A DNA stretch of 64,000 bases from Alphaproteobacteria bacterium (GTDB lineage Bacteria; Pseudomonadota; Alphaproteobacteria; UBA8366; GCA-2717185): positions 1 through 64,000 of the forward strand of contig JBBDQU010000046.1 of NCBI GenBank assembly GCA_040905865.1, given 5' to 3'. Positions 1-64,000 of the stretch are shown piece by piece. The translations under genes were made by a program, and so were the position numbers. The first letter of the stretch is position 1, and each line of letters starts with the position of its first letter. Under the pieces are notes generated by a model. The model did not search any database. It was not told where the DNA came from and saw nothing but the letters and a program-made list of their open reading frames with translations.

Positions 1-70
1 GCCGGAAAGCATGTTACCCATGGCGTCACTTACACAGACAATCGGACACATCCGCCCGTTACGGAAGAAC

Positions 71-126
71 CTTCACAGGTTTTAATGGAACCTGCTACGG
101 TTCCATCTAAACCTGATGTGCTATAG
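71..126 (-). repeat. Palindromic repeat, B-type module, at the 3' end of fcl
   Basis: Near-perfect inverted repeat with arms CAGGTTT-ATGGAACC and GGTTCCAT-AAACCTG, followed by GTGCTATAG. The same module occurs with perfect 17-bp arms at 7389-7428. The terminal CTATAG forms the last codon (CTA) and stop (TAG) of the minus-strand fucose synthase gene, so the transcript would fold into a hairpin directly after its stop codon. No T-tract follows, so a Rho-independent terminator is not proven. The upstream half of the composite element seen at 7300 is missing here. Confidence 0.8.
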
Positions 127-1065
127 CGCGCCACCCTGGTTCAGATACCAGCGATAGGTTTCCGCCAGCCCGTCACGCAACCCGATCCGCGCCTTCCAGC
201 CCAGCGCATGCAGCCGCCCGACATCGAGCCATTTGCGCGGCGTGCCATCCGGCTTGGACGTGTCGAACACCAGTTCGCCGTGGAAACCCACGGCATAGCA
301 AATGGTTTCGACCAGTTCGCGAATTGTCACATCCTCTCCAACGCCGACATTCAGCGCAATGGAATCCTCGTAATGCCGCATGCAGAAAACCGACGCTTCG
401 GCCAGATCGTCGACATGCAGGAATTCACGTCTCGGCGTGCCCGTTCCCCAAACCGGCATTTCCGACGCCCCGGTCACCTTTGCCTCATGCGCCTTGCGGA
501 TCAGCGCGGGAATGACATGGCTGGATTCCAGGTCGAAATTGTCGCCGGGTCCGTAAATATTTGTCGGCATCAGCGAGATCGCATTGAAACCGTATTGCCG
601 GCGATACGCCGCGCACATCTTCAGACCCGCGATCTTGGCGATGGCATAGGATTCGTTGGTCGGCTCCAATTCGCCGGTCAGCAGGTATTCCTCGCGGATC
701 GGTTGCGGGGCGTGTTTCGGGTAGATGCAGGATGACCCCAGAAACAGCAGCTTGGTCACGCCGTTCTTCCAGGCCGCGTCAATCAGGTTGGTCTGGATCG
801 CCAGGTTTTCATAGATGAACTGCGCCGGCAGGGTATTGTTGGCATGAATGCCCCCTACCTTTGCCGCCGCGATAAATACGTATTCGGGGCTTTCTTCGGC
901 AAAGAACCGGTCCACGGCCGCGCGGTCGCACAGGTCGAGTTCGGTCCGGGTACGGGTGATGAGGTTGTCACAGCCTTCCCGGACCAGCGCACGGGCAATG
1001 GCGGACCCCACCAGCCCGCGATGTCCGGCAACGAAAATGCGTGATTCCGGACTGAATGCGCTCAT
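121..1065 (-). CDS. fcl: GDP-L-fucose synthase
   Basis: Extended short-chain dehydrogenase of 314 aa, the usual length for GDP-4-keto-6-deoxymannose epimerase/reductase. It performs the last step of GDP-L-fucose synthesis for cell-surface polysaccharide. The Rossmann motif GHRGLVG is at residues 14-20, SSCIYP at 111-116 and the catalytic YxxxK at Y140/K144. No gmd or other sugar-nucleotide gene lies next to it within the window, so its partner must be elsewhere or left of the window. The stop codon lies inside a palindromic repeat (71-126). Confidence 0.93.
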   Translation of the reverse strand: MSAFSPESRIFVAGHRGLVGSAIARALVREGCDNLITRTRTELDLCDRAAVDRFFAEESPEYVFIAAAKVGGIHANNTLPAQFIYENLAIQTNLIDAAWKNGVTKLLFLGSSCIYPKHAPQPIREEYLLTGELEPTNESYAIAKIAGLKMCAAYRRQYGFNAISLMPTNIYGPGDNFDLESSHVIPALIRKAHEAKVTGASEMPVWGTGTPRREFLHVDDLAEASVFCMRHYEDSIALNVGVGEDVTIRELVETICYAVGFHGELVFDTSKPDGTPRKWLDVGRLHALGWKARIGLRDGLAETYRWYLNQGGAL

Positions 1066-1147
1066 CGCCCCGGCAATCCTTCAACAGGAGAACCGATCAC
1101 GGAAAACCCCATGGTCGCTGGCGAGGGAAGCCGGTGGCGTACTGCCG

Positions 1148-1336
1148 TCAGACGACGATATCGACGACGCGGCTGGGATCGGTCGCGGGCGACGAAAGCT
1201 GGCTCGCGCCCTGGCTGGTCGCCTTCGTCACGAGATCGACAATGGCCGATTCCGATTGCGACGCCGACTTCAACGCCTGTAACCCGGCCTGATATCCGCT
1301 TGACAATGCTGCGCTCAGTGCGATTTCCGCCGCCAT
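1148..1336 (-). CDS. Small YjfB-like putative motility protein
   Basis: A 62-aa reading frame starting MAAEIALSAALSSG, with AAGGCAGGAA a good distance upstream. That ribosome site favours this ATG over the longer frame starting at 1396. The sequence is an Ala/Ser-rich helix with QAGLQALKSA and ends in VVDIVV. The layout (about 60 aa, central KxA helix, C-terminal VDI/V tail) resembles the YjfB putative motility family, but the match is by eye and weak. No flagellar gene is nearby. It is separated from fcl by about 80 bp on the same strand. Confidence 0.5.
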   Translation of the reverse strand: MAAEIALSAALSSGYQAGLQALKSASQSESAIVDLVTKATSQGASQLSSPATDPSRVVDIVV

Positions 1337-1411
1337 GACATTCCTGCCTTCTTGTGTATGCGTTCGACGACATCGTAACGGGAAACCATTATCCAAGTGT
1401 TAACGCGAGGT

Positions 1412-1954
1412 CTAATCGACGTCCGCGGCAACCCGCAGGCTGATAATCTTGTCCGGCCCGTCCACGGCGCCCGAACGGGGGTCGCCTTTCTTGATATTGT
1501 CGACGAATTCCATACCCTCGATCACCCGGCCCCATACCGTGTACTGCCCGTCCAGCCAGGATGAATTTGCCAGCACGATGAAGAACTGGCTGTCGGCGCT
1601 GTTCGGATCGGACGACCGCGCCATGGACACGATTCCGCGTTCATGCGGCTCGGCGCTGAATTCCGCCGCGAGCTTCTTGCCGGAGCCGCTGGTGCCGGTG
1701 CCGGTCGGATCGCCGGTCTGCGCCATGAAACCATCGATGACCCGGTGGAAGACGATGCCATCGTAAAATTTTTCCCGCGCCAGTTCCTTGATGCGGGCGA
1801 CATGGTTGGGCGCCAGATCCGGCAGGGTTTCGATGACGACGCGGCCGTCCTTCAATTCGAGATACAGCATGTTTTCCTTATCCTGCGCCGTGGCGGCTCC
1901 CGCCAGGGACGCAATTCCAATTGCAGTAGCGATCCATAGAACCAGTTGCTTCAA
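1412..1954 (-). CDS. Secreted cyclophilin-type peptidyl-prolyl cis-trans isomerase
   Basis: Cyclophilin of 180 aa acting on prolyl bonds in envelope proteins. The start is taken as TTG at 1954: AAAGGA sits seven bases upstream, and the product then begins with a signal peptide (KQLVLWIATAIGIASLAGA, cleavage near ATAQ). A longer in-frame extension exists but is only the shadow of the aldolase/dehydrogenase gene. The fold is recognised by VFHRVIDGFMAQTGDP, the active-site region SADSQFFI, and SWLDGQYTVWGRV. It is a single-domain bacterial PpiA/B-like protein and stands alone on the minus strand. Confidence 0.9.
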   Translation of the reverse strand: MKQLVLWIATAIGIASLAGAATAQDKENMLYLELKDGRVVIETLPDLAPNHVARIKELAREKFYDGIVFHRVIDGFMAQTGDPTGTGTSGSGKKLAAEFSAEPHERGIVSMARSSDPNSADSQFFIVLANSSWLDGQYTVWGRVIEGMEFVDNIKKGDPRSGAVDGPDKIISLRVAADVD

Positions 1955-2052
1955 CGTACAGTCCTTTCGAGAATTTGGCACCCGTTTCGCCGATTTTTTC
2001 CTTCCGGGCATATGGGGGCGGCCGGCCGCAATTCCCAGTTCTCCGTCCCGCT

Positions 2053-4101
2053 TCAACGCAATGCCGCGGCAATATTGCCGCCATCCACGGTAACGACGGC
2101 CGCGGTCGTCCGGTTTGCCCGGGCCAGATACACGAACGCATCGGCGACGTCGCTGGCGCGCACTTCCCGGTTCAGCAGGTTGCCGCCCATATAGGCCGCT
2201 TCCGTGACTCCGCGTGCTTCCGCCCTCGCGGCGATCATCGCATCGTCCAGCAATCCGCTGCGGATGCGGTCGGCATTGACCGCATTGGCGCGGATTCCCT
2301 CGGCGCCGTAATCGACAGCATATTGCCGCATCAGCGACAGCGTCGCCGATTTCGGCAGGCCATAGGGACCGAAGTCCGGGCCCGGATTGACTGCCTGCTT
2401 GGACGCGTTGAACAGCAGCACCCCGCCGGTCCCCTGCGCCTGCATCACCCCGACCGCCGCCTGCGCGATGTTCTGGTGGCCGTAGAAATTCAGCTCGAAC
2501 GATTGCCGCAGGACGGCGTCCGGCACTTCGCCGATCCTGCCCGACCAGGCAGCCCCCGCGTTCGAGACGACGATATCGACCCCACCGAACGCTTCGCAGA
2601 TGGAATCGAACGCCGCCGCGACCGAACCGCGATCCGTCACATCGCAGGCCAGCGCCAGCCCGCCGGATGTTTCCACCGCCCGCGCCGCCGCGGCGACATC
2701 CAGGTCCAGCGCCACGACCGAGGCGCCTTCCCGGGCGAACGCGGCGACAATGGCGGAACCGATCCCGCCGCCCGCGCCGGTAACGGCGACAACCTGCCGC
2801 GCAAGCGGCTTTTCCAAGCCCTTGCCCAGCTTGGCCTGTTCCAGCGACCAGTATTCGATATCGAACATGTCGTCTTCGGGCACGCATTCGTAGCGGCCGA
2901 TGGCTTCCGCGTCGCTAATCGTCTGCACGGTGTTTTCCGCGATATCGGCGGCGATGGCGGCCGCTTTCGGGTCCGCGCCGATGCCGAACAGGCCAAGTCC
3001 CGGCACCAGCGCCACACGCGGAAACGGGTCGAGCATGGTCTTCGGCGATTCCTGGCGGGAATTATGGCGCTCGAAATACGCCCGGTAATCCTCCTGATAG
3101 GCTGCCAGCGCGGCCGCCGCTGTTTCACGAAACGAATCCAGCCTGTCGCATTCCGGCGCCGCCAGCAGCAGCGGATAATTCTTGGTGCGGATGTTGTGGT
3201 CGGGCGTGACCACACCAGTCTGGCTGTAGCGGCCGATTTCGGCGCCGTTCACGTAGTTCAGGATTTCCGGCCCGGTACGGAATTCCAGCACCATCCGCCG
3301 CCAGCCATCGGCCGCAAGGTCAGCGGCGAGCAGCCCGCGCAGGATGGGCGCGACATCGGCAAGCCTTGCGATATCGTCCGGCAACCGCGCGGGGACGAAT
3401 ACGGATTTCCGGTTGTTCTGCAGGCGGATTTCCGCCAGCGTCACCGCATCGATCATCCGCTCATAGGCTTGCTGCGCGGTATCGCCGAAGGTGAAGATGC
3501 CGTGCTTGTGCAGGATCAGCCCGTCGACATCGGGCGATTGCGCATGCACCTCCGCCGCGGCCCGGGCCAGCGCGAAACCCGGCATGATATAGGGCACGTA
3601 GCCCATGCGGTCACCATAGATTTCGCGGCAGATTCCGCCGCCATCCGGCTGATCGGTCAGGCTGAGAACCGCCGTGGAGTGGGTATGATCGATAAATTTA
3701 TGCGGCAGGAAGGCGTGCAGCAGCGTTTCCACGGACGGGTTCGGCGATGTGGAATCCAGCAGGTTGCCGCGCTGGAAATTCACCATGTCCTCGTCGCTGA
3801 GCGCATTGAGCGCCTGAAGACGGCGCAGCGGTTCGAGGCGCACCGCCGGCAGGCCCGCCGGTTCGATATCGCCCATGTCCCAGCCGCTGCCCTTGACCCG
3901 CAGCACCGGCACGTCGTCGCCCAGCAGGTCGCGCTGGGTGGTCTTTACCGACGTATTGCCGCCGCCATGCAGCACCAGCCTGGGATCGCCGCCCAGCAGC
4001 CGGGTTGTATAGACCCGCAGCGCGGTATCGCGGTTTTCGCCCTTTTGGGCATAGCGTGTGACGAAGGCTTCGGCGTCGTCATCGGACCACAGACTTTCCA
4101 T
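2053..4101 (-). CDS. Bifunctional class II aldolase / short-chain dehydrogenase
   Basis: Fusion protein of 682 aa. The N-terminal half is a class II (zinc) sugar-phosphate aldolase: LHGGGNTSVK at 44-53, HTH at 139-141 and LHKHG with H198/H200 supply the metal ligands. The C-terminal half is an SDR with TGAGGGIG at 441-448, NAG, Ser567 and YGLPK (Y580, K584), so both active sites look intact. Characterised relatives cleave rhamnulose-1-phosphate to DHAP plus lactaldehyde and convert the aldehyde. Here the gene follows mtnA with a gap of about 10 bp and no rhamnose genes are near. Cleavage of a methylthioribulose- or 5-deoxyribulose-1-phosphate is therefore a reasonable alternative (inference). 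Confidence 0.9.
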   Translation of the reverse strand: MESLWSDDDAEAFVTRYAQKGENRDTALRVYTTRLLGGDPRLVLHGGGNTSVKTTQRDLLGDDVPVLRVKGSGWDMGDIEPAGLPAVRLEPLRRLQALNALSDEDMVNFQRGNLLDSTSPNPSVETLLHAFLPHKFIDHTHSTAVLSLTDQPDGGGICREIYGDRMGYVPYIMPGFALARAAAEVHAQSPDVDGLILHKHGIFTFGDTAQQAYERMIDAVTLAEIRLQNNRKSVFVPARLPDDIARLADVAPILRGLLAADLAADGWRRMVLEFRTGPEILNYVNGAEIGRYSQTGVVTPDHNIRTKNYPLLLAAPECDRLDSFRETAAAALAAYQEDYRAYFERHNSRQESPKTMLDPFPRVALVPGLGLFGIGADPKAAAIAADIAENTVQTISDAEAIGRYECVPEDDMFDIEYWSLEQAKLGKGLEKPLARQVVAVTGAGGGIGSAIVAAFAREGASVVALDLDVAAAARAVETSGGLALACDVTDRGSVAAAFDSICEAFGGVDIVVSNAGAAWSGRIGEVPDAVLRQSFELNFYGHQNIAQAAVGVMQAQGTGGVLLFNASKQAVNPGPDFGPYGLPKSATLSLMRQYAVDYGAEGIRANAVNADRIRSGLLDDAMIAARAEARGVTEAAYMGGNLLNREVRASDVADAFVYLARANRTTAAVVTVDGGNIAAALR

Positions 4102-4111
4102 CTTCGGTAAT

Positions 4112-5203
4112 TTACTCCTGTTCGGGAAACAGCGCTTTCAAACCATCGTGACTGGCCGCGGCGATGCCGCGTTCGGTGATCAGCCCGCTGACCAGCCGCG
4201 CCGGGGTCACGTCGAAGGCGTAATTGGCGACCGGACTGCCGTCCGGCGTGATGGTGACGGTTTCGATCCGCCCGTCCGCCGTCCGCCCGGTCATCTGCGA
4301 CACTTCCGCGCCGTCGCGCTGTTCGATGGGGATCTGCGACACGCCGTCCTGCAGCGTCCAGTCGATGGTCGGCGACGGCAGGCCGACATAGAACGGCACG
4401 CCGTTGTCATGCGCCGCCAGCGCCTTCAGATAGGTGCCGATCTTGTTGCAGACATCGCCGGTCGCCGTGGTGCGGTCGGTTCCGGTGATACACAGGTCGA
4501 CCAGCCCGTGCTGCATCAGGTGCCCACCCACATTGTCGGCGATCACCGTATGCGGCACGCCGTGATGGCCCAGTTCCCAGGCGGTCAGGCTGGCGCCCTG
4601 GTTGCGCGGCCGGGTCTCGTCGACCCAGACATGCACCGGGATGCCGGCGTCATGCGCCATATAGATCGGCGCGGTCGCCGTGCCCCAGTCGACCGTGGCC
4701 AGCCAGCCCGCGTTGCAATGGGTCAGGATATTGACGGCCTTGCCGTCCTTGCGCTCCCGCGCCGCCTCGATCAGGCCCAGCCCGTGCCGGCCGATGGCGC
4801 GGTTGATGGCAACGTCCTCGTCGCAGATTTCGGCGGCGCGGGCATAGGCGGCACTGGCCCGGACGCCCGGAGACAGCGGCGACAGGCGGGATTTCATATC
4901 GTCCAGCGCCCAGCGCAGATTGACGGCCGTCGGCCGCGTCGCCATCAGCTGGTCATAGGCCGCCCGCAGGCCGCCATCGGAGGAATCCGCCCGCATCGCC
5001 AGCGCCATGCCGTATCCCGCCATGGCCCCGATCAGCGGCGCGCCGCGCACCTGCATCGACGCGATCGCATGCGCCGCTTCCGCGACCGTTTCCAGCCGCA
5101 GGGTCACGAAGCCATGCGGCAGCCGCGTCTGGTCGATAATCTCCACCGACCATCCGTCCGGCGCGAGCCAGATCGTGCGATGCGCCACACCGTCCACCAG
5201 CAT
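4112..5203 (-). CDS. mtnA: S-methyl-5-thioribose-1-phosphate isomerase family protein
   Basis: Aldose-ketose isomerase of the eIF2B-alpha/MtnA family, 363 aa. It normally converts methylthioribose-1-phosphate to methylthioribulose-1-phosphate in methionine salvage. Visible are RGAPLIG (53-59), THCNAG with the catalytic Cys163, and [10 protein letters not shown] with the catalytic Asp243. Classical MtnA has a GADRIAANGD-like motif, so this is a diverged subgroup. No mtnB, mtnC, mtnD or mtnK is present. The only partner is the aldolase/SDR immediately downstream, which argues for a DHAP-type shunt or 5-deoxyribose disposal rather than full methionine salvage. Confidence 0.85.
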
Positions 5204-5325
5204 GCAGGGAACTCCGAAAATACTGTTCTGTCAGACTCAGACCCGGTTTATATCGGCTTTGATCGACAAAGGGGCAGCTTTTCCGGGCGGACCGCTGCAT
5301 TAATTCAAAATTTGGGGCGAAGCCG

Positions 5326-6168
5326 CTAGACGATCCCGGCCACCGGTTCCTTGATCGAAACACGCCAGTGGATGCGGTCTTCTTCGGGCGGGTAATCGCC
5401 CGCCGCCTTGTGCACCATGCAGCGGTTGTCCCAGATCACGATGTCGCCGACCCGCCATTTGTGCCGATATTCCGCATCCGGCGCAATCATCCGTTCGGTC
5501 AGTTCGTCGATGACGTCGTCGCTCTGCTGCTGTTCCAGTCCTTCGATGAAGAGAATCTTGCCCGGATCGAAATACAGCGATTTGCGCCCGGTTTCGGAAT
5601 GGGTCCGGATGATCGGATGGAAGGCCGGCGGCCGGTTGCGGTCCTCCGGGTTCAGCAGCGCCGTCTGCCCCGTGCGGCCGCCATAGGTAAACCCGCCCCG
5701 GCGCCCTTCCAGCAGCGTCTTCAGCCGTTCCGGCAGAACCTCATAGGCCTGGTACATACTGGAAAAATGCGTGTCGCCGCCCGTGTTCGGGATCGCCAGC
5801 GCATACAGCTTGGTCGCCTTGAACGGCACCTCGTCATAGGCGCCATCGGTATGATAGCCTTCCGCCCCGCGCCGGTAGACCGCCTTGTTCAGCGTGCCGT
5901 CGGCATTGAACTTGTTGATCCCCAGCAGGGTCAGTTCGGGATAATCCGGATGCCGCGTCGATTTGGAGGGATGCGGGACGATGACGCCGTAGCGGCGGCT
6001 GTAGCGCAGGAAATCCTCGATTTCGAGTTCCTGGTCGCGAACCACCGTGACACCGTATTTGAGCCACGCCGCATAGATCGGCGCGAAACCGGCATCATCC
6101 AGTTTCTTGACATCGACGCCGGTGACTTCGGCGCCGGTATACGGGCCCATCGGCCGAATCTGCAGCAT
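5326..6168 (-). CDS. TauD/TfdA-family Fe(II)/2-oxoglutarate dioxygenase
   Basis: Non-haem iron dioxygenase of 280 aa. The facial triad is visible as GYHTDGAY (H106, D108) and the distal His in WDNRCMVHKAAGDY, followed by a 2-oxoglutarate-binding Arg in RIHWRVSI. Relatives hydroxylate taurine, 2,4-D, carnitine precursors or other small acids; the substrate cannot be read from the sequence. It lies upstream of mtnA on the same strand with a gap of about 120 bp, so cotranscription is possible but not shown. It is one of five Fe/2-oxoglutarate oxygenases in this window. Confidence 0.9.
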   Translation of the reverse strand: MLQIRPMGPYTGAEVTGVDVKKLDDAGFAPIYAAWLKYGVTVVRDQELEIEDFLRYSRRYGVIVPHPSKSTRHPDYPELTLLGINKFNADGTLNKAVYRRGAEGYHTDGAYDEVPFKATKLYALAIPNTGGDTHFSSMYQAYEVLPERLKTLLEGRRGGFTYGGRTGQTALLNPEDRNRPPAFHPIIRTHSETGRKSLYFDPGKILFIEGLEQQQSDDVIDELTERMIAPDAEYRHKWRVGDIVIWDNRCMVHKAAGDYPPEEDRIHWRVSIKEPVAGIV

Positions 6169-6381
6169 AGTATAGCGCTCCCTTTACCCGGAATTTCCCA
6201 AATATGGCCGGATTCCAAGCGCAAGCCTAACCGCATGGCAATTTGCTGGCAAGATCCACCGCCGTTACCGGAATCACCCGGTTGCGTCGAAAACGGCAGC
6301 AAAACTGTAATATTCCGACGACACCGCTTGAGGCATACTCGCAATTATCGCGAATACACGGACAATCGAGGTCACTGCAAA

Positions 6382-7302
6382 ATGTCGGTATCAGAGGAAA
6401 AACCGGTCCGCCACAGCTGGGTGGAAGAAGAGCTTCGGGACAGTTTCGACGAGGAACTGGAGATGGAGATCGACGACGATCGCATCGCCAGGGAACTTCG
6501 GGGGATCACCGACCTGGAGCACAAGGAGACCATGGACCGGAACACGTATTTTCGCGAACTGTTCCGGCTGCAGGCCGAACTGGTGAAGTTGCAGGACTGG
6601 GTCATCCATACGAATTACAAGCTGGCGGTGATCTTCGAGGGCCGCGACGCCGCCGGCAAGGGCGGCATGATCAAGCGCATCACGCAGCGCCTGAACCCCC
6701 GGGTCTGCCGCGTGGTGGCGCTCCCCGCGCCCAATGCGCGCGAAACCTCGCAGTGGTATTTCCAGCGCTACACCCCGCACCTGCCGGCCGGCGGCGAAAT
6801 CGTCCTGTTCGACCGGTCCTGGTACAACCGGGCAGGCGTCGAACGCGTCATGGGTTTCGCGACGCCTGACGAGGTTGAACAGTTCTTCCAGGACGTGCCG
6901 GAATTCGAACGCATGCTGGCGCGGTCCGGAATCAAGCTGATCAAATACTGGTTTTCGATTACCGACCAGGAACAGCAGCACCGGTTCCTGATGCGCATCC
7001 ACGACCCGGTCAAGCAGTGGAAGCTGAGCCCGATGGACCTGCAGTCGCGGATCCGCTGGGAGGAATACACCAAGGTGAAGGAGGAAATGCTGAAACGGAC
7101 AAGTCTTCCCGAAGCGCACTGGTACATTGTCGAGGCCAATGACAAGAAACGGGCGCGGCTGAACTGCATCCACCACCTACTCCAGCAGGTACCCTACGAA
7201 GAGGTGACGCACGAACAGGTCACCCTGCCGGAGCGGGTCTTCAATCCGAATTACGAACGCTCCGCCTTGCCAAAGGAACTCTACGTCCCGAAAATATATT
7301 AG
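6382..7302 (+). CDS. ppk2: Polyphosphate kinase 2
   Basis: PPK2-family enzyme of 306 aa that transfers phosphate between polyphosphate and nucleotides. Walker A GRDAAGKG lies at 87-94 and the Walker B region VLFDRSWYNR at 141-150. Other hallmarks are QWYFQRY and KYWFSI. An acidic N-terminal extension of about 45 residues (EEELRDSFDEELEMEIDDD) precedes the kinase core. The ATG at 6382 has GAGG upstream, and a much longer in-frame extension is only the shadow of the dioxygenase gene. The TAG stop at 7300 coincides with the first bases of a palindromic repeat. Confidence 0.95.
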   Translation: MSVSEEKPVRHSWVEEELRDSFDEELEMEIDDDRIARELRGITDLEHKETMDRNTYFRELFRLQAELVKLQDWVIHTNYKLAVIFEGRDAAGKGGMIKRITQRLNPRVCRVVALPAPNARETSQWYFQRYTPHLPAGGEIVLFDRSWYNRAGVERVMGFATPDEVEQFFQDVPEFERMLARSGIKLIKYWFSITDQEQQHRFLMRIHDPVKQWKLSPMDLQSRIRWEEYTKVKEEMLKRTSLPEAHWYIVEANDKKRARLNCIHHLLQQVPYEEVTHEQVTLPERVFNPNYERSALPKELYVPKIY

Positions 7303-7443
7303 ATCAGATCGTGTTTGTTTGGAATCGCCTCTGGCGATCCAACCAACACGTGAATCTGATCTATCTTATTGAAGATATAGCACCTTCACAGGTTTGATTG
7401 GAACCTGTTGTGGTTCCAATCAAACCTGATGTGCTATAGATAT
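7300..7443 (+). repeat. Composite palindromic repeat (A module, linker, B module)
   Basis: Fullest copy of the repeat family. Module A (about 7300-7360) is an imperfect palindrome running from TAGATCAGATCGTG to a matching TCTGATCTA, with core ATCGCC-tct-GGCGAT. A linker TTGAAGATATAGCACC follows. Module B has perfect arms of 17 bp (7389-7405 and 7412-7428) round a 6-base loop and outer arms TATAGCAC/GTGCTATA. The first three bases are the stop codon of ppk2. The size and double-hairpin form resemble REP/REPIN-type elements, but no RAYT transposase is in the window. Confidence 0.85.
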
Positions 7444-7471
7444 GACTGGCAGGTGAGGCTAAGGGGCAGCG

Positions 7472-8092
7472 ATGATCGTGGACATGGAAACGCGGCTGGG
7501 CATGCGGATCGGAACCTTCGTGCCGGCGGAAGCGGCGCTGTCGTTTCGGTATCCCGATACGCCGGGCGGGATCGAACCGACCGTCCAGACCTATATCGGC
7601 GGCGTTACGGATCGCGAAAGCCGCGCGCCGTCGACCAGGCATCCCCGGCGCGGCGTGGTGCTGGTCGAAGCGCCCTATGCGGATTTCACGGTGCTGCCGG
7701 ACGACCTGTGGTCGGCCTGCGATGCGCCGCCGGCGCATGAATGGGTGCTGGAGCAGATCCGTCCCGGCGGACGCCCGTCCCCCGCCGATGCCGGCGGGCT
7801 GTGCATTTCCGCGATGGAGGTGGATCCGGCCATCGAGGGTGAATTCAACGAATGGTACAATGAGGAACACATGCCGCTGATGGACGCGGTGCCCGGCATG
7901 CTGGCCGCGCGCCGTTTTCACGCCGTCAGCGGGCTGCCACGCTATGTCGCCGTGTACCACCTGGAATCGCCGGAAGTCTACAAGCAGCCCAGCTGGTACG
8001 AAGCGAACCAGACGCCCTGGATCCGCCGCATCCATCGCCACCGGCTGCGCACCCTGCACATGATCCTGGAACGGGTGCAACTGCCCGGATAG
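7472..8092 (+). CDS. DUF4286-like / dimeric alpha-beta barrel protein
   Basis: Protein of 206 aa with no signal peptide. The C-terminal half carries the pattern EFNEWYNEEHMPLMDAVPGM followed by ARRF, which is typical of DUF4286/EthD-like ferredoxin-fold proteins with a conserved His in the WYxxEH motif. The N-terminal 90 residues are less conserved. A shorter relative with EFNDWYDLEHFPERRDAPGF is encoded at 48166-48783. Such proteins accompany catabolic genes, and some act on lactone or quinone intermediates; no reaction can be assigned. It converges on the enolase-superfamily gene four bases away. Confidence 0.7.
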   Translation: MIVDMETRLGMRIGTFVPAEAALSFRYPDTPGGIEPTVQTYIGGVTDRESRAPSTRHPRRGVVLVEAPYADFTVLPDDLWSACDAPPAHEWVLEQIRPGGRPSPADAGGLCISAMEVDPAIEGEFNEWYNEEHMPLMDAVPGMLAARRFHAVSGLPRYVAVYHLESPEVYKQPSWYEANQTPWIRRIHRHRLRTLHMILERVQLPG

Positions 8093-8095
8093 ACG

Positions 8096-9268
8096 CTACC
8101 AGACCGAAGAAGGCCCCGGAATATACTTGAACCGCTCCAGCGCGTCCTTGCGCAGGGTGAAGCCGAGGCCCGGCTTTTCCGGCGGGCGGACCTCGCCATC
8201 CGCGCCGATATCGAACGGTTCCTCGAACAACTCGTACATCATCGGCATATGCGCCTGGCTGACCTCCAGGATATGGCAGTTCGGGCAGTGGCAGGCGAGA
8301 TGGATGGACGCCGCGAACAGCACCCCGTTGCTCCAGGCATGCGGCGCCAGCCGCACCTGCCGCGCGGATGTCAGCGCCGAGATACGCCGGATTTCGGTGA
8401 AACCGCCGGCCCTGCCGATATCCGGCTGGGCGATATCCATCGCCTCGTGGTCCAGCAGATCGTTGAAATCGAAGCGGGTGAATTCCCGTTCCCCCGTCGC
8501 GATGGGGATCGTCGTCGCCTGCCGCACCAGCCGCAGCCCCGCATGATCGTCGGGCGAGATCGGTTCCTCGAACCACGAAATGTCGTATTCCTCGACCAGT
8601 TTTGCGAGCCTGATCGACGTGGACACATCCAGTGCGCCATGCGCGTCGATGAACAGTTCCACATCCGGCCCGATGCCGCGCCGCGCCGCCGCGATGCGCC
8701 GCACCGCTTTCTCGTAGGAAAATCCGTCATGCCCGACGACGCGCATCTTCACCGCCGTGAATCCCTTCGCCGCGTAGCCGGCCATTTCCGCTTCCGCCTC
8801 GTCGCCTGGCGCCCAACCGCCGGAGGCATAGCCGCGCACCTGATCCCGCACGGCCCCCAGCGCCTTGTATATCGGCACCCCCAGCGCCCGCGCCTTCACA
8901 TCCCATACGGCCAGGTCGATGCCGGAAATCGCCTCCATGACGGTCCCGCGACGGCGCGTCGGTTCCGGCTGGGCCCAGCCCTGGCGCAGCGCCGGGATAA
9001 CCCGCGAGCCGTTATACATCGTCTCGTAAATCCGCTCGGAGAACATCGGGTCCATGCCGATCAGGGCGGGCGCAAGTTCGTGTTCGACGATGGCGCGGAC
9101 CACTTCCGGATTGCCCAGCGCCGCGCCCATGCCGGAAAGCCCCTCGTCCGTATCGACCATGATGATGGTCGAGTCGTTTTTCACGCGGGTGCCGAGATCG
9201 CTGCGCTGCCGCTTCTCGGGCGGCACTTCATGCGACAGGGGAATGCATCTGACGGCAGTGATTTTCAT
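8096..9268 (-). CDS. Mandelate racemase/muconate lactonizing enzyme family protein (enolase superfamily)
   Basis: Probable sugar-acid dehydratase or racemase of 390 aa. Barrel motifs in order are FTAVKMRVV (general base region), ELFIDAHG (metal Asp), WFEEPISPDD (metal Glu), PIATGERE (third metal ligand), DIAQPDIGRAGG, and LAPHAWSNG near the C-terminus, where the His typical of the acid-sugar dehydratase/mandelate racemase branch sits. The substrate is unknown. The start follows a GGAGA ribosome site. The gene is convergent with the DUF4286-like gene and divergent from the enoyl-CoA hydratase, so it may be a separate transcription unit. Confidence 0.88.
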   Translation of the reverse strand: MKITAVRCIPLSHEVPPEKRQRSDLGTRVKNDSTIIMVDTDEGLSGMGAALGNPEVVRAIVEHELAPALIGMDPMFSERIYETMYNGSRVIPALRQGWAQPEPTRRRGTVMEAISGIDLAVWDVKARALGVPIYKALGAVRDQVRGYASGGWAPGDEAEAEMAGYAAKGFTAVKMRVVGHDGFSYEKAVRRIAAARRGIGPDVELFIDAHGALDVSTSIRLAKLVEEYDISWFEEPISPDDHAGLRLVRQATTIPIATGEREFTRFDFNDLLDHEAMDIAQPDIGRAGGFTEIRRISALTSARQVRLAPHAWSNGVLFAASIHLACHCPNCHILEVSQAHMPMMYELFEEPFDIGADGEVRPPEKPGLGFTLRKDALERFKYIPGPSSVW

Positions 9269-9530
9269 GGGACGGCGTCTCCGGCTGGTTTCAAGCGGAA
9301 AGAGTGCATCGATTGAACCGTCCCGTGCAACCGGTTACGCTTCGTTGCAGGGCCGCGCCGGACCATCGCCCAAACCGCGCAGCCGGGGAAGACCGCGACA
9401 GGCGGACAAGATTGATGAATTCCGCCGGCAAGCCGTATCCTGGATTTGAATACGGGGGCGCGGCGGTATACGCTTCCCTCCAGGATCGGGCAGGCCCATC
9501 GGCCATGCCGTATATTGGGGAGACCACAAA

Positions 9531-10340
9531 ATGAGCGTTGTCGAAACCGAACGGAACGGCCAGATACTGACCATCCGGCTGAACCGGCCGGAACGCATGA
9601 ACGCCATCGGCTTTGAATTGCGGACCCGGATGGCCGAAGCCTTCACCGAATTCCGCACGGACCCGGACCTGGAGGTCGCGGTGTTCACGGGCGCGGGCCG
9701 CGCCTTCTGCGCCGGCGAGGACATGAAGGAATCGCTGGAACGCGGCGCGCCCGGCCTCGACGACCGCGAACTGCCCAACCCCTTCATGGACGGCACCCTG
9801 GAAAAGCCGGTGATCTGCGCGATCAACGGTTTCGCCATGGGCGGCGGCTTCATGCTGGTGGAAAAAACCGACCTGCGCGTCGCGGTCAAGGGCGCGGTGT
9901 TCGAGATGTCCGAAGCCAAGCGCTGGCTGCTGGGCGGCTACAATCACGGTCTGGTCGCCGATCTGCCGCATCCGATCGCGACCGAAATGGCGCTCGCCTA
10001 CCGCTTCACATCCGACCGGCTGTATGAACTGGGTTTCATCAACCGGCTGGTCGAACCCGACGACCTGATGCCCACCGCCTATGAAATGGCCGAGCACCTG
10101 CTGACCCTGCCGCCGGCCGCGCGGGTCAATACCGTCTACATGATGCGGCAGATGCGCCAGAAGCCGTCGCCCGACATCGAGAAACTGGCTGAGGCGCTGC
10201 ACGCCCATGGCGACCAGTCCGACCGGATGGAATCGCGCAAGGCTTTCGCGGAGAAACGCAAGCCGAACTTCAAGGGCTGGCTGAAGCCGGAGGACCGCTA
10301 CAACATGCCGACCCTGGATTCCGTGCGGAACAAGCCGTAG
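9531..10340 (+). CDS. Enoyl-CoA hydratase/isomerase family protein
   Basis: Crotonase-fold protein of 269 aa. Oxyanion-hole segments are GAGRAFCAGEDMKES and NGFAMGGGF. The region after the second glycine stretch (EMSEAKRWLLGGYN) is not the standard hydratase glutamate pair, so the precise activity (hydratase, isomerase or hydrolase) is open. It starts at ATG 9531 and stands alone between the divergent enolase-family gene and the dioxygenase pair. The stop codon TAG at 10338 merges into a palindromic-repeat remnant (TAGATCTGATCG), as in ppk2. Confidence 0.88.
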   Translation: MSVVETERNGQILTIRLNRPERMNAIGFELRTRMAEAFTEFRTDPDLEVAVFTGAGRAFCAGEDMKESLERGAPGLDDRELPNPFMDGTLEKPVICAINGFAMGGGFMLVEKTDLRVAVKGAVFEMSEAKRWLLGGYNHGLVADLPHPIATEMALAYRFTSDRLYELGFINRLVEPDDLMPTAYEMAEHLLTLPPAARVNTVYMMRQMRQKPSPDIEKLAEALHAHGDQSDRMESRKAFAEKRKPNFKGWLKPEDRYNMPTLDSVRNKP

Positions 10341-10399
10341 ATCTGATCGTGGTTTGCTGGCACCGCCTGTGGTTCCATTCAAACCTGTGAAATTGCCCT
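10338..10399 (+). repeat. Degenerate copy of the palindromic repeat
   Basis: Begins TAGATCTGATCGTGGTTTGCTGG, like module A of the copy at 7300, then jumps to CCTGTGGTTCCATTCAAACCTGTGA, the right half of module B. It therefore looks like a copy that lost its middle by deletion. Its first three bases are the stop codon of the enoyl-CoA hydratase gene. Confidence 0.7.
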
Positions 10400-10718
10400 A
10401 TGCCCGGACCTACGCGGTGATGCGACCCTTTCCCGAATAGGACCAGGCCGCTTCCAGCGTTGGCGGGCAATGCGGGCCGGCGATCCGATACCCCAGGGAT
10501 GCTTCGATATCTTCCCGCAACAAAAATTATCAAAAAATATGGAATTTGGCTGTATATTCGAAATAATGATGAGTTTTTAGAGAAATCGTCTGTTTTTCAT
10601 CAAATCTCCGAAACACGGTCAACTGGCGGTGCGGCGCTGCGCGAAAATGCCGCGCTTGCCGCGTCCGCGCGGCTGCGATAGCGTTTGAAACTGACCGACA
10701 TACGCGGGAGGAATACTG
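10341..10718. other. 378-bp intergenic region with A/T-rich segment
   Basis: Holds the repeat remnant (10338-10399), a possible gene fragment on the minus strand (10410-10523), an A/T-rich block at about 10515-10612 that contrasts with the surrounding high-GC DNA, and from 10655 the sequence duplicated upstream of the second dioxygenase (CTTGCCGCGTCCGCGCGGC). The A/T-rich block is a plausible promoter region for the downstream dioxygenase, but no convincing -35/-10 pair was found. Confidence 0.6.
10410..10523 (-). pseudogene. Possible C-terminal gene remnant, unknown family
   Basis: A 37-residue open stretch ending at a TAG, reading EASLGYRIAGPHCPPTL then EAAWSYSGKGRITA. Composition and codon use look like coding DNA, but it begins at the edge of the A/T-rich block with TTG codons right after a stop, and has no clear ribosome site. 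It may be the tail of a disrupted gene or a short peptide gene. The family is not recognised. Confidence 0.28.
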
Positions 10719-11576
10719 ATGAACAAGGCACTGACGGACGAACAGGTCGCTGCGTGGAATCGCGACGGATTCCTCTACCCCTTTCCGCTGCTCAGCGAGG
10801 CCGAACGGCAGGAATGCCTGGACGGGCTGGCGCGTTTCGAGGGCTGGCTGGGATCGCGGGTCAATGAGTCCCGGGACCTGAAATGGCGGACCATGCCGCA
10901 TATCACCCTGCCCTGGGCACACAAACTGGCGACCGATCCGCGCATCCTCGACGTTGTCGAAGACCTGATCGGCCCGGATATCATTATCTACACCAGCACC
11001 TTCTTCATCAAGGAATCGAACACCCCGACGATGGCCGCATGGCATCAGGATACGACCTATTGGGGGCTGGAAACGCCGATCGACATGGTGACCGCCTGGG
11101 TCGCGCTGACCGAGGCAAGCCCGGAGGCCGGATGCATGGAAGTGCTGCCCTTTGAAAACGGCAAGCCGCACCAGTACCGCCACCGGGCGAATGTGGTGGA
11201 AAACAGCGTCAACCGGGCTTCGCAGGTCATCACCGATCCGCTGGACGAAAGCCGCGTCGAAGTCATGGCGCTGAAGGCCGGCGAGTTCTCGATGCATCAC
11301 GGCCAGTGCACCCATCGCTCCGGCCCCAACACCGCGGGTCACCGCCGCATCGGCATGGGAATCAACTACGTGCCAGCCTGGGCGAAACCGATCGGCAGGT
11401 ACCGGACAGCGGGGATGCTGGTGCGCGGCGAGGATCGCTGGGGCTATCTGGAGCCCCTCACCCCACCCAAGGCGGAACTGGACGCCGAGTCCATTGCCGC
11501 GCATGAAATGGCCGTGACGCGCTATCGGGAGACCTATCTGGAACAGGAACCACTGCACCTGAAAATGGCGGGTTGA
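10719..11576 (+). CDS. Phytanoyl-CoA dioxygenase family protein, copy 1
   Basis: Fe(II)/2-oxoglutarate dioxygenase of 285 aa. The iron triad is WHQDT (H109, D111) and the His in THRSGPN (H199), with RR soon after for 2-oxoglutarate. Relatives hydroxylate acyl-CoAs, ectoine-like compounds or small natural products; the substrate is unknown. GGGAGG lies seven bases before the ATG. The next gene is a tandem paralogue of the same length, differing at 13 residues, 12 of them beyond residue 167. The upstream leader from 10655 is duplicated as well. Confidence 0.9.
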   Translation: MNKALTDEQVAAWNRDGFLYPFPLLSEAERQECLDGLARFEGWLGSRVNESRDLKWRTMPHITLPWAHKLATDPRILDVVEDLIGPDIIIYTSTFFIKESNTPTMAAWHQDTTYWGLETPIDMVTAWVALTEASPEAGCMEVLPFENGKPHQYRHRANVVENSVNRASQVITDPLDESRVEVMALKAGEFSMHHGQCTHRSGPNTAGHRRIGMGINYVPAWAKPIGRYRTAGMLVRGEDRWGYLEPLTPPKAELDAESIAAHEMAVTRYRETYLEQEPLHLKMAG

Positions 11577-11727
11577 TCAGGGCCTCCAGATTGCACAATC
11601 GCGCGGGACATTCGTTACAGACAAATGCCGGCTCGGTTTTTATCAGCCCTGTAATTGTCCCACTTGCCGCGTCCGCGCGGCTGCGATAGCGTTTTGAAAC
11701 TGACCGACATACACGGGAGGAATGCTG

Positions 11728-12585
11728 ATGAACAAGGCTCTGACGGACGAACAGATCGCTGCGTGGAATCGCGACGGATTCCTCTACCCCTTTCCGCTGC
11801 TCAGCGAGGCCGAACGGCAGGAATGCCTGGACGGGCTGGCGCGTTTCGAGGGCTGGCTGGGATCGCGGGTCAATGAGTCCCGGGACCTGAAATGGCGGAC
11901 CATGCCGCATATCACCCTGCCCTGGGCACACAAACTGGCGACCGATCCGCGCATCCTCGACGTTGTCGAAGACCTGATCGGCCCGGATATCATTATCTAC
12001 ACCAGCACCTTCTTCATCAAGGAATCGAACACCCCGACGATGGCCGCATGGCATCAGGATACGACCTATTGGGGGCTGGAAACGCCGATCGACATGGTGA
12101 CCGCCTGGGTCGCGCTGACCGAGGCAAGCCCGGAGGCCGGATGCATGGAAGTGCTGCCCTTTGAAAACGGCAAGCCGCACCAGTACCGCCACCGGGCGAA
12201 TGTGGTGGAAAACAGCGTCAACCGGGCCGCGCAGGTCATCACCGATCCGCTGGACGAAAGCCGTGTGGAAACCATGGCGCTGAAGGTGGGCGAGTTCTCT
12301 GTGCATCATGGCCAGTGCGTCCATCGGTCCGGCCCCAACACCGCCGGGCACCGGCGCATCGGCATGGGATTCCACTACCTGCCGGCTTGGGCGAAACCGA
12401 TCGGGAAGTTCCGGACGGCGGGCATGCTGGTGCGCGGCGAGGATCGCTGGGGCTATCTCGAACCCCTCTCACCGCCCAAGGCGGAACTGGACGCCGAGTC
12501 CATCGCCGCACACGAAATGGCCGTGACGCGCTATCGGGAGACCTACCTGGAGCAGGAACCGCTGCATATGAAGATGGCGGGCTGA
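11728..12585 (+). CDS. Phytanoyl-CoA dioxygenase family protein, copy 2
   Basis: Tandem paralogue of the preceding gene, also 285 aa with ATG at 11728. An in-frame ATG six bases upstream is less well spaced from GGGAGG. The metal ligands H109, D111 and H199 are kept. Differences cluster late and include T198V next to the iron-binding His, and I215F, N216H and V218L in the strand following the 2-oxoglutarate Arg. The pair may thus share chemistry but differ in substrate. DNA at 11756-12227 is identical to 10747-11218, while the 3' third has diverged. Confidence 0.9.
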   Translation: MNKALTDEQIAAWNRDGFLYPFPLLSEAERQECLDGLARFEGWLGSRVNESRDLKWRTMPHITLPWAHKLATDPRILDVVEDLIGPDIIIYTSTFFIKESNTPTMAAWHQDTTYWGLETPIDMVTAWVALTEASPEAGCMEVLPFENGKPHQYRHRANVVENSVNRAAQVITDPLDESRVETMALKVGEFSVHHGQCVHRSGPNTAGHRRIGMGFHYLPAWAKPIGKFRTAGMLVRGEDRWGYLEPLSPPKAELDAESIAAHEMAVTRYRETYLEQEPLHMKMAG

Positions 12586-12807
12586 ACAGGACAAACCGCG
12601 CTGGCTTGATCTGCATCAATGGCAACCGGCGCCGCGGTATTATGATAACAATTCTGTCATAAGGCGCGGTGTATGGTTGTGATGGAACCGTTGCGCGACT
12701 ATCTATAAACAGAGCCGGCATGTTGCGCAGGGTCCAGGTCGCCTCGCGATAAGCCGGGGACGCGGATGGGCCGATTGACCTGACAGGTTTAAGCAGGGAG
12801 CGTGAAC

Positions 12808-13233
12808 ATGACGTCTGATGACAAACAGAAAAAATATTCGTCACGCGGTCATTCCGGTGCCGCGCCGGACGCCGATTTCTACGAGTCGGTTCGCCAGTTC
12901 TGGGCGGGGCTGCCCAAATACCCGCTGGACATGGCGCAGAATCTGAGCGGGACCGGCAACAGGAAGCTGCTCGACGATACAACCACTCTGGCCAGCCGGA
13001 TGATGGAGTTCGGTCAGGCGCGGATCCAGGCCGATATGAGTTTCATGACGGCGCTGGCGCAGTGCAAGCAGCCGGAGGACGTGCTGAGCCTGCAGAAGGA
13101 CTGGTTCGAAACGGCGGTCAGGGATTATCGGGAAACCAACGCCGAACTCGTCAAAGCCGGCATGCAGTTGTTCTCCGACGGAGTCGAAGCCGCCGAGGAT
13201 GTCAGCGAGGAGAAGGCCGCGCCGAAGAAGTAG
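12808..13233 (+). CDS. Phasin family protein
   Basis: Protein of 141 aa with the phasin-type amphipathic helices (FGQARIQADMSFMTALAQC, then QKDWFETAVRDYRETNAEL) and an acidic-lysine C-terminal tail. Phasins coat polyhydroxyalkanoate granules, and some family members act elsewhere. ATG at 12808 is chosen over the GTG six bases upstream because GGGAG is then seven bases away. No PHA synthase or depolymerase is in the window. An inverted repeat TTATGA-N11-TCATAA (12640-12662) lies in the leader and could be an operator. Confidence 0.82.
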   Translation: MTSDDKQKKYSSRGHSGAAPDADFYESVRQFWAGLPKYPLDMAQNLSGTGNRKLLDDTTTLASRMMEFGQARIQADMSFMTALAQCKQPEDVLSLQKDWFETAVRDYRETNAELVKAGMQLFSDGVEAAEDVSEEKAAPKK

Positions 13234-13478
13234 GCGGTGGCGATCCGACGCCTGGTTTCCGGCGAGGCGTGGACACATTGCGCGTGAGTGCCGTGCGGGG
13301 TAGTTCCCTGCCATGCTTCCTGGCCCGCCGGTTGGTAAAGAGATTACACGCGAGTGGCGGGGCCCGCCGACGCACTCGTTGAACCGGTTGCCCAAAGTTC
13401 CCGAATCCCGAATTCAGGGAACCAGTTTCCCATGCATGCGTTGTATTCGTGCTTAACGCATTTTTCGGGAGACTTATC

Positions 13479-13553
13479 ATGGGCGGTATAATCTATCTCG
13501 TCGGTCTGGTGGTCGTGATATTGGCCTTGCTGTCATTCTTCGGCATCCGGTAG
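13479..13553 (+). CDS. 24-residue single-span membrane peptide
   Basis: MGGIIYLVGLVVVILALLSF followed by FGIR: one hydrophobic helix with a short basic end. GGGAG lies seven bases before the ATG, and the frame ends 10 bp before the 299-aa membrane protein. Short conserved peptides of this type occur in alphaproteobacterial genomes but have no established function. The ideal ribosome site and membrane-helix composition make it a credible gene despite its length. Confidence 0.65.
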   Translation: MGGIIYLVGLVVVILALLSFFGIR

Positions 13554-13563
13554 GGGTGAAGTC

Positions 13564-14463
13564 ATGGCGCATATTGTCGACGAACGCGGCGCGTCAACCG
13601 TCGTAACGGGCGGCCCGACCGGTAGTGCCGCGCAACAGCCTTACGTTGACTGGCCGGCGGTGCTGGGCGGCGCGGTTGTCGCATGGGCGCTGGCATTCCT
13701 GTTTCTTGCCTTCGCTTCGGGCATCGGGCTGACAATGACCGGATCGCCCTGGCGAGACGGCATGTCGACGGCATGGTTCCTGGCGGCTGCCGCAATCTGG
13801 TTCATCTGGACCCAGGTTTCCAGCGTCATGGCCGGCGGTTATATTGCCGGTCGCCTGCGCCGCCGTATCAACGACGCCACCGAGCACGAAGTCGATATCC
13901 GCGACGGCGCTCATGGCCTTCTCGTCTGGGCGGTCAGCGCCCTGGTCGGCGCGGTGCTGGCTCTCGGGCTGGTCGCCGGCGGCGCCAAGGTGGTAACTGG
14001 CGCCCTGGCGCCCACCGTCAACACCACCGGCGATATTCTGGATGACCGCGGCATGAACTATGTTGTCGACCGGCTGTTCAGGACGGTTGCGGGTAGTGAC
14101 GCGGCGATCGCCGCATCGCCACGCGCAGAGATGGAACGCGAGGAAGTGCGAAGGATCATCGCGGCGGCGGGCAGGTCCGGCACCCTGGCCGAGGTGGATC
14201 GCAGCTACATTGCGCAGACATTGGCCGGTATCCCGGGGATTACGCCGGAGGAGGCGATATCTCGCGTCGACGGGTTCCTTGTCCTGCACCTTACCGAAGC
14301 GCGGGCGGAAGCGGAAAAGGCCCGGAAAACCGGCATTGTTGTCGCGTTCCTGACCGCCGCAACCTTCCTGGTCAGCGCATTGGCCGGATGGTGGGCGGCC
14401 TCCACGGGCGGCAGGCATCGCGACAATAACCTGGACCTGACCCGCTGGTTCCGGGTCCGATGA
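13564..14463 (+). CDS. Four-span hypothetical membrane protein
   Basis: Protein of 299 aa without a recognised enzymatic motif. Hydrophobic segments lie at about residues 35-60 (AVVAWALAFLFLAFASGIGL), 70-95 (TAWFLAAAAIWFIWTQVSSV), 120-145 and 255-280 (VAFLTAATFLVSALAGWWAA), with a hydrophilic, probably periplasmic or cytoplasmic, domain between the last two. Related alphaproteobacterial proteins are annotated only as membrane or PhnA-like proteins. It is flanked 10 bp upstream and 27 bp downstream by tiny membrane peptides, suggesting a three-gene unit. Confidence 0.8.
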   Translation: MAHIVDERGASTVVTGGPTGSAAQQPYVDWPAVLGGAVVAWALAFLFLAFASGIGLTMTGSPWRDGMSTAWFLAAAAIWFIWTQVSSVMAGGYIAGRLRRRINDATEHEVDIRDGAHGLLVWAVSALVGAVLALGLVAGGAKVVTGALAPTVNTTGDILDDRGMNYVVDRLFRTVAGSDAAIAASPRAEMEREEVRRIIAAAGRSGTLAEVDRSYIAQTLAGIPGITPEEAISRVDGFLVLHLTEARAEAEKARKTGIVVAFLTAATFLVSALAGWWAASTGGRHRDNNLDLTRWFRVR

Positions 14464-14490
14464 ACCGAGATACCCGAAAGGTCTGACAGA

Positions 14491-14562
14491 ATGCCATATT
14501 TGCTGCTCTGGCTGCTGGGGATGCCGCTTTCCATAGTGATTATCCTCGCCCTGCTGCTGTAA
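14491..14562 (+). CDS. 23-residue membrane peptide
   Basis: MPYLLLWLLGMPLSIVIILA followed by LLL: a fully hydrophobic helix with a Gly-Met-Pro kink. AAAGG lies about ten bases upstream. It follows the 299-aa membrane protein by 27 bp on the same strand. Similar leucine-rich micro-proteins accompany stress-induced membrane proteins in Rhizobiales (recollection, not checked). No function is assigned. Confidence 0.55.
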   Translation: MPYLLLWLLGMPLSIVIILALLL

Positions 14563-14622
14563 CGCAGAGGCGGCCGTATAAACGAAAAAGGCCGGGACGG
14601 TTGGCGCGGCTATTATTACGTT

Positions 14623-15084
14623 CTACCAGTATTCCGCCATCAGCACCTTCGCCCATTCCGGCTCCACCACCGCGCCGCGGGCCTGAAAGCCTGTCATATA
14701 GGGTTTGATATCGAGCACGGGGGTGCCGTCGATGGCGTCCAGCCCCTGCACGGTGATCTTCGTGCCCTCCACCTTCACCAGCCGGCAGACCGTCACGCCG
14801 ATCCGGTTCGGGCGGACGCGGCCGCGCTGGGCGAAAATACCGACCTTCGGCCAGTCGGTGTTGCCGCGCGGGTGGCGGGCGACATACTGGATATCGTCCT
14901 CCGACACGCGGTCGAAATGAAACACCACCTCGACATGCGAAAACGCCTCCAGCCCGGCCAGCGATTCCGCCGTGAACCGGGACTCGTCCAGCGCGATCAC
15001 CGCCGTCTCGCGGTCCCAGTCATCGTCGGTCGGTTCGGCCCGTCCGCCGACAACCGCGCCGACCGCCTGAAGTTCGATTGTCAT
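14623..15084 (-). CDS. trmO: TrmO-family tRNA m6t6A37 methyltransferase (TsaA/UPF0066)
   Basis: Beta-barrel SAM-dependent methyltransferase of 153 aa, the family that N6-methylates t6A37 in tRNA. Hallmarks are LEAFSHVEVVFHFDRV, ARHPRGN and the RPNRIGVTVCRL segment, followed by GLDAIDGTPVLDIKPY; all belong to the conserved TsaA core. It is shorter than E. coli TrmO and lacks its C-terminal domain. It lies nine bases downstream of the iron alcohol dehydrogenase, so it could be the last gene of that unit, though its job is unrelated. Confidence 0.85.
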   Translation of the reverse strand: MTIELQAVGAVVGGRAEPTDDDWDRETAVIALDESRFTAESLAGLEAFSHVEVVFHFDRVSEDDIQYVARHPRGNTDWPKVGIFAQRGRVRPNRIGVTVCRLVKVEGTKITVQGLDAIDGTPVLDIKPYMTGFQARGAVVEPEWAKVLMAEYW

Positions 15085-15093
15085 ACCGCCCCC

Positions 15094-16269
15094 CTATAAT
15101 TTCCCACGCACGCAGTCGAGGAATATGCCTTTCAGCGCTGCCGCGTCGACCGGCACCGGATTCCCTGGCGCGGTCGGATCCCTGGCGGCGGCTTCCGCCA
15201 GCACGTCCGCATCGGCTTCCGACACCCCCGCTTCGGCGAAGCTGTGTGGAATACCGAGTATCCGGCGCAAGTTCAGGAGCCATTCCATGACAGCATCGAA
15301 TCCCGGATCAGGCAGCCTCAACAGTTGCGCGAGGCGCGTCATGCGGTCCTCGATCGCCGGGCGGTTGAATTTCAGCACATAGGGCAGCAGCACCGCATTG
15401 GCGAGCCCGTGATGCACGCCGTACATCGCCCCCGCCGGGTGGCTGATCGAATGCACCGCGCCCAGCCCCTTCTGGAACGCGGTGGCCCCCATCGAGGCGG
15501 CAACCAGCATATGCGCCCGCGCGGCGAGGTTCGCCCCGTCGGCATGGGCGGCGGGCAGCCAGTCATGCACCAGCCGCAGCCCTTCCAGCGCGATACCGTC
15601 CGCCATCGGGTGAAATCCGCGCGCGCAAAGCGCCTCGATGCAATGCGCCAGCGCGTCCATGCCGGTCGCGGCAGTGATATGCGGCGGCAGGCCGAGCGTC
15701 AGTTCCGGATCGGAAATCACGACGCCGGGCATCATGGTCGGGTGGAAGATGATCTTCTTGGCGGCCGCGTGTTCATCGATGATGACGGAGGCGCGGCCAA
15801 CCTCCGACCCAGTCCCCGCCGTCGTTGGCACCGCCACGACCGGCGCCACCCCGGCGGGATCGACCCGTTTCCAGTTGTCGCCCGCATCCTCGAAATCGAA
15901 CAGCGGCCGGGTCTGCCCCGCCATCAGCGCGATGGCCTTGGCCGCGTCGATGGCGCTGCCGCCGCCGAAGGCGATCACCCCGTCATGGCCGCCGTCGCGA
16001 TAGGCCGCGACCCCGTCGGTCACATTGCGGCCGACGGGGTTTCCCTGCACCCCGGCGAACAGCCCCGTCGGCGTGCCCGCCGCCGCGTTCGCGCCCAGCA
16101 CATCGCTCACCATCGGCAGCGCCGCCAGCCCCGGATCGGTCACCAGCAGCGGCTTCGCCATGCCGAGCGAACGGCAGGCGCGCGCCAGTTCGCGGATGCG
16201 CCTCGGGCCGAACCGCACCTGCGTCGGGTAGGACCAGTTGCCCCGCAATGTCGCCGGATCGATACTCAT
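15094..16269 (-). CDS. Iron-containing alcohol dehydrogenase
   Basis: Group III dehydrogenase of 391 aa that interconverts an alcohol and an aldehyde or ketone with NAD(P). The nucleotide loop FGGGSAIDAAKA is at about 101-112, and metal ligands lie in DALAHCIEALC and in the ISHPAGAMYGVHHG region. The ATG at 16269 overlaps the stop of the aldehyde dehydrogenase gene by 4 nt, indicating translational coupling. The aldehyde dehydrogenase and amine-ligase-like genes upstream suggest handling of an amino-alcohol or alcohol intermediate. Confidence 0.9.
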   Translation of the reverse strand: MSIDPATLRGNWSYPTQVRFGPRRIRELARACRSLGMAKPLLVTDPGLAALPMVSDVLGANAAAGTPTGLFAGVQGNPVGRNVTDGVAAYRDGGHDGVIAFGGGSAIDAAKAIALMAGQTRPLFDFEDAGDNWKRVDPAGVAPVVAVPTTAGTGSEVGRASVIIDEHAAAKKIIFHPTMMPGVVISDPELTLGLPPHITAATGMDALAHCIEALCARGFHPMADGIALEGLRLVHDWLPAAHADGANLAARAHMLVAASMGATAFQKGLGAVHSISHPAGAMYGVHHGLANAVLLPYVLKFNRPAIEDRMTRLAQLLRLPDPGFDAVMEWLLNLRRILGIPHSFAEAGVSEADADVLAEAAARDPTAPGNPVPVDAAALKGIFLDCVRGKL

Positions 16270-17651
16270 GTGACTGTCCTCAAATGGAATGATTTCGGCC
16301 GAGTAAGCTGTTCGAAGCCGAGCGGCGACAGGGTGCAGCCATGTCCGGAATTCTTCACGCCGGTCCAGGCCAGCGCCGGATCCAGGTAATCGCAGCGGTT
16401 CATGAACCAGGTGCCGGTCTCGACCTGCTCGCCGAGCGCCAGCGCCGCTTTCTCGTCCCTTGTCCATACCGCCGCCGTCAGGCCATAGTCGCTGTCGTTC
16501 ATCAGGGCGATGGCTTCCGCGTCGGACCGCACCCGCATCACGCCGACGACCGGGCCGAAACTCTCCTCGCGCATGACCCGCATCGAATGGTCGACATTGA
16601 TCAGCACCTGGGGCGCCATATAGGCGCTGCCCGGCCTGTCGGCGGGGAAGGTTTTCGGATCGACCATCGCCCGCGCTCCCGCCCGAACCGCCTCGGCGAT
16701 CTGGCCGCGCACGAAATCGGCGGCGGACGCCCGCACCACGGGGCCGAGGGTCGTTTCGCGCTCGCGCGGATCGCCCAGCCGGTAGCGCCGCGCCGCGCGG
16801 ATCAACCCGGCAGTGAAATCGTCATAGACATCCGCATGCACATAGATGCGTTCTATGGCGCAACACGACTGCCCGGCATTGAAAAATGCGCCTTCGGCGA
16901 GGTTCTCGACCGCGTGGTCGATATCCGCGTCATGCCGCACATAGGCCGGGTCCTTGCCGCCCAGTTCCAGCCCCGCGCCTTTGAAGCCATTCGCCAGCGC
17001 CTGCCGCACGGCGCGACCGCCGGCAACCGAACCGGTGAAGCAGGTGAAATCCGCCGCATGCATCATCGTTGCGGCGCCCGCATGGGACAGGTGCAGCGGC
17101 TGGTAGACGCCTTCCGGCAGCCCCGCCTGCGCCAGCACGGCGGCGAAGCGTTCCGCCGACAGGGGGGTCTGGTGCGACGGTTTCAGGATCACCGTATTGC
17201 CCGCCAGCAGCGCCGGCCAGACCGCGTTGACCGCCGTCAGGTAGGGATAGTTCCAGGGCGCCGCGACAAAGCACAGTCCCAGCGGCACGCGGCGGATGAA
17301 ACGGGTGAAACCCCGCTGCGGCGCCGGGGTGATATCGGCGAGCGCCGCCGGCGCGATGGCGATCATGTGACGCGCGCGTTCGGCGAACCCCGCGATCTCG
17401 CCAGGCGCATGGGCGATGGGACGGCCCATCTGCCATGTCAGTTCCTGTGCAATGGCATTGGTGTCCATCGCCAGGTTTTCCACCGCCCGGGACAGGATCG
17501 CGCAGCGTTCGCGCAGCGGCGTGGCGCGCCAGCCGGGCCCCGCCGCCGCCGCGCGGGCCAGCGCCGCGGCGATTTCCACATCGTCCGCCAGCGGCCGTTC
17601 GACGAAGACCCGCCCGTCGATCGGCGAGATGCATTGCAGGGTGTCCGCCAT
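16266..17651 (-). CDS. NAD(P)-dependent aldehyde dehydrogenase family protein
   Basis: ALDH of 461 aa, slightly short for the family. The catalytic Cys is in NAGQSCCAIERIYVH, the general-base Glu in LELGGKDPAYV, the cofactor-binding segment is VAAPWNYP, and EESFGPVVGVM lies towards the C-terminus. It oxidises an aldehyde to an acid. It starts 6 bp after the glutamine-synthetase-like gene and overlaps the alcohol dehydrogenase by 4 nt, so the three form a tight unit. In known gamma-glutamylation routes an ALDH of this kind acts on a gamma-glutamyl-aminoaldehyde; that role here is inferred. Confidence 0.9.
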   Translation of the reverse strand: MADTLQCISPIDGRVFVERPLADDVEIAAALARAAAAGPGWRATPLRERCAILSRAVENLAMDTNAIAQELTWQMGRPIAHAPGEIAGFAERARHMIAIAPAALADITPAPQRGFTRFIRRVPLGLCFVAAPWNYPYLTAVNAVWPALLAGNTVILKPSHQTPLSAERFAAVLAQAGLPEGVYQPLHLSHAGAATMMHAADFTCFTGSVAGGRAVRQALANGFKGAGLELGGKDPAYVRHDADIDHAVENLAEGAFFNAGQSCCAIERIYVHADVYDDFTAGLIRAARRYRLGDPRERETTLGPVVRASAADFVRGQIAEAVRAGARAMVDPKTFPADRPGSAYMAPQVLINVDHSMRVMREESFGPVVGVMRVRSDAEAIALMNDSDYGLTAAVWTRDEKAALALGEQVETGTWFMNRCDYLDPALAWTGVKNSGHGCTLSPLGFEQLTRPKSFHLRTVT

Positions 17652-17656
17652 GCGCG

Positions 17657-19012
17657 TCAGCCGCGCTCGAACATGCGGCGGCGGTCATAATCGGTGACAT
17701 GGCGGTCGCTTTCCGCCTGCTCCCATCGCGCCGCGTGCAGGTAGTGCTCCACCACATCGTCGCCCAGCGCCGCGCGCAGTTCGGCGCAATTGTCCAGCGC
17801 ATCGATGGCCGCGCGCAGGGTGCGGGGCACCTCCGGCACGTCGTCGCGCGCATAGATATCGCCGCTGAGGATTTCCGGCGGTTCCATCCCCGCCTCGATT
17901 CCGTGCAGACCGGCGGCGATGGTCGCGGCGAAAGCCAGATAGGGGTTGCAGTCGGCGCCGGGAATCCGGCATTCCACGCGCAATCCCGGCCCGGCCCCGA
18001 CCAGCCGGTAGCCGGCGGTGCGGTTGTCGCGGCTCCAGGCGATGCGCGTCGGTGCAAAGGTAGCCGACTGGAACCGTTTGTACGCGTTCACCGACGGCGC
18101 GAAAAACAGGGTTAGCGCCGGAGTGAGCGCCATCTGCCCGGCGATCCAGTGGCGAAATATCTCCGACAGCCCCGCCGGGTCGGCGCAAATCGGCGCGCTG
18201 CTTTCCCTGTCCCACAGTGACGTATGGATGTGGCAGGAATTCCCCGCCAGGTCGTTGTCGAATTTGGCCATGAAGGTAACGGACCTGCCCTGCGCCCAGG
18301 CGATTTCCTTCACCCCGTTCTTGTAGATCACGTGCCGGTCGGCCATTTCCAGCGCATCCGCGAAACGCAGGTTGATTTCCGCCTGCCCCGGCCCCCATTC
18401 GCCCTTGGAGAACTCGATGGGAATCGCCGCCCCTTCCATGCCGTTGCGAATGGCGCGGACCAGCCCCTCCTCCTTGGTCGTCTGGAAAATGTGGTAATCC
18501 TCGATATAGCGCCCGGCGGTGCGCAGCCCGGCATAGCCCTTGCCGGACGCGGATTCGTAACTTTCATCGAAGATGTAGAACTCCAGTTCCGAACCCATTT
18601 TGATGTCCAGCCCGGCGGTCTGCGCCCGGGCGACCTGCCGCTTCAGCATCGCGCGCGGGCTGTGCGGCAACTCGTTGCCGGCTGCATCGACACAATCGCC
18701 GATCACCAGCGCCGTCGCCTCCAGCCAGGGGATGCGGCGCAGGGTCGCCATGTCCGGGCGCACGCCGAAATCGCCATAGCCGGTGTCCCAGCTCGCCGCG
18801 GCAAATCCGGGCACCGGCTCCATTTCCATATCGACCGTCAGCAGGTAGTCGCAGACATGCATTTCATGCAGCGCGTGATCGAGGAAATAGCGCCCGGTGA
18901 TCCGCTTGCCGATCAGCCGCCCCTGCATGTCGGGAAAGCAGACCAGCACCGTATCGATGTCGCCTGTGTCGACCAGTCGCGTCAGCTCCGCAATATCGAG
19001 ATTTCCGGCCAT
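17657..19012 (-). CDS. Glutamine-synthetase-like gamma-glutamyl-amine ligase
   Basis: GS-fold ligase of 451 aa. It has GSELEFYIFDE, the NSCHIHTSLWD loop (metal/glutamate site), NAYKRF and the RVECRIPGADCNPYLA stretch. The true GlnA adenylylation-site and C-terminal features are not obvious, so it belongs with PuuA, GlnT or IpuC-type enzymes that join glutamate to an amine. The start is taken at 19012 with GGGGA upstream; an ATG 27 bp earlier lacks any ribosome site. Position directly before the ALDH and Fe-ADH genes supports amine catabolism. Confidence 0.86.
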   Translation of the reverse strand: MAGNLDIAELTRLVDTGDIDTVLVCFPDMQGRLIGKRITGRYFLDHALHEMHVCDYLLTVDMEMEPVPGFAAASWDTGYGDFGVRPDMATLRRIPWLEATALVIGDCVDAAGNELPHSPRAMLKRQVARAQTAGLDIKMGSELEFYIFDESYESASGKGYAGLRTAGRYIEDYHIFQTTKEEGLVRAIRNGMEGAAIPIEFSKGEWGPGQAEINLRFADALEMADRHVIYKNGVKEIAWAQGRSVTFMAKFDNDLAGNSCHIHTSLWDRESSAPICADPAGLSEIFRHWIAGQMALTPALTLFFAPSVNAYKRFQSATFAPTRIAWSRDNRTAGYRLVGAGPGLRVECRIPGADCNPYLAFAATIAAGLHGIEAGMEPPEILSGDIYARDDVPEVPRTLRAAIDALDNCAELRAALGDDVVEHYLHAARWEQAESDRHVTDYDRRRMFERG

Positions 19013-19093
19013 GGCGTCCCCGCTGTGCTGTCGCTCCATTTTAGCGACGGGTCAGGTGCCGGATGCAAGGGGAAGTTTCCGGTGGAATTCCGT

Positions 19094-19975
19094 TCAGTTC
19101 CCCTGATCGACTTGCCCGCCAGGGGCGATCCCGACCGCCAGCGTCTGGACAATCGCGCGCAGCTTGATGCGCCGGTCCGTCGGCGGGTAATCGCCGGCGC
19201 CGCGATGCATGGTCGACCGTTCGTCCCAGATCAGCAGGTCGCCGACCGACCAGTCATGCGTATACAGGTTGTCCGGCTGCGTCGCATGGGTCATCAGGTC
19301 CTTCACCAGCGCCACGCTTTCCGCTGCCTCCATCTCGGCGAATTTCCGCGTATGGGTCGCATTCACATACAGCAGCTTGCGGCCGGTCCGCGGATGCGTG
19401 GCGACGGCCGGATGCACCGCGTCCTTGTAGCCTTCCTTCTGGTCGTCGGCCAGCGAGCCGTCATACATGTCGCCGCCCGGCCCCGCGCCATGCAGATGCA
19501 GCCCGGTCAGCCCGGAAAGCTTCGCCCTGGTTGCCGCGTCGAGGCTGTCATGGGCATGGCACATATCGGCGAAGATCGTCGCCCCGCCGCGCGACGGCAC
19601 CTCCAGCGCATACAGGATACCCAGCATCGGCGGTTCCTGCGTGTAACTGCCATCGGTATGCCAGCTTGTCGCCCGGATCACGCCGAATTCATCGACCGAA
19701 CCGTCCTGCGCCACATTGGTCAGCCAGGACAGACCGGGAAATTCCGCGTGCCGGTATTTCCGCAGCACGTGGTGCTGCAATTCCCCCAGCCGGCTGGCGA
19801 AGCCGTGAAAAGCCGGCGCGTCCAGTTTCTGCCGGGGAAAAACCAGCACCTTGCGGTTATCCAGCGCGTTGCGGATCCAGTCGAGCGTTGCGCCATCGAG
19901 CGGGCCGCCGAGATCGATTCCATCGACCCGGCCGCCGAGGCGGCTGCCGAGCGGGGTCAATACGGGTCCGGTCAT
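19094..19975 (-). CDS. TauD/TfdA-family Fe(II)/2-oxoglutarate dioxygenase
   Basis: Dioxygenase of 293 aa. The iron site is SWHTDGSY and the distal His is in WDERSTMHRGAGDYP, with RRIKLRAIVQ carrying the 2-oxoglutarate Arg. The ATG at 19975 is preceded by GGGAGGGG. It is the first gene of a co-directional run (dioxygenase, amine ligase, ALDH, Fe-ADH, trmO), about 80 bp ahead of the ligase. Oxidative cleavage or hydroxylation of an amine-bearing substrate would suit the context, but this is inference. Confidence 0.9.
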   Translation of the reverse strand: MTGPVLTPLGSRLGGRVDGIDLGGPLDGATLDWIRNALDNRKVLVFPRQKLDAPAFHGFASRLGELQHHVLRKYRHAEFPGLSWLTNVAQDGSVDEFGVIRATSWHTDGSYTQEPPMLGILYALEVPSRGGATIFADMCHAHDSLDAATRAKLSGLTGLHLHGAGPGGDMYDGSLADDQKEGYKDAVHPAVATHPRTGRKLLYVNATHTRKFAEMEAAESVALVKDLMTHATQPDNLYTHDWSVGDLLIWDERSTMHRGAGDYPPTDRRIKLRAIVQTLAVGIAPGGQVDQGN

Positions 19976-20123
19976 CCTGTGCCCCTCCCTGAAGATATCC
20001 CGACGAGTGTGCCCGGCCCGGCCGTCCGGCACAAGCCGGGACGGGGCAATCGCTTTTCCCGGGACCGCCGTTTAGACTGACGGTCCAGTACGCCGGCAGG
20101 GTGCGTCAGACGGAGAAGATATC

Positions 20124-20903
20124 ATGAGACTTCAGGGTAAATCAGCGCTGGTCACCGGGGCGGGCGGCGGCCTTGGCGGCGCGATCGCGCGGCGCTTCGC
20201 GGCCGAGGGGGCCTCGGTGCTGTGCACTGACCGGGATCTGCCGAAGGCCGAAATCACGGTCGCGGCCATCGAAAAGGCGGGCGGCATTGCCAGCGCCTTC
20301 CCGGCCGATGTTGCGAACGCCGCGGATTGCGAGGCGCAGGTGGCGGAAACCGCCAGCCGCTACGGCCGGATCGATATCGCGGTCAACAATGCCGGGATCG
20401 GGCTGCACCGGCTGGCATTGGATACCAGCCTTGAGGACTGGGAGCGCGTGCTCCGCATCAACCTGACCGGATCCTTCATCACGGCGCAGGCGGCGGCCCG
20501 GCGCATGGTGGCGCAGGAATCCGGCCGCATCATCCAGATCGGCTCGATTTCCGGCCAGCGCGGCAATATGGGCGGCATCGCCTATGGCGCCTCCAAGGCG
20601 GCGGTGATGCATGTCTGCAAGGTGCTGGCGGTGGAACTGTCCGGCAAGGGCGTGATGGTCAACGCCATCGCCCCCGGCCCCATCGAAACCGGGCTCAGCG
20701 TGCATGGGCCGACGCGCAGGAAGGGCTATCTCGACCGGATACCCGCAGGCCGCTACGGCACGGGGGAGGCGGTTGCCAATGCGGCGCTGTTCCTGGCCTC
20801 GGACGAATGCGAATGGATCACCGGGCATGTGCTGAACGTGGACGGCGGCTACGGCGCAGCCGGTCTCGCCTACGACCCGGCCGAAATCGCGGTCGGAAAT
20901 TAA
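20124..20903 (+). CDS. Short-chain dehydrogenase/reductase (FabG-like)
   Basis: Classical SDR of 259 aa. Cofactor loop TGAGGGLGGAIA is at about 11-22, NNAGIG follows, the catalytic Ser is in IGSISGQRG, and YGASK carries the catalytic Tyr/Lys. A C-terminal NVDGGYGAAG is typical. The Asp ending beta-2 (CTDRD) suggests NAD preference. The substrate is unknown. The start has GGAG about nine bases upstream. It is divergent from the TauD gene, sharing a short promoter region of about 150 bp. Confidence 0.9.
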   Translation: MRLQGKSALVTGAGGGLGGAIARRFAAEGASVLCTDRDLPKAEITVAAIEKAGGIASAFPADVANAADCEAQVAETASRYGRIDIAVNNAGIGLHRLALDTSLEDWERVLRINLTGSFITAQAAARRMVAQESGRIIQIGSISGQRGNMGGIAYGASKAAVMHVCKVLAVELSGKGVMVNAIAPGPIETGLSVHGPTRRKGYLDRIPAGRYGTGEAVANAALFLASDECEWITGHVLNVDGGYGAAGLAYDPAEIAVGN

Positions 20904-20999
20904 CGGCAGAGACCATTATTCACGCGCCGCCATCTGGCATCGTCCGAGCCTGCCTTGTATACCAATCATCACACTCATGTCTTTTGGAAGGGACCCAAC

Positions 21000-21986
21000 A
21001 TGCCCGTAACGGTCGCTATGTACGAAAAATCGCTGGACCATATCGGCGAACGGCTCAATGCGCTCAAGCTCGATATCAAGGTCCTGCCCTTCGGCAAGGA
21101 CGGCAAGTTCAGGATTGACGGCGCATCCGTTTCGCCCGGTGAAGTCGATGTCGATTATTTCTGGCTGTCGAGCCACATCAATCCCGACGGCGCCCGCAAA
21201 CTGGCCTTCGACACCATCCTGGGATGCAGGTCGGTCGGCGTGCTGCAGACCTTCAATGCCGGCCTCGACGATCCCGTCTACAAGCAGGTTTCCGACAAGG
21301 GCACCCGCATCTGCAACAGCAGCGCGCAGGGCGTGGCGATTGCGGAATATGTCATGGCGCATGTGCTGAGCCTGATCCATCCGATCGATCGCCAGCGCGA
21401 ATTGCAGGCCGCCAGGAAATGGGAGAACACCCCGTTCCGCGAGGTTTCGCAAATGAACTGGCTGATCATCGGCTACGGGCCGATTGGCCAGGAACTGTCC
21501 AATCGGGTCAAGGCATTCGGCGCGACCGTCGATGTCGTGCGCCGCACGCCCCATACATCGGAATTCGTGGACCGGTCCGGCACCATGGCCGACCTGCCGG
21601 AATTCCTGCCCGATGCGGACGTCATCGTCCTCGCCTGCGCGCTGAACGACGACACGCGGGATTTCGCCGATGAAAAATTCTTCGCCGCCGCGAAGAAGGG
21701 CGTCATTTTGGTCAATATCGGGCGCGGCGCGCTGATCGTCGACAACGCCCTGATCGCGGCGCTGGACAGCGGCCATCTTGGCCATGCGGTACTGGATGTC
21801 TTTCGCCAGGAACCGATGCAGCAGGACGACCCCTTGTGGTCCCACCCGAAAATCCGGGTAACGCCGCATACATCCTTTGCCGGTGACGGCGCCCGGGGCC
21901 GCTGGGACAACCTGTTCCTGGACAATATCGCCCGGTTCGTGAAGGGCCGCCCGCTGGCGTTCGAGGTCAATCCCCGGGACATCTGA
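21000..21986 (+). CDS. D-isomer-specific 2-hydroxyacid dehydrogenase
   Basis: NAD-dependent dehydrogenase of 328 aa that reduces a 2-keto acid or oxidises a D-2-hydroxy acid. The Rossmann motif is IIGYGPIGQEL, followed by VNIGRGALIVD and the AVLDVFRQEP active-site Glu region, with HTSFAGDGARG near the end containing the catalytic His. The ATG at 21000 has AAGGG eight bases before it. The N-terminal substrate domain is diverged from phosphoglycerate or glyoxylate reductases, so the substrate is not assigned. Confidence 0.88.
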   Translation: MPVTVAMYEKSLDHIGERLNALKLDIKVLPFGKDGKFRIDGASVSPGEVDVDYFWLSSHINPDGARKLAFDTILGCRSVGVLQTFNAGLDDPVYKQVSDKGTRICNSSAQGVAIAEYVMAHVLSLIHPIDRQRELQAARKWENTPFREVSQMNWLIIGYGPIGQELSNRVKAFGATVDVVRRTPHTSEFVDRSGTMADLPEFLPDADVIVLACALNDDTRDFADEKFFAAAKKGVILVNIGRGALIVDNALIAALDSGHLGHAVLDVFRQEPMQQDDPLWSHPKIRVTPHTSFAGDGARGRWDNLFLDNIARFVKGRPLAFEVNPRDI

Positions 21987-22124
21987 CCCGTCAGGCAACG
22001 CGGCGGCGCGGCTTGCGCGGCCGCTGTTCCCATATGATCGGTCGCTGCATTACAGTACCGGAATTCAATTTGCCGGGCGCGACCTGTCCTGCGCCCGGCT
22101 TTCCGTATTCAAGAGGAAACCGCC

Positions 22125-23201
22125 ATGAAGCTCGGCCTGTTCATGATGCCCCTGCACCCGCCGACCCGGACGGTCGCGGCATGCTACGACCGCGATATCG
22201 ACCAGCTCGTGCTGGCCGACAGGCTGGGCTTCGACGAGGCCTGGCTGGGCGAGCATTTCACCGAGAAATGGGAAAACGCCCCGGCGCCCGACCTGCTGAT
22301 CGCCAAGGCGCTGGCGCTGACAAAAAACATCAAATTCGGCACGGGGGTAACCCTGCTGGGCATGCATGAACCGGTCTATCTGGCGCACCGGGTCGCCATG
22401 CTGGACCATCTGGCGCATGGCCGTTTCCAGTGGGGCATCGGGCTGGGCGGCATCCCGACCGACATGCAGTTGATGGGGCTGGACCCGGCCACGGCGCGCG
22501 GCCGGGCGGAAGAGGCGCTCGACGTCATCCTGGGGTTGTGGCAGGCGGATGAGAACGGCTTCACCCATCACGGCAAACATTTCAGCATCGACGCGCCGAA
22601 AATGGACCCGGTCACCGGCCGGGGCCTGCACATGAAACCCCTGCAGCTCCCCCACCCGCCGATTTCGGTCGCGGCCAGCACGCCCAAATCCGGGTCGCTG
22701 CGCATCGCGGGCGCGCGCGGCTGGGCGCCGATGTCCAGTTCGCTGCTCTCCGCCACCCACCTGCCCGGCCACTGGGACCTTGTGGCCGAGGGGGCGAAAA
22801 GCGCCGGCCGCTCGGCCAGCCGCAGCGACTGGCGCGTCGCGCGGGATATTTTCGTCGGCCCCACGCCGAAGATCGCACGCGAGCGGGCGCGCGCCACGAT
22901 GGGCCGCAATTACGATGAGCACCAGCATGCCAGCCGCGTCGGCACGGTGCAGATCGCGACCACCAAGCTGGACCCCGCCATGCCGGACGAGGCGGTGGAT
23001 GTGGATTACCTGATGGAAAACGTCTGGATCGTCGGCGATCCGGCGGAATGCGAGGACAAGATCCGCGCGCTGTACGACGTCACCGGCGGCTTCGGGTCGT
23101 TGCTGAGCATCACCGCCGATTCCGACGATGCCGGCTGGGACCATGAAAGCCTGCGCCTGCTGGCGGAGGATGTAGGCCCAAGGATCGCGGACCTGGGGTA
23201 G
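22125..23201 (+). CDS. LLM-class flavin-dependent oxidoreductase (luciferase-like)
   Basis: Bacterial-luciferase-fold monooxygenase of 358 aa, using reduced FMN or F420. Recognisable parts are LGFDEAWLGEHFTE near residue 40, KFGTGVTLLGMHEPV, HGRFQWGIGLGG and a C-terminal IVGDPAECEDKI. AGAGGAAAC precedes the ATG. Relatives open or oxygenate alkanesulfonates, EDTA-type chelators, limonene or other compounds. It is flanked by a convergent amidohydrolase; no dedicated flavin reductase gene is visible nearby. Confidence 0.88.
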   Translation: MKLGLFMMPLHPPTRTVAACYDRDIDQLVLADRLGFDEAWLGEHFTEKWENAPAPDLLIAKALALTKNIKFGTGVTLLGMHEPVYLAHRVAMLDHLAHGRFQWGIGLGGIPTDMQLMGLDPATARGRAEEALDVILGLWQADENGFTHHGKHFSIDAPKMDPVTGRGLHMKPLQLPHPPISVAASTPKSGSLRIAGARGWAPMSSSLLSATHLPGHWDLVAEGAKSAGRSASRSDWRVARDIFVGPTPKIARERARATMGRNYDEHQHASRVGTVQIATTKLDPAMPDEAVDVDYLMENVWIVGDPAECEDKIRALYDVTGGFGSLLSITADSDDAGWDHESLRLLAEDVGPRIADLG

Positions 23202-23232
23202 TTCCGGACGGGATCGGGACGGGTCGTCGGCG

Positions 23233-24063
23233 TCAGGCCGGGCGGTCCCAGCCCCACCATTTGCAAATCGCCTCGCCCATCACCAGCGGCTTGTCCGCCG
23301 CGCGCAGCCAGGGCAGCTGTTCGGTGAACATCGTCACGCATTCGCGCCACGAGCACGGCATCTTCGAGATATCCGTACCCCAGAACATCCGTTCCGGCCC
23401 GAAGGCATCGTAGATCTGTTCCAGATAGGGATGCATCGGCGCAAACGGCCAGGGCTCGCTGCAATAGCCCGGCGCGCCGGTCGCCTTGACCGCCACATTG
23501 GGATATTTCGCCAGTTTCAGCAGTTCCGGCAGATGGGTCATGGCTTCGGCGTCCTTCAGCGTCGTATTGCCGCCCCGTCCGCCCAGATGGTCGATGGTGA
23601 TGCGCAGTCCCGGATGGCGCTCCGCGAGGCGACCGAAATGCGCCAGCGAATCCGTCGCCAGCGCCGATACCGGAATATCCGCGGCCTCCGCCGCTTTCCA
23701 GACCCAATCGAAGGTCCCGTCTTCCAGCGGCTGGCGCATGGAATCCTTCAGGAAGGTATAGCGGATGCCGAGCATGCCCGGCTGCTGTTTCCAGCCGGCG
23801 AGCCGTTCCGCCGATTCTTCCGGCGTATCCAGCGGCACCGCGCCCATGATCGCGAAGCGGCCCGGATAATCCTTCACCGCCTTGAACGCCATGTCATGCG
23901 CGCCCGGGTCCCAGCCCGGCGGATGGATTACGGCGGCGTCGACCCCGGCCTCGTCCATCAGGGCAACCGCGTCCTCGGTGGTGAAGGAGGTTACCTGCCA
24001 GTGCGACTGGTTGCTGGGCAGTCCGCTGCCCCATACATGGATCTGCGCATCGACAATCTGCAT
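23233..24063 (-). CDS. Amidohydrolase family 2 protein (TIM-barrel lactonase/hydrolase)
   Basis: Protein of 276 aa starting MQIVDAQIHVWG. This family normally opens with DxHxH for metal binding; here the first His is Gln (DAQIH), as in a recognised subset of lactonase-like members. Later motifs are ITIDHLGG and FWGTDISKMPCSW, the latter with the metal Asp. It probably hydrolyses a lactone or decarboxylates an aromatic acid. The ATG at 24063 is preceded by AGGAAAGCGGACAGG. It is convergent with the luciferase-like gene. Confidence 0.83.
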   Translation of the reverse strand: MQIVDAQIHVWGSGLPSNQSHWQVTSFTTEDAVALMDEAGVDAAVIHPPGWDPGAHDMAFKAVKDYPGRFAIMGAVPLDTPEESAERLAGWKQQPGMLGIRYTFLKDSMRQPLEDGTFDWVWKAAEAADIPVSALATDSLAHFGRLAERHPGLRITIDHLGGRGGNTTLKDAEAMTHLPELLKLAKYPNVAVKATGAPGYCSEPWPFAPMHPYLEQIYDAFGPERMFWGTDISKMPCSWRECVTMFTEQLPWLRAADKPLVMGEAICKWWGWDRPA

Positions 24064-24333
24064 CCTGTCCGCTTTCCTGTTTTCTGTGTTCCACACCGCA
24101 TCGGGCTCCGGCCTTTCAGGCCGTTCGCACCTCACTATACACGCCACGCAGCGCCGGTCGGCAAGGCTGTTTGTCCACCAAGAAGGCGGCGACCCGGCGC
24201 AGCCCGTCAGGCCACCCCATGCAGGCTGGGAGTTTTCGCATCATGTCCTTAGCGCCCGTCCTGTAGTACGATGCCGTACTCAGCGCTGTCCCGCCGCGAA
24301 CAAGGATTTTTATTTCACCCTGGAGGCACGTTC

Positions 24334-24891
24334 ATGATGCGCATCGGAAAAACACTGCTTTTGCTCGTTTTCGCCCTGACCCTGGCCGCCACGGCGCGGG
24401 CGGAGGACGATACCTATTCCGTCGAAGAGATAAAGGACAAGGCAACCGGCTTCTTCGGCGATACGAGCGAGGGACTGGCAAAGGCGCTCGAAAAGGTATT
24501 TGCCGATCATGGCCGGCCCAACGCCTATATTGTCGGCGAGGAAATCAGCGGCGCGATCGGCGTCGGCCTGCGTTACGGCAACGGGACGCTGCACCGCAAG
24601 GTTGGCGGTTCGCGCAAGATTTACTGGCAGGGTCCGTCCATCGGCTGGGATCTCGGCGGCAACGCCTCCAAGGTGTTCACCCTGATCTACAGGCTGAAGA
24701 ATACCGAAGACCTGTTCCAGCGCTTTCCGGGCGTCGACGGCAGTTTCTACTTTGTTGCCGGCATTGGTGTGAACTACCAGCAGGCGGGCGATATTGTCCT
24801 CGCGCCGATCCGCACCGGCGTGGGCCTGCGCGCCGGCGCCAGTATCGGCTATCTGCATTACAACAGGGAACATTCCTGGCTGCCCTTCTGA
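24334..24891 (+). CDS. eipA: EipA/DUF1134 family envelope protein
   Basis: Periplasmic protein of 185 aa with a signal peptide ([20 protein letters not shown], cleavage after ARA). The body matches DUF1134, a small barrel known from Brucella EipA and important for envelope integrity. Conserved pieces are [33 protein letters not shown] and the C-terminal [20 protein letters not shown] lies seven bases upstream of the ATG. It is followed 14 bp later by glpK, though the functions are unrelated. Confidence 0.9.
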
Positions 24892-24905
24892 CCGCAAAAC
24901 ATGCC

Positions 24906-26387
24906 ATGACCGTCCTTGCCATCGATCAGGGAACCACGAGCACCCGGGCCATCGTTTTCGATGCGGGCGGAACGCCGCGCGGCCGGGGCCAGCGGGAACT
25001 GCCGCAGATATTTCCGCGACCCGGCCGGGTCGAACACGGGGCGGAGGAAATCTGGGCGGCGACGGTCGCGGTCTGCCGCGACGCGATGGCCGCCGCCGGG
25101 GTCGGGCCCACCGAAATTGCCGGGATCGGCATCAGCAACCAGCGCGAAACCACAATCATCTGGGACCGGACGACCGGCATCCCTGTTCACAACGCCATTG
25201 TCTGGCAGGACCGCCGCACCGGCGATCACTGCGCCCGGCTGCGCGCCGACGGGCTGGAACCGCTGATCCAGGCAAAGACCGGCCTGCTGCTGGATCCGTA
25301 TTTTTCCGCCACCAAGATCGCCTGGCTGCTGGACAACCTGCCCGGCGCGCGCGCCAAGGCGGAATCCGGCGCGCTGGCCTTCGGCACCGTGGACAGTTTC
25401 CTGCTGTGGCGGCTGACCGGCGGCCGGGCGCATGCCACCGACGCCACAAACGCCGCCCGCACCCTGCTGTATGATATCCATACCCAGGAATGGGACGACG
25501 AACTGCTGCGCCTGTTTGGCATTCCGCGCGCGCTGCTGCCGGAAATCCGCGACAATACCGCCGAATTCGGCGCGACCGACCCGGCGCTGTTCGGCGCCGC
25601 GATACCGGTGCGCGGCATGGCCGGCGACCAGCAGGCGGCGACGGTCGGCCAGGCCTGCTTCACCCCGGGCATGGTCAAGGCGACATACGGCACCGGCTGT
25701 TTCGCGCTGATCAATACCGGCGAGGCGCCCGTCGCCTCCACCAGCAAGCTGCTGACGACGCTGGCCTACCGGATCGGCGGCAAGGCCACCTATGCGCTGG
25801 AGGGCAGCATCTTCGTCGCCGGGGCGGCGGTGCAGTGGCTGCGCGACGGCATCGGCATGATCGCGCAGGCGGCGGAGGTCGAGGCGCTGGCCCGCGCGGC
25901 CAACCCGGACAGTGGCGTCTATATGGTTCCCGCCTTTACCGGGCTGGGCGCGCCGCACTGGGATCCGGATGCGCGCGGCGCGATTTTCGGACTGACCCGC
26001 GATACCGGCCGGGCGGAACTGGCGCGGGCGGCGCTGGAATCGGTCAGCTTCCAGACCCGCGACCTGTTCGAAGCCATGGCCGCCGATGGCGCCACCCCGC
26101 CCGCCGCGCTGCGCGTCGATGGCGGCATGACCGCCAACGGCTGGGCGATGCAGTTTCTCGCCGATATCCTGGGCTCGCCGGTCGAACGCCCGGTCCTGCA
26201 GGAAACCACGGCGCTGGGCGCGGCGATGCTGGCCGGAATGCAGGCCGGCGTGATGCCGGGACTGGCGGAACTGTCCACCCGCTGGCAGCGGGATGCCCGG
26301 TTCGATCCGGCGATGGACGAGAGCGAACGCGAACGCCGTTACACGGGATGGCGGGATGCGGTGCGCCGCACGCGCAGCAGCCCCTAA
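24906..26387 (+). CDS. glpK: Glycerol kinase
   Basis: FGGY kinase of 493 aa that phosphorylates glycerol to sn-glycerol-3-phosphate. Motifs are [15 protein letters not shown] near the start, [13 protein letters not shown], the ATYGTGCF phosphate loop and [20 protein letters not shown]. The length is typical. No glpD, glpF or glpR is beside it, so it may serve other pathways. An alternative ATG lies five bases upstream in another frame. The end overlaps the convergent PEP-mutase-like gene by 4 nt. Confidence 0.94.
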
Positions 26388-27271
26388 CCCTTGTTTTCGA
26401 CCGTCGCTTCCTCGATGGCGTAATATTCGTCCAGCCCGATCGTGTCCTCGACATACTGGCGCAGTTCCACATTCTGTTCGGTGCTGAACCCGGAATAGAC
26501 GCCGGACTGTTTCATTTCCCGCAGGGCCTCGCGCGCGCCATTGACGGCGGCGAGCAGGAAGAGCTGCGCGTCGATGCAGGCGGCATAACCCATATCCTCC
26601 ATTTCCCGCAGCGAATAGACCGGGCGGCCGTCGCGGTTGCCGCGGCTCTGCACATAGACAAGCGGGATCGGCGACCTTTTGGGCGCGGCGCGCGCGGTTT
26701 CATCGTCCGTCGGGAACAGCAGCCCCATATCGGCCCCTTCCGCCGCGCCGATTTCCATCCGCCGGATCGCCACATCCAGCCCCTCGAAGCGGCAGGTATC
26801 GGTGCGGGCGATGATGACGAAATCCGGGTCCAGCTTGTCGCGCTCCTTGCAGGCCCAGCGGATCTTGTCGCCGAATTCCGCTTCGGGAATCGCGTGGGCC
26901 ACATACTTGTGGTAATGCGCGCGCTTGGGATAAAGCTGGTCCTCGATATGGACCCCGGCGATGCCGCCATTGATGAATTCGCGCACGGTTCGGGTCGCAT
27001 GCAGCGGTTCGCCGAAGGCGGCGCCCGCGTCGGCGATTACCGGCAGCGGGATCGACCGCGCCACGGCGGACGCCGTTTCGACCTGTTCGGTCAGGGTCAG
27101 CAGGGGTTCGCTGACCGCGCGGGACGCGCCGGTGACGAACCCGCCGACATAGGCGGCGTCAAACCCGACCTGCTGCACCATGCGGCCGCCGAACGGGTCA
27201 TAGACCGACGGCATGTACAGCAGCCCATCGCGTTTCAGCAGTTCCCTCAGTCGTTTTGTCGCCGTACCCAT
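26384..27271 (-). CDS. Isocitrate lyase / PEP mutase superfamily protein
   Basis: TIM-barrel carbon-carbon or carbon-phosphorus lyase of 295 aa. The usual DxDTGYG metal loop reads [11 protein letters not shown], and the KKCGH catalytic loop of isocitrate and methylisocitrate lyases reads [11 protein letters not shown], with no Cys. HIEDQ and FVIIARTD are kept. Loss of the Cys argues against isocitrate lyase and for the oxaloacetate decarboxylase/PEP-mutase-like branch; the activity is not assigned. It is convergent with glpK and divergent from a TauD gene. Confidence 0.83.
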
Positions 27272-27360
27272 AATTGACTTTCCGCCCCCTATTGCCGAAC
27301 AATATTACCGGTCACATATGCGGACAGTATGCGCGTACCGTAGCAGAAGGAAAAGATCGA

Positions 27361-28431
27361 ATGCCGGAAGCGACCGCAAAATCGGAACCGAGCGCGGAAA
27401 ACCCGCAGCGCATCAACCTGCCCTGCGCCTGGTATGCCTCCGAAATGGAGGCGGACAAATCCTGGATCTGGCGGTTTCAGCCCGAACATCTGGAAGAACT
27501 GGACGCCGCCCTGCGGATTTCGAAGGAAAAGGGCCTGGCCGAACAGGACGTCACCAAAGCGGATTTCCCGCTGGACGGTTTTGCAAAGGTGCTGGATGCG
27601 TTGCTGGACGAACTGGAGTTCGGTCGCGGCGTGGTGCTGATGCGCGGGCTGCCGGTCGAAAAATACAGCCTTGAGGACCTGCGCCGACTCTATTGGGGGA
27701 TCGGCGCCCATATGGGCAAGACCATGTCGCAGAACATCAATGGCGAACACATGCAGGAAGTCCGCGACCACGGCTTCGACTACTCCAAGCCGGAACACCG
27801 CGGCAGCATGACCGCCGCCAAGCTGCGACCGCATTGCGACATCAGCGACGTGGTCGGGCTGCTCTGCGTGCGCCCGGCGAAAAGCGGCGGCGAAAGTACG
27901 CTGTGCAGTTCGATGACGATCTACAATGAAATCTTCGACCATCACCCGGAAATGCTGCCGGCGGCGCATCACGGCTACCGTTTCGACCTGGACGGCAAGG
28001 GCCCGACCGGTCACCCGAAGGAAGTCACCAACCCGCTGCCCGTATACAGCTGGTTCAAGGGGCAGTTGAGTTGCCGCTTCAACCAGAAAGCCATCGAAGA
28101 GGGTGCTGCCAAGATCGACGAACCGCTGACCAAGCTGCAGCAGGACACCATCCGTTTCATCGGCGAAACCGCGCTGCGGCCGGATGTGCAGATGTCGATG
28201 GATTTCCAGCCCGGCGATATCCAGTGGCTGAACAACTACGTCATCCTGCATTCGCGCACCGAATACGTGGATTATCCGGAACCGGACCGCAAGCGGCTGC
28301 TGCTGCGGTTATGGATCAACCACGCCAAGTCGCGGCCGCTGGACGATGCCTTCGCCAACAAGACGCTGATGGGTCCGCGCGTCGGCGTGAAGAAACGTCC
28401 GCCGACCTATCAGTTGAACGCCGCCGACTGA
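27361..28431 (+). CDS. TauD-like Fe(II)/2-oxoglutarate dioxygenase (long form)
   Basis: Clavaminate-synthase/TauD-type oxygenase of 356 aa. The iron site is LRPHCDISDVVGL (H and D) with the distal His in NNYVILHSRTEY and the Arg cluster DRKRLLLRLWIN after it. GDIQWLNN is typical of gamma-butyrobetaine-hydroxylase-like members, though the N-terminal GBBH zinc domain is absent. The ATG at 27361 follows AAGGA. It converges on the aminotransferase gene two bases away. The substrate is unknown. Confidence 0.88.
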   Translation: MPEATAKSEPSAENPQRINLPCAWYASEMEADKSWIWRFQPEHLEELDAALRISKEKGLAEQDVTKADFPLDGFAKVLDALLDELEFGRGVVLMRGLPVEKYSLEDLRRLYWGIGAHMGKTMSQNINGEHMQEVRDHGFDYSKPEHRGSMTAAKLRPHCDISDVVGLLCVRPAKSGGESTLCSSMTIYNEIFDHHPEMLPAAHHGYRFDLDGKGPTGHPKEVTNPLPVYSWFKGQLSCRFNQKAIEEGAAKIDEPLTKLQQDTIRFIGETALRPDVQMSMDFQPGDIQWLNNYVILHSRTEYVDYPEPDRKRLLLRLWINHAKSRPLDDAFANKTLMGPRVGVKKRPPTYQLNAAD

Positions 28432-28433
28432 AT

Positions 28434-29615
28434 TCAGGCTGTCGCGAGGTATTCCGACGCGGCGGTCACGCCGCCCTTTTCATGCGGAATGCCGCAGATC
28501 CCAAGGCTTGCCTCGACGGCGGCCAGCGCGCCGATGATCATCGGTTCGTTCACGAAGCCCATATGGCCGATGCGGAACGCCTTGCCGCGCGACTGGCCCA
28601 GCCCCGTGGCGATGGAGACATTGAACCGGTCGCGGCAGGTCAGGCGGAATTTTTCAATGTCATGCCCGCCATCGACCAGGATCGTGGTCACGGAATTCGC
28701 CGCCTCGCGCGGGTCGGCGGCATTCAGCGAAATGCAATTGCCCCGCGCCCAGACGGCGATGCAGCGCCGCACCGCTTCGGCCAGCCGGGCATGGCGGGCG
28801 AATGCGTTTTCCAGGCCTTCCTCGAACACCATGTCGAGCCCTTCGCGCAGCGCGAACAGCAGGTGTTCCGGCGGCGTACCGCAGAACCACTTGTAATAGG
28901 CCTCATCCTGGCGCCGTTTCCAGTCCCAGTAGAGCCGCGGCAGCGTCGCGTTGTCGGAAGCATCCAGCGCCTTTTGACTGACCGCGTTGAACGCGAGCCC
29001 CGGCGGCTGCATCAGACCTTTCTGCGACCCGCCGACCGCGACATCGACGCCCCATTCGTCCATGCGGAAATCGACCGTCGCCAGCGCCGCCACCGTATCG
29101 ACCATGAACAGGGCCGGATGGCCCGCATTGTCGATTGCACGTCGCATCGCCGGCAGGTCGCAGAGCAGGCTGGTAGCCGTATCGATATGGACCGTCAGCA
29201 CCGCCTTGATCCTGCGATCCGTATCCGCCCGCAGATGCGCTTCGACCGCATTTAGGTCTACGCCGTGGCGCCAGTCACCCGGCAGGGTCTCGACGACGAT
29301 GCCGAAGGCTTCGGCCATCTCCGCCCAGTTGATGGAGAAATGCCCCGCTCCCGGCACCAGAACATGGTCGCCGGGCGACAGGGCGTTGACGAGGGCCGCT
29401 TCCCAGGCGCCATGCCCGTTGCTGGCATAGATGATGACGTCGCCCGCCTCGGTGCGGAATACACGCTTGAGATCGACATAAATGCTGCGCAGCATTGCCA
29501 GGAATTCGGGCGTGGAGAAATCCACCGCCGGCTGGGCCATGGCGCGCAGCACCCGGTCGGGAATATTGGTCGGGCCCGGCGTGTGCAGGAAATTTCGGCC
29601 TCTTGAAAGCGTCAT
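28434..29615 (-). CDS. Class V aminotransferase (alanine/serine-glyoxylate type)
   Basis: PLP-dependent aminotransferase of 393 aa. HTPGPTNIPDRV at the start is typical of the serine-glyoxylate/alanine-glyoxylate group. SNGHGAWEAAL, VDTVAALATVDFRMDEW and the PLP-lysine motif GGSQKGLMQPPG follow. The likely role is glyoxylate amination with alanine, serine or an aminophosphonate. The ATG at 29615 is used because the earlier in-frame ATG adds a low-complexity basic tail. It is upstream-adjacent to an isomerase-like gene on the same strand. Confidence 0.88.
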   Translation of the reverse strand: MTLSRGRNFLHTPGPTNIPDRVLRAMAQPAVDFSTPEFLAMLRSIYVDLKRVFRTEAGDVIIYASNGHGAWEAALVNALSPGDHVLVPGAGHFSINWAEMAEAFGIVVETLPGDWRHGVDLNAVEAHLRADTDRRIKAVLTVHIDTATSLLCDLPAMRRAIDNAGHPALFMVDTVAALATVDFRMDEWGVDVAVGGSQKGLMQPPGLAFNAVSQKALDASDNATLPRLYWDWKRRQDEAYYKWFCGTPPEHLLFALREGLDMVFEEGLENAFARHARLAEAVRRCIAVWARGNCISLNAADPREAANSVTTILVDGGHDIEKFRLTCRDRFNVSIATGLGQSRGKAFRIGHMGFVNEPMIIGALAAVEASLGICGIPHEKGGVTAASEYLATA

Positions 29616-29698
29616 GGCGATTCGGTCCTTAACCCGTCCTGATGGCAGTGCATTCGGGCGATTCTCATGGCATTGGCGGCGCAACGCAAGGTTCGAAT

Positions 29699-30529
29699 TC
29701 AGGCGGCGTCCAGCAGCGGTAAAAACAGCGCCGCCGCCTCCCGAACCGCCGCCTCGACGGTCTGCCCGTCCCCCAGGGGCTGATGCACCGAAAACCAGCC
29801 GTCATAGCCGATTCGTTTCAGCGACCCGATAATCGGCGCGGGATCGATCCCGGCCGGATCCGCGAGGGCGGCAAACCGGACGCCAACGGCGCCCCGGCAG
29901 CGCGTGTTAAAGGTCATCGGTGAATCGGGGTCGAGACGGATGTTCTGGAAATAGACATTGCGCAGCCAGGGCGCCAGCCGCGCAATGGCATCGTCGCCAT
30001 ACGGGCCGCCGCAGGCCAGCATGTTGGCCGGTTCATAGGTGACGCCGAAATTGGCCCGGTCGATGCGTCGCAGCACCTCGACCGCGCCGTCCACGGTTTC
30101 GAACAGCGAGCCCCAGTGCATCTGGTGGCTGAGGGTCATGCTTCGCTCCGCCGCCTGGTCGGCGGCCCGCCGGGCGCGGGCGATATCGTCCTCGCCATGC
30201 ATCATGACCCGCAGCAATCCGCAGCCGAGTCCCGCAGCAAGGTCGAGATAGGGTGCAATGTTGTGCAGGGCGCGCGTCGCATCGGCATTGTTGATCGCGA
30301 GCGGCAGGTCCCCGGTCACCATGGACACCGGCAGACCAAGCCTGTCCAGAAGCGTCCGGACGGCGGTAACCCGCGCGGGCGACGTATCGACGGAAACCAC
30401 CGACGCCCGCATCGACAGGCCCTGGAACCCGGCATCGCGCGCCAGCGGCGCCAGATCCTCGATGGGGACGGCCGCGACATCTTTTCGTTTCGGCGATTCG
30501 GCAATCCGAACCGACAGCGACAGTTTCAT
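29699..30529 (-). CDS. Sugar phosphate isomerase/epimerase family protein (TIM barrel)
   Basis: Xylose-isomerase-like barrel of 276 aa. Key places are GFQGLSMRASVVSVD, the metal-site strands LLRVMMHGEDD and FGVTYEPANML, and the end strand GYDGWFSVHQP, giving Glu/Asp/His metal ligands. Members include hydroxypyruvate isomerase, inosose dehydratase and sugar epimerases. Position upstream of the aminotransferase on the same strand (about 85 bp apart) makes glyoxylate or hydroxypyruvate metabolism possible, but unproven. Confidence 0.8.
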   Translation of the reverse strand: MKLSLSVRIAESPKRKDVAAVPIEDLAPLARDAGFQGLSMRASVVSVDTSPARVTAVRTLLDRLGLPVSMVTGDLPLAINNADATRALHNIAPYLDLAAGLGCGLLRVMMHGEDDIARARRAADQAAERSMTLSHQMHWGSLFETVDGAVEVLRRIDRANFGVTYEPANMLACGGPYGDDAIARLAPWLRNVYFQNIRLDPDSPMTFNTRCRGAVGVRFAALADPAGIDPAPIIGSLKRIGYDGWFSVHQPLGDGQTVEAAVREAAALFLPLLDAA

Positions 30530-30559
30530 CGCGGCGACACCGTCATACCGCCGGCGGAA

Positions 30560-30985
30560 TCAGCCTGCCGAGGATTTCGCGACGGCTTTCACGGCCTGAA
30601 AGATCGACTTGCGCAGAGTCGGGCTCGCAACCTTCTGGTACGCCTGCACGAATTCCCGCACCTCCGGTTCGGTGAACGGATTTTCATCCTCATCGATCGC
30701 CGGATCGGTCGCCTGCGAGGCGGCCTTGATCTTGGTCGGCATCTCTTCGAAGAAATAGGAAACCGGCACGTCCAGTATCTGCGCGAATTCATGCAGTTTG
30801 CTGGCGCTGATTCTGTTCGCGCCCTTTTCGTATTTCTGGAACTGCTGGAAGGACAGCCCTACCTGTTCCGCCAGGAATGTCTGGCTGTAATCCATCATGA
30901 TGCGGCGTTGGCGCAGGCGCCGTCCGACATGCTGATCGATTTCGCGGACTTCGTCCCGTGTCAATTTATTCGAACCGCTTTCCAT
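30560..30985 (-). CDS. XRE-family transcriptional regulator
   Basis: DNA-binding protein of 141 aa. The HTH is at about residues 10-65: RLRQRRIMMDYSQTFLAEQV, SFQQFQKYEKGANRIS and KLHEFAQILDVPVSYFFEEM. The C-terminus (about 75-141) is a variable acidic then basic tail ending FQAVKAVAKSSAG. It is the common alphaproteobacterial SinR/PhyR-neighbour style repressor, with broad and mostly unknown targets. GAGGGA lies just upstream. Inverted repeats in the upstream region may be its own operator. Confidence 0.9.
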   Translation of the reverse strand: MESGSNKLTRDEVREIDQHVGRRLRQRRIMMDYSQTFLAEQVGLSFQQFQKYEKGANRISASKLHEFAQILDVPVSYFFEEMPTKIKAASQATDPAIDEDENPFTEPEVREFVQAYQKVASPTLRKSIFQAVKAVAKSSAG

Positions 30986-31235
30986 ATTTCCCTCAATTCA
31001 TTGTCTGCAATACACTGCGCCGCCAGCATGACTATCCACGATGTCAATTCGACATTCACACCGGGTCAAATCGTCCCTGAAGCCTCTCCTGACCATTCGT
31101 TATAGTCAATTTTGCGAATGTGTCACGACGATTAAACCATAGGAGGCTCGAAAACCCGTTTCCCTGATATGTGTCGCCGCCTATATTTTCGCAATCGCTG
31201 CCGCCCGCTTTTTCACAACGAACGATGGGAAACCG
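30986..31235. promoter_or_regulatory. Divergent intergenic region with small inverted repeats
   Basis: Between the XRE gene (minus) and the lyase gene (plus). Inverted repeats ATTG-TCTG-CAAT (31000-31011) and TGTC-AATTC-GACA (31042-31054) lie within 70 bp of the regulator start and are candidate operators. A good ribosome site (AGGAGG at 31141-31145) has no start codon at the right distance, so nothing is called from it. No promoter could be fixed. Confidence 0.35.
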
Positions 31236-32591
31236 ATGTCAAACCCAACCTCCATGCGTGTTTCCGACCCGGGCATCCGTTCGCTGTTCACCATCGAATC
31301 CCGCTGGCAGGCTTGGCTGGACGTCGAAGTCGCCCTGGCCCGCGCGGAGGCCGATCTGGGCGTCATTCCGGCCGAAGCGGTCCCCGAAATCGCCGCCAAG
31401 GCGAATCTGGCGCTGATGGACCGAAAGCGGATCGACGAAGGCCTGCGACAAACTGCCCATCCTATCGTCCCCCTGGTGTGGGAACTTTCGCGTATCTGCG
31501 ATGGCGATGCCGGGCATTACGTGCATTGGGGCGCCACGACCCAGAATATCGTACAGACCGGCGACCTGCTGATCCTGCGCCGGACGCACCGGATATTCCT
31601 GCGGCAGATCGCCGCCATCCTGCGTGAAATGGCCGACCTGGCGGAACGCACCAAAGATATGGCGCTACCGGGGCGCACGCACGGCCAGCATGCGGTGCCG
31701 GCCACGTTCGGCCTGAAGGTCGGCAACTGGATCGACGAAATCTGCCGCCATGTGGAACGGCTGCACGGGGTGGAACCGCGTATTTTCCGCGTGCTGCTGG
31801 GCGGCGCCGCCGGCACCATGGCCTCCTTCGACGGCAAGGGCATGGCGATTCAGGCCGGTGTCGCGAAATATCTCGACATGATTCCGATGGCGGCGCCGGC
31901 GCGGACCATCGGCGACCACCAGGCGGAATACATCGCCATCCTGGGGCTGCTCGCCGCGACGGCGGGCAAGATCGGTCGTGAAATCTACACGCTGATGAAA
32001 CAGGAATTCGGCGAGGTCGAGGAACCGGTGCCGCCCGGCACCGTCGGCAGCAGCACGATGCCGCAGAAGCGCAATCCCAAGCTGTCGCAGGATATTATCG
32101 CGGCCTCGGCGCAAATCCGGGCGCTGGTGCCGCTGGCGCTGGAATCGATGATGACCGAGCACGAGGCAGACCGGGCCAACTCGCTGATGATCCAGCACGC
32201 GACGGAGCAGGCCTGCATCGAAACCGGCGACATGCTGTCGCGAATTCACATGCTGATCGCCGGGCTGACCGTTTTTCCCGACCGCATGCGCCGCAACCTG
32301 GACCTGTCGGGCGGGTTGATCATGGGCGAGGCGCTGATGCTGTCGCTGGGCGCCAGTATCGGCCGCCAGGAAGCGCATGACGCGATCTACGACGCGGCGC
32401 AGGCCGCAGCGACAACCGGCGAATCCTTCGAAGCCCTGCTGGCGAAGAACCCGACCGTCAAGGCGCATATGACCCCGGCGCAGATCGCCGCGCTGCTGGA
32501 CCCGGCCGCCTATACCGGTGAATGCGCCGCCATCGCCGCGGCGCAGGCGGTCCACGCCCGCGAGGTCGCGGCGGATATCGACGCCGGATAA
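31236..32591 (+). CDS. Adenylosuccinate-lyase/fumarase-superfamily lyase
   Basis: Lyase of 451 aa with the superfamily signature GSSTMPQKRNPK at about 270-281, TGDLLILRRTHRIFL and GRTHGQHAVPATFG (catalytic His region). The sequence resembles the 3-carboxymuconate-cycloisomerase-like and ASL-like branch rather than housekeeping PurB, whose other pathway genes are absent here. It probably eliminates from a succinyl- or carboxy-containing substrate. GGGAAA precedes the ATG. It is divergent from the XRE regulator, which may control it. Confidence 0.85.
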   Translation: MSNPTSMRVSDPGIRSLFTIESRWQAWLDVEVALARAEADLGVIPAEAVPEIAAKANLALMDRKRIDEGLRQTAHPIVPLVWELSRICDGDAGHYVHWGATTQNIVQTGDLLILRRTHRIFLRQIAAILREMADLAERTKDMALPGRTHGQHAVPATFGLKVGNWIDEICRHVERLHGVEPRIFRVLLGGAAGTMASFDGKGMAIQAGVAKYLDMIPMAAPARTIGDHQAEYIAILGLLAATAGKIGREIYTLMKQEFGEVEEPVPPGTVGSSTMPQKRNPKLSQDIIAASAQIRALVPLALESMMTEHEADRANSLMIQHATEQACIETGDMLSRIHMLIAGLTVFPDRMRRNLDLSGGLIMGEALMLSLGASIGRQEAHDAIYDAAQAAATTGESFEALLAKNPTVKAHMTPAQIAALLDPAAYTGECAAIAAAQAVHAREVAADIDAG

Positions 32592-32700
32592 AGCCGGTCA
32601 TCCGCGCCAGCACGGCGTTGCGCGCCTGAAGATGCGGGCTGTGGCCGCTGTCGGGTGCCAGAAACGTCTGTACCGCACCGGCGCAGGGCGATCTGATGAC
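32590..32700 (-). pseudogene. Possible alpha/beta-hydrolase C-terminal remnant
   Basis: The minus strand reads AVQTFLAPDSGHSPHLQARN followed by AVLARMTGFI, which looks like the catalytic-His end (GHSPHL) of an alpha/beta hydrolase. No open frame extends upstream: stops are soon met, and it would run into the 3' end of the lyase gene. It is interpreted as a decayed hydrolase tail left beside the intact hydrolase gene downstream. The reading is by eye and modest in strength. Confidence 0.35.
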
Positions 32701-32859
32701 CCGGAATGGATATCATGGTCAAATCGGCAGCCTGATACATTGCGAATTCGGGATGTCGCGGGATCAATCGTGGCAGATCGTCCCTCAAATGGAGGTCAGG
32801 ATCAGACCGCCACTGTGGTACTATGACTTCAATCGGCGCATTCGGGGGAGGAATCGGAA

Positions 32860-33753
32860 ATTTTTGACGGATTCATTTTTGACGGATTCACAAGACAGCG
32901 TATCGATACGGGCGAGGTCGAGATAAACCTCGTCACCGCCGGCACGGGCGAACCGCTGCTGCTGCTGCACGGCTACCCGCAGACTCATGTCATCTGGCAC
33001 AAGGTCGCCCCGGTCCTGGCGGAGCATTTTACCGTGGTCGCCCCGGACATGCGCGGATACGGCGCCAGCGGCAAGCCGCCGGGCGGCGATGGCGGCATCC
33101 ACTACGCCAAGCGCGTCATGGCGGCGGACCAGGTCAGGGTCATGGCGGCGCTGGGTCATGACAGCTTTTTCCTGGCCGGGCATGACCGCGGCGGCCGCGT
33201 CGCCTACCGGCTGACCCTCGATCACCCGGAAAAGGTCCGGAAACTGGCGCTGCTCGACATCGTGCCGACGCTGGAGCAGTTCGAAAGCATGGGCAAGAGC
33301 GGATCCTTCGGCAGTTTCCACTGGTACCTGCTGGCCCAGCCGGCTCCGTTCCCCGAGGAACTGATCGGCCGCGATCCCGATTATTTCTGCCGCCACATGA
33401 TCGAGAGCATTTGCGGCACCCCCGGCGCGATTACCGACGCCGCCATGACCGCCTATCTGGACGCCTTCCGCGATCCGGATACCATCCGGGCCACCTGCGA
33501 CGATTACCGGGCCGGTTACGGGATCGACTGCGAAATCGACGCCGCCGACCGGGATGCGGGAAAGCAAATCGAATGCCCGCTGCTGGCCATGTGGGGCGCG
33601 CGCGGCCGTCCGCACAAGGCGCAGGGTGTCATCGCCACATGGCGAAAATGGGCAACCGACATGCGCGGCAAGGGGCTGGATTGCGGCCATTTCCTCCCCG
33701 AGGAAGCGCCGAAGGAAACAACCGATGAATTGCGCGCGTTCTTTAGCGGATGA
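32860..33753 (+). CDS. Haloacetate-dehalogenase-like alpha/beta hydrolase with apparent ATT start
   Basis: Hydrolase of about 297 aa. It has HGYPQTHVIWHKVAP, the nucleophile elbow AGHDRGGRVAYR (Asp nucleophile), FGSFHWYLLAQP and the catalytic His in DCGHFLPEEAP, all typical of haloacetate/fluoroacetate dehalogenases. Homologues begin MFDGFTRxRIDTG. Here the frame holds ATTTTTGACGGATTC twice in tandem and no ATG. GGGGGAGGA lies seven bases before the first ATT (32860), so initiation at ATT is likely. The first in-frame ATG (33034 or later) would delete the oxyanion-loop strand. Confidence 0.85.
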   Translation: MFDGFIFDGFTRQRIDTGEVEINLVTAGTGEPLLLLHGYPQTHVIWHKVAPVLAEHFTVVAPDMRGYGASGKPPGGDGGIHYAKRVMAADQVRVMAALGHDSFFLAGHDRGGRVAYRLTLDHPEKVRKLALLDIVPTLEQFESMGKSGSFGSFHWYLLAQPAPFPEELIGRDPDYFCRHMIESICGTPGAITDAAMTAYLDAFRDPDTIRATCDDYRAGYGIDCEIDAADRDAGKQIECPLLAMWGARGRPHKAQGVIATWRKWATDMRGKGLDCGHFLPEEAPKETTDELRAFFSG

Positions 33754-33808
33754 TTTCATGTCGAATCGCTGTAAAACATACCCTTTCGTCACCAGAATGG
33801 CCTGAACA

Positions 33809-34480
33809 ATGCCTCAACCGTTTCCGTTTCTCATAGCTGTCGTTATCCTTGTGGCGGGCACAGCGGTTTATGCGCTGATTACGCCGGATGCCCGGATATG
33901 GATCGACCAGTTTCCGGTCGAGGTCACTGTCATCGCCGGCGGATCGGCGACGGTGGTCGCGGTACTCGCGGCAATCGCGCTCGGCATCGGCAGCGGCGCC
34001 CGGTCCCGGCGCGACGAGGCGGAAACCGCCCGCATCGCCGAGGCGCGGGCGCTGGCCGCCGCAATACAGGGCGAGCTCACCGCGCTGAACCAGTGGCTGA
34101 TCGCCCGTACCGAGGCGCTGGAACGGCTGGCGCGCAACCAGCAGCTCGGCGCCAACCGTTCTGTCGAGGAACTGGAAATCCCGCGTTCCGCCGCCCGGAC
34201 GGTTTTCGAGGCCAATGCCAGCCGGTTGAACCTGCTGGGACCGGATCTGGCCAGCGCCACCGCATATTGCCACGCCGCGTTCGAACGGGCGGAATGGCAG
34301 CTTATCGCGACGCCCGAATTTTTCGACCGCCATGATATCGACGTGCTGCAGGCGATCAGCCGCAAGCTTGAAAAAACCACCCTGTATCTTGAGGCGTTCT
34401 CGGCCGGCGCCGTTGACCGGATAGCCGATGCGGACCGCAAGACGATCTTCGCACCGACCGCCATCGAACCGGGCCACTAG
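33809..34480 (+). CDS. Hypothetical protein with N-terminal membrane helices
   Basis: Protein of 223 aa. Two hydrophobic segments at about residues 6-25 (FLIAVVILVAGTAVYALIT) and 40-62 (VIAGGSATVVAVLAAIALGIG) are followed by a helical, charged domain with heptad-like pattern (ALAAAIQGELTALNQWLIAR, later LQAISRKLEKTTLYLEAFSA). No catalytic motif is seen. It may be a membrane-anchored coiled-coil scaffold or a sensor fragment. It is a single gene between the dehalogenase-like gene and the sRNA region. Confidence 0.7.
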   Translation: MPQPFPFLIAVVILVAGTAVYALITPDARIWIDQFPVEVTVIAGGSATVVAVLAAIALGIGSGARSRRDEAETARIAEARALAAAIQGELTALNQWLIARTEALERLARNQQLGANRSVEELEIPRSAARTVFEANASRLNLLGPDLASATAYCHAAFERAEWQLIATPEFFDRHDIDVLQAISRKLEKTTLYLEAFSAGAVDRIADADRKTIFAPTAIEPGH

Positions 34481-34576
34481 CGGACGCCCCGCGACTTGCG
34501 GACCGGCAGCCAGATTTCACAAAAAAGCCTTAATTGGGGCATTTCTGCACCATGAATGAGAACACATATGTATAGC

Positions 34577-34693
34577 CTGAGACCTCCCCTCTCAGCGAGG
34601 CTGACCGTCAGCCTCATACGGGTGATCCCCCACCGATCACCCGTTCTGGAGCGGTTGCCGGCCCACCCCCGGCAACCGCTCTTTTTCTTTTTT
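34577..34693 (+). ncRNA. Candidate small RNA: four hairpins, anti-Shine-Dalgarno loop, intrinsic terminator
   Basis: Four consecutive perfect inverted repeats without a coding frame. Hairpin 1 (34577-34595) is CTGAGA/TCTCAG with the seven-base loop CCTCCCC, which is complementary to GGGGAGG-type ribosome sites. Hairpin 2 (34597-34615) pairs GAGGCTGAC with GTCAGCCTC. Hairpin 3 (34619-34643) pairs CGGGTGATC with GATCACCCG. Hairpin 4 (34649-34681) has a 13-bp stem followed by T5-C-T6. The layout matches alphaproteobacterial regulatory sRNAs that expose CCUCC-type loops to block translation. The 5' end and expression are unknown. Confidence 0.7.
34649..34693 (+). terminator. Strong Rho-independent terminator
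   Basis: Stem GAGCGGTTGCCGG / CCGGCAACCGCTC, 13 perfect base pairs around the loop CCCACCC, followed by TTTTTCTTTTTT. It ends the candidate sRNA at 34577 and would also insulate the ccm operon from the upstream gene. Confidence 0.92.
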
Positions 34694-34735
34694 GGTCCGC
34701 CCCATATCGCCCCCCCGCCCGCGGGATACGGCGGT

Positions 34736-34824
34736 GTGCTATAGATCGGATCGCGTTTGCTGAATCGCCTCTGGCGATCCAGCAAACACGATCCGATCTA
34801 CCCTGTTGAAGATATCGCGGCACC
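34736..34824 (+). repeat. Palindromic repeat, A module plus linker
   Basis: Starts with GTGCTATA (the end motif of module B). A near-perfect palindrome follows at 34743-34799: arms AGATCGGATCG-GTTTGCTG-ATCGCC and their complement, loop TCT. The conserved linker TTGAAGATATCGCGGCACC then runs to 34824. The junction of B-end to A-start suggests the unit can be tandem. It lies 12 bp before the ccmA start and could shape the 5' end of the operon mRNA. Confidence 0.82.
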
Positions 34825-34836
34825 GATTGCGGACAC

Positions 34837-35511
34837 ATGGCTGACACAACATTTTCTCCCTCCGGATTTTCCGGCGAAGGCCTGACCTGCATCCGCGGCG
34901 AGAGAATGGTATTCGCCGGGCTGGGTTTTGCCGTCGCCGCGGGCGACGCCCTGATACTCAGCGGCCCGAACGGGAGCGGCAAGTCCAGCCTGCTGCGGCT
35001 TATGGCGGGGTTGCTGCCGCCGGCCGACGGCGCGCTTTATCGCGACGATCACGACATTCTGGCCGATCCGGAGGCGCATCGCGCGACGCTGCATTATGTC
35101 GGCCATCAGGACGCCGTCAAACCAATGCTTACCGTTGCTGAAAACCTCGCCTTCTGGGCCGGTATCCGCCACGCGCCGCAATCGCCGCCGGTGCCGCAGC
35201 GGGTCGCGGACGCGCTGGCGGCATTCGGGCTTGCGACTATGGCGGACAACCCGGCGCGCCTGCTTTCGGCGGGGCAGCGCCGGCGGCTGAACCTCGCCCG
35301 CCTGATCGCCAGCCCCGCACCGCTCTGGCTGCTGGACGAGCCGGCCGTGGCCCTCGATACGGCGTCGGTCGCGGTGCTTGTCCGGTTAATCGCCGCGCAT
35401 CGCGAAAACAGCGGTATCGTCGTGCTGTCCACCCATACCGACCTCGGCATCGAGGCGCCGCAATCGCTGGTGCTGGATGATTTCGCCGTCAGCAGGGCGT
35501 TCGCGCCATGA
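34837..35511 (+). CDS. ccmA: Cytochrome c biogenesis ATP-binding export protein CcmA
   Basis: ABC ATPase of 224 aa. Walker A GPNGSGKSS is at 43-51, the signature LSAGQRRRLNLARL and Walker B LWLLDEPAVALD follow, and HTDLG is the switch His. With CcmB and CcmC it forms the complex that releases holo-CcmE at the inner membrane for c-type cytochrome maturation. First gene of the ccmABCDEFGHI operon; its end overlaps ccmB by 4 nt. The upstream region carries a palindromic repeat and a terminated sRNA. Confidence 0.95.
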   Translation: MADTTFSPSGFSGEGLTCIRGERMVFAGLGFAVAAGDALILSGPNGSGKSSLLRLMAGLLPPADGALYRDDHDILADPEAHRATLHYVGHQDAVKPMLTVAENLAFWAGIRHAPQSPPVPQRVADALAAFGLATMADNPARLLSAGQRRRLNLARLIASPAPLWLLDEPAVALDTASVAVLVRLIAAHRENSGIVVLSTHTDLGIEAPQSLVLDDFAVSRAFAP

Positions 35512-36176
35512 TGGGGGCATGGCGGCGGATATTCCTGCGCGACCTGCGGATTTCCCTGCGCCAGGGGTCGGACCTGTCAATGGTCGTAATGTTCTTCATC
35601 ATCACCGCGGCGCTGTTCCCTTTCGGAATCGGCCCGGAACCTGCGATTCTCGCCCGGATCGCGCCCGGCGTTGTATCCGTCTGCGCCATGCTGGCGGTGC
35701 TGCTGTCGCTCGACCGGATATTCCTGAACGATTTCGAGGACGGGTCGCTCGACCTGCTGACCATGAACGCGCTGCCGCTGGAAGCCGTGGTGCTGGCCAA
35801 GGTAGCGGCGCACTGGGTGCTGACCGGACTGCCGCTGATTGTCGCGGCGCCGTTCATCGGGCTGATGCTGAACCTGCCGGATGCGGGCTACGCCACGCTG
35901 TTCACCGTGATGCTGCTGGTCACCCCGACTTTGAGCCTGATCGGCGCGGTCGGCGCATCGCTGACCCTGGGCGCGCGGCGCGCGGGTATCCTGGTGTCGA
36001 TCCTGGTACTGCCGTTATACATTCCGGCGCTGATTTTCGCCGTTGCGGCCATCGATGCGGCGATCATGGGCCTGACGCCGCGGCCCTATTACTACATCCT
36101 GGGCGCCATGCTGGTCGCCGCCATCCCGCTCACCCCCTGGGCCAGCGCCGCCGCCATCCGGCAGGCGCTGCGGTAA
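35508..36176 (+). CDS. ccmB: Heme exporter protein CcmB
   Basis: Integral membrane subunit of 222 aa with six hydrophobic spans and the conserved FLRDLRISLRQGSDL N-terminus and LLTMNALPLEAVVLAKVAAH loop of CcmB. It partners CcmA and CcmC. Its ATG overlaps the ccmA stop (ATGA). Unlike the tight junctions elsewhere in the operon, a gap of 350 bp follows before ccmC. Confidence 0.95.
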   Translation: MMGAWRRIFLRDLRISLRQGSDLSMVVMFFIITAALFPFGIGPEPAILARIAPGVVSVCAMLAVLLSLDRIFLNDFEDGSLDLLTMNALPLEAVVLAKVAAHWVLTGLPLIVAAPFIGLMLNLPDAGYATLFTVMLLVTPTLSLIGAVGASLTLGARRAGILVSILVLPLYIPALIFAVAAIDAAIMGLTPRPYYYILGAMLVAAIPLTPWASAAAIRQALR

Positions 36177-36526
36177 AAAAGCAACTCAGATTTTATTTTC
36201 GACCAACTGACAGAGCGCCGGGCCGCTTCGAAGAGTCCAGCATGGGTTTGTCGCCCCGCCAGGAATACAGCATATCCCAGTTCACACCGGTTTCCGCCGG
36301 CGGGCAATGACTGCCTTGCGGTCATTGCCGCCCGTTTGCGGCAAATGCCGCTTGCGGAGGCAAATTTCGCAGGTCGGACATCTCGCCGCATGCCGCGCGG
36401 GAAAGCTTGAAATCGGCGGTGAAGCCCGCTATCCACTGCTGCTGGGGCGATAACAATTCGGTGCGCAACGCAGTGTTGGCAAAGAAGGTTTGGCGCGCAA
36501 CGGGTCTGGTCACTATATAGGTGCCC
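36177..36526. other. 350-bp gap inside the ccm operon
   Basis: Between ccmB and ccmC. It contains a perfect hairpin GGCAATGAC/GTCATTGCC (36303-36329) with no T-tract. There is a 22-residue open frame at 36242 without a ribosome site and a 75-residue minus-strand frame overlapping the start of ccmC; neither has recognisable features and they are not called. A separate promoter for ccmC onwards is possible. Confidence 0.6.
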
Positions 36527-37246
36527 ATGCACAGATTCGCGAACCCCAATCAGTTTCTCCGCATTGCGAACCCGGCCCTGCCGTGGTGCGCCTGGCTGGC
36601 CGGCATTTCCATCGTCGTGGGGCTGTATTTCGGCCTGATCCAGTCCCCGCCCGACTACCAGCAGGGCGAAACCGTCCGCATCATGTATATTCACGTGCCG
36701 TCCGCCTGGATGGCGATGTTCGTATACGCCGGCATGGCGATCGCCAGCGCGACGGCGCTTATCTGGAAGCATCCGCTCGGATTCCTCGCCGCCAAGGCCA
36801 GTGCGCCCATCGGCGCCTGTTTCACCGCCATCGCCCTCGCGACAGGAATGCTGTGGGGCAAGCCCATGTGGGGCGCCTGGTGGGTCTGGGATGCGCGGCT
36901 GACGTCGTTCCTGATCCTGTTTTTCCTGTATATCGGTTATATCGCGCTGGTCGACGCCTTCGACGATCCGGCACAGGGCCAGAGCCGGGCCAGCATCCTG
37001 GCGCTGGTGGGCGCGATCAACCTGCCCGTCATCAAGTTTTCGGTCGACTGGTGGAACACGCTGCATCAGCCGGCCAGCGTGATCAGAATGGACGGACCGG
37101 CAATCCACGCGTCGATCCTCACCCCGCTGCTGATCATGATTTTCGGTTTCACGGCACTGTATCTGGCGTTGCTGATCGTCCGCATCCGCAGTGAGCTTGC
37201 GGCAACGCGCATTCGCAACATGCGCCTGGGACAGGGGGAAGTCTGA
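36527..37246 (+). CDS. ccmC: Heme exporter / heme-handling protein CcmC
   Basis: Six-span membrane protein of 239 aa of the heme-handling family. The tryptophan-rich WWD motif is in WGAWWVWDARLTSF near residue 110, with flanking His residues in IMYIHVPSAWM and the later WWNTLHQPAS. It loads heme onto CcmE. ATG 36527 is preferred; a GTG six bases earlier is also in frame. The stop overlaps the ccmD start. Confidence 0.95.
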   Translation: MHRFANPNQFLRIANPALPWCAWLAGISIVVGLYFGLIQSPPDYQQGETVRIMYIHVPSAWMAMFVYAGMAIASATALIWKHPLGFLAAKASAPIGACFTAIALATGMLWGKPMWGAWWVWDARLTSFLILFFLYIGYIALVDAFDDPAQGQSRASILALVGAINLPVIKFSVDWWNTLHQPASVIRMDGPAIHASILTPLLIMIFGFTALYLALLIVRIRSELAATRIRNMRLGQGEV

Positions 37247-37437
37247 TGCAAATCCTCGTCGAATACTTCGCCATGGACGGGTATGCCGGTTTCATCTGGC
37301 CGGCATACGGGATCGCGACGGCGGTCCTGGCCGGTTTGCTGTTTACCTCCCTGCGCGGCATGCGGCGCAACGAAGACCTGGCGCAATCGCTGCGCCGGCA
37401 GCGCCGCGCGGCACCGGAAAGCGAGGCACGGCCATGA
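37246..37437 (+). CDS. ccmD: Heme exporter protein CcmD
   Basis: Small membrane protein of 63 aa with one helix (FIWPAYGIATAVLAGLLFTS) and a basic C-terminal tail, the usual CcmD layout. It stabilises the CcmABC-CcmE complex and helps release holo-CcmE. The start overlaps the ccmC stop by one base and the end overlaps ccmE by 4 nt. Confidence 0.9.
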   Translation: MQILVEYFAMDGYAGFIWPAYGIATAVLAGLLFTSLRGMRRNEDLAQSLRRQRRAAPESEARP

Positions 37438-37922
37438 GCATGACCGCAACGCGGCGCACGCCGACGACCCGCAAGAAACGGCGGATGCGGATTATCCTGA
37501 TCGGCATGCTCATGCTGGGCGCCGCCGCGGCGCTCGTGCTGACCGCTTTCCAGGACAATATCCTGTATTTCTACAGCCCGACCGACCTGATCGAGAAATC
37601 GGTCAAGGAGGGACAGTCCGTGCGGATCGGCGGCATCGTTGCCGAAGGCAGCGTGCGCACCGGCACGGACGGGCAGACACGCTTCGACATTACCGATTTC
37701 AACAATACGACTGTCGTCAGCTATACGGGCCTGTTGCCGGATCTGTTCCGCGAGGGACAGGGCGTGGTCAGCGAAGGCTGGCTGGAAGCGGATGGCAGCT
37801 TCCACGCAACCTCCGTACTGGCCAAGCATGACGAAAATTACATGCCGCCGGAAGTCGCCGACGCCCTGAAACGGTCCGGCAAGTGGAAAGGCGAATCATC
37901 GCCGATGGAGGCCGAAAATTGA
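37434..37922 (+). CDS. ccmE: Periplasmic heme chaperone CcmE
   Basis: Membrane-anchored OB-fold chaperone of 162 aa. It has a basic N-terminus (RKKRRMRII), one helix, the conserved FYSPTDL and VSYTGLLPDLFREGQG strands, and the heme-attaching His in LAKHDENYMPPE. It accepts heme from CcmC and passes it to CcmF. ATG 37434 overlaps the ccmD stop. Confidence 0.95.
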   Translation: MSMTATRRTPTTRKKRRMRIILIGMLMLGAAAALVLTAFQDNILYFYSPTDLIEKSVKEGQSVRIGGIVAEGSVRTGTDGQTRFDITDFNNTTVVSYTGLLPDLFREGQGVVSEGWLEADGSFHATSVLAKHDENYMPPEVADALKRSGKWKGESSPMEAEN

Positions 37923-39913
37923 TCGCTGAAATTGGGCATTTCGCGCTGATCCTGGCGCTCGTCGTCGCCCTGGTGCAGGCGATCGTCCCGCTGACCGGCG
38001 CGGCGCGGAACGATGCCGGATGGATGGGTATCGCGGCGCCCGCCTCCGTCGTGCAGTTCGCCTGCGTCGCCGCCAGTTTCGGTTGCCTCGTCTATTCCTT
38101 CGCCATAAGCGACTTCAGCGTCGTGAACGTGGCGCAGAACTCCAATTCGCTGCAGCCGATGATCTTCAAGGTCTCCGCGGCATGGGGCAACCACGAAGGG
38201 TCGATGGTGCTGTGGGTGCTGATCCTGGCCCTGTTCGGCGCGATGGTGGGGTTGTTCGGCGGCAACCTGCCGCCGTCGCTGAAGGCGCGCGCGCTGTCGG
38301 TCCAGTCGATGATCGCCTTCTCCTTCCTGCTGTTCATCCTGCTGACCTCGAACCCGTTCGAACGGCTCGACCCCGCGCCGGTTGACGGGCGCGACCTGAA
38401 CCCGCTGCTGCAGGATATCGGCCTCGTCCTGCATCCGCCGATGCTCTATGTCGGCTATGTCGGGTTTTCGATGGCATTCTCCTTCGCTATCGCCGCCCTG
38501 ATCGAGGGCAAGGTCGACGCCGCCTGGGCGCGCTGGGTACGGCCCTGGACGCTGGTGGCGTGGCTTTTCCTGACCGGCGGCATCGTGCTGGGCAGCTGGT
38601 GGGCGTATTATGAACTCGGCTGGGGCGGCTGGTGGTACTGGGACCCGGTGGAGAACGCCTCCTTCATGCCCTGGCTGGTGGGTACCGCGCTACTGCATTC
38701 CGCCATCGTGGTGGAAAAGCGCGATGCGCTGAAATCCTGGACCATCCTGCTGGCGATCATCACCTTCTCGCTCAGCCTGATCGGCACCTTCCTGGTCCGG
38801 TCGGGCGTGCTGACCTCGGTCCATGCCTTCGCCACCGACCCGGAACGCGGCGTGTTCATCCTGGCGCTGCTGATCGTCGCCATCGGCGGCAGTCTGGCGC
38901 TGTATGCCTGGCGCGCACCGGGGCTGAAGGGCGGCGGGCTGTTCGCCCCGATCAGCCGCGAAGGCGGGCTGGTGCTGAACAACCTGCTGCTGGCAACCGC
39001 GACGGCGACCGTGTTTATCGGCACGCTGTATCCGCTGCTGGTCGACGCCATGGAACTGGGCAAGATTTCCGTCGGACCGCCCTTCTTCAACGCGACCTTC
39101 GTGCCGATCATGACTCCGCTGATCGTCGCGCTGGGATTCGGGCCACTGCTGGCCTGGAAACGGGGCGACCTGGCCGGTGCCCTGGGCCGGCTCAAATTCG
39201 CCTTCGTCGCCGGCGCGGTCGCCATCGCCGTCGCCGGCTACCTGACCTGGGGCCGCTCGGTTTTCGGCGCGCTGGGATTAGGCGTCGCCGGCTGGCTCGC
39301 GGCGGCGGTTCTGGTGGAGTTCGGCGGGCGCATCGGGTTTGGCCGCGCGCCGTTGGGCGAGGTGCTGCATCGCGCCGCCGGTCTGCCCCGCTCCGCCTGG
39401 GGCATGACCCTGGCGCATTTCGGCTTCGCTGTCCTCGTCGCCGGCGCCACGGGCGCATCCATTTGGCAGGAAGAAGCGACGAAGAGCCTCAAGCCCGGTG
39501 AATCTGTCGCCCTAGCCGGTTACGAATTCACCCTGCGCAGCGTCGATAATATCCAGGGCCCCAATTACGCCGCGCAACGCGGCGTATTCACGGTCCGGCA
39601 CGACGGCGAAAGGCTGACCGAACTGGCGCCCGAGCGGCGGCGGTATTTCGTGCAGGGTACCGAAACGACGGAAGCCGCGCTGTACAGCAACGGCATTTCC
39701 GACCTTTACGCCGTCCTCGGCCAGCCGGACGGGCCCGGCCGCTGGGTCGCGAAGGTTTATTACAAGCCGCTGGTGCCCTGGTTGTGGGCGGGCGGTGCGC
39801 TGATGGTGCTGGGCGGCTGCGTTTCGCTGACCGACCGCCGCCTGCGCATCGGCGCCCCGGCACGCCGCCCGGCGGAACCCGGCGGCGTAACCAGCCCGGC
39901 GCCGGCGGAATAG
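37919..39913 (+). CDS. ccmF: Cytochrome c heme lyase subunit CcmF
   Basis: Multi-span membrane protein of 664 aa, the usual CcmF length. The WWD domain is GWGGWWYWDPVENASFMPWL, with His residues in ILHPPMLYVGYVG and VLTSVHAFATDP. It attaches heme to apocytochromes together with CcmH and CcmI. The start is TTG at 37919, overlapping the ccmE stop as TTGA; the product then opens (M)IAEIGHFALILAL like homologues. A longer in-frame ATG would run back into ccmE. Confidence 0.95.
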   Translation: MIAEIGHFALILALVVALVQAIVPLTGAARNDAGWMGIAAPASVVQFACVAASFGCLVYSFAISDFSVVNVAQNSNSLQPMIFKVSAAWGNHEGSMVLWVLILALFGAMVGLFGGNLPPSLKARALSVQSMIAFSFLLFILLTSNPFERLDPAPVDGRDLNPLLQDIGLVLHPPMLYVGYVGFSMAFSFAIAALIEGKVDAAWARWVRPWTLVAWLFLTGGIVLGSWWAYYELGWGGWWYWDPVENASFMPWLVGTALLHSAIVVEKRDALKSWTILLAIITFSLSLIGTFLVRSGVLTSVHAFATDPERGVFILALLIVAIGGSLALYAWRAPGLKGGGLFAPISREGGLVLNNLLLATATATVFIGTLYPLLVDAMELGKISVGPPFFNATFVPIMTPLIVALGFGPLLAWKRGDLAGALGRLKFAFVAGAVAIAVAGYLTWGRSVFGALGLGVAGWLAAAVLVEFGGRIGFGRAPLGEVLHRAAGLPRSAWGMTLAHFGFAVLVAGATGASIWQEEATKSLKPGESVALAGYEFTLRSVDNIQGPNYAAQRGVFTVRHDGERLTELAPERRRYFVQGTETTEAALYSNGISDLYAVLGQPDGPGRWVAKVYYKPLVPWLWAGGALMVLGGCVSLTDRRLRIGAPARRPAEPGGVTSPAPAE

Positions 39914-39923
39914 GATTCATTCG

Positions 39924-40454
39924 ATGACCCGGGCCCTGTTTCTGCTGCCGCTGGTGCTGTTTCTCGGCATCGCCGCCTATTTCGCCATCGGCCTGACCAA
40001 GGACCCGAAAATTCTGCCCTCCGCCCTGATCGACAAGCCCGCGCCGGAATTCGCGCTGGAACCGCTCAAACCGGACAAGCCGGGCCTTGCGAAAGCCGAC
40101 CTTGGCGGCGAGGTCAGCCTGATCAACGTCTTTGCGTCCTGGTGCGTGCCCTGCCGGGCGGAACACCCGGTGCTGATGCGGCTGGCGGAAGAAGGAACCG
40201 TGCCGATATACGGCATCAACTACAAGGACCGGAAAAACGACGCGCTTGCCTGGCTGGACGAACTGGGCGACCCCTATCAGCGGATCGGCCATGACCTTTC
40301 CGGCCGCGCCGGAATCGATTGGGGCGTCTATGGCGTCCCTGAAACCTACATCATCGACCGGGAAGGCCGGGTCCGGTACCGCCATGTCGGGCCGATGTTT
40401 CCCGAAACGCTGGAAGAAACCATCCTGCCCCTGATCGAGGAGCTTCGGCGATGA
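39924..40454 (+). CDS. ccmG: Thiol:disulfide interchange protein CcmG/DsbE
   Basis: Periplasmic thioredoxin-like protein of 176 aa with an N-terminal signal anchor (LFLLPLVLFLGIAAYFAIGL) and active site SWCVPCRAEHP. YGVPETYIID gives the cis-Pro loop. It reduces the CXXCH cysteines of apocytochromes c. It lies 10 bp after ccmF and overlaps ccmH by 4 nt. Confidence 0.95.
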   Translation: MTRALFLLPLVLFLGIAAYFAIGLTKDPKILPSALIDKPAPEFALEPLKPDKPGLAKADLGGEVSLINVFASWCVPCRAEHPVLMRLAEEGTVPIYGINYKDRKNDALAWLDELGDPYQRIGHDLSGRAGIDWGVYGVPETYIIDREGRVRYRHVGPMFPETLEETILPLIEELRR

Positions 40455-40939
40455 TCATCCGCACCGCCCTTGTCTCGTGCTTGCTGGCCCTGTTCAGCCT
40501 GCCGGCGCTTGCCGTCCAGCCCGACGAAATCCTGAAGGACCCGGTCCTCGAAGGGCGCGCGCGCGAACTCTCCCGCGACATCCGCTGCCTGGTCTGCCAG
40601 AACCAGTCGATCGACGATTCCAATGCCGACCTCGCCCGCGACCTTCGGATCCTCGTGCGCGAGCGGCTGGTGGCCGGCGACAGCGACGCGCAGGTGATGG
40701 ATTATCTGGTCTCGCGCTATGGCGATTTCGTCCTGCTGCGCCCGCCGGTAAAGGGCAAGACCTATTTCCTGTGGTTCGGCCCCGCCGTCGTGTTCCTGAT
40801 CGCCGTGGCCGGGCTGGCGGTCTGGTACCGACGACGCCGGACCGCCCTGACGGATGGCAGCGATGCGCCCGAACGCCTGAGCCCGGAAGAACGGGAGCGG
40901 CTCGCCGCCCTGCTCGACGGGGGTGACGCACGCCCATGA
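40451..40939 (+). CDS. ccmH: Cytochrome c-type biogenesis protein CcmH (CycL)
   Basis: Protein of 162 aa with a signal peptide (ending SLPALA), the redox motif RCLVCQNQSIDDSNADLARD and a C-terminal membrane helix (FLWFGPAVVFLIAVAGLAVW). It corresponds to the N-terminal half of E. coli CcmH and handles apocytochrome thiols. Overlaps ccmG and ccmI by 4 nt on each side. Confidence 0.95.
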   Translation: MIIRTALVSCLLALFSLPALAVQPDEILKDPVLEGRARELSRDIRCLVCQNQSIDDSNADLARDLRILVRERLVAGDSDAQVMDYLVSRYGDFVLLRPPVKGKTYFLWFGPAVVFLIAVAGLAVWYRRRRTALTDGSDAPERLSPEERERLAALLDGGDARP

Positions 40940-42621
40940 CCGTCTGGATAATTGCCGTCTTCATGAGTCTTGCCGCCATTGCGGCCGTGCTGATCCCGCT
41001 GATCCGCAGGCGCGGGCCGGGCGAGGATGCCGCCGCCTACGATATCGAGGTCTACAAGGATCAACTCGACCAGGTCGGCCATGACTACGACAGGGGCCTG
41101 CTGACCGCCGAACAGGCGCAGGCCGCGAAAACGGAAATTTCCCGTCGCATCCTGCTGGCCGACCGGAAGCGGAACAGCGCAGTCCCGACCGACTCCCGCA
41201 GCCTGAACAAGGGCCTGGCCGTGATCCTGGCCATCGCCATCCCGGGACTGGCGCTGGGCCTCTATACACAGCAGGGCGCGCCGCACCTGCCCGGCCTGCC
41301 CTTTGCCGAGCGCGCCGGCGAACGGACGCAGACCGCCGCCGGCGGCGAGGCGGCGAACAGCCTGGAGGCCTCGGCGGCGACGCTGGCAAAGCGGCTCGAA
41401 AACGAACCCGACGACCTGCAGGGCTGGGTCCTGCTGGCGCGCACCTATATGTCGATCGGCCGTTATCGGGAATCGGTCGCCGCGTTCGAACGGGCGCTGA
41501 CGCTGGAAACCGGCGAACCCAGCCTGTATTCCGCCTATGGCGAGGCGCTGTTCATGGCCGCGTCGAGCGTCGTGACCCCTACCAGCCGCACGGCCTTCGG
41601 GAATGCGCTGAAGCTGGATCCGGACGATTCCCGCGCCCGTTTCTATATGGCGCTGGCCGAAGACCAGGCAGGCAACCGCCAGGAGGCGCTGGATCAATGG
41701 ACGGCGCTGCTGGCTGATTCGCCGGGGGATGCGCCCTGGGTGCCCGCCGTGCGCGACCGGATCCGGAATACCGCGGAAGCCCTGGGTCTCGACGTCGCCA
41801 CGGTCATGCCGGAAACGCAGTCGCCCGATTCCGGCCCGCAAAGCGGCCCGACCAAGGCGGAAATGGCCGCCGCCGCCCAGATGTCGCCCGAGGAACGCCA
41901 GGCGATGATCGACGGCATGATCGAAGGTCTGGCCCAGCGACTGGCGGAGGACCCGCGCGACTTCAGCGGCTGGCAGCGGCTGATCCGCGCCTATTCCGTC
42001 CAGAACAAAAGGGACAAGGCGCTGGCAGCCCTGGCGGAGGCGCGCAAGCATTTCGCCGCAGCACCCTTCCCGATGCAACAGCTTGCCGAACTGGCCGGCG
42101 AACTGGGGCTGGAGGCGGCGCAGCCCGTGGAAAGGCGACGCGGCCCGACGCCGGAACAGATGGCGGATGCGCAGAACATGTCGCCCGAGGACCGCCAGGC
42201 GATGATCGAAGGCATGGTCGCGCAACTGGCTGACAGGCTGAAGGAAAATCCGGACGACGTCGCCGGCTGGACGCAACTGGCCCGGTCCTACGGTGTGCTG
42301 GGCAAGTTGGAAGAGGCGCGCGATGCCCTGGCAGAGGCCGTAAAGGCGCTGCCGGACAATATCGACCTGCTGGTCCTGTACGGACGCACAATTCGCGGCG
42401 CCAACGGGGATCGGCCCAATGCGGATTCCGTCGCCACGATGCGCCGGGTCCTGGCCCTGTCACCGGACAATATCGAGGCCCTGTGGTTCGTCGCCGAGGC
42501 CGAAGCGGCGGCCGGCAATCCGGATCAGGCGAAAATACTGCTGGAAAAAGCGCTGCAGCAGCTTCCGGCCGGATCGCAGGAACGCGCCCAGGTGCGGCAG
42601 CGCATTGATTCGCTGCAATAA
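40936..42621 (+). CDS. ccmI: Cytochrome c-type biogenesis protein CcmI (CycH), TPR type, with duplicated module
   Basis: Apocytochrome chaperone of 561 aa, longer than the common 400-430 aa. Two membrane helices (near residues 4-22 and 90-108) flank the leucine-zipper-like loop YDRGLLTAEQAQAAKTEISR. The periplasmic part is TPR. A module opening TKAEMAAAAQMSPEERQAMI is repeated as TPEQMADAQNMSPEDRQAMI, each followed by a TPR pair, which accounts for the extra length. Last gene of the ccm operon; no clear terminator follows. Confidence 0.93.
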   Translation: MTVWIIAVFMSLAAIAAVLIPLIRRRGPGEDAAAYDIEVYKDQLDQVGHDYDRGLLTAEQAQAAKTEISRRILLADRKRNSAVPTDSRSLNKGLAVILAIAIPGLALGLYTQQGAPHLPGLPFAERAGERTQTAAGGEAANSLEASAATLAKRLENEPDDLQGWVLLARTYMSIGRYRESVAAFERALTLETGEPSLYSAYGEALFMAASSVVTPTSRTAFGNALKLDPDDSRARFYMALAEDQAGNRQEALDQWTALLADSPGDAPWVPAVRDRIRNTAEALGLDVATVMPETQSPDSGPQSGPTKAEMAAAAQMSPEERQAMIDGMIEGLAQRLAEDPRDFSGWQRLIRAYSVQNKRDKALAALAEARKHFAAAPFPMQQLAELAGELGLEAAQPVERRRGPTPEQMADAQNMSPEDRQAMIEGMVAQLADRLKENPDDVAGWTQLARSYGVLGKLEEARDALAEAVKALPDNIDLLVLYGRTIRGANGDRPNADSVATMRRVLALSPDNIEALWFVAEAEAAAGNPDQAKILLEKALQQLPAGSQERAQVRQRIDSLQ

Positions 42622-42679
42622 TATACTTCGGGTATTATTTCCAATCAGCATCGCCAATAATTGTTACTATTGCTATTTG

Positions 42680-42708
42680 CCCCAACCCGGATAAGATCGG
42701 GGTTGGGG
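42680..42708. promoter_or_regulatory. Long hairpin in the leader of the CBS gene
   Basis: CCCCAACCC-G-GAT-AAG-ATC-G-GGGTTGGGG: nine plus three paired bases around a three-base loop, with a single G/G mismatch. No T-tract follows on either strand, so it is not a standard terminator. It lies about 95 bp before the start of the CBS-domain gene and 60 bp after ccmI; it could be an mRNA structure or a protein site. Confidence 0.45.
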
Positions 42709-42801
42709 ATAGGCACGAAACGGGCCGCCACATAACTGAAATGCGCAGCACGTTGTGCGGGGAGCGTTGATCTTTTGTCACTTGGCAATGGAGGAACACT
42801 C

Positions 42802-43230
42802 ATGCACGTAAAATCGATTTTGCACGACAAGGGCCGCATGGTCGCCACCATCCGGCCGGATGCCACAATTTCCGCAGCCATCGATATCCTGAAAACCAGA
42901 CGGATCGGCGCCCTTGTCGTCAGCCGGGACGAAAAAAATATCGATGGTATTCTTTCCGAGCGGGACATCATTGCCGGACTGTCAAATCAGGGCGCCAGCC
43001 TGCTGGATGATCTGGTCGAGTCGATCATGACCTGCGGGGTCCGCACCTGCACGCCCGAAAATACGGTGACGGAGGTGATGGAGTTGATGACGGACTGGCG
43101 GATTCGCCATGTTCCCGTCGTGGAAGATGGCGCTTTATCCGGCATTGTCAGCATCGGCGACGCCGTGAAACAGCGATTGCAGGAACTGGAAAGCGAAGCC
43201 TCGCATCTGCGGGAATATATCAGCCACTGA
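42802..43230 (+). CDS. CBS-domain-pair protein
   Basis: Stand-alone Bateman module of 142 aa with two CBS motifs: ISAAIDILKTRRIGALVVSR and VTEVMELMTDWRIRHVPVVE, with GILSERDI and GIVSIGD as the loop ends. Such proteins sense adenine nucleotides or SAM and control enzymes or channels; the partner is unknown. GGAGG sits seven bases before the ATG, favouring 42802 over an earlier TTG. The closing LESEASHLREYISH is a helical tail often seen in this subgroup. Confidence 0.9.
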   Translation: MHVKSILHDKGRMVATIRPDATISAAIDILKTRRIGALVVSRDEKNIDGILSERDIIAGLSNQGASLLDDLVESIMTCGVRTCTPENTVTEVMELMTDWRIRHVPVVEDGALSGIVSIGDAVKQRLQELESEASHLREYISH

Positions 43231-43245
43231 CCCGGCCGGTATGTC

Positions 43246-44022
43246 TTAAAAGCTGTCCTCACGCGGCAGGAATATGAAATTGAACACATAATCCTGCCGG
43301 CTTGCAGCCTTGCGGTGATTGCGGTCGCCGTCGAAGGCCTCTATCGGACGCAGCACGCCGCGGCGGAGAAACAGGCCGCGGTAGCCCATTGCCTCGACCC
43401 GGGCGATTGCCTCCTCGATCGGCTTCCCCGTATGCACTTCCTCCATCTCGATCAGCAGGCTCGGGCGGTCGCGGGCAATGGTTTCGCGCGCCCCGGCCAG
43501 CACCGCCTGTTCGAATCCTTCCACGTCGATCTTGATGAAACCGATATCGGTAATACCGAGATCGTCCAGCCGCCGCGCGTCGATGGCGACCCCTTCGTAG
43601 CCGTCGGCAACCTTCACCGCGCTCAGGCTGGCGCCCTGATTGGAAAACCCGCCCCGCCGGTGCCGCGGCACCCGCAGTGTCGCCTCGCCGCTTTCATCGG
43701 ACAGGGCGCTGCGCGATACATGAACATTGTTCCCCGCCAGTCGCTGCAGGAACCGGAACATTTTCGGGTTCGGTTCGAAGGCATGCACTTCGCGCGAATA
43801 GCGCCGCAGGAACCAGGTATAGACCCCCTTGTTCGCGCCGACATCGAGACTGACCCGGGCCGGATCGGCGAGGAAGGGCAGCAGCGCCACCTCGCCCTCG
43901 CCACGGCGACATTCCTTGTTCGTCCGGTAGCGCATATACAGGCCCGCCGGCACCAGGGCGAATTTCAGCCGTTCCTCCAGTGTCCAGGGCGGTTCCCATC
44001 CGGGCCTGTTTTCATTCGTCAT
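43246..44022 (-). CDS. FkbM-family SAM methyltransferase
   Basis: Methyltransferase of 258 aa. The SAM loop is VSLDVGANKGVYTWFLRRY, the acidic residue is in HAFEPNPKMFRFL, and IGFIKIDVEGFEQAVLAGA is the FkbM hallmark. Members O-methylate sugars or lipids, often in surface polysaccharide. It is the first gene to the left of the potI end, convergent with the CBS gene, and unrelated to its neighbours in role. Confidence 0.87.
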   Translation of the reverse strand: MTNENRPGWEPPWTLEERLKFALVPAGLYMRYRTNKECRRGEGEVALLPFLADPARVSLDVGANKGVYTWFLRRYSREVHAFEPNPKMFRFLQRLAGNNVHVSRSALSDESGEATLRVPRHRRGGFSNQGASLSAVKVADGYEGVAIDARRLDDLGITDIGFIKIDVEGFEQAVLAGARETIARDRPSLLIEMEEVHTGKPIEEAIARVEAMGYRGLFLRRGVLRPIEAFDGDRNHRKAASRQDYVFNFIFLPREDSF

Positions 44023-44118
44023 ATGTTGCCTTCACCGGAAGCCTGCCGCAGGGACCGCGACCGTAAACGCCCTCTTATCCGGGGACAAGCCCGCACCGAT
44101 GAAAATCGGCGCATCCCT

Positions 44119-44922
44119 TCAGTGAGCCGATTTCCGTGGGGAAAACAGCCGCCAGGCCGCGAACGCGCCGATGATGACCGTTCCCAGCAGGATCGTCGCC
44201 AGCGCGTTGATTTCCGGGCTGAGCCCCAGCCGGACACTGGAGAAGACAACCATCGGCAGGGTGCTGGAGCCGGGACCGGAGACGAAACTGGCGATCACCA
44301 GGTCGTCCAGCGACAGGGTGAAGGCGAGCAGCCAGCCGACGATCAGCGACGGCGCGATCAGCGGCAGGGTAATGGTCATAAAGACCTTCAGCGGCCGCGC
44401 GCCGAGATCGAGCGCCGCTTCCTCCAGGCTGGAATCCACCTGCGACAGGCGCGCCTTGACGACGACCGCAACATAGGCCGTGGCAAAGGTGACATGCGCG
44501 ATGGTTATCGTGAGCGGGCTGCGCCCTTCGGGCCAGCCGGTCAGCTGCTGCATCGTCACGAACAGCAGCAGCAGCGACAGCCCGGTGATGACTTCCGGCA
44601 TGACCAGCGGCGCCGTCGTCATCGCGGAAAACAGCAACCGCCCGCGAAACCGTCCGAAGCGGACCAGCGCGATGGCGCAGAGCGTACCCAGCACCACCGC
44701 GCCGGTGGCCGAAAAAGCGGCGATCTTGAGGCTGAGGAACGCCGCCCCCAGAAGTTTCTCGTTTTCCAGCAGCGCGCCGTACCAGCGGGTCGAGAACCCG
44801 CCCCACACGGTGACCAGCCGCGAATCGTTGAACGAATAGATCACCAGCGACAGGATCGGCCCGTACAGGAACACGTAGCCGAAGGCGAGCGCCGCGATCA
44901 GCCAGGGAGACAACCGCGTCAT
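44119..44922 (-). CDS. potI: Putrescine/spermidine ABC transporter permease PotI
   Basis: Inner-membrane permease of 267 aa with six spans. The EAA loop SSLEEAALDLGARPLKVFMT is near residue 170. ATG 44922 overlaps the potH stop by 4 nt. It completes the PotFGHI polyamine importer; FVSGPGSSTLPMVV is typical of PotI/PotC. Confidence 0.92.
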   Translation of the reverse strand: MTRLSPWLIAALAFGYVFLYGPILSLVIYSFNDSRLVTVWGGFSTRWYGALLENEKLLGAAFLSLKIAAFSATGAVVLGTLCAIALVRFGRFRGRLLFSAMTTAPLVMPEVITGLSLLLLFVTMQQLTGWPEGRSPLTITIAHVTFATAYVAVVVKARLSQVDSSLEEAALDLGARPLKVFMTITLPLIAPSLIVGWLLAFTLSLDDLVIASFVSGPGSSTLPMVVFSSVRLGLSPEINALATILLGTVIIGAFAAWRLFSPRKSAH

Positions 44923-45812
44923 GACCGCGCCTCTTCGCGTTTCAGCCGGATATGCTCCAGCCAGGCAAGCGGCGCGACGATCAGCGCCAGCACGACCACC
45001 GCCAGCGCCGCGGCGAGCGGCCAGTCGCGATTGTTGAAGAATTCCGTCCACAGCACCTTGCCGATCATCAGCGTCCCGGAATCGCCCAGCAGTTCCGGGA
45101 TCACGAACTCGCCGACGGCGGGAATGAAGACCAGCAGGAACCCGGCCAGCACGCCCGGCAGCGACAGCGGAAAGGTCACCGTCCAGAACGCCCGCCACGG
45201 CGTCGCGCCGAGGTCGGAGGCGGCCTCGAGCAGACTTCCATCCTGGCGTTCCAGCGACGCATACAGCGGCAGCACCATGAACGGCAGATAGGAATAGACG
45301 ATGCCGAGATGCACCGCGAAGGCGCTCTGCATCATCGGCAGCGGCGTATCGATGATCCCCAGACCCATCAGCGCGCCGTTGACCAGCCCCTCGTTGCGCA
45401 GGATGCCCATCCAGGCATAGACGCGGATCAGGAACGAGGTCCAGAACGGCAGGGCGACCGCCAGCAGCAGGAGCGGCCGGTGCCGCCGCGGACTGCGCGC
45501 GATAGCCAGCGCGATGGGATATCCGATCAGAAGGGCGATCGCCGCCGAGAGCGCCGCGATCCGCAATGAACTGAGCAGCGCGCTGATATATAGCGGGTCG
45601 TCGATGAGGAAGGCGTAATTGTCCAGCTTCGCCATGATCGCGCCATCGGCGATCAGCGGCTCATAGGGCGGAATGCCGAAGCGCTGGGTGCTCAGCGAGA
45701 TGAGCATGATGATGACGAAGGGCGCCAGGAAGAACAGCGCCAGCCAGACGAAGGGAATGGCCGTCACGAGGGTCCGGCCGGGGTGCCGGTTGCGGCGCCG
45801 CTCCGTTGTCAT
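44919..45812 (-). CDS. potH: Putrescine/spermidine ABC transporter permease PotH
   Basis: Inner-membrane permease of 297 aa with six spans and the EAA loop GSLLEAASDLGATPWRAFWT. The N-terminal basic stretch precedes the first helix (FVWLALFFLAPFVIIMLISL). Overlaps potG and potI by 4 nt each, so the three are translationally coupled. Confidence 0.92.
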   Translation of the reverse strand: MTTERRRNRHPGRTLVTAIPFVWLALFFLAPFVIIMLISLSTQRFGIPPYEPLIADGAIMAKLDNYAFLIDDPLYISALLSSLRIAALSAAIALLIGYPIALAIARSPRRHRPLLLLAVALPFWTSFLIRVYAWMGILRNEGLVNGALMGLGIIDTPLPMMQSAFAVHLGIVYSYLPFMVLPLYASLERQDGSLLEAASDLGATPWRAFWTVTFPLSLPGVLAGFLLVFIPAVGEFVIPELLGDSGTLMIGKVLWTEFFNNRDWPLAAALAVVVLALIVAPLAWLEHIRLKREEARS

Positions 45813-46921
45813 GCGGTCAGCACCAGCCCGTCGCCAGGATACCAGGACAGCGTGACCGCATCGTCCCAGGTCAGCGGCGCATGGTCGGACCGGTGCCGGT
45901 TGGCCATCGCGACCTGCACCTTCAGCCCCTCGGACACCTGCACATGGTAGATCGACAGGTCGCCAAGATAGGCGATATCGCTGACGACGCCGGTCAGCGT
46001 GTTACCCGGCGCCGCGGTATCGGCGTCCCGCCAGGCGGCGATCCGCTCCGGCCGGACCATGACCGTCACCGCATCGCCCTCGGTCAGCGGCAGTTCGGAC
46101 GGAACCGTCATGACGGCGTCGGCGGCGCTCAGCCGTACTGTCGCCACCCCTTCCTTCACCGACTCGATCTGCCCCGCCATCAGGTTCGCGGCGCCAATGA
46201 AATCGGCGACGAAGCGGGATTGCGGATCTTCGTAGACGTCGCGCGGCGCGCCGATCTGATGGATGCGCCCCTTGTCCATGATGGCGATCCGGTCGGACAT
46301 GGTCATCGCCTCTTCCTGGTCATGGGTAACCATGATGAAGGTAATGCCGATCCGTTCCTGCAGGTTGACCAGTTCGAACTGCGTGCGTTCGCGCAGCTTC
46401 CGGTCCAGCGCGCCCAGCGGTTCGTCCAGCAGCAGGATCTTCGGCCGCTTCGCCAGTCCCCGCGCCAGGGCGACGCGCTGGCGCTGGCCGCCGGACAACT
46501 GGTCCGGCTTGCGTTTGGCCAGCGCCGACAGCTCGACCAGATGCAGCACCTCCGCCACCCTGTCATCGCGCTCCGACCGCGCCATGCCTTCCTGTTTCAA
46601 CCCGTAGGCGACGTTCTGCGCCACCGTCATATGCGGAAACAGGGCGTAGGACTGGAACACCATGTTCACCGGCCGCTCATAGGGCGGCACGCCGGTCATG
46701 TCCTGGCCGTCGATCAGCACACGGCCCTCGTTCGGGACTTCGAATCCGGCGATCATCCGCAGCAACGTCGTCTTGCCGCAGCCGGATGGGCCGAGCAGCG
46801 CGAACAGTTCGCCGCCATACACCGCCAGATCGACGCCGTCGACGGCGGTATCGGCGCCGAAGCGGCGCGTCACGGCCTCCATGCTGAGGATGGCGCCGGC
46901 CGGCTCCGTCGTCCTGTTCAT
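45809..46921 (-). CDS. potG: Polyamine ABC transporter ATP-binding protein
   Basis: ATPase of 370 aa. Walker A is GPSGCGKTT, the signature LSGGQRQRVALARGL and Walker B ILLLDEPLGALD follow, with a C-terminal TOBE domain (about 280-370) ending in GDGLVLTA. It powers the PotHI pore. It lies after potF with a 4-nt overlap. Confidence 0.93.
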   Translation of the reverse strand: MNRTTEPAGAILSMEAVTRRFGADTAVDGVDLAVYGGELFALLGPSGCGKTTLLRMIAGFEVPNEGRVLIDGQDMTGVPPYERPVNMVFQSYALFPHMTVAQNVAYGLKQEGMARSERDDRVAEVLHLVELSALAKRKPDQLSGGQRQRVALARGLAKRPKILLLDEPLGALDRKLRERTQFELVNLQERIGITFIMVTHDQEEAMTMSDRIAIMDKGRIHQIGAPRDVYEDPQSRFVADFIGAANLMAGQIESVKEGVATVRLSAADAVMTVPSELPLTEGDAVTVMVRPERIAAWRDADTAAPGNTLTGVVSDIAYLGDLSIYHVQVSEGLKVQVAMANRHRSDHAPLTWDDAVTLSWYPGDGLVLTA

Positions 46922-48000
46922 TGCCCGGTTTTGATCCGCGTCCAGCTGCGGGTCCGCAAACGGTCATATGACGGCGATTTCAACGGCACCACGAACATCC
47001 GGTCGCGGGTTGCCTTGCTCGGATAGACCACGGGATCTTTCAACCGCTCCTCGCTGACAAAGGCTTCCGCACCGTCCACCGCATTGGCGTATCCCACCGC
47101 GTTGGTGATCGGGCCGACCACGTCCGGACGCATCATGAAATTGATGAAGGCATGGGCGTTTTCGGGATGCGGCGCGTCGGCGGGTATGGCCATCACGTCG
47201 ATAACCGCCTGCGCGCCTTCCTTCGGCAGGTAAACCTGCACATCGACCCCCTGCTTCGCTTCCGCCGCCCGGTCGCGGGACTGGATCAGGTCGCCGCCAT
47301 AGCCATGCGACACGCAGACATCGCCATTGGCGAGATCGTTGATGTAGCTGGAGGAATGGAAATACCGGATAAACGGCCGGACCCCCATGATCAGGGCCGT
47401 CGCCTTGTCCAGGTCTTCCTTCTTTTCGGTCGCCGGATCGATGCCGAGATAGGCATAGGCGGCCGCGAAAACCTCGTTCGAATCGTCCAGCAGAGTGATG
47501 CCGCAGGCCGACAGCTTCTTCGCCCATTCCGGATCGAAGATCAGCGCCCAGCTGTCGGTCGGCGCGCCGGGCGCCGCCGCCACTTTGGCGGCATTGAAGC
47601 CGACGCCGGTCCCGGCAATCATATACGGCACGACATAGGCATTGCCGGGATCGCTGCCGGTCAGCGCCTTCATCGTCGATGCCGAGAGCTTGTCCCTGTT
47701 GGGCAGCAGGGCGCCGTCGAGCTTGCGGTAGATGCCCGACTTGATCTGGCGCGCGACAAAGGGCGATACGGACGGGAAGACGACATCGTAGCCCGACGAG
47801 CCGGCCATCAGCTTGGCCTCGAGGATCTCGTTTGAATCGTACACGTCGTAATTCACCCTGATTCCGGTTTCGGCGGTGAAACGTGACAGGGTGTCCTCCG
47901 CGATGTAGTCGGACCAGTTGTAGATATTGAGCAGCTTTTCCTCGGCGGCCGAAACGGCGCCGGCGGCGATGAACACTAATGCGGTAACGAGCGTGCGCAT
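46918..48000 (-). CDS. potF: Periplasmic polyamine-binding protein PotF
   Basis: Solute-binding protein of 360 aa with a signal peptide (MRTLVTALVFIAAGAVSAAE). The mature part opens LLNIYNWSDYIAEDTLSRF, a signature of PotD/PotF. Further marks are GYDVVFPSVSPF and VSHGYGGDLIQSRD. First gene of the potFGHI operon. The amine-catabolic-like cluster at 15-20 kb could use imported polyamines, but the two are 27 kb apart. Confidence 0.93.
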   Translation of the reverse strand: MRTLVTALVFIAAGAVSAAEEKLLNIYNWSDYIAEDTLSRFTAETGIRVNYDVYDSNEILEAKLMAGSSGYDVVFPSVSPFVARQIKSGIYRKLDGALLPNRDKLSASTMKALTGSDPGNAYVVPYMIAGTGVGFNAAKVAAAPGAPTDSWALIFDPEWAKKLSACGITLLDDSNEVFAAAYAYLGIDPATEKKEDLDKATALIMGVRPFIRYFHSSSYINDLANGDVCVSHGYGGDLIQSRDRAAEAKQGVDVQVYLPKEGAQAVIDVMAIPADAPHPENAHAFINFMMRPDVVGPITNAVGYANAVDGAEAFVSEERLKDPVVYPSKATRDRMFVVPLKSPSYDRLRTRSWTRIKTGQ

Positions 48001-48165
48001 GGGCGTAATCCGCTGTTAGAGCCCCCGGGTTCCAGGCCGCACATCGCAGCCTGGCAGAGCCGGATCATGGCGGACAATTTGCGCTATTCCCTGTTCCTGT
48101 CAACAAGCAGATGACCCGGCGCGCGGATTCCCCCTTTCTTTTTCATCGCGATGCGGCACCGCGCC

Positions 48166-48783
48166 CTAAACCCCGCGGCGCAGATAGGGCGTATACAGGT
48201 TCATCATGCGGATGGTGCCGCAATCCGGGCCCATCCGGCCCATATCCACGGTCAGGCTGCCGAGGGGTGCGGCAAGTTCCAGCACGCCGAGGAATTCCCG
48301 ACCGGCGTTTTCGTCGTCGCGGAAGACGCGCAACTGGCGGACCTCCGGCCGGGATTCGAACTGCCGGCGCAGGCCGTCGATTATTTCGGTGGCCCCGTTC
48401 GGCCCGGCGCCGGCGAAGCGGATCAGCACCATGTATCCGGCCTCGTCCTTCGGCACCGAAATCGCGTCATCGGGATAGATCAGCGTGCCTTCCATCCGGT
48501 AATTGCCCAGCACCCGCGACAATACCCGGCGCGACCAGACCGACAGGTTCTCGCCGATGAAGGCGCTGTACGCCGCGCTATGCACCGCATCGACGCTGTC
48601 CAGGTCGTAGAACGCCAGGTAGCGCGGCCAGCCCTGCACGCAGATCCAGCGCTGCGCCATCAGGAAGCCGGGGGCGTCCCGCCGCTCGGGGAAATGCTCC
48701 AGGTCGTACCAGTCGTTGAACTCTTCCTCTTCGGTCGCCTGCGGCTCCATCGCCGCAATCATCAGCCCCTTCGCCTTGGCCAT
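48166..48783 (-). CDS. DUF4286-like / dimeric alpha-beta barrel protein
   Basis: Protein of 205 aa starting MAKAKGLMIAAMEPQA, with GGGAAGGG upstream. The pattern EFNDWYDLEHFPERRDAPGF then LMAQRW is the family core with the conserved His, matching the protein at 7472. A second ferredoxin-like half follows (YMVLIRFAGAG). It may be an EthD-like enzyme or a binding protein; function is not assigned. It is upstream of nothing obvious on its strand. Confidence 0.7.
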   Translation of the reverse strand: MAKAKGLMIAAMEPQATEEEEFNDWYDLEHFPERRDAPGFLMAQRWICVQGWPRYLAFYDLDSVDAVHSAAYSAFIGENLSVWSRRVLSRVLGNYRMEGTLIYPDDAISVPKDEAGYMVLIRFAGAGPNGATEIIDGLRRQFESRPEVRQLRVFRDDENAGREFLGVLELAAPLGSLTVDMGRMGPDCGTIRMMNLYTPYLRRGV

Positions 48784-48840
48784 AGCCCTTCCCCGCACGC
48801 ATTTGATCGACAACACGGCGCGAAGCTTAATCCCATTCCC

Positions 48841-48903
48841 TATAGCGCATCAGGTGATTGTTGGATCGCCATGGACAATTCCAACAAACCACGATCTGAT
48901 CTA
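48841..48903 (-). repeat. Palindromic repeat after a small gene
   Basis: Read on the minus strand it begins TAGATCAGATCGTGGTTTGT, runs through the imperfect core (GCGATCCAACAA against TTGTTGG) and ends ACCTGATGCGCTATA, so it is a shortened copy joining module A and the end of module B. TAG is the stop codon of the small gene at 48901-49089. Confidence 0.8.
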
Positions 48904-49089
48904 ATGGGCGAGGCCGACAACGTTACGGACGTTTTCTTCTGAAACATTGGCGTTCAGGTGGATCGACGCCAGCACAGCGGTCTGATGGATCAGCTGGTTT
49001 TCGTGCTCCTTCACGTCCTGCGCGTTCAGCGCCCAATCCGCCAGGATAGCCTTGTACGCTTCACGAATGGCGGCACAATGAATCATCAT
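48901..49089 (-). CDS. Small protein of unknown function
   Basis: A 62-aa frame starting MMIHCAAIREAYKAILADWA with GAGGTG six bases upstream, helical and His-rich, with no signal or membrane segment. An earlier ATG at 49158 would add a low-similarity tail. The gene lies beneath a CRP-type operator (49151-49166), and its stop codon is the first triplet of a palindromic repeat. Family not recognised. Confidence 0.5.
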   Translation of the reverse strand: MMIHCAAIREAYKAILADWALNAQDVKEHENQLIHQTAVLASIHLNANVSEENVRNVVGLAH

Positions 49090-49334
49090 ATCGATCACCT
49101 CAATCTGTGTACCAGTTGCGATGATATTCTGACAATTTTGAAAAACTGACAGTGACACGCGTCACATTTGTCTGTTTCTTCGATATTTTTTCCGAATTAT
49201 ACGATTTTTTTGATATAAGAAAAAATTACACGGAAATTATTGGAATATGAGTGAAATTACACCGTTATTCTAAATAATAGATAACGTGCCGACCGATTTT
49301 CTGGGTATTTCCGCATTTGCGGCGGAAGGCGCGG
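49090..49334. other. A/T-rich intergenic stretch
   Basis: Between the small gene and the cNMP-binding gene. From about 49125 to 49290 it is strongly A/T-rich compared with its surroundings, with several T and A runs. It carries the CRP-like palindrome at 49151-49166. No frame of interest and no clear terminator was seen. Confidence 0.6.
49151..49166. promoter_or_regulatory. CRP/FNR-superfamily type operator
   Basis: AGTGA-CACGCG-TCACA matches the CRP consensus TGTGA-N6-TCACA at nine of ten defined positions. The centre is about 69 bp upstream of the small-gene ATG at 49089, a usual activator position. The regulator itself is not in the window: the neighbouring cNMP-binding protein has no DNA-binding domain. 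Confidence 0.55.
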
Positions 49335-49724
49335 TTATTCCGGAGGCGTTTTCTTTTCCCGGGAAACCTGCATCGACCTGATATTGCTGCAGAATATTCG
49401 CAGCAGGGCGACAATGAACGTATCGGCCTCGCTCATTTTTTCCTGGAACAGCCTGTCCGGAATGACGATGCAGACGCTTGGCTTGATCGCGGTCGCCGAT
49501 GCCATGCGCGCCGCATTATCGATCAGCGCCATTTCGCCGAAAATTCCGCCGGCGGCCACGACCCCGAGGACCCTCTTCTCGCCGTTTTCCGACACCCAGA
49601 TTTCAATTTCGCCGCTTTGCACGACATAGGCCGCATTGCCCGGGTCGCCCTGGCGAAAGATCGGTGTGCCGGGCTCATAGGTCTTTCGGTCCAGGACCTG
49701 CAGGCCGCCTTTCTGACTGGACAT
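49335..49724 (-). CDS. Cyclic-nucleotide-binding-domain protein without DNA-binding domain
   Basis: Single cNMP-binding beta-barrel of 129 aa. It has GTPIFRQGDPGNAAYVVQSG and the phosphate-cassette region GIFGEMALIDNAARMASATA. The family consensus is GEMALL...RSATV, so the Arg that holds the cyclic phosphate is kept as AARMASA. The HTH of Crp/Fnr is absent, so it is likely a ligand-dependent regulator of another protein. It follows the SAM hydroxide adenosyltransferase gene by 24 bp. Confidence 0.87.
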   Translation of the reverse strand: MSSQKGGLQVLDRKTYEPGTPIFRQGDPGNAAYVVQSGEIEIWVSENGEKRVLGVVAAGGIFGEMALIDNAARMASATAIKPSVCIVIPDRLFQEKMSEADTFIVALLRIFCSNIRSMQVSREKKTPPE

Positions 49725-49748
49725 GCCGTCTCCACTCCCGGTTCACGC

Positions 49749-50501
49749 TCAGGACGCAGGCGCCTCAACACGGATCGCCGCCCCCGCATGCAGGTTCAGC
49801 ACATCGGCGGCCGACCCGCAGTTTACGGCAATTTCCACCATGCCGCTTGAATTTTCATACCAGAAAATCTCTCCGCGCGGCACGGCGGAAAAGACCCGCG
49901 CATGGCGAACGACCGTATCGCCCACGCGTATGACCGTCCCGCTATCGCAGGATGCGCCGCGCAGCCCGGTCACCGCATTGCCGAACCGGTCGAACCAGAG
50001 GATCGCGGGCAGATCGTCGGGCCAGTCCGCGCCGGGCCGCGAGGGATCGGTCCGCCAGCCATCGGTCCGTTCCGTCACGGCCGGTACCTCGCCCCGCGCC
50101 AGCCGGGCGGCCACCGGCGCGAACAGGTCACGCCCATGGAAAGACGGCGACAATCGCGGCGGCCGCCAGTCGATCCGCCACTGCCGGGCGGATTCCGCCT
50201 GGCGCTGCAGGATTTCGAACAGCCCCTCGCCGGGCCCGGTAAACCAGCGGCCATCCGCTTCGACGATCACCAGCGGCCGGGCGCCGCCGACGCCCGGATC
50301 CACCACGGCGACGCAGATCGCGCCCGGCGGCATGTCCGGCACCAGCGCGGCCAGCAGGTAGGCGGCGCTGCGCGGGTCATGGCGCGGCGCGTCATGCATC
50401 AGGTCGATGACGGTTTCACCCGGCGCCGCGGATGCCAGCACGGCCTTCATCTGCCCCACATACGGGCCTTCGAAGCCGAAATCGGTAAACAGCAGGATCA
50501 T
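49749..50501 (-). CDS. S-adenosyl-L-methionine hydroxide adenosyltransferase (DUF62)
   Basis: Protein of 250 aa of the fluorinase/chlorinase-related DUF62 family, which hydrolyses SAM to adenosine and methionine. It has FTDFGFEGPYVGQMKAVL at the start, VVDPGVGG, FHGRDLFAPVAARLA and WFDRFGNAVTG. The halogenase-specific loop is not evident, so the hydroxide-type activity is most likely. ATG 50501 is used. It starts just below the Bax-inhibitor terminator. Confidence 0.88.
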   Translation of the reverse strand: MILLFTDFGFEGPYVGQMKAVLASAAPGETVIDLMHDAPRHDPRSAAYLLAALVPDMPPGAICVAVVDPGVGGARPLVIVEADGRWFTGPGEGLFEILQRQAESARQWRIDWRPPRLSPSFHGRDLFAPVAARLARGEVPAVTERTDGWRTDPSRPGADWPDDLPAILWFDRFGNAVTGLRGASCDSGTVIRVGDTVVRHARVFSAVPRGEIFWYENSSGMVEIAVNCGSAADVLNLHAGAAIRVEAPAS

Positions 50502-50550
50502 GTCACGCCGATGATACGGCAAACCGCCGCTTCGGATACAGGACCGGCCC

Positions 50551-50588
50551 AAAACAAAACCGCCCGGACCATCTTGTGATCCGGGCGG
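50551..50588 (-). terminator. Rho-independent terminator of the Bax-inhibitor gene
   Basis: On the minus strand, CCGCCCGGA pairs with TCCGGGCGG around an 11-base loop, and TTTTGTTTT follows. It lies about 30 bp after the stop of the Bax inhibitor-1 gene at 50616. Confidence 0.88.
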
Positions 50589-50615
50589 TCCGCATCCCCG
50601 TGAAGGGCGCGAATG

Positions 50616-51365
50616 TTATTCGCGGTTGCCGAACAGGTGCAGCATCATGATGAAGAGGTTGATGAAGTCGAGATACAGGCGCAACGCCCCGTAAATCGCC
50701 TTTTTCTGCGCAACATCGCCGCTGTCGCTGACATCGTATTCCGACTTGATGTTCTGCGTGTCATAGGCGGTAAGCCCGACGAACACCAGAACGCCGACAA
50801 TCGAGATGATGAAGTGCATCATGCTGGACTGCAGGAAGATGTTCACGACCATGGCGATAATGATGCCGATCAGGCCCATGAACAGAAAACTGCCCAGACC
50901 GGTCAGGTCACGCTTGGTCGTGTAGCCATACAGGCTCATGGCCGCAAACACACTGGCGGTGATGAAGAACACCCGCGCGATGCTCGTGCCCGTATAGGTC
51001 AGGAAAATATGCGACAGGGACAGGCCCATCAGGCCGGCGAAGGCCCAGAACAGGAGTTGTACCGTCGGCGCGCTGAAGCGGCGCATGGCCGGCGCGATCA
51101 TGAAGACAAAGGCCAGCGGCGAAAAGGTCACGATCCATCCCAGGATCGAAGGCTGCAACCCGCCCGTCGCGGACTGTGTATACAGCGCATTCAGAATTGC
51201 CGGCGTGTGCGCTGCCGTAAAGGCAACGGCGCCCGTCATGGCGAGGCCGACCGACATGTAGTTGTACACACGGAGCATGTAACTCCGCAGGCCTTCGTCG
51301 ATGCCGGTACGGCCGGCAGCCCCCGTGCCCATGGAAATCGTACGTTGCCGTGGCGTCAAAGCCAT
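50616..51365 (-). CDS. Bax inhibitor-1/YccA family membrane protein
   Basis: Seven-span protein of 249 aa (BI-1/TMBIM fold). It opens with RTGIDEGLRSYMLRVYNYM, and the spans include VAFTAAHTPAILNAL and IIAMVVNIFLQSSMMHFII. The C-terminal charged patch AYDTQNIKSEYDV carries the pH-sensing Asp pair of the family. Homologues act as Ca2+/H+ leak channels or interact with FtsH. It stands alone with its own terminator. Confidence 0.93.
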   Translation of the reverse strand: MALTPRQRTISMGTGAAGRTGIDEGLRSYMLRVYNYMSVGLAMTGAVAFTAAHTPAILNALYTQSATGGLQPSILGWIVTFSPLAFVFMIAPAMRRFSAPTVQLLFWAFAGLMGLSLSHIFLTYTGTSIARVFFITASVFAAMSLYGYTTKRDLTGLGSFLFMGLIGIIIAMVVNIFLQSSMMHFIISIVGVLVFVGLTAYDTQNIKSEYDVSDSGDVAQKKAIYGALRLYLDFINLFIMMLHLFGNRE

Positions 51366-51464
51366 TTCTGCCCCCTTTGAGCAAGATTGAAATTCAAGTT
51401 GCGACTAATATCGCGACGTTCTGCCGGAATTTCAAGCTGATAGCCCGTCATATCGACGAATTTT

Positions 51465-53984
51465 CTATTCGTTCCGCAATAGCGGCGCGGCCTTTCGGCC
51501 CAGCGCCGACCATGTTCCGGCAGTCCCCACCGCGACAGTCGCCGCCAGACAGGCCAGCGCCGTGACGATGACCGCGCCGGGCGCGAAAAACCATTCCGCG
51601 TTCATCAGTTGCGTCACGATACCCCAGGCCGCCGCCGTGCCGACAATTCCGGCGATCACCGCCGTTACCAGCCCCAGCAGCATGAACTCGATCAGGAAAG
51701 CCAGCAGAACGTCCCGCCGCGTTGCGCCCAGCACCTTGAGGACGACGGCGTCGTAAATCCGCTGCTTGCGGCTGGCCAGGATCGCTCCCGTCAGCACCAG
51801 CAACCCGGTCACGATCGCAATGCCGGCGACAGACCGAATCGCGGTCGCAAGGTTGCCCGCCACCTCGCGTAGCCGGTCGAGGATTTCCCGTATCCGGATC
51901 GCCGTGATATTGGGGAATTCCCGGATGACGGCGCTTTCCAGCGCCTGTTCGCGGGCGGGATCGTCGGTGCGGACCGTCGCGATATGCGACTGCGGCGCAC
52001 CGTCCAGCAATCCCGGCGACAGGATCATGACGAAATTGATCGAGAAGCTGTCCCAGTCGATCCGGCGCAGATTAGCTATTTCGGTTACAAATTCCCGGCC
52101 CAGCACATTCAGCGTGATTTTATCGCCGATTCCGATTCCGAAGGCGCGCGCGGCCCCTTCATCGAAGGACAGCAGCGGCGGACCGCTGTAATCGGCGGGC
52201 CACCAGGCGCCCTCGACCACTTCGCTGCCTTCGCCGGGCGCCTCGCGGGCCCAGGTCAGTCCCCGGTCGCCCCGCAGGACCCAGCCGTAATCGGCCGGCG
52301 CCGGGAATTCATCGACGGGCGTGCCGCCGATCGCGGTAATCCGGCCGCGCAGCATGGGCACCCGCCGCATTTCACCGATGCCGGGCGTTTCCGCCACCAA
52401 CCGGTCGAAGCCTTCCACCTGGCCGGACTGGATGTCGATAAAGAACAGGCCCGGTACCTGTTTCTGCAGGGATTCGCCCAGGTACCGGGACAGATTGCCC
52501 TCGATCAGCGCCACCGCGATCAGGACCGTCAGCCCCATGCCGAGCGAGGTTGAAATCGCCGCCGTCGGCGCGCCGGGACGGTGCAGGTTGGCGATCGCGA
52601 GACGCAGATGCGCCTGCCGGATATGCGGCAGCCGCGCCGCCAGTTTCTGAACGGCGCTGGCCGACAGCCGGAACGCCAGCAGGGCGACGGTCGAACCGGC
52701 GACAAAATAGGCGGCCAGGCGTCGATCATCCGCACTGGCGATAACGACGACCGCCAGCAGGATCACGAGGCCGGCCATGACCAGCACGGCGCGGCGGTCC
52801 AGCCTGCCTTCCGCGGCGATCTTGTGCCGGAACAGCGTCGCCGCCGAAATGGCGCGGGCGCGGGCCAGCGGCCAGTACGAGAACGTAAAGGTAACCAGGT
52901 AACCGAACAGCGCCGCCAGCGCCAGCGGTCTGGCGAAAACGCCAAATTCGGGTTCGATGGGCAGGCGCCCGGCGAGAACCGCCCCCGCGGCCAGCGGCAG
53001 CAACCCGCCGGCGACCAGCCCCGCGGCGATTCCGAGCGACGCCAGAATCATGACCTGGATCAGGTACACCTGAAAAATCATCGCGCCGGAGCCGCCGAGG
53101 CATTTCAGCGTTGCGATGGTCTGGGTCCGCGACAGCAGAAAGGCGCGCACCGAATTGCCGATCCCGACGCCCCCGACCAGCAGCGCCGTCAGCCCGATCA
53201 CGACCAGGAAAACGGAAATCCGCTCCACGGCGCGGCCCAGACCCGGCGAAGCGTTGCCGGTGTCGCGCACTCGCCATCCCGCCTCGGGAAACCGCTCGTT
53301 CAGCCGCTCCCGCCACGCGGCGACCATGTCCTGCCGCGGCAGGCCGATGCGGTAGTGATAGCGGATCAGGCTGCCCGGCGTGATCAGCCCGCTGGCCTCC
53401 AGCGCGGCGCGGCTGACGATGACCCGAAACCCGAAGGCCAGCCCCCGCCCCGCCTGGTCCGGCTCGCGCGTCAGCGCCGCGGTGACGCGGTACCAGGCAT
53501 CGCCGATCCGCATCCGGTCGCCCACGGCGAGGCCCAGCCGGGCCAGCAGCCCCGGTTCGGCCACCGCGCCCCAGTCTTCGCCCTGCCGGGCCAGGGCGTC
53601 CGGCAATGGCATGGCCGGCGCCAGAACGACCCTGCCGAACAGCGGATAGGCTTCATCCACCGCCTTCAGTTCGATCAGCGAGCTGGTGTTCGCCGCGCGC
53701 GCCATGGACCGCATCTGGATGACATTCGAAACCCGTCCCTCCCCGTGCAGCCAGGCAAGCTGTTCCGCATTCGCCGGGTAGTGCGACAGCCGCAGATCGA
53801 TATCCCCGCCGAGGATGCCGCGCGCATCGGTTCGCATGCTTGAATTCAACGCCTCGGAAAACGACCCGATGGCGGCAATCGCCGCCACGCCGGTGGCGAG
53901 GCACAGCAGGAAAATCCGGAAACTGCGCATGCTGCCGCGCAGTTCGCGCCGCGCAATCCGCCAGGCCAGACGCAGGTTGTTCAT
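51465..53984 (-). CDS. FtsX-family ABC transporter permease (YbbP-like)
   Basis: Permease of 839 aa. A first helix near residues 22-44 (SFRIFLLCLATGVAAIAAIG) and a MacB-like periplasmic domain precede a group of helices at about 255-410 (VGGVGIGNSVRAFLLSRTQT), followed by a second periplasmic domain and three C-terminal helices. It pairs with the ATPase upstream (4-nt overlap) as a substrate-extruding mechanotransmission complex. E. coli YbbAP, with tesA divergent, is the same arrangement. Confidence 0.9.
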   Translation of the reverse strand: MNNLRLAWRIARRELRGSMRSFRIFLLCLATGVAAIAAIGSFSEALNSSMRTDARGILGGDIDLRLSHYPANAEQLAWLHGEGRVSNVIQMRSMARAANTSSLIELKAVDEAYPLFGRVVLAPAMPLPDALARQGEDWGAVAEPGLLARLGLAVGDRMRIGDAWYRVTAALTREPDQAGRGLAFGFRVIVSRAALEASGLITPGSLIRYHYRIGLPRQDMVAAWRERLNERFPEAGWRVRDTGNASPGLGRAVERISVFLVVIGLTALLVGGVGIGNSVRAFLLSRTQTIATLKCLGGSGAMIFQVYLIQVMILASLGIAAGLVAGGLLPLAAGAVLAGRLPIEPEFGVFARPLALAALFGYLVTFTFSYWPLARARAISAATLFRHKIAAEGRLDRRAVLVMAGLVILLAVVVIASADDRRLAAYFVAGSTVALLAFRLSASAVQKLAARLPHIRQAHLRLAIANLHRPGAPTAAISTSLGMGLTVLIAVALIEGNLSRYLGESLQKQVPGLFFIDIQSGQVEGFDRLVAETPGIGEMRRVPMLRGRITAIGGTPVDEFPAPADYGWVLRGDRGLTWAREAPGEGSEVVEGAWWPADYSGPPLLSFDEGAARAFGIGIGDKITLNVLGREFVTEIANLRRIDWDSFSINFVMILSPGLLDGAPQSHIATVRTDDPAREQALESAVIREFPNITAIRIREILDRLREVAGNLATAIRSVAGIAIVTGLLVLTGAILASRKQRIYDAVVLKVLGATRRDVLLAFLIEFMLLGLVTAVIAGIVGTAAAWGIVTQLMNAEWFFAPGAVIVTALACLAATVAVGTAGTWSALGRKAAPLLRNE

Positions 53985-54721
53985 GCGCCGGTCGCTCCCG
54001 CCGCGGCAATGGCCGGCGAACCGCTATCGGCGACGATCAGCCCGTCCTCCAGCCGGATCTGCCGGGCGCATTGCCCCGCAAGCGCCGGTTCATGGGTGAT
54101 CAGGATCAGCGTCGTGCCATGCTCCGTCGACATCCGGAACATCAGGTCGACGATATGATTGCCGGTATCGTGATCCAGGTTGCCGGTCGGTTCATCCGCC
54201 AGCAGCAGCCGCGGCCCTGCCGCGAAGGCGCGCGCCAGCGCCACCCGCTGCTGTTCGCCGCCCGACAACTGGCCCGGGTAATGCGCCAGCCGTTCGCCGA
54301 GGCCGACATCGCGCAATCCGGCGGCGGCGCGCTCCATCGCATCGTCTCGGCCGGCGAGCTCCAGCGGGATCGCGACATTTTCCAGCGCGGTCATGGTCTG
54401 AATCAGGTGGAAGTCCTGAAACACGATTCCCATATTATTGCGACGGAACAACGCCAGACTGTCTTCACTGAGACGTCTCAGATCCTGCCCCGCAACCCTC
54501 ACCGTTCCGCCCGACGCCTGTTCAAGACCGGCGACAACCATCATCAGCGAGGTTTTACCCGCACCGGAAGGACCCATGACACTGACCGATTCCCCTGCCG
54601 CCACCCGCAGATCAATGCCGCGCAGGATGTTGACCGCCCCGGCGCCGCTGTTCAGCGTGAGTGTTACATCGTCCAGCCCGACAATCGGGTCGGCACTGAT
54701 GGAAGCGTTCAAGTCGTCCAT
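53981..54721 (-). CDS. ABC transporter ATP-binding protein (YbbA/LolD-like)
   Basis: ATPase of 246 aa. Walker A is [11 protein letters not shown], the signature [15 protein letters not shown] and Walker [13 protein letters not shown] follow. [20 protein letters not shown] is the assumed N-terminus with a weak AGG upstream. The start codon overlaps the tesA ATG on the opposite strand (CATG at 54719-54722), so no intergenic promoter region exists between them. Confidence 0.9.
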
Positions 54722-55355
54722 GAAAAACCTGTTCGTGACAAAGCGTTTATTCCCCGGAATCCTATTATTGACAACGCTCGTCTGGGCGCCCGCCGGGGCG
54801 GATACCATACTTGCGCTCGGCGACAGCCTTACCGCCGGCTACGGACTAAGTGGGCGCGACAGTTTCCCGTCAAGGCTGGAGACCGCCCTCCGGGAATCTG
54901 GGCACGAAGTTCGCGTGGTCAATGGCGGCGTTTCCGGCGACACGACCGCCGGCGGTCTGGCCCGCCTGGATTGGCTGATGCAGGAACGCCCCGATCTGGT
55001 TATTGTCTCGCTGGGCGCGAACGATGCGCTGCGCGGCGTCGACCCGGCCGTGACACGCCGCAATCTGGACGCCATCATCACGGGGGTGAAACAGCAGAAC
55101 GCCCGTGTCATGCTGGTCGGCATGCTGGCGCCGCCGAATATGGGATCGGAATACGGTAAGGAATTCAATGCGATTTATGAGGAACTGGCGCACGATCACA
55201 ATGTCGTGTTGTACCGCTTTTTCCTGGAAGGGGTTGCGGGCGATCCGGCACTGAACCTGGCCGACGGCATGCACCCCAACGCAGAGGGCGTCGCCGAGAT
55301 CGTCGAACGCATTCTGCCGACCGTGGTGCAGGCGCTGGCGGAAGAACCGAGGTGA
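54720..55355 (+). CDS. tesA: Multifunctional acyl-CoA thioesterase I / arylesterase TesA
   Basis: SGNH hydrolase of 211 aa with a signal peptide (about 1-27, ending APAGA). The catalytic GDSL is at 34-37 (nucleophile S36), block NGGVSGDTTAGG and GANDALRG supply the oxyanion residues, and DGMHPNAEG carries Asp and His. A periplasmic esterase or thioesterase. ATG 54720 overlaps the ABC ATPase start. The next gene begins at or 3 bp after its stop. Confidence 0.92.
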   Translation: MKNLFVTKRLFPGILLLTTLVWAPAGADTILALGDSLTAGYGLSGRDSFPSRLETALRESGHEVRVVNGGVSGDTTAGGLARLDWLMQERPDLVIVSLGANDALRGVDPAVTRRNLDAIITGVKQQNARVMLVGMLAPPNMGSEYGKEFNAIYEELAHDHNVVLYRFFLEGVAGDPALNLADGMHPNAEGVAEIVERILPTVVQALAEEPR

Positions 55356-55357
55356 CC

Positions 55358-56488
55358 ATGGCAAATGAATTTCGCGCGGCCCATGCGGGCGGCGCAACCT
55401 GGCAGGATGCGGCGCGGGACATCATCATCGGACTTGGCGAACTCGATGCATCGCACCGGTTGGGCTTTCTCTACGTAACGGACGCCTATGCCGATTCCTT
55501 CGACGAAATCTGCATTTTCCTGCGCCAGGCGACAGGCGTTCCGCACTGGATCGGCACCATCGGCTTCGGCGTCGTGGGCGCCGGCAAGGAATATTTCGAC
55601 GAACCGGCCCTTTCGGCCATGGTTGCCCCCCTTTCGGAAGATGCGTTCCGGATTTTCAATCTGAACGGCGACGGCGACGGCGCCGAAGCCTTGCGGCGCG
55701 ATCACGGCCCGTGGCTGGATCAGGCCGATTCGCCGCTGATCATCGTGCATGCGGATCCGCGCAACGACGGCCTTCTGGAAGATATCGACGATCTGGCGGA
55801 AGCGACCAACGGGTATCTGGTCGGCGGGCTCACCGCATCGCGCGGCCATTACGGGTTGCTGGCGGACGGGACGGATCAGGGTCCGGTCTCCGGGGCCATG
55901 GTCTCGCTGCACAGCGTGCCGGTGCAGCTGGGCCTGACGCAGGGCTGCACGCCCATCGGCAGGCCGCGGATCATTACCGACGCGGAAGAAAACGTCCTGT
56001 TCTCCATCGACGACCGGCCGGCGCTGGAGGTGCTGAAGGAGGACATCGGCGAGATCCTGTCTCGCGACCTGCGGCGGATCGGCGGGTATATTTTCGCGGC
56101 CCTTCTGGTGCCCGGCTCGGATACCGCGGACTACACCGTGCGCAACCTTGTCGGCATCGACGAAAACGAGGGCGTGATCGCCATCGGCAGTAACGTGGAG
56201 GAAGGCGAGCGCATCATGTTCTGCCGCCGCGACCGGGACAGCGCGGTCGAGGACCTGAAACGCATGCTGAACGACCTGAAGCGCCGCGCCGGCGGCAAGG
56301 ATATCCGCGGCGGGCTGTATTTTTCCTGCGTCGCCCGCGGACCCAACCAGTTCGGACCGGACAGCGCGGAACTCGGCCTCATCCGGGAGATGCTGGGCGA
56401 CTTTCCCGTGACGGGATTTTTTGCCAATGGCGAAATCAGCAACAACCGGCTCTACGGTTATACCGGGGTGCTGGCCCTCTTCCTGTAA
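55358..56488 (+). CDS. FIST-domain signal transduction protein
   Basis: Protein of 376 aa with FIST N (about 20-215) and FIST C (about 225-350) domains: GATWQDAARDIIIGLGELDA, WIGTIGFGVVG, GYLVGGLTASRGHYG, and a C-terminal GFFANGEISNNRLYGYTGVL. FIST proteins sense small molecules, probably amino acids, but often have no output domain as here. ATG 55358 has GAGG six bases away; a GTG at 55352 is a possible alternative overlapping tesA. Confidence 0.88.
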   Translation: MANEFRAAHAGGATWQDAARDIIIGLGELDASHRLGFLYVTDAYADSFDEICIFLRQATGVPHWIGTIGFGVVGAGKEYFDEPALSAMVAPLSEDAFRIFNLNGDGDGAEALRRDHGPWLDQADSPLIIVHADPRNDGLLEDIDDLAEATNGYLVGGLTASRGHYGLLADGTDQGPVSGAMVSLHSVPVQLGLTQGCTPIGRPRIITDAEENVLFSIDDRPALEVLKEDIGEILSRDLRRIGGYIFAALLVPGSDTADYTVRNLVGIDENEGVIAIGSNVEEGERIMFCRRDRDSAVEDLKRMLNDLKRRAGGKDIRGGLYFSCVARGPNQFGPDSAELGLIREMLGDFPVTGFFANGEISNNRLYGYTGVLALFL

Positions 56489-56506
56489 CACGGGAGACGA
56501 TGACGG

Positions 56507-57043
56507 ATGATACGGCTGTTCGTCGGGCTCTCGATTCCCGAATCCCTTCAGGCCCGGCTGACCGGGCTTTGCGGCGGCGTTCCCGGCGCGCGCTGGGTCA
56601 GGCCCGAGAATTTTCATGTCACCTTGCGGTTCATCGGCGATATCGGTGAAAACCTCGCCGAGGATGTGGACGCGGCGCTGTCGCGGATTACCGCGCCGTC
56701 CTTCACGCTCGAGGTTGCCGGCGTCGGACAATTCGGCAAGGGAGTCGCCACCCGGGCGCTGTGGGCCGGCATCGCGCCGAACCCGGCGCTGAACCATCTG
56801 CGGTCGAAGATCGAAACCGCCGTGACCGGCGCCGGGCTTCCCGCCGAAACCCGCAAATTCAAACCGCATATAACGCTCGGCCGGTTGAAAAACCCGCCGC
56901 CCGACCGGGTGGGGAATTTCATCGTCGACCATGCCGGGCTGCGCGCCGGAACCTTCCCGGTCGACCGCTTCACCCTGTTTTCCAGCTTCCTGTCGTCCTC
57001 GGGGGCGATCTATACGCCGGAAGTGGATTATGAACTCGAGTAA
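56507..57043 (+). CDS. thpR: RNA 2',3'-cyclic phosphodiesterase ThpR
   Basis: 2H phosphoesterase of 178 aa. The two HxT motifs are FHVTLRF (H37, T39) and FKPHITLGR (H121, T123). It hydrolyses 2',3'-cyclic phosphates on RNA ends. It follows the FIST gene by 18 bp and overlaps the uracil-DNA glycosylase gene by 14 bp. Confidence 0.92.
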   Translation: MIRLFVGLSIPESLQARLTGLCGGVPGARWVRPENFHVTLRFIGDIGENLAEDVDAALSRITAPSFTLEVAGVGQFGKGVATRALWAGIAPNPALNHLRSKIETAVTGAGLPAETRKFKPHITLGRLKNPPPDRVGNFIVDHAGLRAGTFPVDRFTLFSSFLSSSGAIYTPEVDYELE

Positions 57044-57665
57044 GGATCTGGAGGCGTTGCTGGCCCGGGTTCGCGCCTGCCGCATCTGCGCGGAATCGCT
57101 GCCGCTCGGCCCCCGCCCGGTGTTGCGGGCACAGGCAAGCGCGCGGCTGCTGATCGTCGGGCAGGCCCCGGGCACAAAGGTGCATGAAACCGGCATCCCC
57201 TGGAACGACCGCAGCGGCGACCAGCTGCGCGAATGGCTGGCGGTGGACCAGGACACGTTCTACGACGAGTCCCGCGTCGCCATCGTGCCCATGGGATTCT
57301 GCTATCCCGGCGTCGACCCGCGCGGCGGCGACAACCCGCCCCGCCCCGAATGCGCCGCCTGGCACGAACCGGTGCTGGCGCAGTTGCCGAATGTCGAACT
57401 TGTACTGCTGGTCGGCATGTATGCGCAGCGGCATTATCTGGGGAAGGAACGGAAACGGACGCTCACCGACACGGTTGCCGCCTGGCGGGATTACGGTCCG
57501 CTATACCTGCCGCTGCCGCATCCGAGCTGGCGCAACCTGCACTGGCGCCGCAGGAACCCGTGGTTCGCGGCGGAAATCCTGCCGGTCCTGCGCCGGCGTG
57601 TGCACGGCCTGCTTCAGGCCTCCGCCTCCAGGGCTTCCATATCGTCATCGGAAAAGCCGAAGTGA
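57030..57665 (+). CDS. Uracil-DNA glycosylase family protein
   Basis: UDG-superfamily protein of 211 aa. It opens with VRACRICAESLPLGPRPVLR, where the paired Cys resemble the start of family-4-type iron-sulfur enzymes, then VGQAPGTKVHETG, IVPMGFCYPG and LPLPHPSWRNLHW. Only some iron-sulfur Cys are visible, so the class is uncertain. ATG 57030 lies inside thpR. Its last 52 bases overlap the convergent zincin gene; the C-terminus from about residue 195 (SRASISSSEKPK) is therefore shaped by the overlap. Confidence 0.85.
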   Translation: MNSSKDLEALLARVRACRICAESLPLGPRPVLRAQASARLLIVGQAPGTKVHETGIPWNDRSGDQLREWLAVDQDTFYDESRVAIVPMGFCYPGVDPRGGDNPPRPECAAWHEPVLAQLPNVELVLLVGMYAQRHYLGKERKRTLTDTVAAWRDYGPLYLPLPHPSWRNLHWRRRNPWFAAEILPVLRRRVHGLLQASASRASISSSEKPK

Positions 57666-58006
57666 TGGCCGATTTCATGGATCAGCACATGTCGCACGAT
57701 ATGGCCGAGATCCTCGTCCGATTCACACCAGTAGTCGAGCATCGGGCGGCGGTAGAGAAACACCATGTCCATATCGGCGGCCCCATCCATGACGCTGCGT
57801 TCGTTGATCGCGACGCCCTGGTACAGGCCCAGCAGTTCGAAGGGACTGTCGAGTTCCATTTCCCGGCAGATATCCTCGTCGGGAAAATCCTCGACACAGA
57901 TGACGACATCCTTCGCCGCCGCGCGCAGCGCGGCGGGAATGGTGCGCCAGGCGTCGTCGGCCAGACGTTCGAATTCTTCCAGCGAGGGGGCGATAATCGG
58001 CGGCAT
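57614..58006 (-). CDS. Zincin-like metallopeptidase (DUF1025/PF06262 type)
   Basis: Metallopeptidase-like protein of 130 aa with HEIGHHFG at residues 110-117 (zinc ligands H110 and H114, base E111). Conserved Arg/Tyr pieces FLYRRPMLDYW and LYQGVAINERS mark the minimal zincin family common in bacteria. The physiological target is unknown. It is convergent with and overlaps the UDG gene by 52 bp. Confidence 0.9.
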   Translation of the reverse strand: MPPIIAPSLEEFERLADDAWRTIPAALRAAAKDVVICVEDFPDEDICREMELDSPFELLGLYQGVAINERSVMDGAADMDMVFLYRRPMLDYWCESDEDLGHIVRHVLIHEIGHHFGFSDDDMEALEAEA

Positions 58007-58079
58007 GTCGGGCGAAACGATAGCGCCATAGGCCGCGTTTCGATAGAGTGAACTGCTTCAGGTTTCGGAGGAAAATGGT

Positions 58080-58373
58080 TTGGTGGAAAGACTGACCGGC
58101 GCGGCGCGCGACGCCGCACTGGCGACACTCACGGGCTGGACGGTCGCGGCCGGTCGCGACGCCATTGAAAAATCCTTCCGGTTCCCGGATTTCAACGCGG
58201 CCTGGGGCTTCATGACCCGCGTCGCGCTGCAGGCGGAGAAACTGGACCATCATCCCGAATGGTCCAATGTCTACGGGTCGGTCGACATCACCCTGACAAC
58301 CCATGAATGCGGCGGGTTGAGCGAACGCGACATCCAGCTCGCCGCGTTCATCGACCGGGCGGCGGGCGCATGA
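58080..58373 (+). CDS. phhB: 4a-hydroxytetrahydrobiopterin dehydratase
   Basis: Pterin-4a-carbinolamine dehydratase of 97 aa. [18 protein letters not shown] carries the catalytic His pair, and [15 protein letters not shown] precedes it. The start is TTG 58080 (or GTG 58083) with GGAGGA eight bases upstream; an ATG at 58075 is out of frame and meets a stop after six codons. It overlaps the SEL1 gene by 4 nt. It recycles pterin for aromatic amino-acid hydroxylases, none of which is in the window. Confidence 0.92.
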
Positions 58374-58954
58374 GGGCCGTACTTGTCGCCCTGATGCTGA
58401 TGTTGTCCGCCGGAACGGCCGGCGCGACGGCGTTCAAGGATGGCATCGCCGCGCTGGAAGCGAAGGATTTCCCCGGCGCGATCGCCGTATTCGGCCCGCT
58501 GGCGGCGCAGGGGAACGGCGATGCGCAGTTCATGCTGGGCGTGATGCATGAAAACGGGCTGGGCGTGCCACAGGACATGGGCGCGGCGGCATCCTGGTAT
58601 CTGAAGGCGGCGGAAACCGGCGTCGCCTCCGCGCAATACAATATCGGCGTGTTCTATCAGCTGGGAACGGGCGTGATCGTGGACCCGGCATCCGCGCGGC
58701 ACTGGCTTTCCCGGGCGGCGGAACAGGGCCATCACCGGGCGCAGAACAATCTCGGCACGATGTACTACACCGGCGGCGGGGTCGCCCGCGACCCTGTAGA
58801 GGCGCTGAAATGGCTGACCCTGGCGGCGGAGGGGCTGCAGGGCGACGCCCGCGACATCGCCCTGCGGAATATCGCCGCAATCGAAAAAGAGCTGTCGGCG
58901 GGAGAAAAAGCCGAAGCGGAACGCCGGGTCGCGGCCTGGAAGAGCCAGCGGTGA
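58370..58954 (+). CDS. SEL1-repeat protein, secreted
   Basis: Protein of 194 aa with a signal peptide ([19 protein letters not shown]) and about four SEL1/TPR-like repeats ([35 protein letters not shown], and so on). Likely a periplasmic protein-binding scaffold. It overlaps phhB and the next SEL1 gene by 4 nt each. Confidence 0.88.
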
Positions 58955-59862
58955 AACGCGCCGCCGCGGCGCTTGCCGCGCTGTTGCTGCTGGGAACGGC
59001 CGCCGCCGCCGAAAACGCGGAGGAAATCTATCGGCGCGCCGTGACCGTCCTGGGTGAAGCGACCCGGGAAAGCCACCGGGCCGACGGAGCGGCGCTGGTC
59101 GCGCGCGCGGCGGAGATGGGCCTCGCGGCGGCGCAGGTTCATCTCGCCACCCTTTACGCGGAAGGAACCATCCTGCCGCTCGACAAGGGCCGCGCCATGG
59201 AATGGTTCCACCGCGCCGCGCAACAGGGCCATCCCACCGCGCAATACGCTGCGGGCCTGGCGCAGATGGCGGCGGGCGACCGGCGCGGCGCGGCCGACTG
59301 GTTCCGCCGCGCGGCCGAACAGGGGCAGACCGACGCCCGCTTCCAGCTGGCGCTGCTGCTGGAAAAGGGCGATGGCGTGCCGCGGAACGAAGCAGAGGCA
59401 CGGCGGCTATACGCACAGGCGGCGGAACAAAAGGATACGGCCTCGATGATGAACCTGGCCCTGATGCTGGACGAGGGGCGCGGCGGGCCGGCCGACCTGA
59501 ACGCCGCCATCGGCTGGTATGTCCGCGCCGCCGAGGCGGCGCTGCCGGAAGCCATGCATGCGCTGTGCGAAATCCTGCTGGACGGGCGGGGCGTCGAGGC
59601 CGACCCGGAAAAGGCGGCCGGCTGGTGCCGGGCCGCCGCGGATCGCGGCCATGCGCCGTCGCAGCTGCTGCTGGCGACGCTCCATGCACTGGGCAACGGC
59701 GTGGCCATTGACGAGGTTCGGGCGGCAGCCTGGCTGATTCTCGCGGCAAAATCAGGGTTTCCCCCGGCCGTGAAGGCCCGCGACGAGTTGGTGCCCGGCC
59801 TGCCGCCGGACACGCGCCGGAAAGCCGAGGCCCTGTCGAATACCCTCGTGCCGACGAATTAG
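58951..59862 (+). CDS. SEL1-repeat protein, secreted, second of pair
   Basis: Protein of 303 aa with a signal peptide ((M)[19 protein letters not shown]) and six to seven SEL1 repeats (AAQVHLATLYAEGTILPLD, TAQYAAGLAQMAAGD and so on). The GTG start at 58951 overlaps the stop of the previous gene. The tandem pair with matching signals suggests paralogy or a shared complex. It converges on the SDR gene with a 4-nt overlap. Confidence 0.86.
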   Translation: MKRAAAALAALLLLGTAAAAENAEEIYRRAVTVLGEATRESHRADGAALVARAAEMGLAAAQVHLATLYAEGTILPLDKGRAMEWFHRAAQQGHPTAQYAAGLAQMAAGDRRGAADWFRRAAEQGQTDARFQLALLLEKGDGVPRNEAEARRLYAQAAEQKDTASMMNLALMLDEGRGGPADLNAAIGWYVRAAEAALPEAMHALCEILLDGRGVEADPEKAAGWCRAAADRGHAPSQLLLATLHALGNGVAIDEVRAAAWLILAAKSGFPPAVKARDELVPGLPPDTRRKAEALSNTLVPTN

Positions 59863-60623
59863 CGCGGCGCCAGCCGGATCGCGCTGTCCAGGCGGACGAC
59901 CTCGCCATTCAGGATCGGGTTGTCGATCATGTGCAGGACCAGCTTCGCGAATTCCGCCGGCGTGCCGAACCGCGAGGGAAAAGGCAGGCTTGCCGCGAGA
60001 CTGCCCTGCACCTCCTGCGACAGGCCCAGCAGCATCGGCGTTTCGAACAGGCCCGGCGCGATCGCCAGCACGCGGATCGCCGAGCGGGCGAATTCCCGCG
60101 CCGCCGGCAGGGTCAGCCCGACGATGCCGCCCTTCGACGAGGAATACACCGCCTGCCCGATCTGGCCGTCATAGGCCGCGACCGAGGCGGTGTTGACGAT
60201 GATGCCCCGCTCGCCATCCGATCCCGCCGGTTCGCGCTTCATCATGTCGGCGGCGGCGAGCCGCAGGATGTTGAAGGTGCCGATCAGGTTGACCTGGACG
60301 ACCTTCGCATAGGCGTCCAGCGCCAGCGGGCCGTCGCGACCGACGATACGATGCGGCGTTCCGACCCCGGCGCAGTTGACGCAGATGCCGGCCAGTCCCT
60401 GGGCGTCGCGCGCGGCGGCGATGGCGGATTCGGCGCTGGCGGCGCTGGAAACGTCGCATTCGATGGCGACGCCGCCGATTTCGTCGGCGACCTGCCGGGC
60501 CGCCGCCATGTTCAGGTCCAGAATGGCCACCGGCGCGCCGGCCGCGGCCAGCGCCCTGGCGGTCCCGGCGCCCAGCCCCGATGCGCCCCCTGTCACGATT
60601 GCCGGTACGCCGCTGACATCCAT
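59859..60623 (-). CDS. Short-chain dehydrogenase, 3-hydroxyacyl-CoA dehydrogenase type 2-like
   Basis: SDR of 254 aa: TGGASGLGAGTA at the N-terminus, ILDLN (Asp, NAD preference), NCAGVG, the catalytic Ser in IIVNTASVAAYDG and YSSSKGG (Tyr/Lys), and a closing GEVVRLDSAIRL. The whole pattern matches HSD10-type 3-hydroxyacyl-CoA dehydrogenases in bacteria. Convergent overlap with the SEL1 gene. Confidence 0.88.
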   Translation of the reverse strand: MDVSGVPAIVTGGASGLGAGTARALAAAGAPVAILDLNMAAARQVADEIGGVAIECDVSSAASAESAIAAARDAQGLAGICVNCAGVGTPHRIVGRDGPLALDAYAKVVQVNLIGTFNILRLAAADMMKREPAGSDGERGIIVNTASVAAYDGQIGQAVYSSSKGGIVGLTLPAAREFARSAIRVLAIAPGLFETPMLLGLSQEVQGSLAASLPFPSRFGTPAEFAKLVLHMIDNPILNGEVVRLDSAIRLAPR

Positions 60624-60699
60624 GCCTCAAGACTCCCCGAAAAATTTCAACCGATACCCGCGATGGCGCATGACCGCCAGCGTCACTATATGTCCCCTT

Positions 60700-61074
60700 A
60701 TGGACGAGAACGATATCAAAGGATTCAATTTCGGCAGCCTGAAAGTACAGGAACGCACGGTCCGTACCGGATTCTGGTCAAAAATCAGGCATGCCGCCGG
60801 GCGGATCGATTTCGCGCGCGAAGCGGTCGCGGCCTGGTATTGCGCCACCGATCCGCAGACTCCCGTCCGCGTGAAGGCCATCCTGATCGGCGCGCTGGCC
60901 TATTTCGTCATGCCGGCGGATATCATCCCGGACATCATTTTGAGCCTTGGCTTTACAGATGACGCCGCCGTGTTCTGGGCCGCGTGGCAAGCGGTCAGCG
61001 GCCATATCCAGGACCGGCACCGGGACCGCGCCGCCAGGGCGCTGGAATACCAGACGCCGGAAGACATCGGCTAG
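60700..61074 (+). CDS. DUF1232 (YkvA-like) membrane protein
   Basis: Protein of 124 aa. It has a conserved span TPVRVKAILIGALAYFVMPA and DIIPDIILSLGFTDDAAVFW typical of DUF1232, with Trp/Arg-rich flanks. It is probably membrane-associated; function unknown. It is divergent from the SDR and followed by the acetoacetyl-CoA synthetase gene at 60 bp. Confidence 0.86.
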   Translation: MDENDIKGFNFGSLKVQERTVRTGFWSKIRHAAGRIDFAREAVAAWYCATDPQTPVRVKAILIGALAYFVMPADIIPDIILSLGFTDDAAVFWAAWQAVSGHIQDRHRDRAARALEYQTPEDIG

Positions 61075-61133
61075 ATTTATAGGAAGTGGCCGGGTAAAAC
61101 TCCAGAATTGCGTATTTCACCGGGAGAGCAACC

Positions 61134-63089
<1,956 letters not shown>

Positions 63090-63114
63090 GCGGATTTCGA
63101 GGGGGAGAGTTTCG

Positions 63115-64000
63115 ATGCGGATTGCAATCATGGGAACCGGCGGTATCGGCGGCTATTACGGGGCGCGCCTGGCCCAGCATGGCCATGACGTGGTGTTCGT
63201 CGCGCGCGGCGCCCATCTGGCGGCGATGCGTAAGGATGGCCTGCAGATAAAGGACCGGAAGGGCGATTTCGCCATCGACCCGGTGCAGGCGACCGACGAC
63301 GTGTCGAGTATCGGACAGGTCGATGTGGTGCTGCTCTGCGTCAAACTGTATGATACCGAATCCGCCGCGGCGCTGGTCAAACCGCTGCTCGGCCCCGATT
63401 CCGTCGTCGTGACCCTGCAGAACGGGGTAGAAGCACCCGATATCGTCGCCAGGGTTATCGGCCCGGGGCGCACCATTGGCGGCGCGGCCTATATTTCCTC
63501 GACCATAGAGGCGCCGGGCGTCATCCGCCACAACAACGATCTGGCCCGTATCGATATCGGCGAACCGGACGGCCCGGTCAGCGAGCGGGTGCGGAACCTC
63601 GCCGAAACCTTCACCGCCGCCGGATTCACGACCAACGCGGTCGACGATATGGCCGCGTTGCTCTGGACCAAGTTCGTGCTGCTTGCCTCCAACAGCGGCA
63701 TGGCGTCGCTGACGCGCCAGGACAGCGGCGCCTTCATCGGCGATCCGGCCATCGAGCTTGTCTGGCGCCGCGCACTGGCGGAAACCGCCGCGGTGGGCCG
63801 CGCGAAAGGCGTTTCCCTGGACGACAATATCGTGGAGAACTGCGTCAAATGGGTGAAGGACAACCCGCCGATCAAACCGTCCATGCTGGTCGATCTGGAG
63901 CGCGGCCGAAAGCTGGAGCTGGACTGGCTGACCGGCACGATCCACCGGCTGGGTCTGGAAACCGGCGTGCCGACGCCAACGCATGACACGATCTACGCCG
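63115..64000 (+). CDS. panE: 2-dehydropantoate 2-reductase, 3' truncated by window edge
   Basis: NADPH-dependent ketopantoate reductase-like protein, 295 residues visible and the frame runs off the right edge. It has MGTGGIGGYYGARLAQHGHD at the start, VKLYDTESAA, LQNGVEAPDIV (catalytic region) and KFVLLASNSGMASLTR (Lys/Asn catalytic). Homologues end near 305-340 aa, so only a little is missing. GGGGGAGAG precedes the ATG. It follows the acetoacetyl-CoA synthetase by 25 bp. Confidence 0.88.
   Translation, partial: MRIAIMGTGGIGGYYGARLAQHGHDVVFVARGAHLAAMRKDGLQIKDRKGDFAIDPVQATDDVSSIGQVDVVLLCVKLYDTESAAALVKPLLGPDSVVVTLQNGVEAPDIVARVIGPGRTIGGAAYISSTIEAPGVIRHNNDLARIDIGEPDGPVSERVRNLAETFTAAGFTTNAVDDMAALLWTKFVLLASNSGMASLTRQDSGAFIGDPAIELVWRRALAETAAVGRAKGVSLDDNIVENCVKWVKDNPPIKPSMLVDLERGRKLELDWLTGTIHRLGLETGVPTPTHDTIYA

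Follow-up and report, generated by a model that had tools for sequence, protein, structure and literature searches.

MITEs that supply stop codons to genes are already known. In Coxiella burnetii, QMITE1 and QMITE2 form hairpins and affect functional genes at their 3′ ends, and Table 2 of the study describing them gives genes in which the MITE provides the STOP or the final few residues (PMC5896051). ERIC/RU-1 and Correia/NEMIS are small TA-bounded hairpin MITEs that duplicate TA (PMC2759123, PMC2229807); some of them become joined to the 3′ ends of genes and change the encoded C-termini, and C-terminal fusions have been described for RU-1/ERIC (PMC2759123). RUP of Streptococcus pneumoniae is a MITE of ~107 bp with a TA target, for which mobilisation by an IS630-family element, IS630-Spn1, was proposed (PMC2229807). 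Elements of the IS630 / Tc1-mariner group such as ISY100 also target TA and duplicate it (PMC2170065), and IS630 prefers the TA in CTAG (Tenzen & Ohtsubo 1991, as cited in PMC2170065).

We found a repeat of this kind in the window, the whole stretch of 64,000 nucleotides analysed here, and compared it with the QMITE, ERIC, RUP and Correia elements by published description. It resembles all of them in part and differs from each. For the QMITEs, there was no empty-site proof of stop re-creation and no target-site accounting (PMC5896051). ERIC/RU-1 and Correia/NEMIS mainly give extensions or fusions, whereas most genes are unchanged here. The partner IS of RUP is known, and the targets described for it in the review are IS elements and not stops (PMC2229807). 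Unlike IS630 / Tc1-mariner elements, the present element lacks a transposase gene, and no full-length counterpart matching it was found. An earlier description of its family was not found in the literature searched. The present analysis adds empty-site proof of stop rebuilding, the dependence of the outcome on orientation and end base, and an accounting of target sites. We consider it very probable that the repeat is, as a whole, explained as a TA/YTAR MITE that rebuilds TAG, whose excess at stops comes from its target motif, the tolerance of gene ends and the survival of TAG, and which is moved by an IS630-type mobiliser.

The copies in the window and the gene ends at which they lie are as follows.

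66..126, plus strand: 3′-end fragment of the element (hairpin B).
126-121, minus strand: CTA TAG, the final codon and stop of fcl, both encoded by the 3′ end of the element.
7300-7302, plus strand: stop TAG of ppk2, reading TAG ATC AGA TCG, with TA from the target and G from the element.
7300-7363, plus strand: hairpin A of the complete copy, TAGATCAGATCGTG...CACGTGAATCTGATCTA.
7364-7375, plus strand: linker hairpin of the complete copy, TATCTTATTGAAGATA.
7376-7438, plus strand: hairpin B of the complete copy, TATAGCACCTTCACAGG...CCTGATGTGCTATAG.
7300-7301 and 7437-7438, plus strand: first and last TA of the complete copy, its target duplication.
10338..10401, plus strand: short, rearranged, decayed copy in which the 5′ end of hairpin A is joined to an inverted hairpin-B arm.
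10338-10340, plus strand: stop TAG of the enoyl-CoA hydratase (ECH) gene at the edge of this copy, reading TAG ATC TGA TCG.
34742..34800, plus strand: short form, a nearly perfect palindrome of 59 bp that has TAGATCGGATC at either end.
48842..48903, minus strand: short form of the element, 62 bp.
48903-48901, minus strand: stop TAG of a small gene (48901-49098), reading TAG ATC AGA TCG.

A sequence-only reading had assigned the TAG at the repeat edge as the stop of ppk2, the ECH gene and the small minus-strand gene, and had derived the last codon and stop of fcl from a CTATAG end; our reading agrees on the former and confirms the latter at 126-121. The interval 10338-10360, on which it had centred, is a real repeat edge but covers just the 5′ portion of a single short copy that has degraded. 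Pfam confirmed the PPK2, ECH (ECH_1) and fcl epimerase families, and the homologues of fcl are fucose synthase. The copy at 34742-34800 is not at a gene end but lies 261 nt beyond the nearest one. As a separate observation, the adjacent genes at 10645-11576 and 11653-12585 contain a 300-nt stretch that is 99% identical at a spacing of 1009 nt. They appear to be a recent tandem duplication, and the first gene matches phytanoyl-CoA dioxygenase (PhyH).

The complete copy of the window, 7300..7439 (plus strand), consists of two large hairpins with a small linker hairpin between them, and its fold was calculated as −72 kcal/mol (z about −12). Including the flanking TAs, the element is 139-140 bp long and has the outline [TA]GATC...GTGCT(A/C)[TA], in which the first base is G. 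Over 23 full copies, stem pairing was 96.5%, and paired changes in both arms were seen in 59 cells vs 18 in shuffles. The terminal inverted repeats (TIRs) match at 20-21/24 bases in the best copies of G005, a genome of another genus in the family, and at 14-18/24 in the present genome; because the two ends have diverged here, the TIR became clear only via the comparison with G005. The repeat is short, dispersed and multi-copy, contains no transposase gene, and has TIRs and a TA target-site duplication: it is a non-autonomous MITE (mini-transposon) of ~140 bp. Rfam gave no match on the element and a single chance-level match outside it, and the plasmid and phage collections searched with the element gave no match, as did 80 named PPK2 loci.

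Several derivatives were also observed. Short forms of ~59-66 bp, which have both ends but a single hairpin, are present at 34742-34800 and 48842-48903 of the window and at L203, L209, L152, L148 and L241. The internal junction ..GTGAAGGTGCTATAG is common to several short-form loci, and hence the short form may itself have been mobile. At L249 (G000 C83:21978-22988), an IS110-like transposase segment of ~0.8 kb, assigned to its family by eye, lies within an element copy; in Coxiella, the IS110-family IS1111 inserts in QMITE2. In a relative (L268 / L356), a remnant of 15 bp, TAGATCGTGCTATAG, lies directly behind the ppk2 stop. It joins the two ends of the element and would be an internally deleted copy or a footprint.

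Copies were sought by BLAST, pattern and covariance model in the 4.37-Mb draft genome, and 140 fetched places contained at least 127 element pieces and at least 36 full-length copies. Genes were called with a home-made three-periodic, frame-contrast Markov model trained on the same DNA. The pattern TAGATCNGATC had 68 matches in the genome vs 0 for the reversed pattern. An intact 5′ end was present in 90 pieces, 57 of them with a co-directional upstream gene, and the stop of this gene began at element base 1 (offset 0) in 33/57 (27 TAG, 4 TAA and 2 TGA). The position was sharply defined: 33 of the 45 co-directional copies with a gene end within ±60 nt of the 5′ edge were at offset 0 exactly. 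Without the copies found only by the TAG-containing pattern, 28 of 50 co-directional genes remained at offset 0. The earlier statement that gene ends hold more copies than expected by chance, made from four of the five copies in the window, was borne out genome-wide, since 28/39 copies found without the TAG requirement were at offset 0 (p~1e-49 vs uniform). The enrichment recurred in G005, where 9/15 were at offset 0 in 20 fetched regions, with 4 exact stops at the other end.

The target site was deduced from the bases flanking the TAs, neither of which is part of the element. Where the insertion was not at a stop, the 5′ TA was preceded by C in 34 cases, T in 11, A in 8 and G in 2 (C/T 45/55); over the full set of 65 intact 3′ ends, the 3′ TA was followed by G in 37, A in 22, T in 4 and C in 2 (G/A 59/65). 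In same-genus genomes, empty sites were identified at which the flanks, joined at one TA, align through the junction. At L260, the present genome's own CGC-TA-ACCGGCG corresponded to CGG-TA-ACCGGCG in G001; L235, L242, L147, L154 and L165 also aligned through the TA junction, and another example read GAG-TA-ACAGG. TG or CA stands in the position of the TA in the relative at L195 and L174. The end statistics and the empty sites together showed that the element inserts at TA, duplicates it, and prefers YTAR, above all CTAG. We rejected a longer duplication of 4 bp (YTAR) or 3 bp (TAR), because the 3′ TA is preceded by A or C, which does not match the 5′ Y, and because the 5′ R is almost always G, while the 3′ R is G or A. 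Insertions present here were absent in G001, indicating movement since those species split.

A stop TAA or TAG contains TA and the element starts with G; thus, an insertion can rebuild TAG. Orthologues of at least 60% identity were available for 28 offset-0 genes: 23 ended at the same final residue, 3 within one residue, and 2 differed in length. The stops of element-free orthologues were 13 TGA, 10 TAG and 9 TAA. As the orthologues end at the same residue, the stop pre-existed, and the element contributed no more than its third base. For ppk2, 29/29 homologues among the matches listed end at the same residue, as does the G001 orthologue; for the small gene (48901-49098), the G001 and G003 orthologues do so with TGA. 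A close orthologue of the ECH gene was not present in the fetched DNA. At L260 and L235, the element-free orthologue ends with TAA and the gene with the insertion ends with TAG, the G of which is contributed by the element. An insertion at the TA of a TAA/TAG stop, with the element running along the gene, gives TAG and leaves the protein unchanged.

The outcome of the reverse orientation depends on the end base. The ...CTC end gives TAG, and the stop was retained at L154 and L165, which have this variant. The ...CTA end reads TAT, so that translation continues and residues are added; reverse insertion in the stop gave a gain of about 14 residues at L216 and L242. An insertion a few codons upstream of the stop removes a few residues: fcl is 3 residues shorter, ending in GGAL* vs GGALAAE* in G001 and G003, and L174 and L237, where genes run into the element's 3′ end, lost 5 and 2 residues, respectively. 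Overall, the C-terminus was changed in 10/15 genes ending inside this other (3′) end. Stop re-creation at both ends is seen most clearly at L471. Two convergent genes share one CTAG there in G009, each reading its own TAG, and the site is TTAG in G007 and G010; in G005, the element lies exactly at this site and both genes still end with TAG. Both element ends in G005 start with GA, and therefore TAG is restored in either orientation. The proposal that the repeat supplies the stops thus holds for fcl, in which the element made a new, slightly early stop, but not for ppk2, the small gene and most others, in which it gave the third base of a stop that pre-existed. That the repeat created the gene ends is contradicted by the 23 of 28 orthologues with the same C-terminus and no repeat; insertion at gene ends stands despite these element-free orthologues.

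We next considered why stops are over-represented. Outside elements, YTAR was present at 95 stop codons; the 105 kb of intergenic DNA had 487 occurrences and the 665 kb of coding DNA had 211. Site availability was counted in the DNA around elements only, with sites weighted by the observed flank preference (base before TA: C 4.15, T 1.2, A 0.26, G 0.16). Per 100 weighted sites, 7.5 copies with an intact 5′ end lay at stops in matching orientation; the figure was 2.5 for the 60 nt downstream of a stop, 1.1 for the remaining intergenic DNA and 0.1 for coding DNA. The difference between stops and the other zones, like the 9/15 at offset 0 in G005, would fit an element or transposase that actively targets stops or termination regions beyond YTAR. 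However, the full-length copies (n = 36) were as frequent per weighted site at stops as in the downstream zone (15/884 vs 8/435, p=0.83), both exceeding other intergenic DNA (p~1e-5), and their orientations at stops were equal (8 vs 7). The excess was located in truncated 5′ fragments, 25/52 of which were at stops and which were the source of the one-orientation excess. Active targeting therefore seems unlikely. The earlier suggestion that copies are targeted to stops survives indirectly, in that the target YTAR read in frame is a TAA/TAG stop; as a preference of full-length copies for stop TAs over downstream TAs, it does not.

In the explanation that we prefer, the TA/YTAR MITE would be over-represented at stops because its target is rare inside genes and common at stops, and the tolerance of gene 3′ ends to insertions would contribute to the excess. 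In addition, purifying selection may preserve the TAG at the edge as the remainder of the copy is lost, which we call decay anchoring. As an explanation of the offset-0 excess, decay anchoring has modest standing (p=0.015, or 0.06 without pattern-found copies).

It is similarly improbable that a function in terminating transcription or in stabilising mRNA 3′ ends is what keeps the copies at gene ends. The very stable folds (z about −12) and the paired changes in both hairpin arms agree with such a role, and copies were in excess between convergent genes (35/122 copies vs 88/571 gene pairs, p=0.001), but the tolerance of gene ends also predicts this convergent excess. An intrinsic terminator has a hairpin followed by a T-run, and no T-run was found at the full copy 7300-7439. 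Moreover, copies at stops are less complete, not more; the ECH copy (10338..10401) folds no better than chance (z only −0.93), with its TAG kept; and G003, of the same genus, has one strong match, its orthologous genes being without the element. Selection as a terminator or stabiliser, which the sequence-only reading had offered as an alternative to targeting, is thus unsupported, there being no U-tract and more decay in the stop copies. The element could still have a secondary effect on transcripts.

The TA/YTAR MITE would have been moved by an IS630/Tc1-mariner-type transposase. Insertion at TA with a 2-bp duplication and the preference for CTAG are the IS630 pattern, and as no matching gene was found, we infer the mobiliser at the level of its class. 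A search with PF13358 detected a degraded relic in the present genome and two unrelated matches in 10 relatives, none with the element's ends, and an autonomous partner sought in the draft genomes at PF13358, PF01609 and PF01797 loci and by TIR spacing gave no matching ends. Since no IS630 transposase with matching ends was found, we describe the element as one that works like IS630 and not as a member of it. A high-copy DDE transposase of 329 aa (PF01609), observed at about 27 places in G005, has no relation to the ends of the element. A reading in which the repeat is of the REP type, carries TAG as its tag and owes its mobility to a tyrosine (Y1/RAYT) transposase would account for two hairpins in opposite orientation and for Y1_Tnp genes in all family members tested and their absence in four element-free relatives, but it is very improbable: 0/12 Y1_Tnp loci had the element within about 1.5 kb, the element-bearing G015 and G018 had no Y1_Tnp match, TAG lies inside a paired stem in the full-copy fold and not in an unpaired GTAG/CGTC tag as in PMC3733652, and the TA duplication, palindromic target and TIRs fit a DDE transposase.

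Among 39 genomes, strong matches were found in each of the family's three genera and also in a second family of the same order; elsewhere they were nearly absent. Within one genus, G003 had 1 strong match vs 32 in G001, pointing to loss or a burst.

These results have several consequences for the reading of repeats at gene ends. They account for stops that seem to be supplied by repeats, predict which insertion orientation lengthens the protein, and indicate that decayed copies leave TAG as their last trace. They also advise that repeats lying at stops should be taken for terminators only when empty sites have been examined. A TA/CTAG target and a terminal G make stops neutral landing sites, which is a simple and checkable reason for the crowding of small bacterial mobile elements at gene ends. 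We tentatively raise the possibility that its ends were shaped to be harmless at stops, as the terminal G at both ends in G005 always rebuilds TAG in either orientation. If so, each gene end with TAA/TAG, even a stop shared by convergent genes, would offer the element a safe and renewable harbour.
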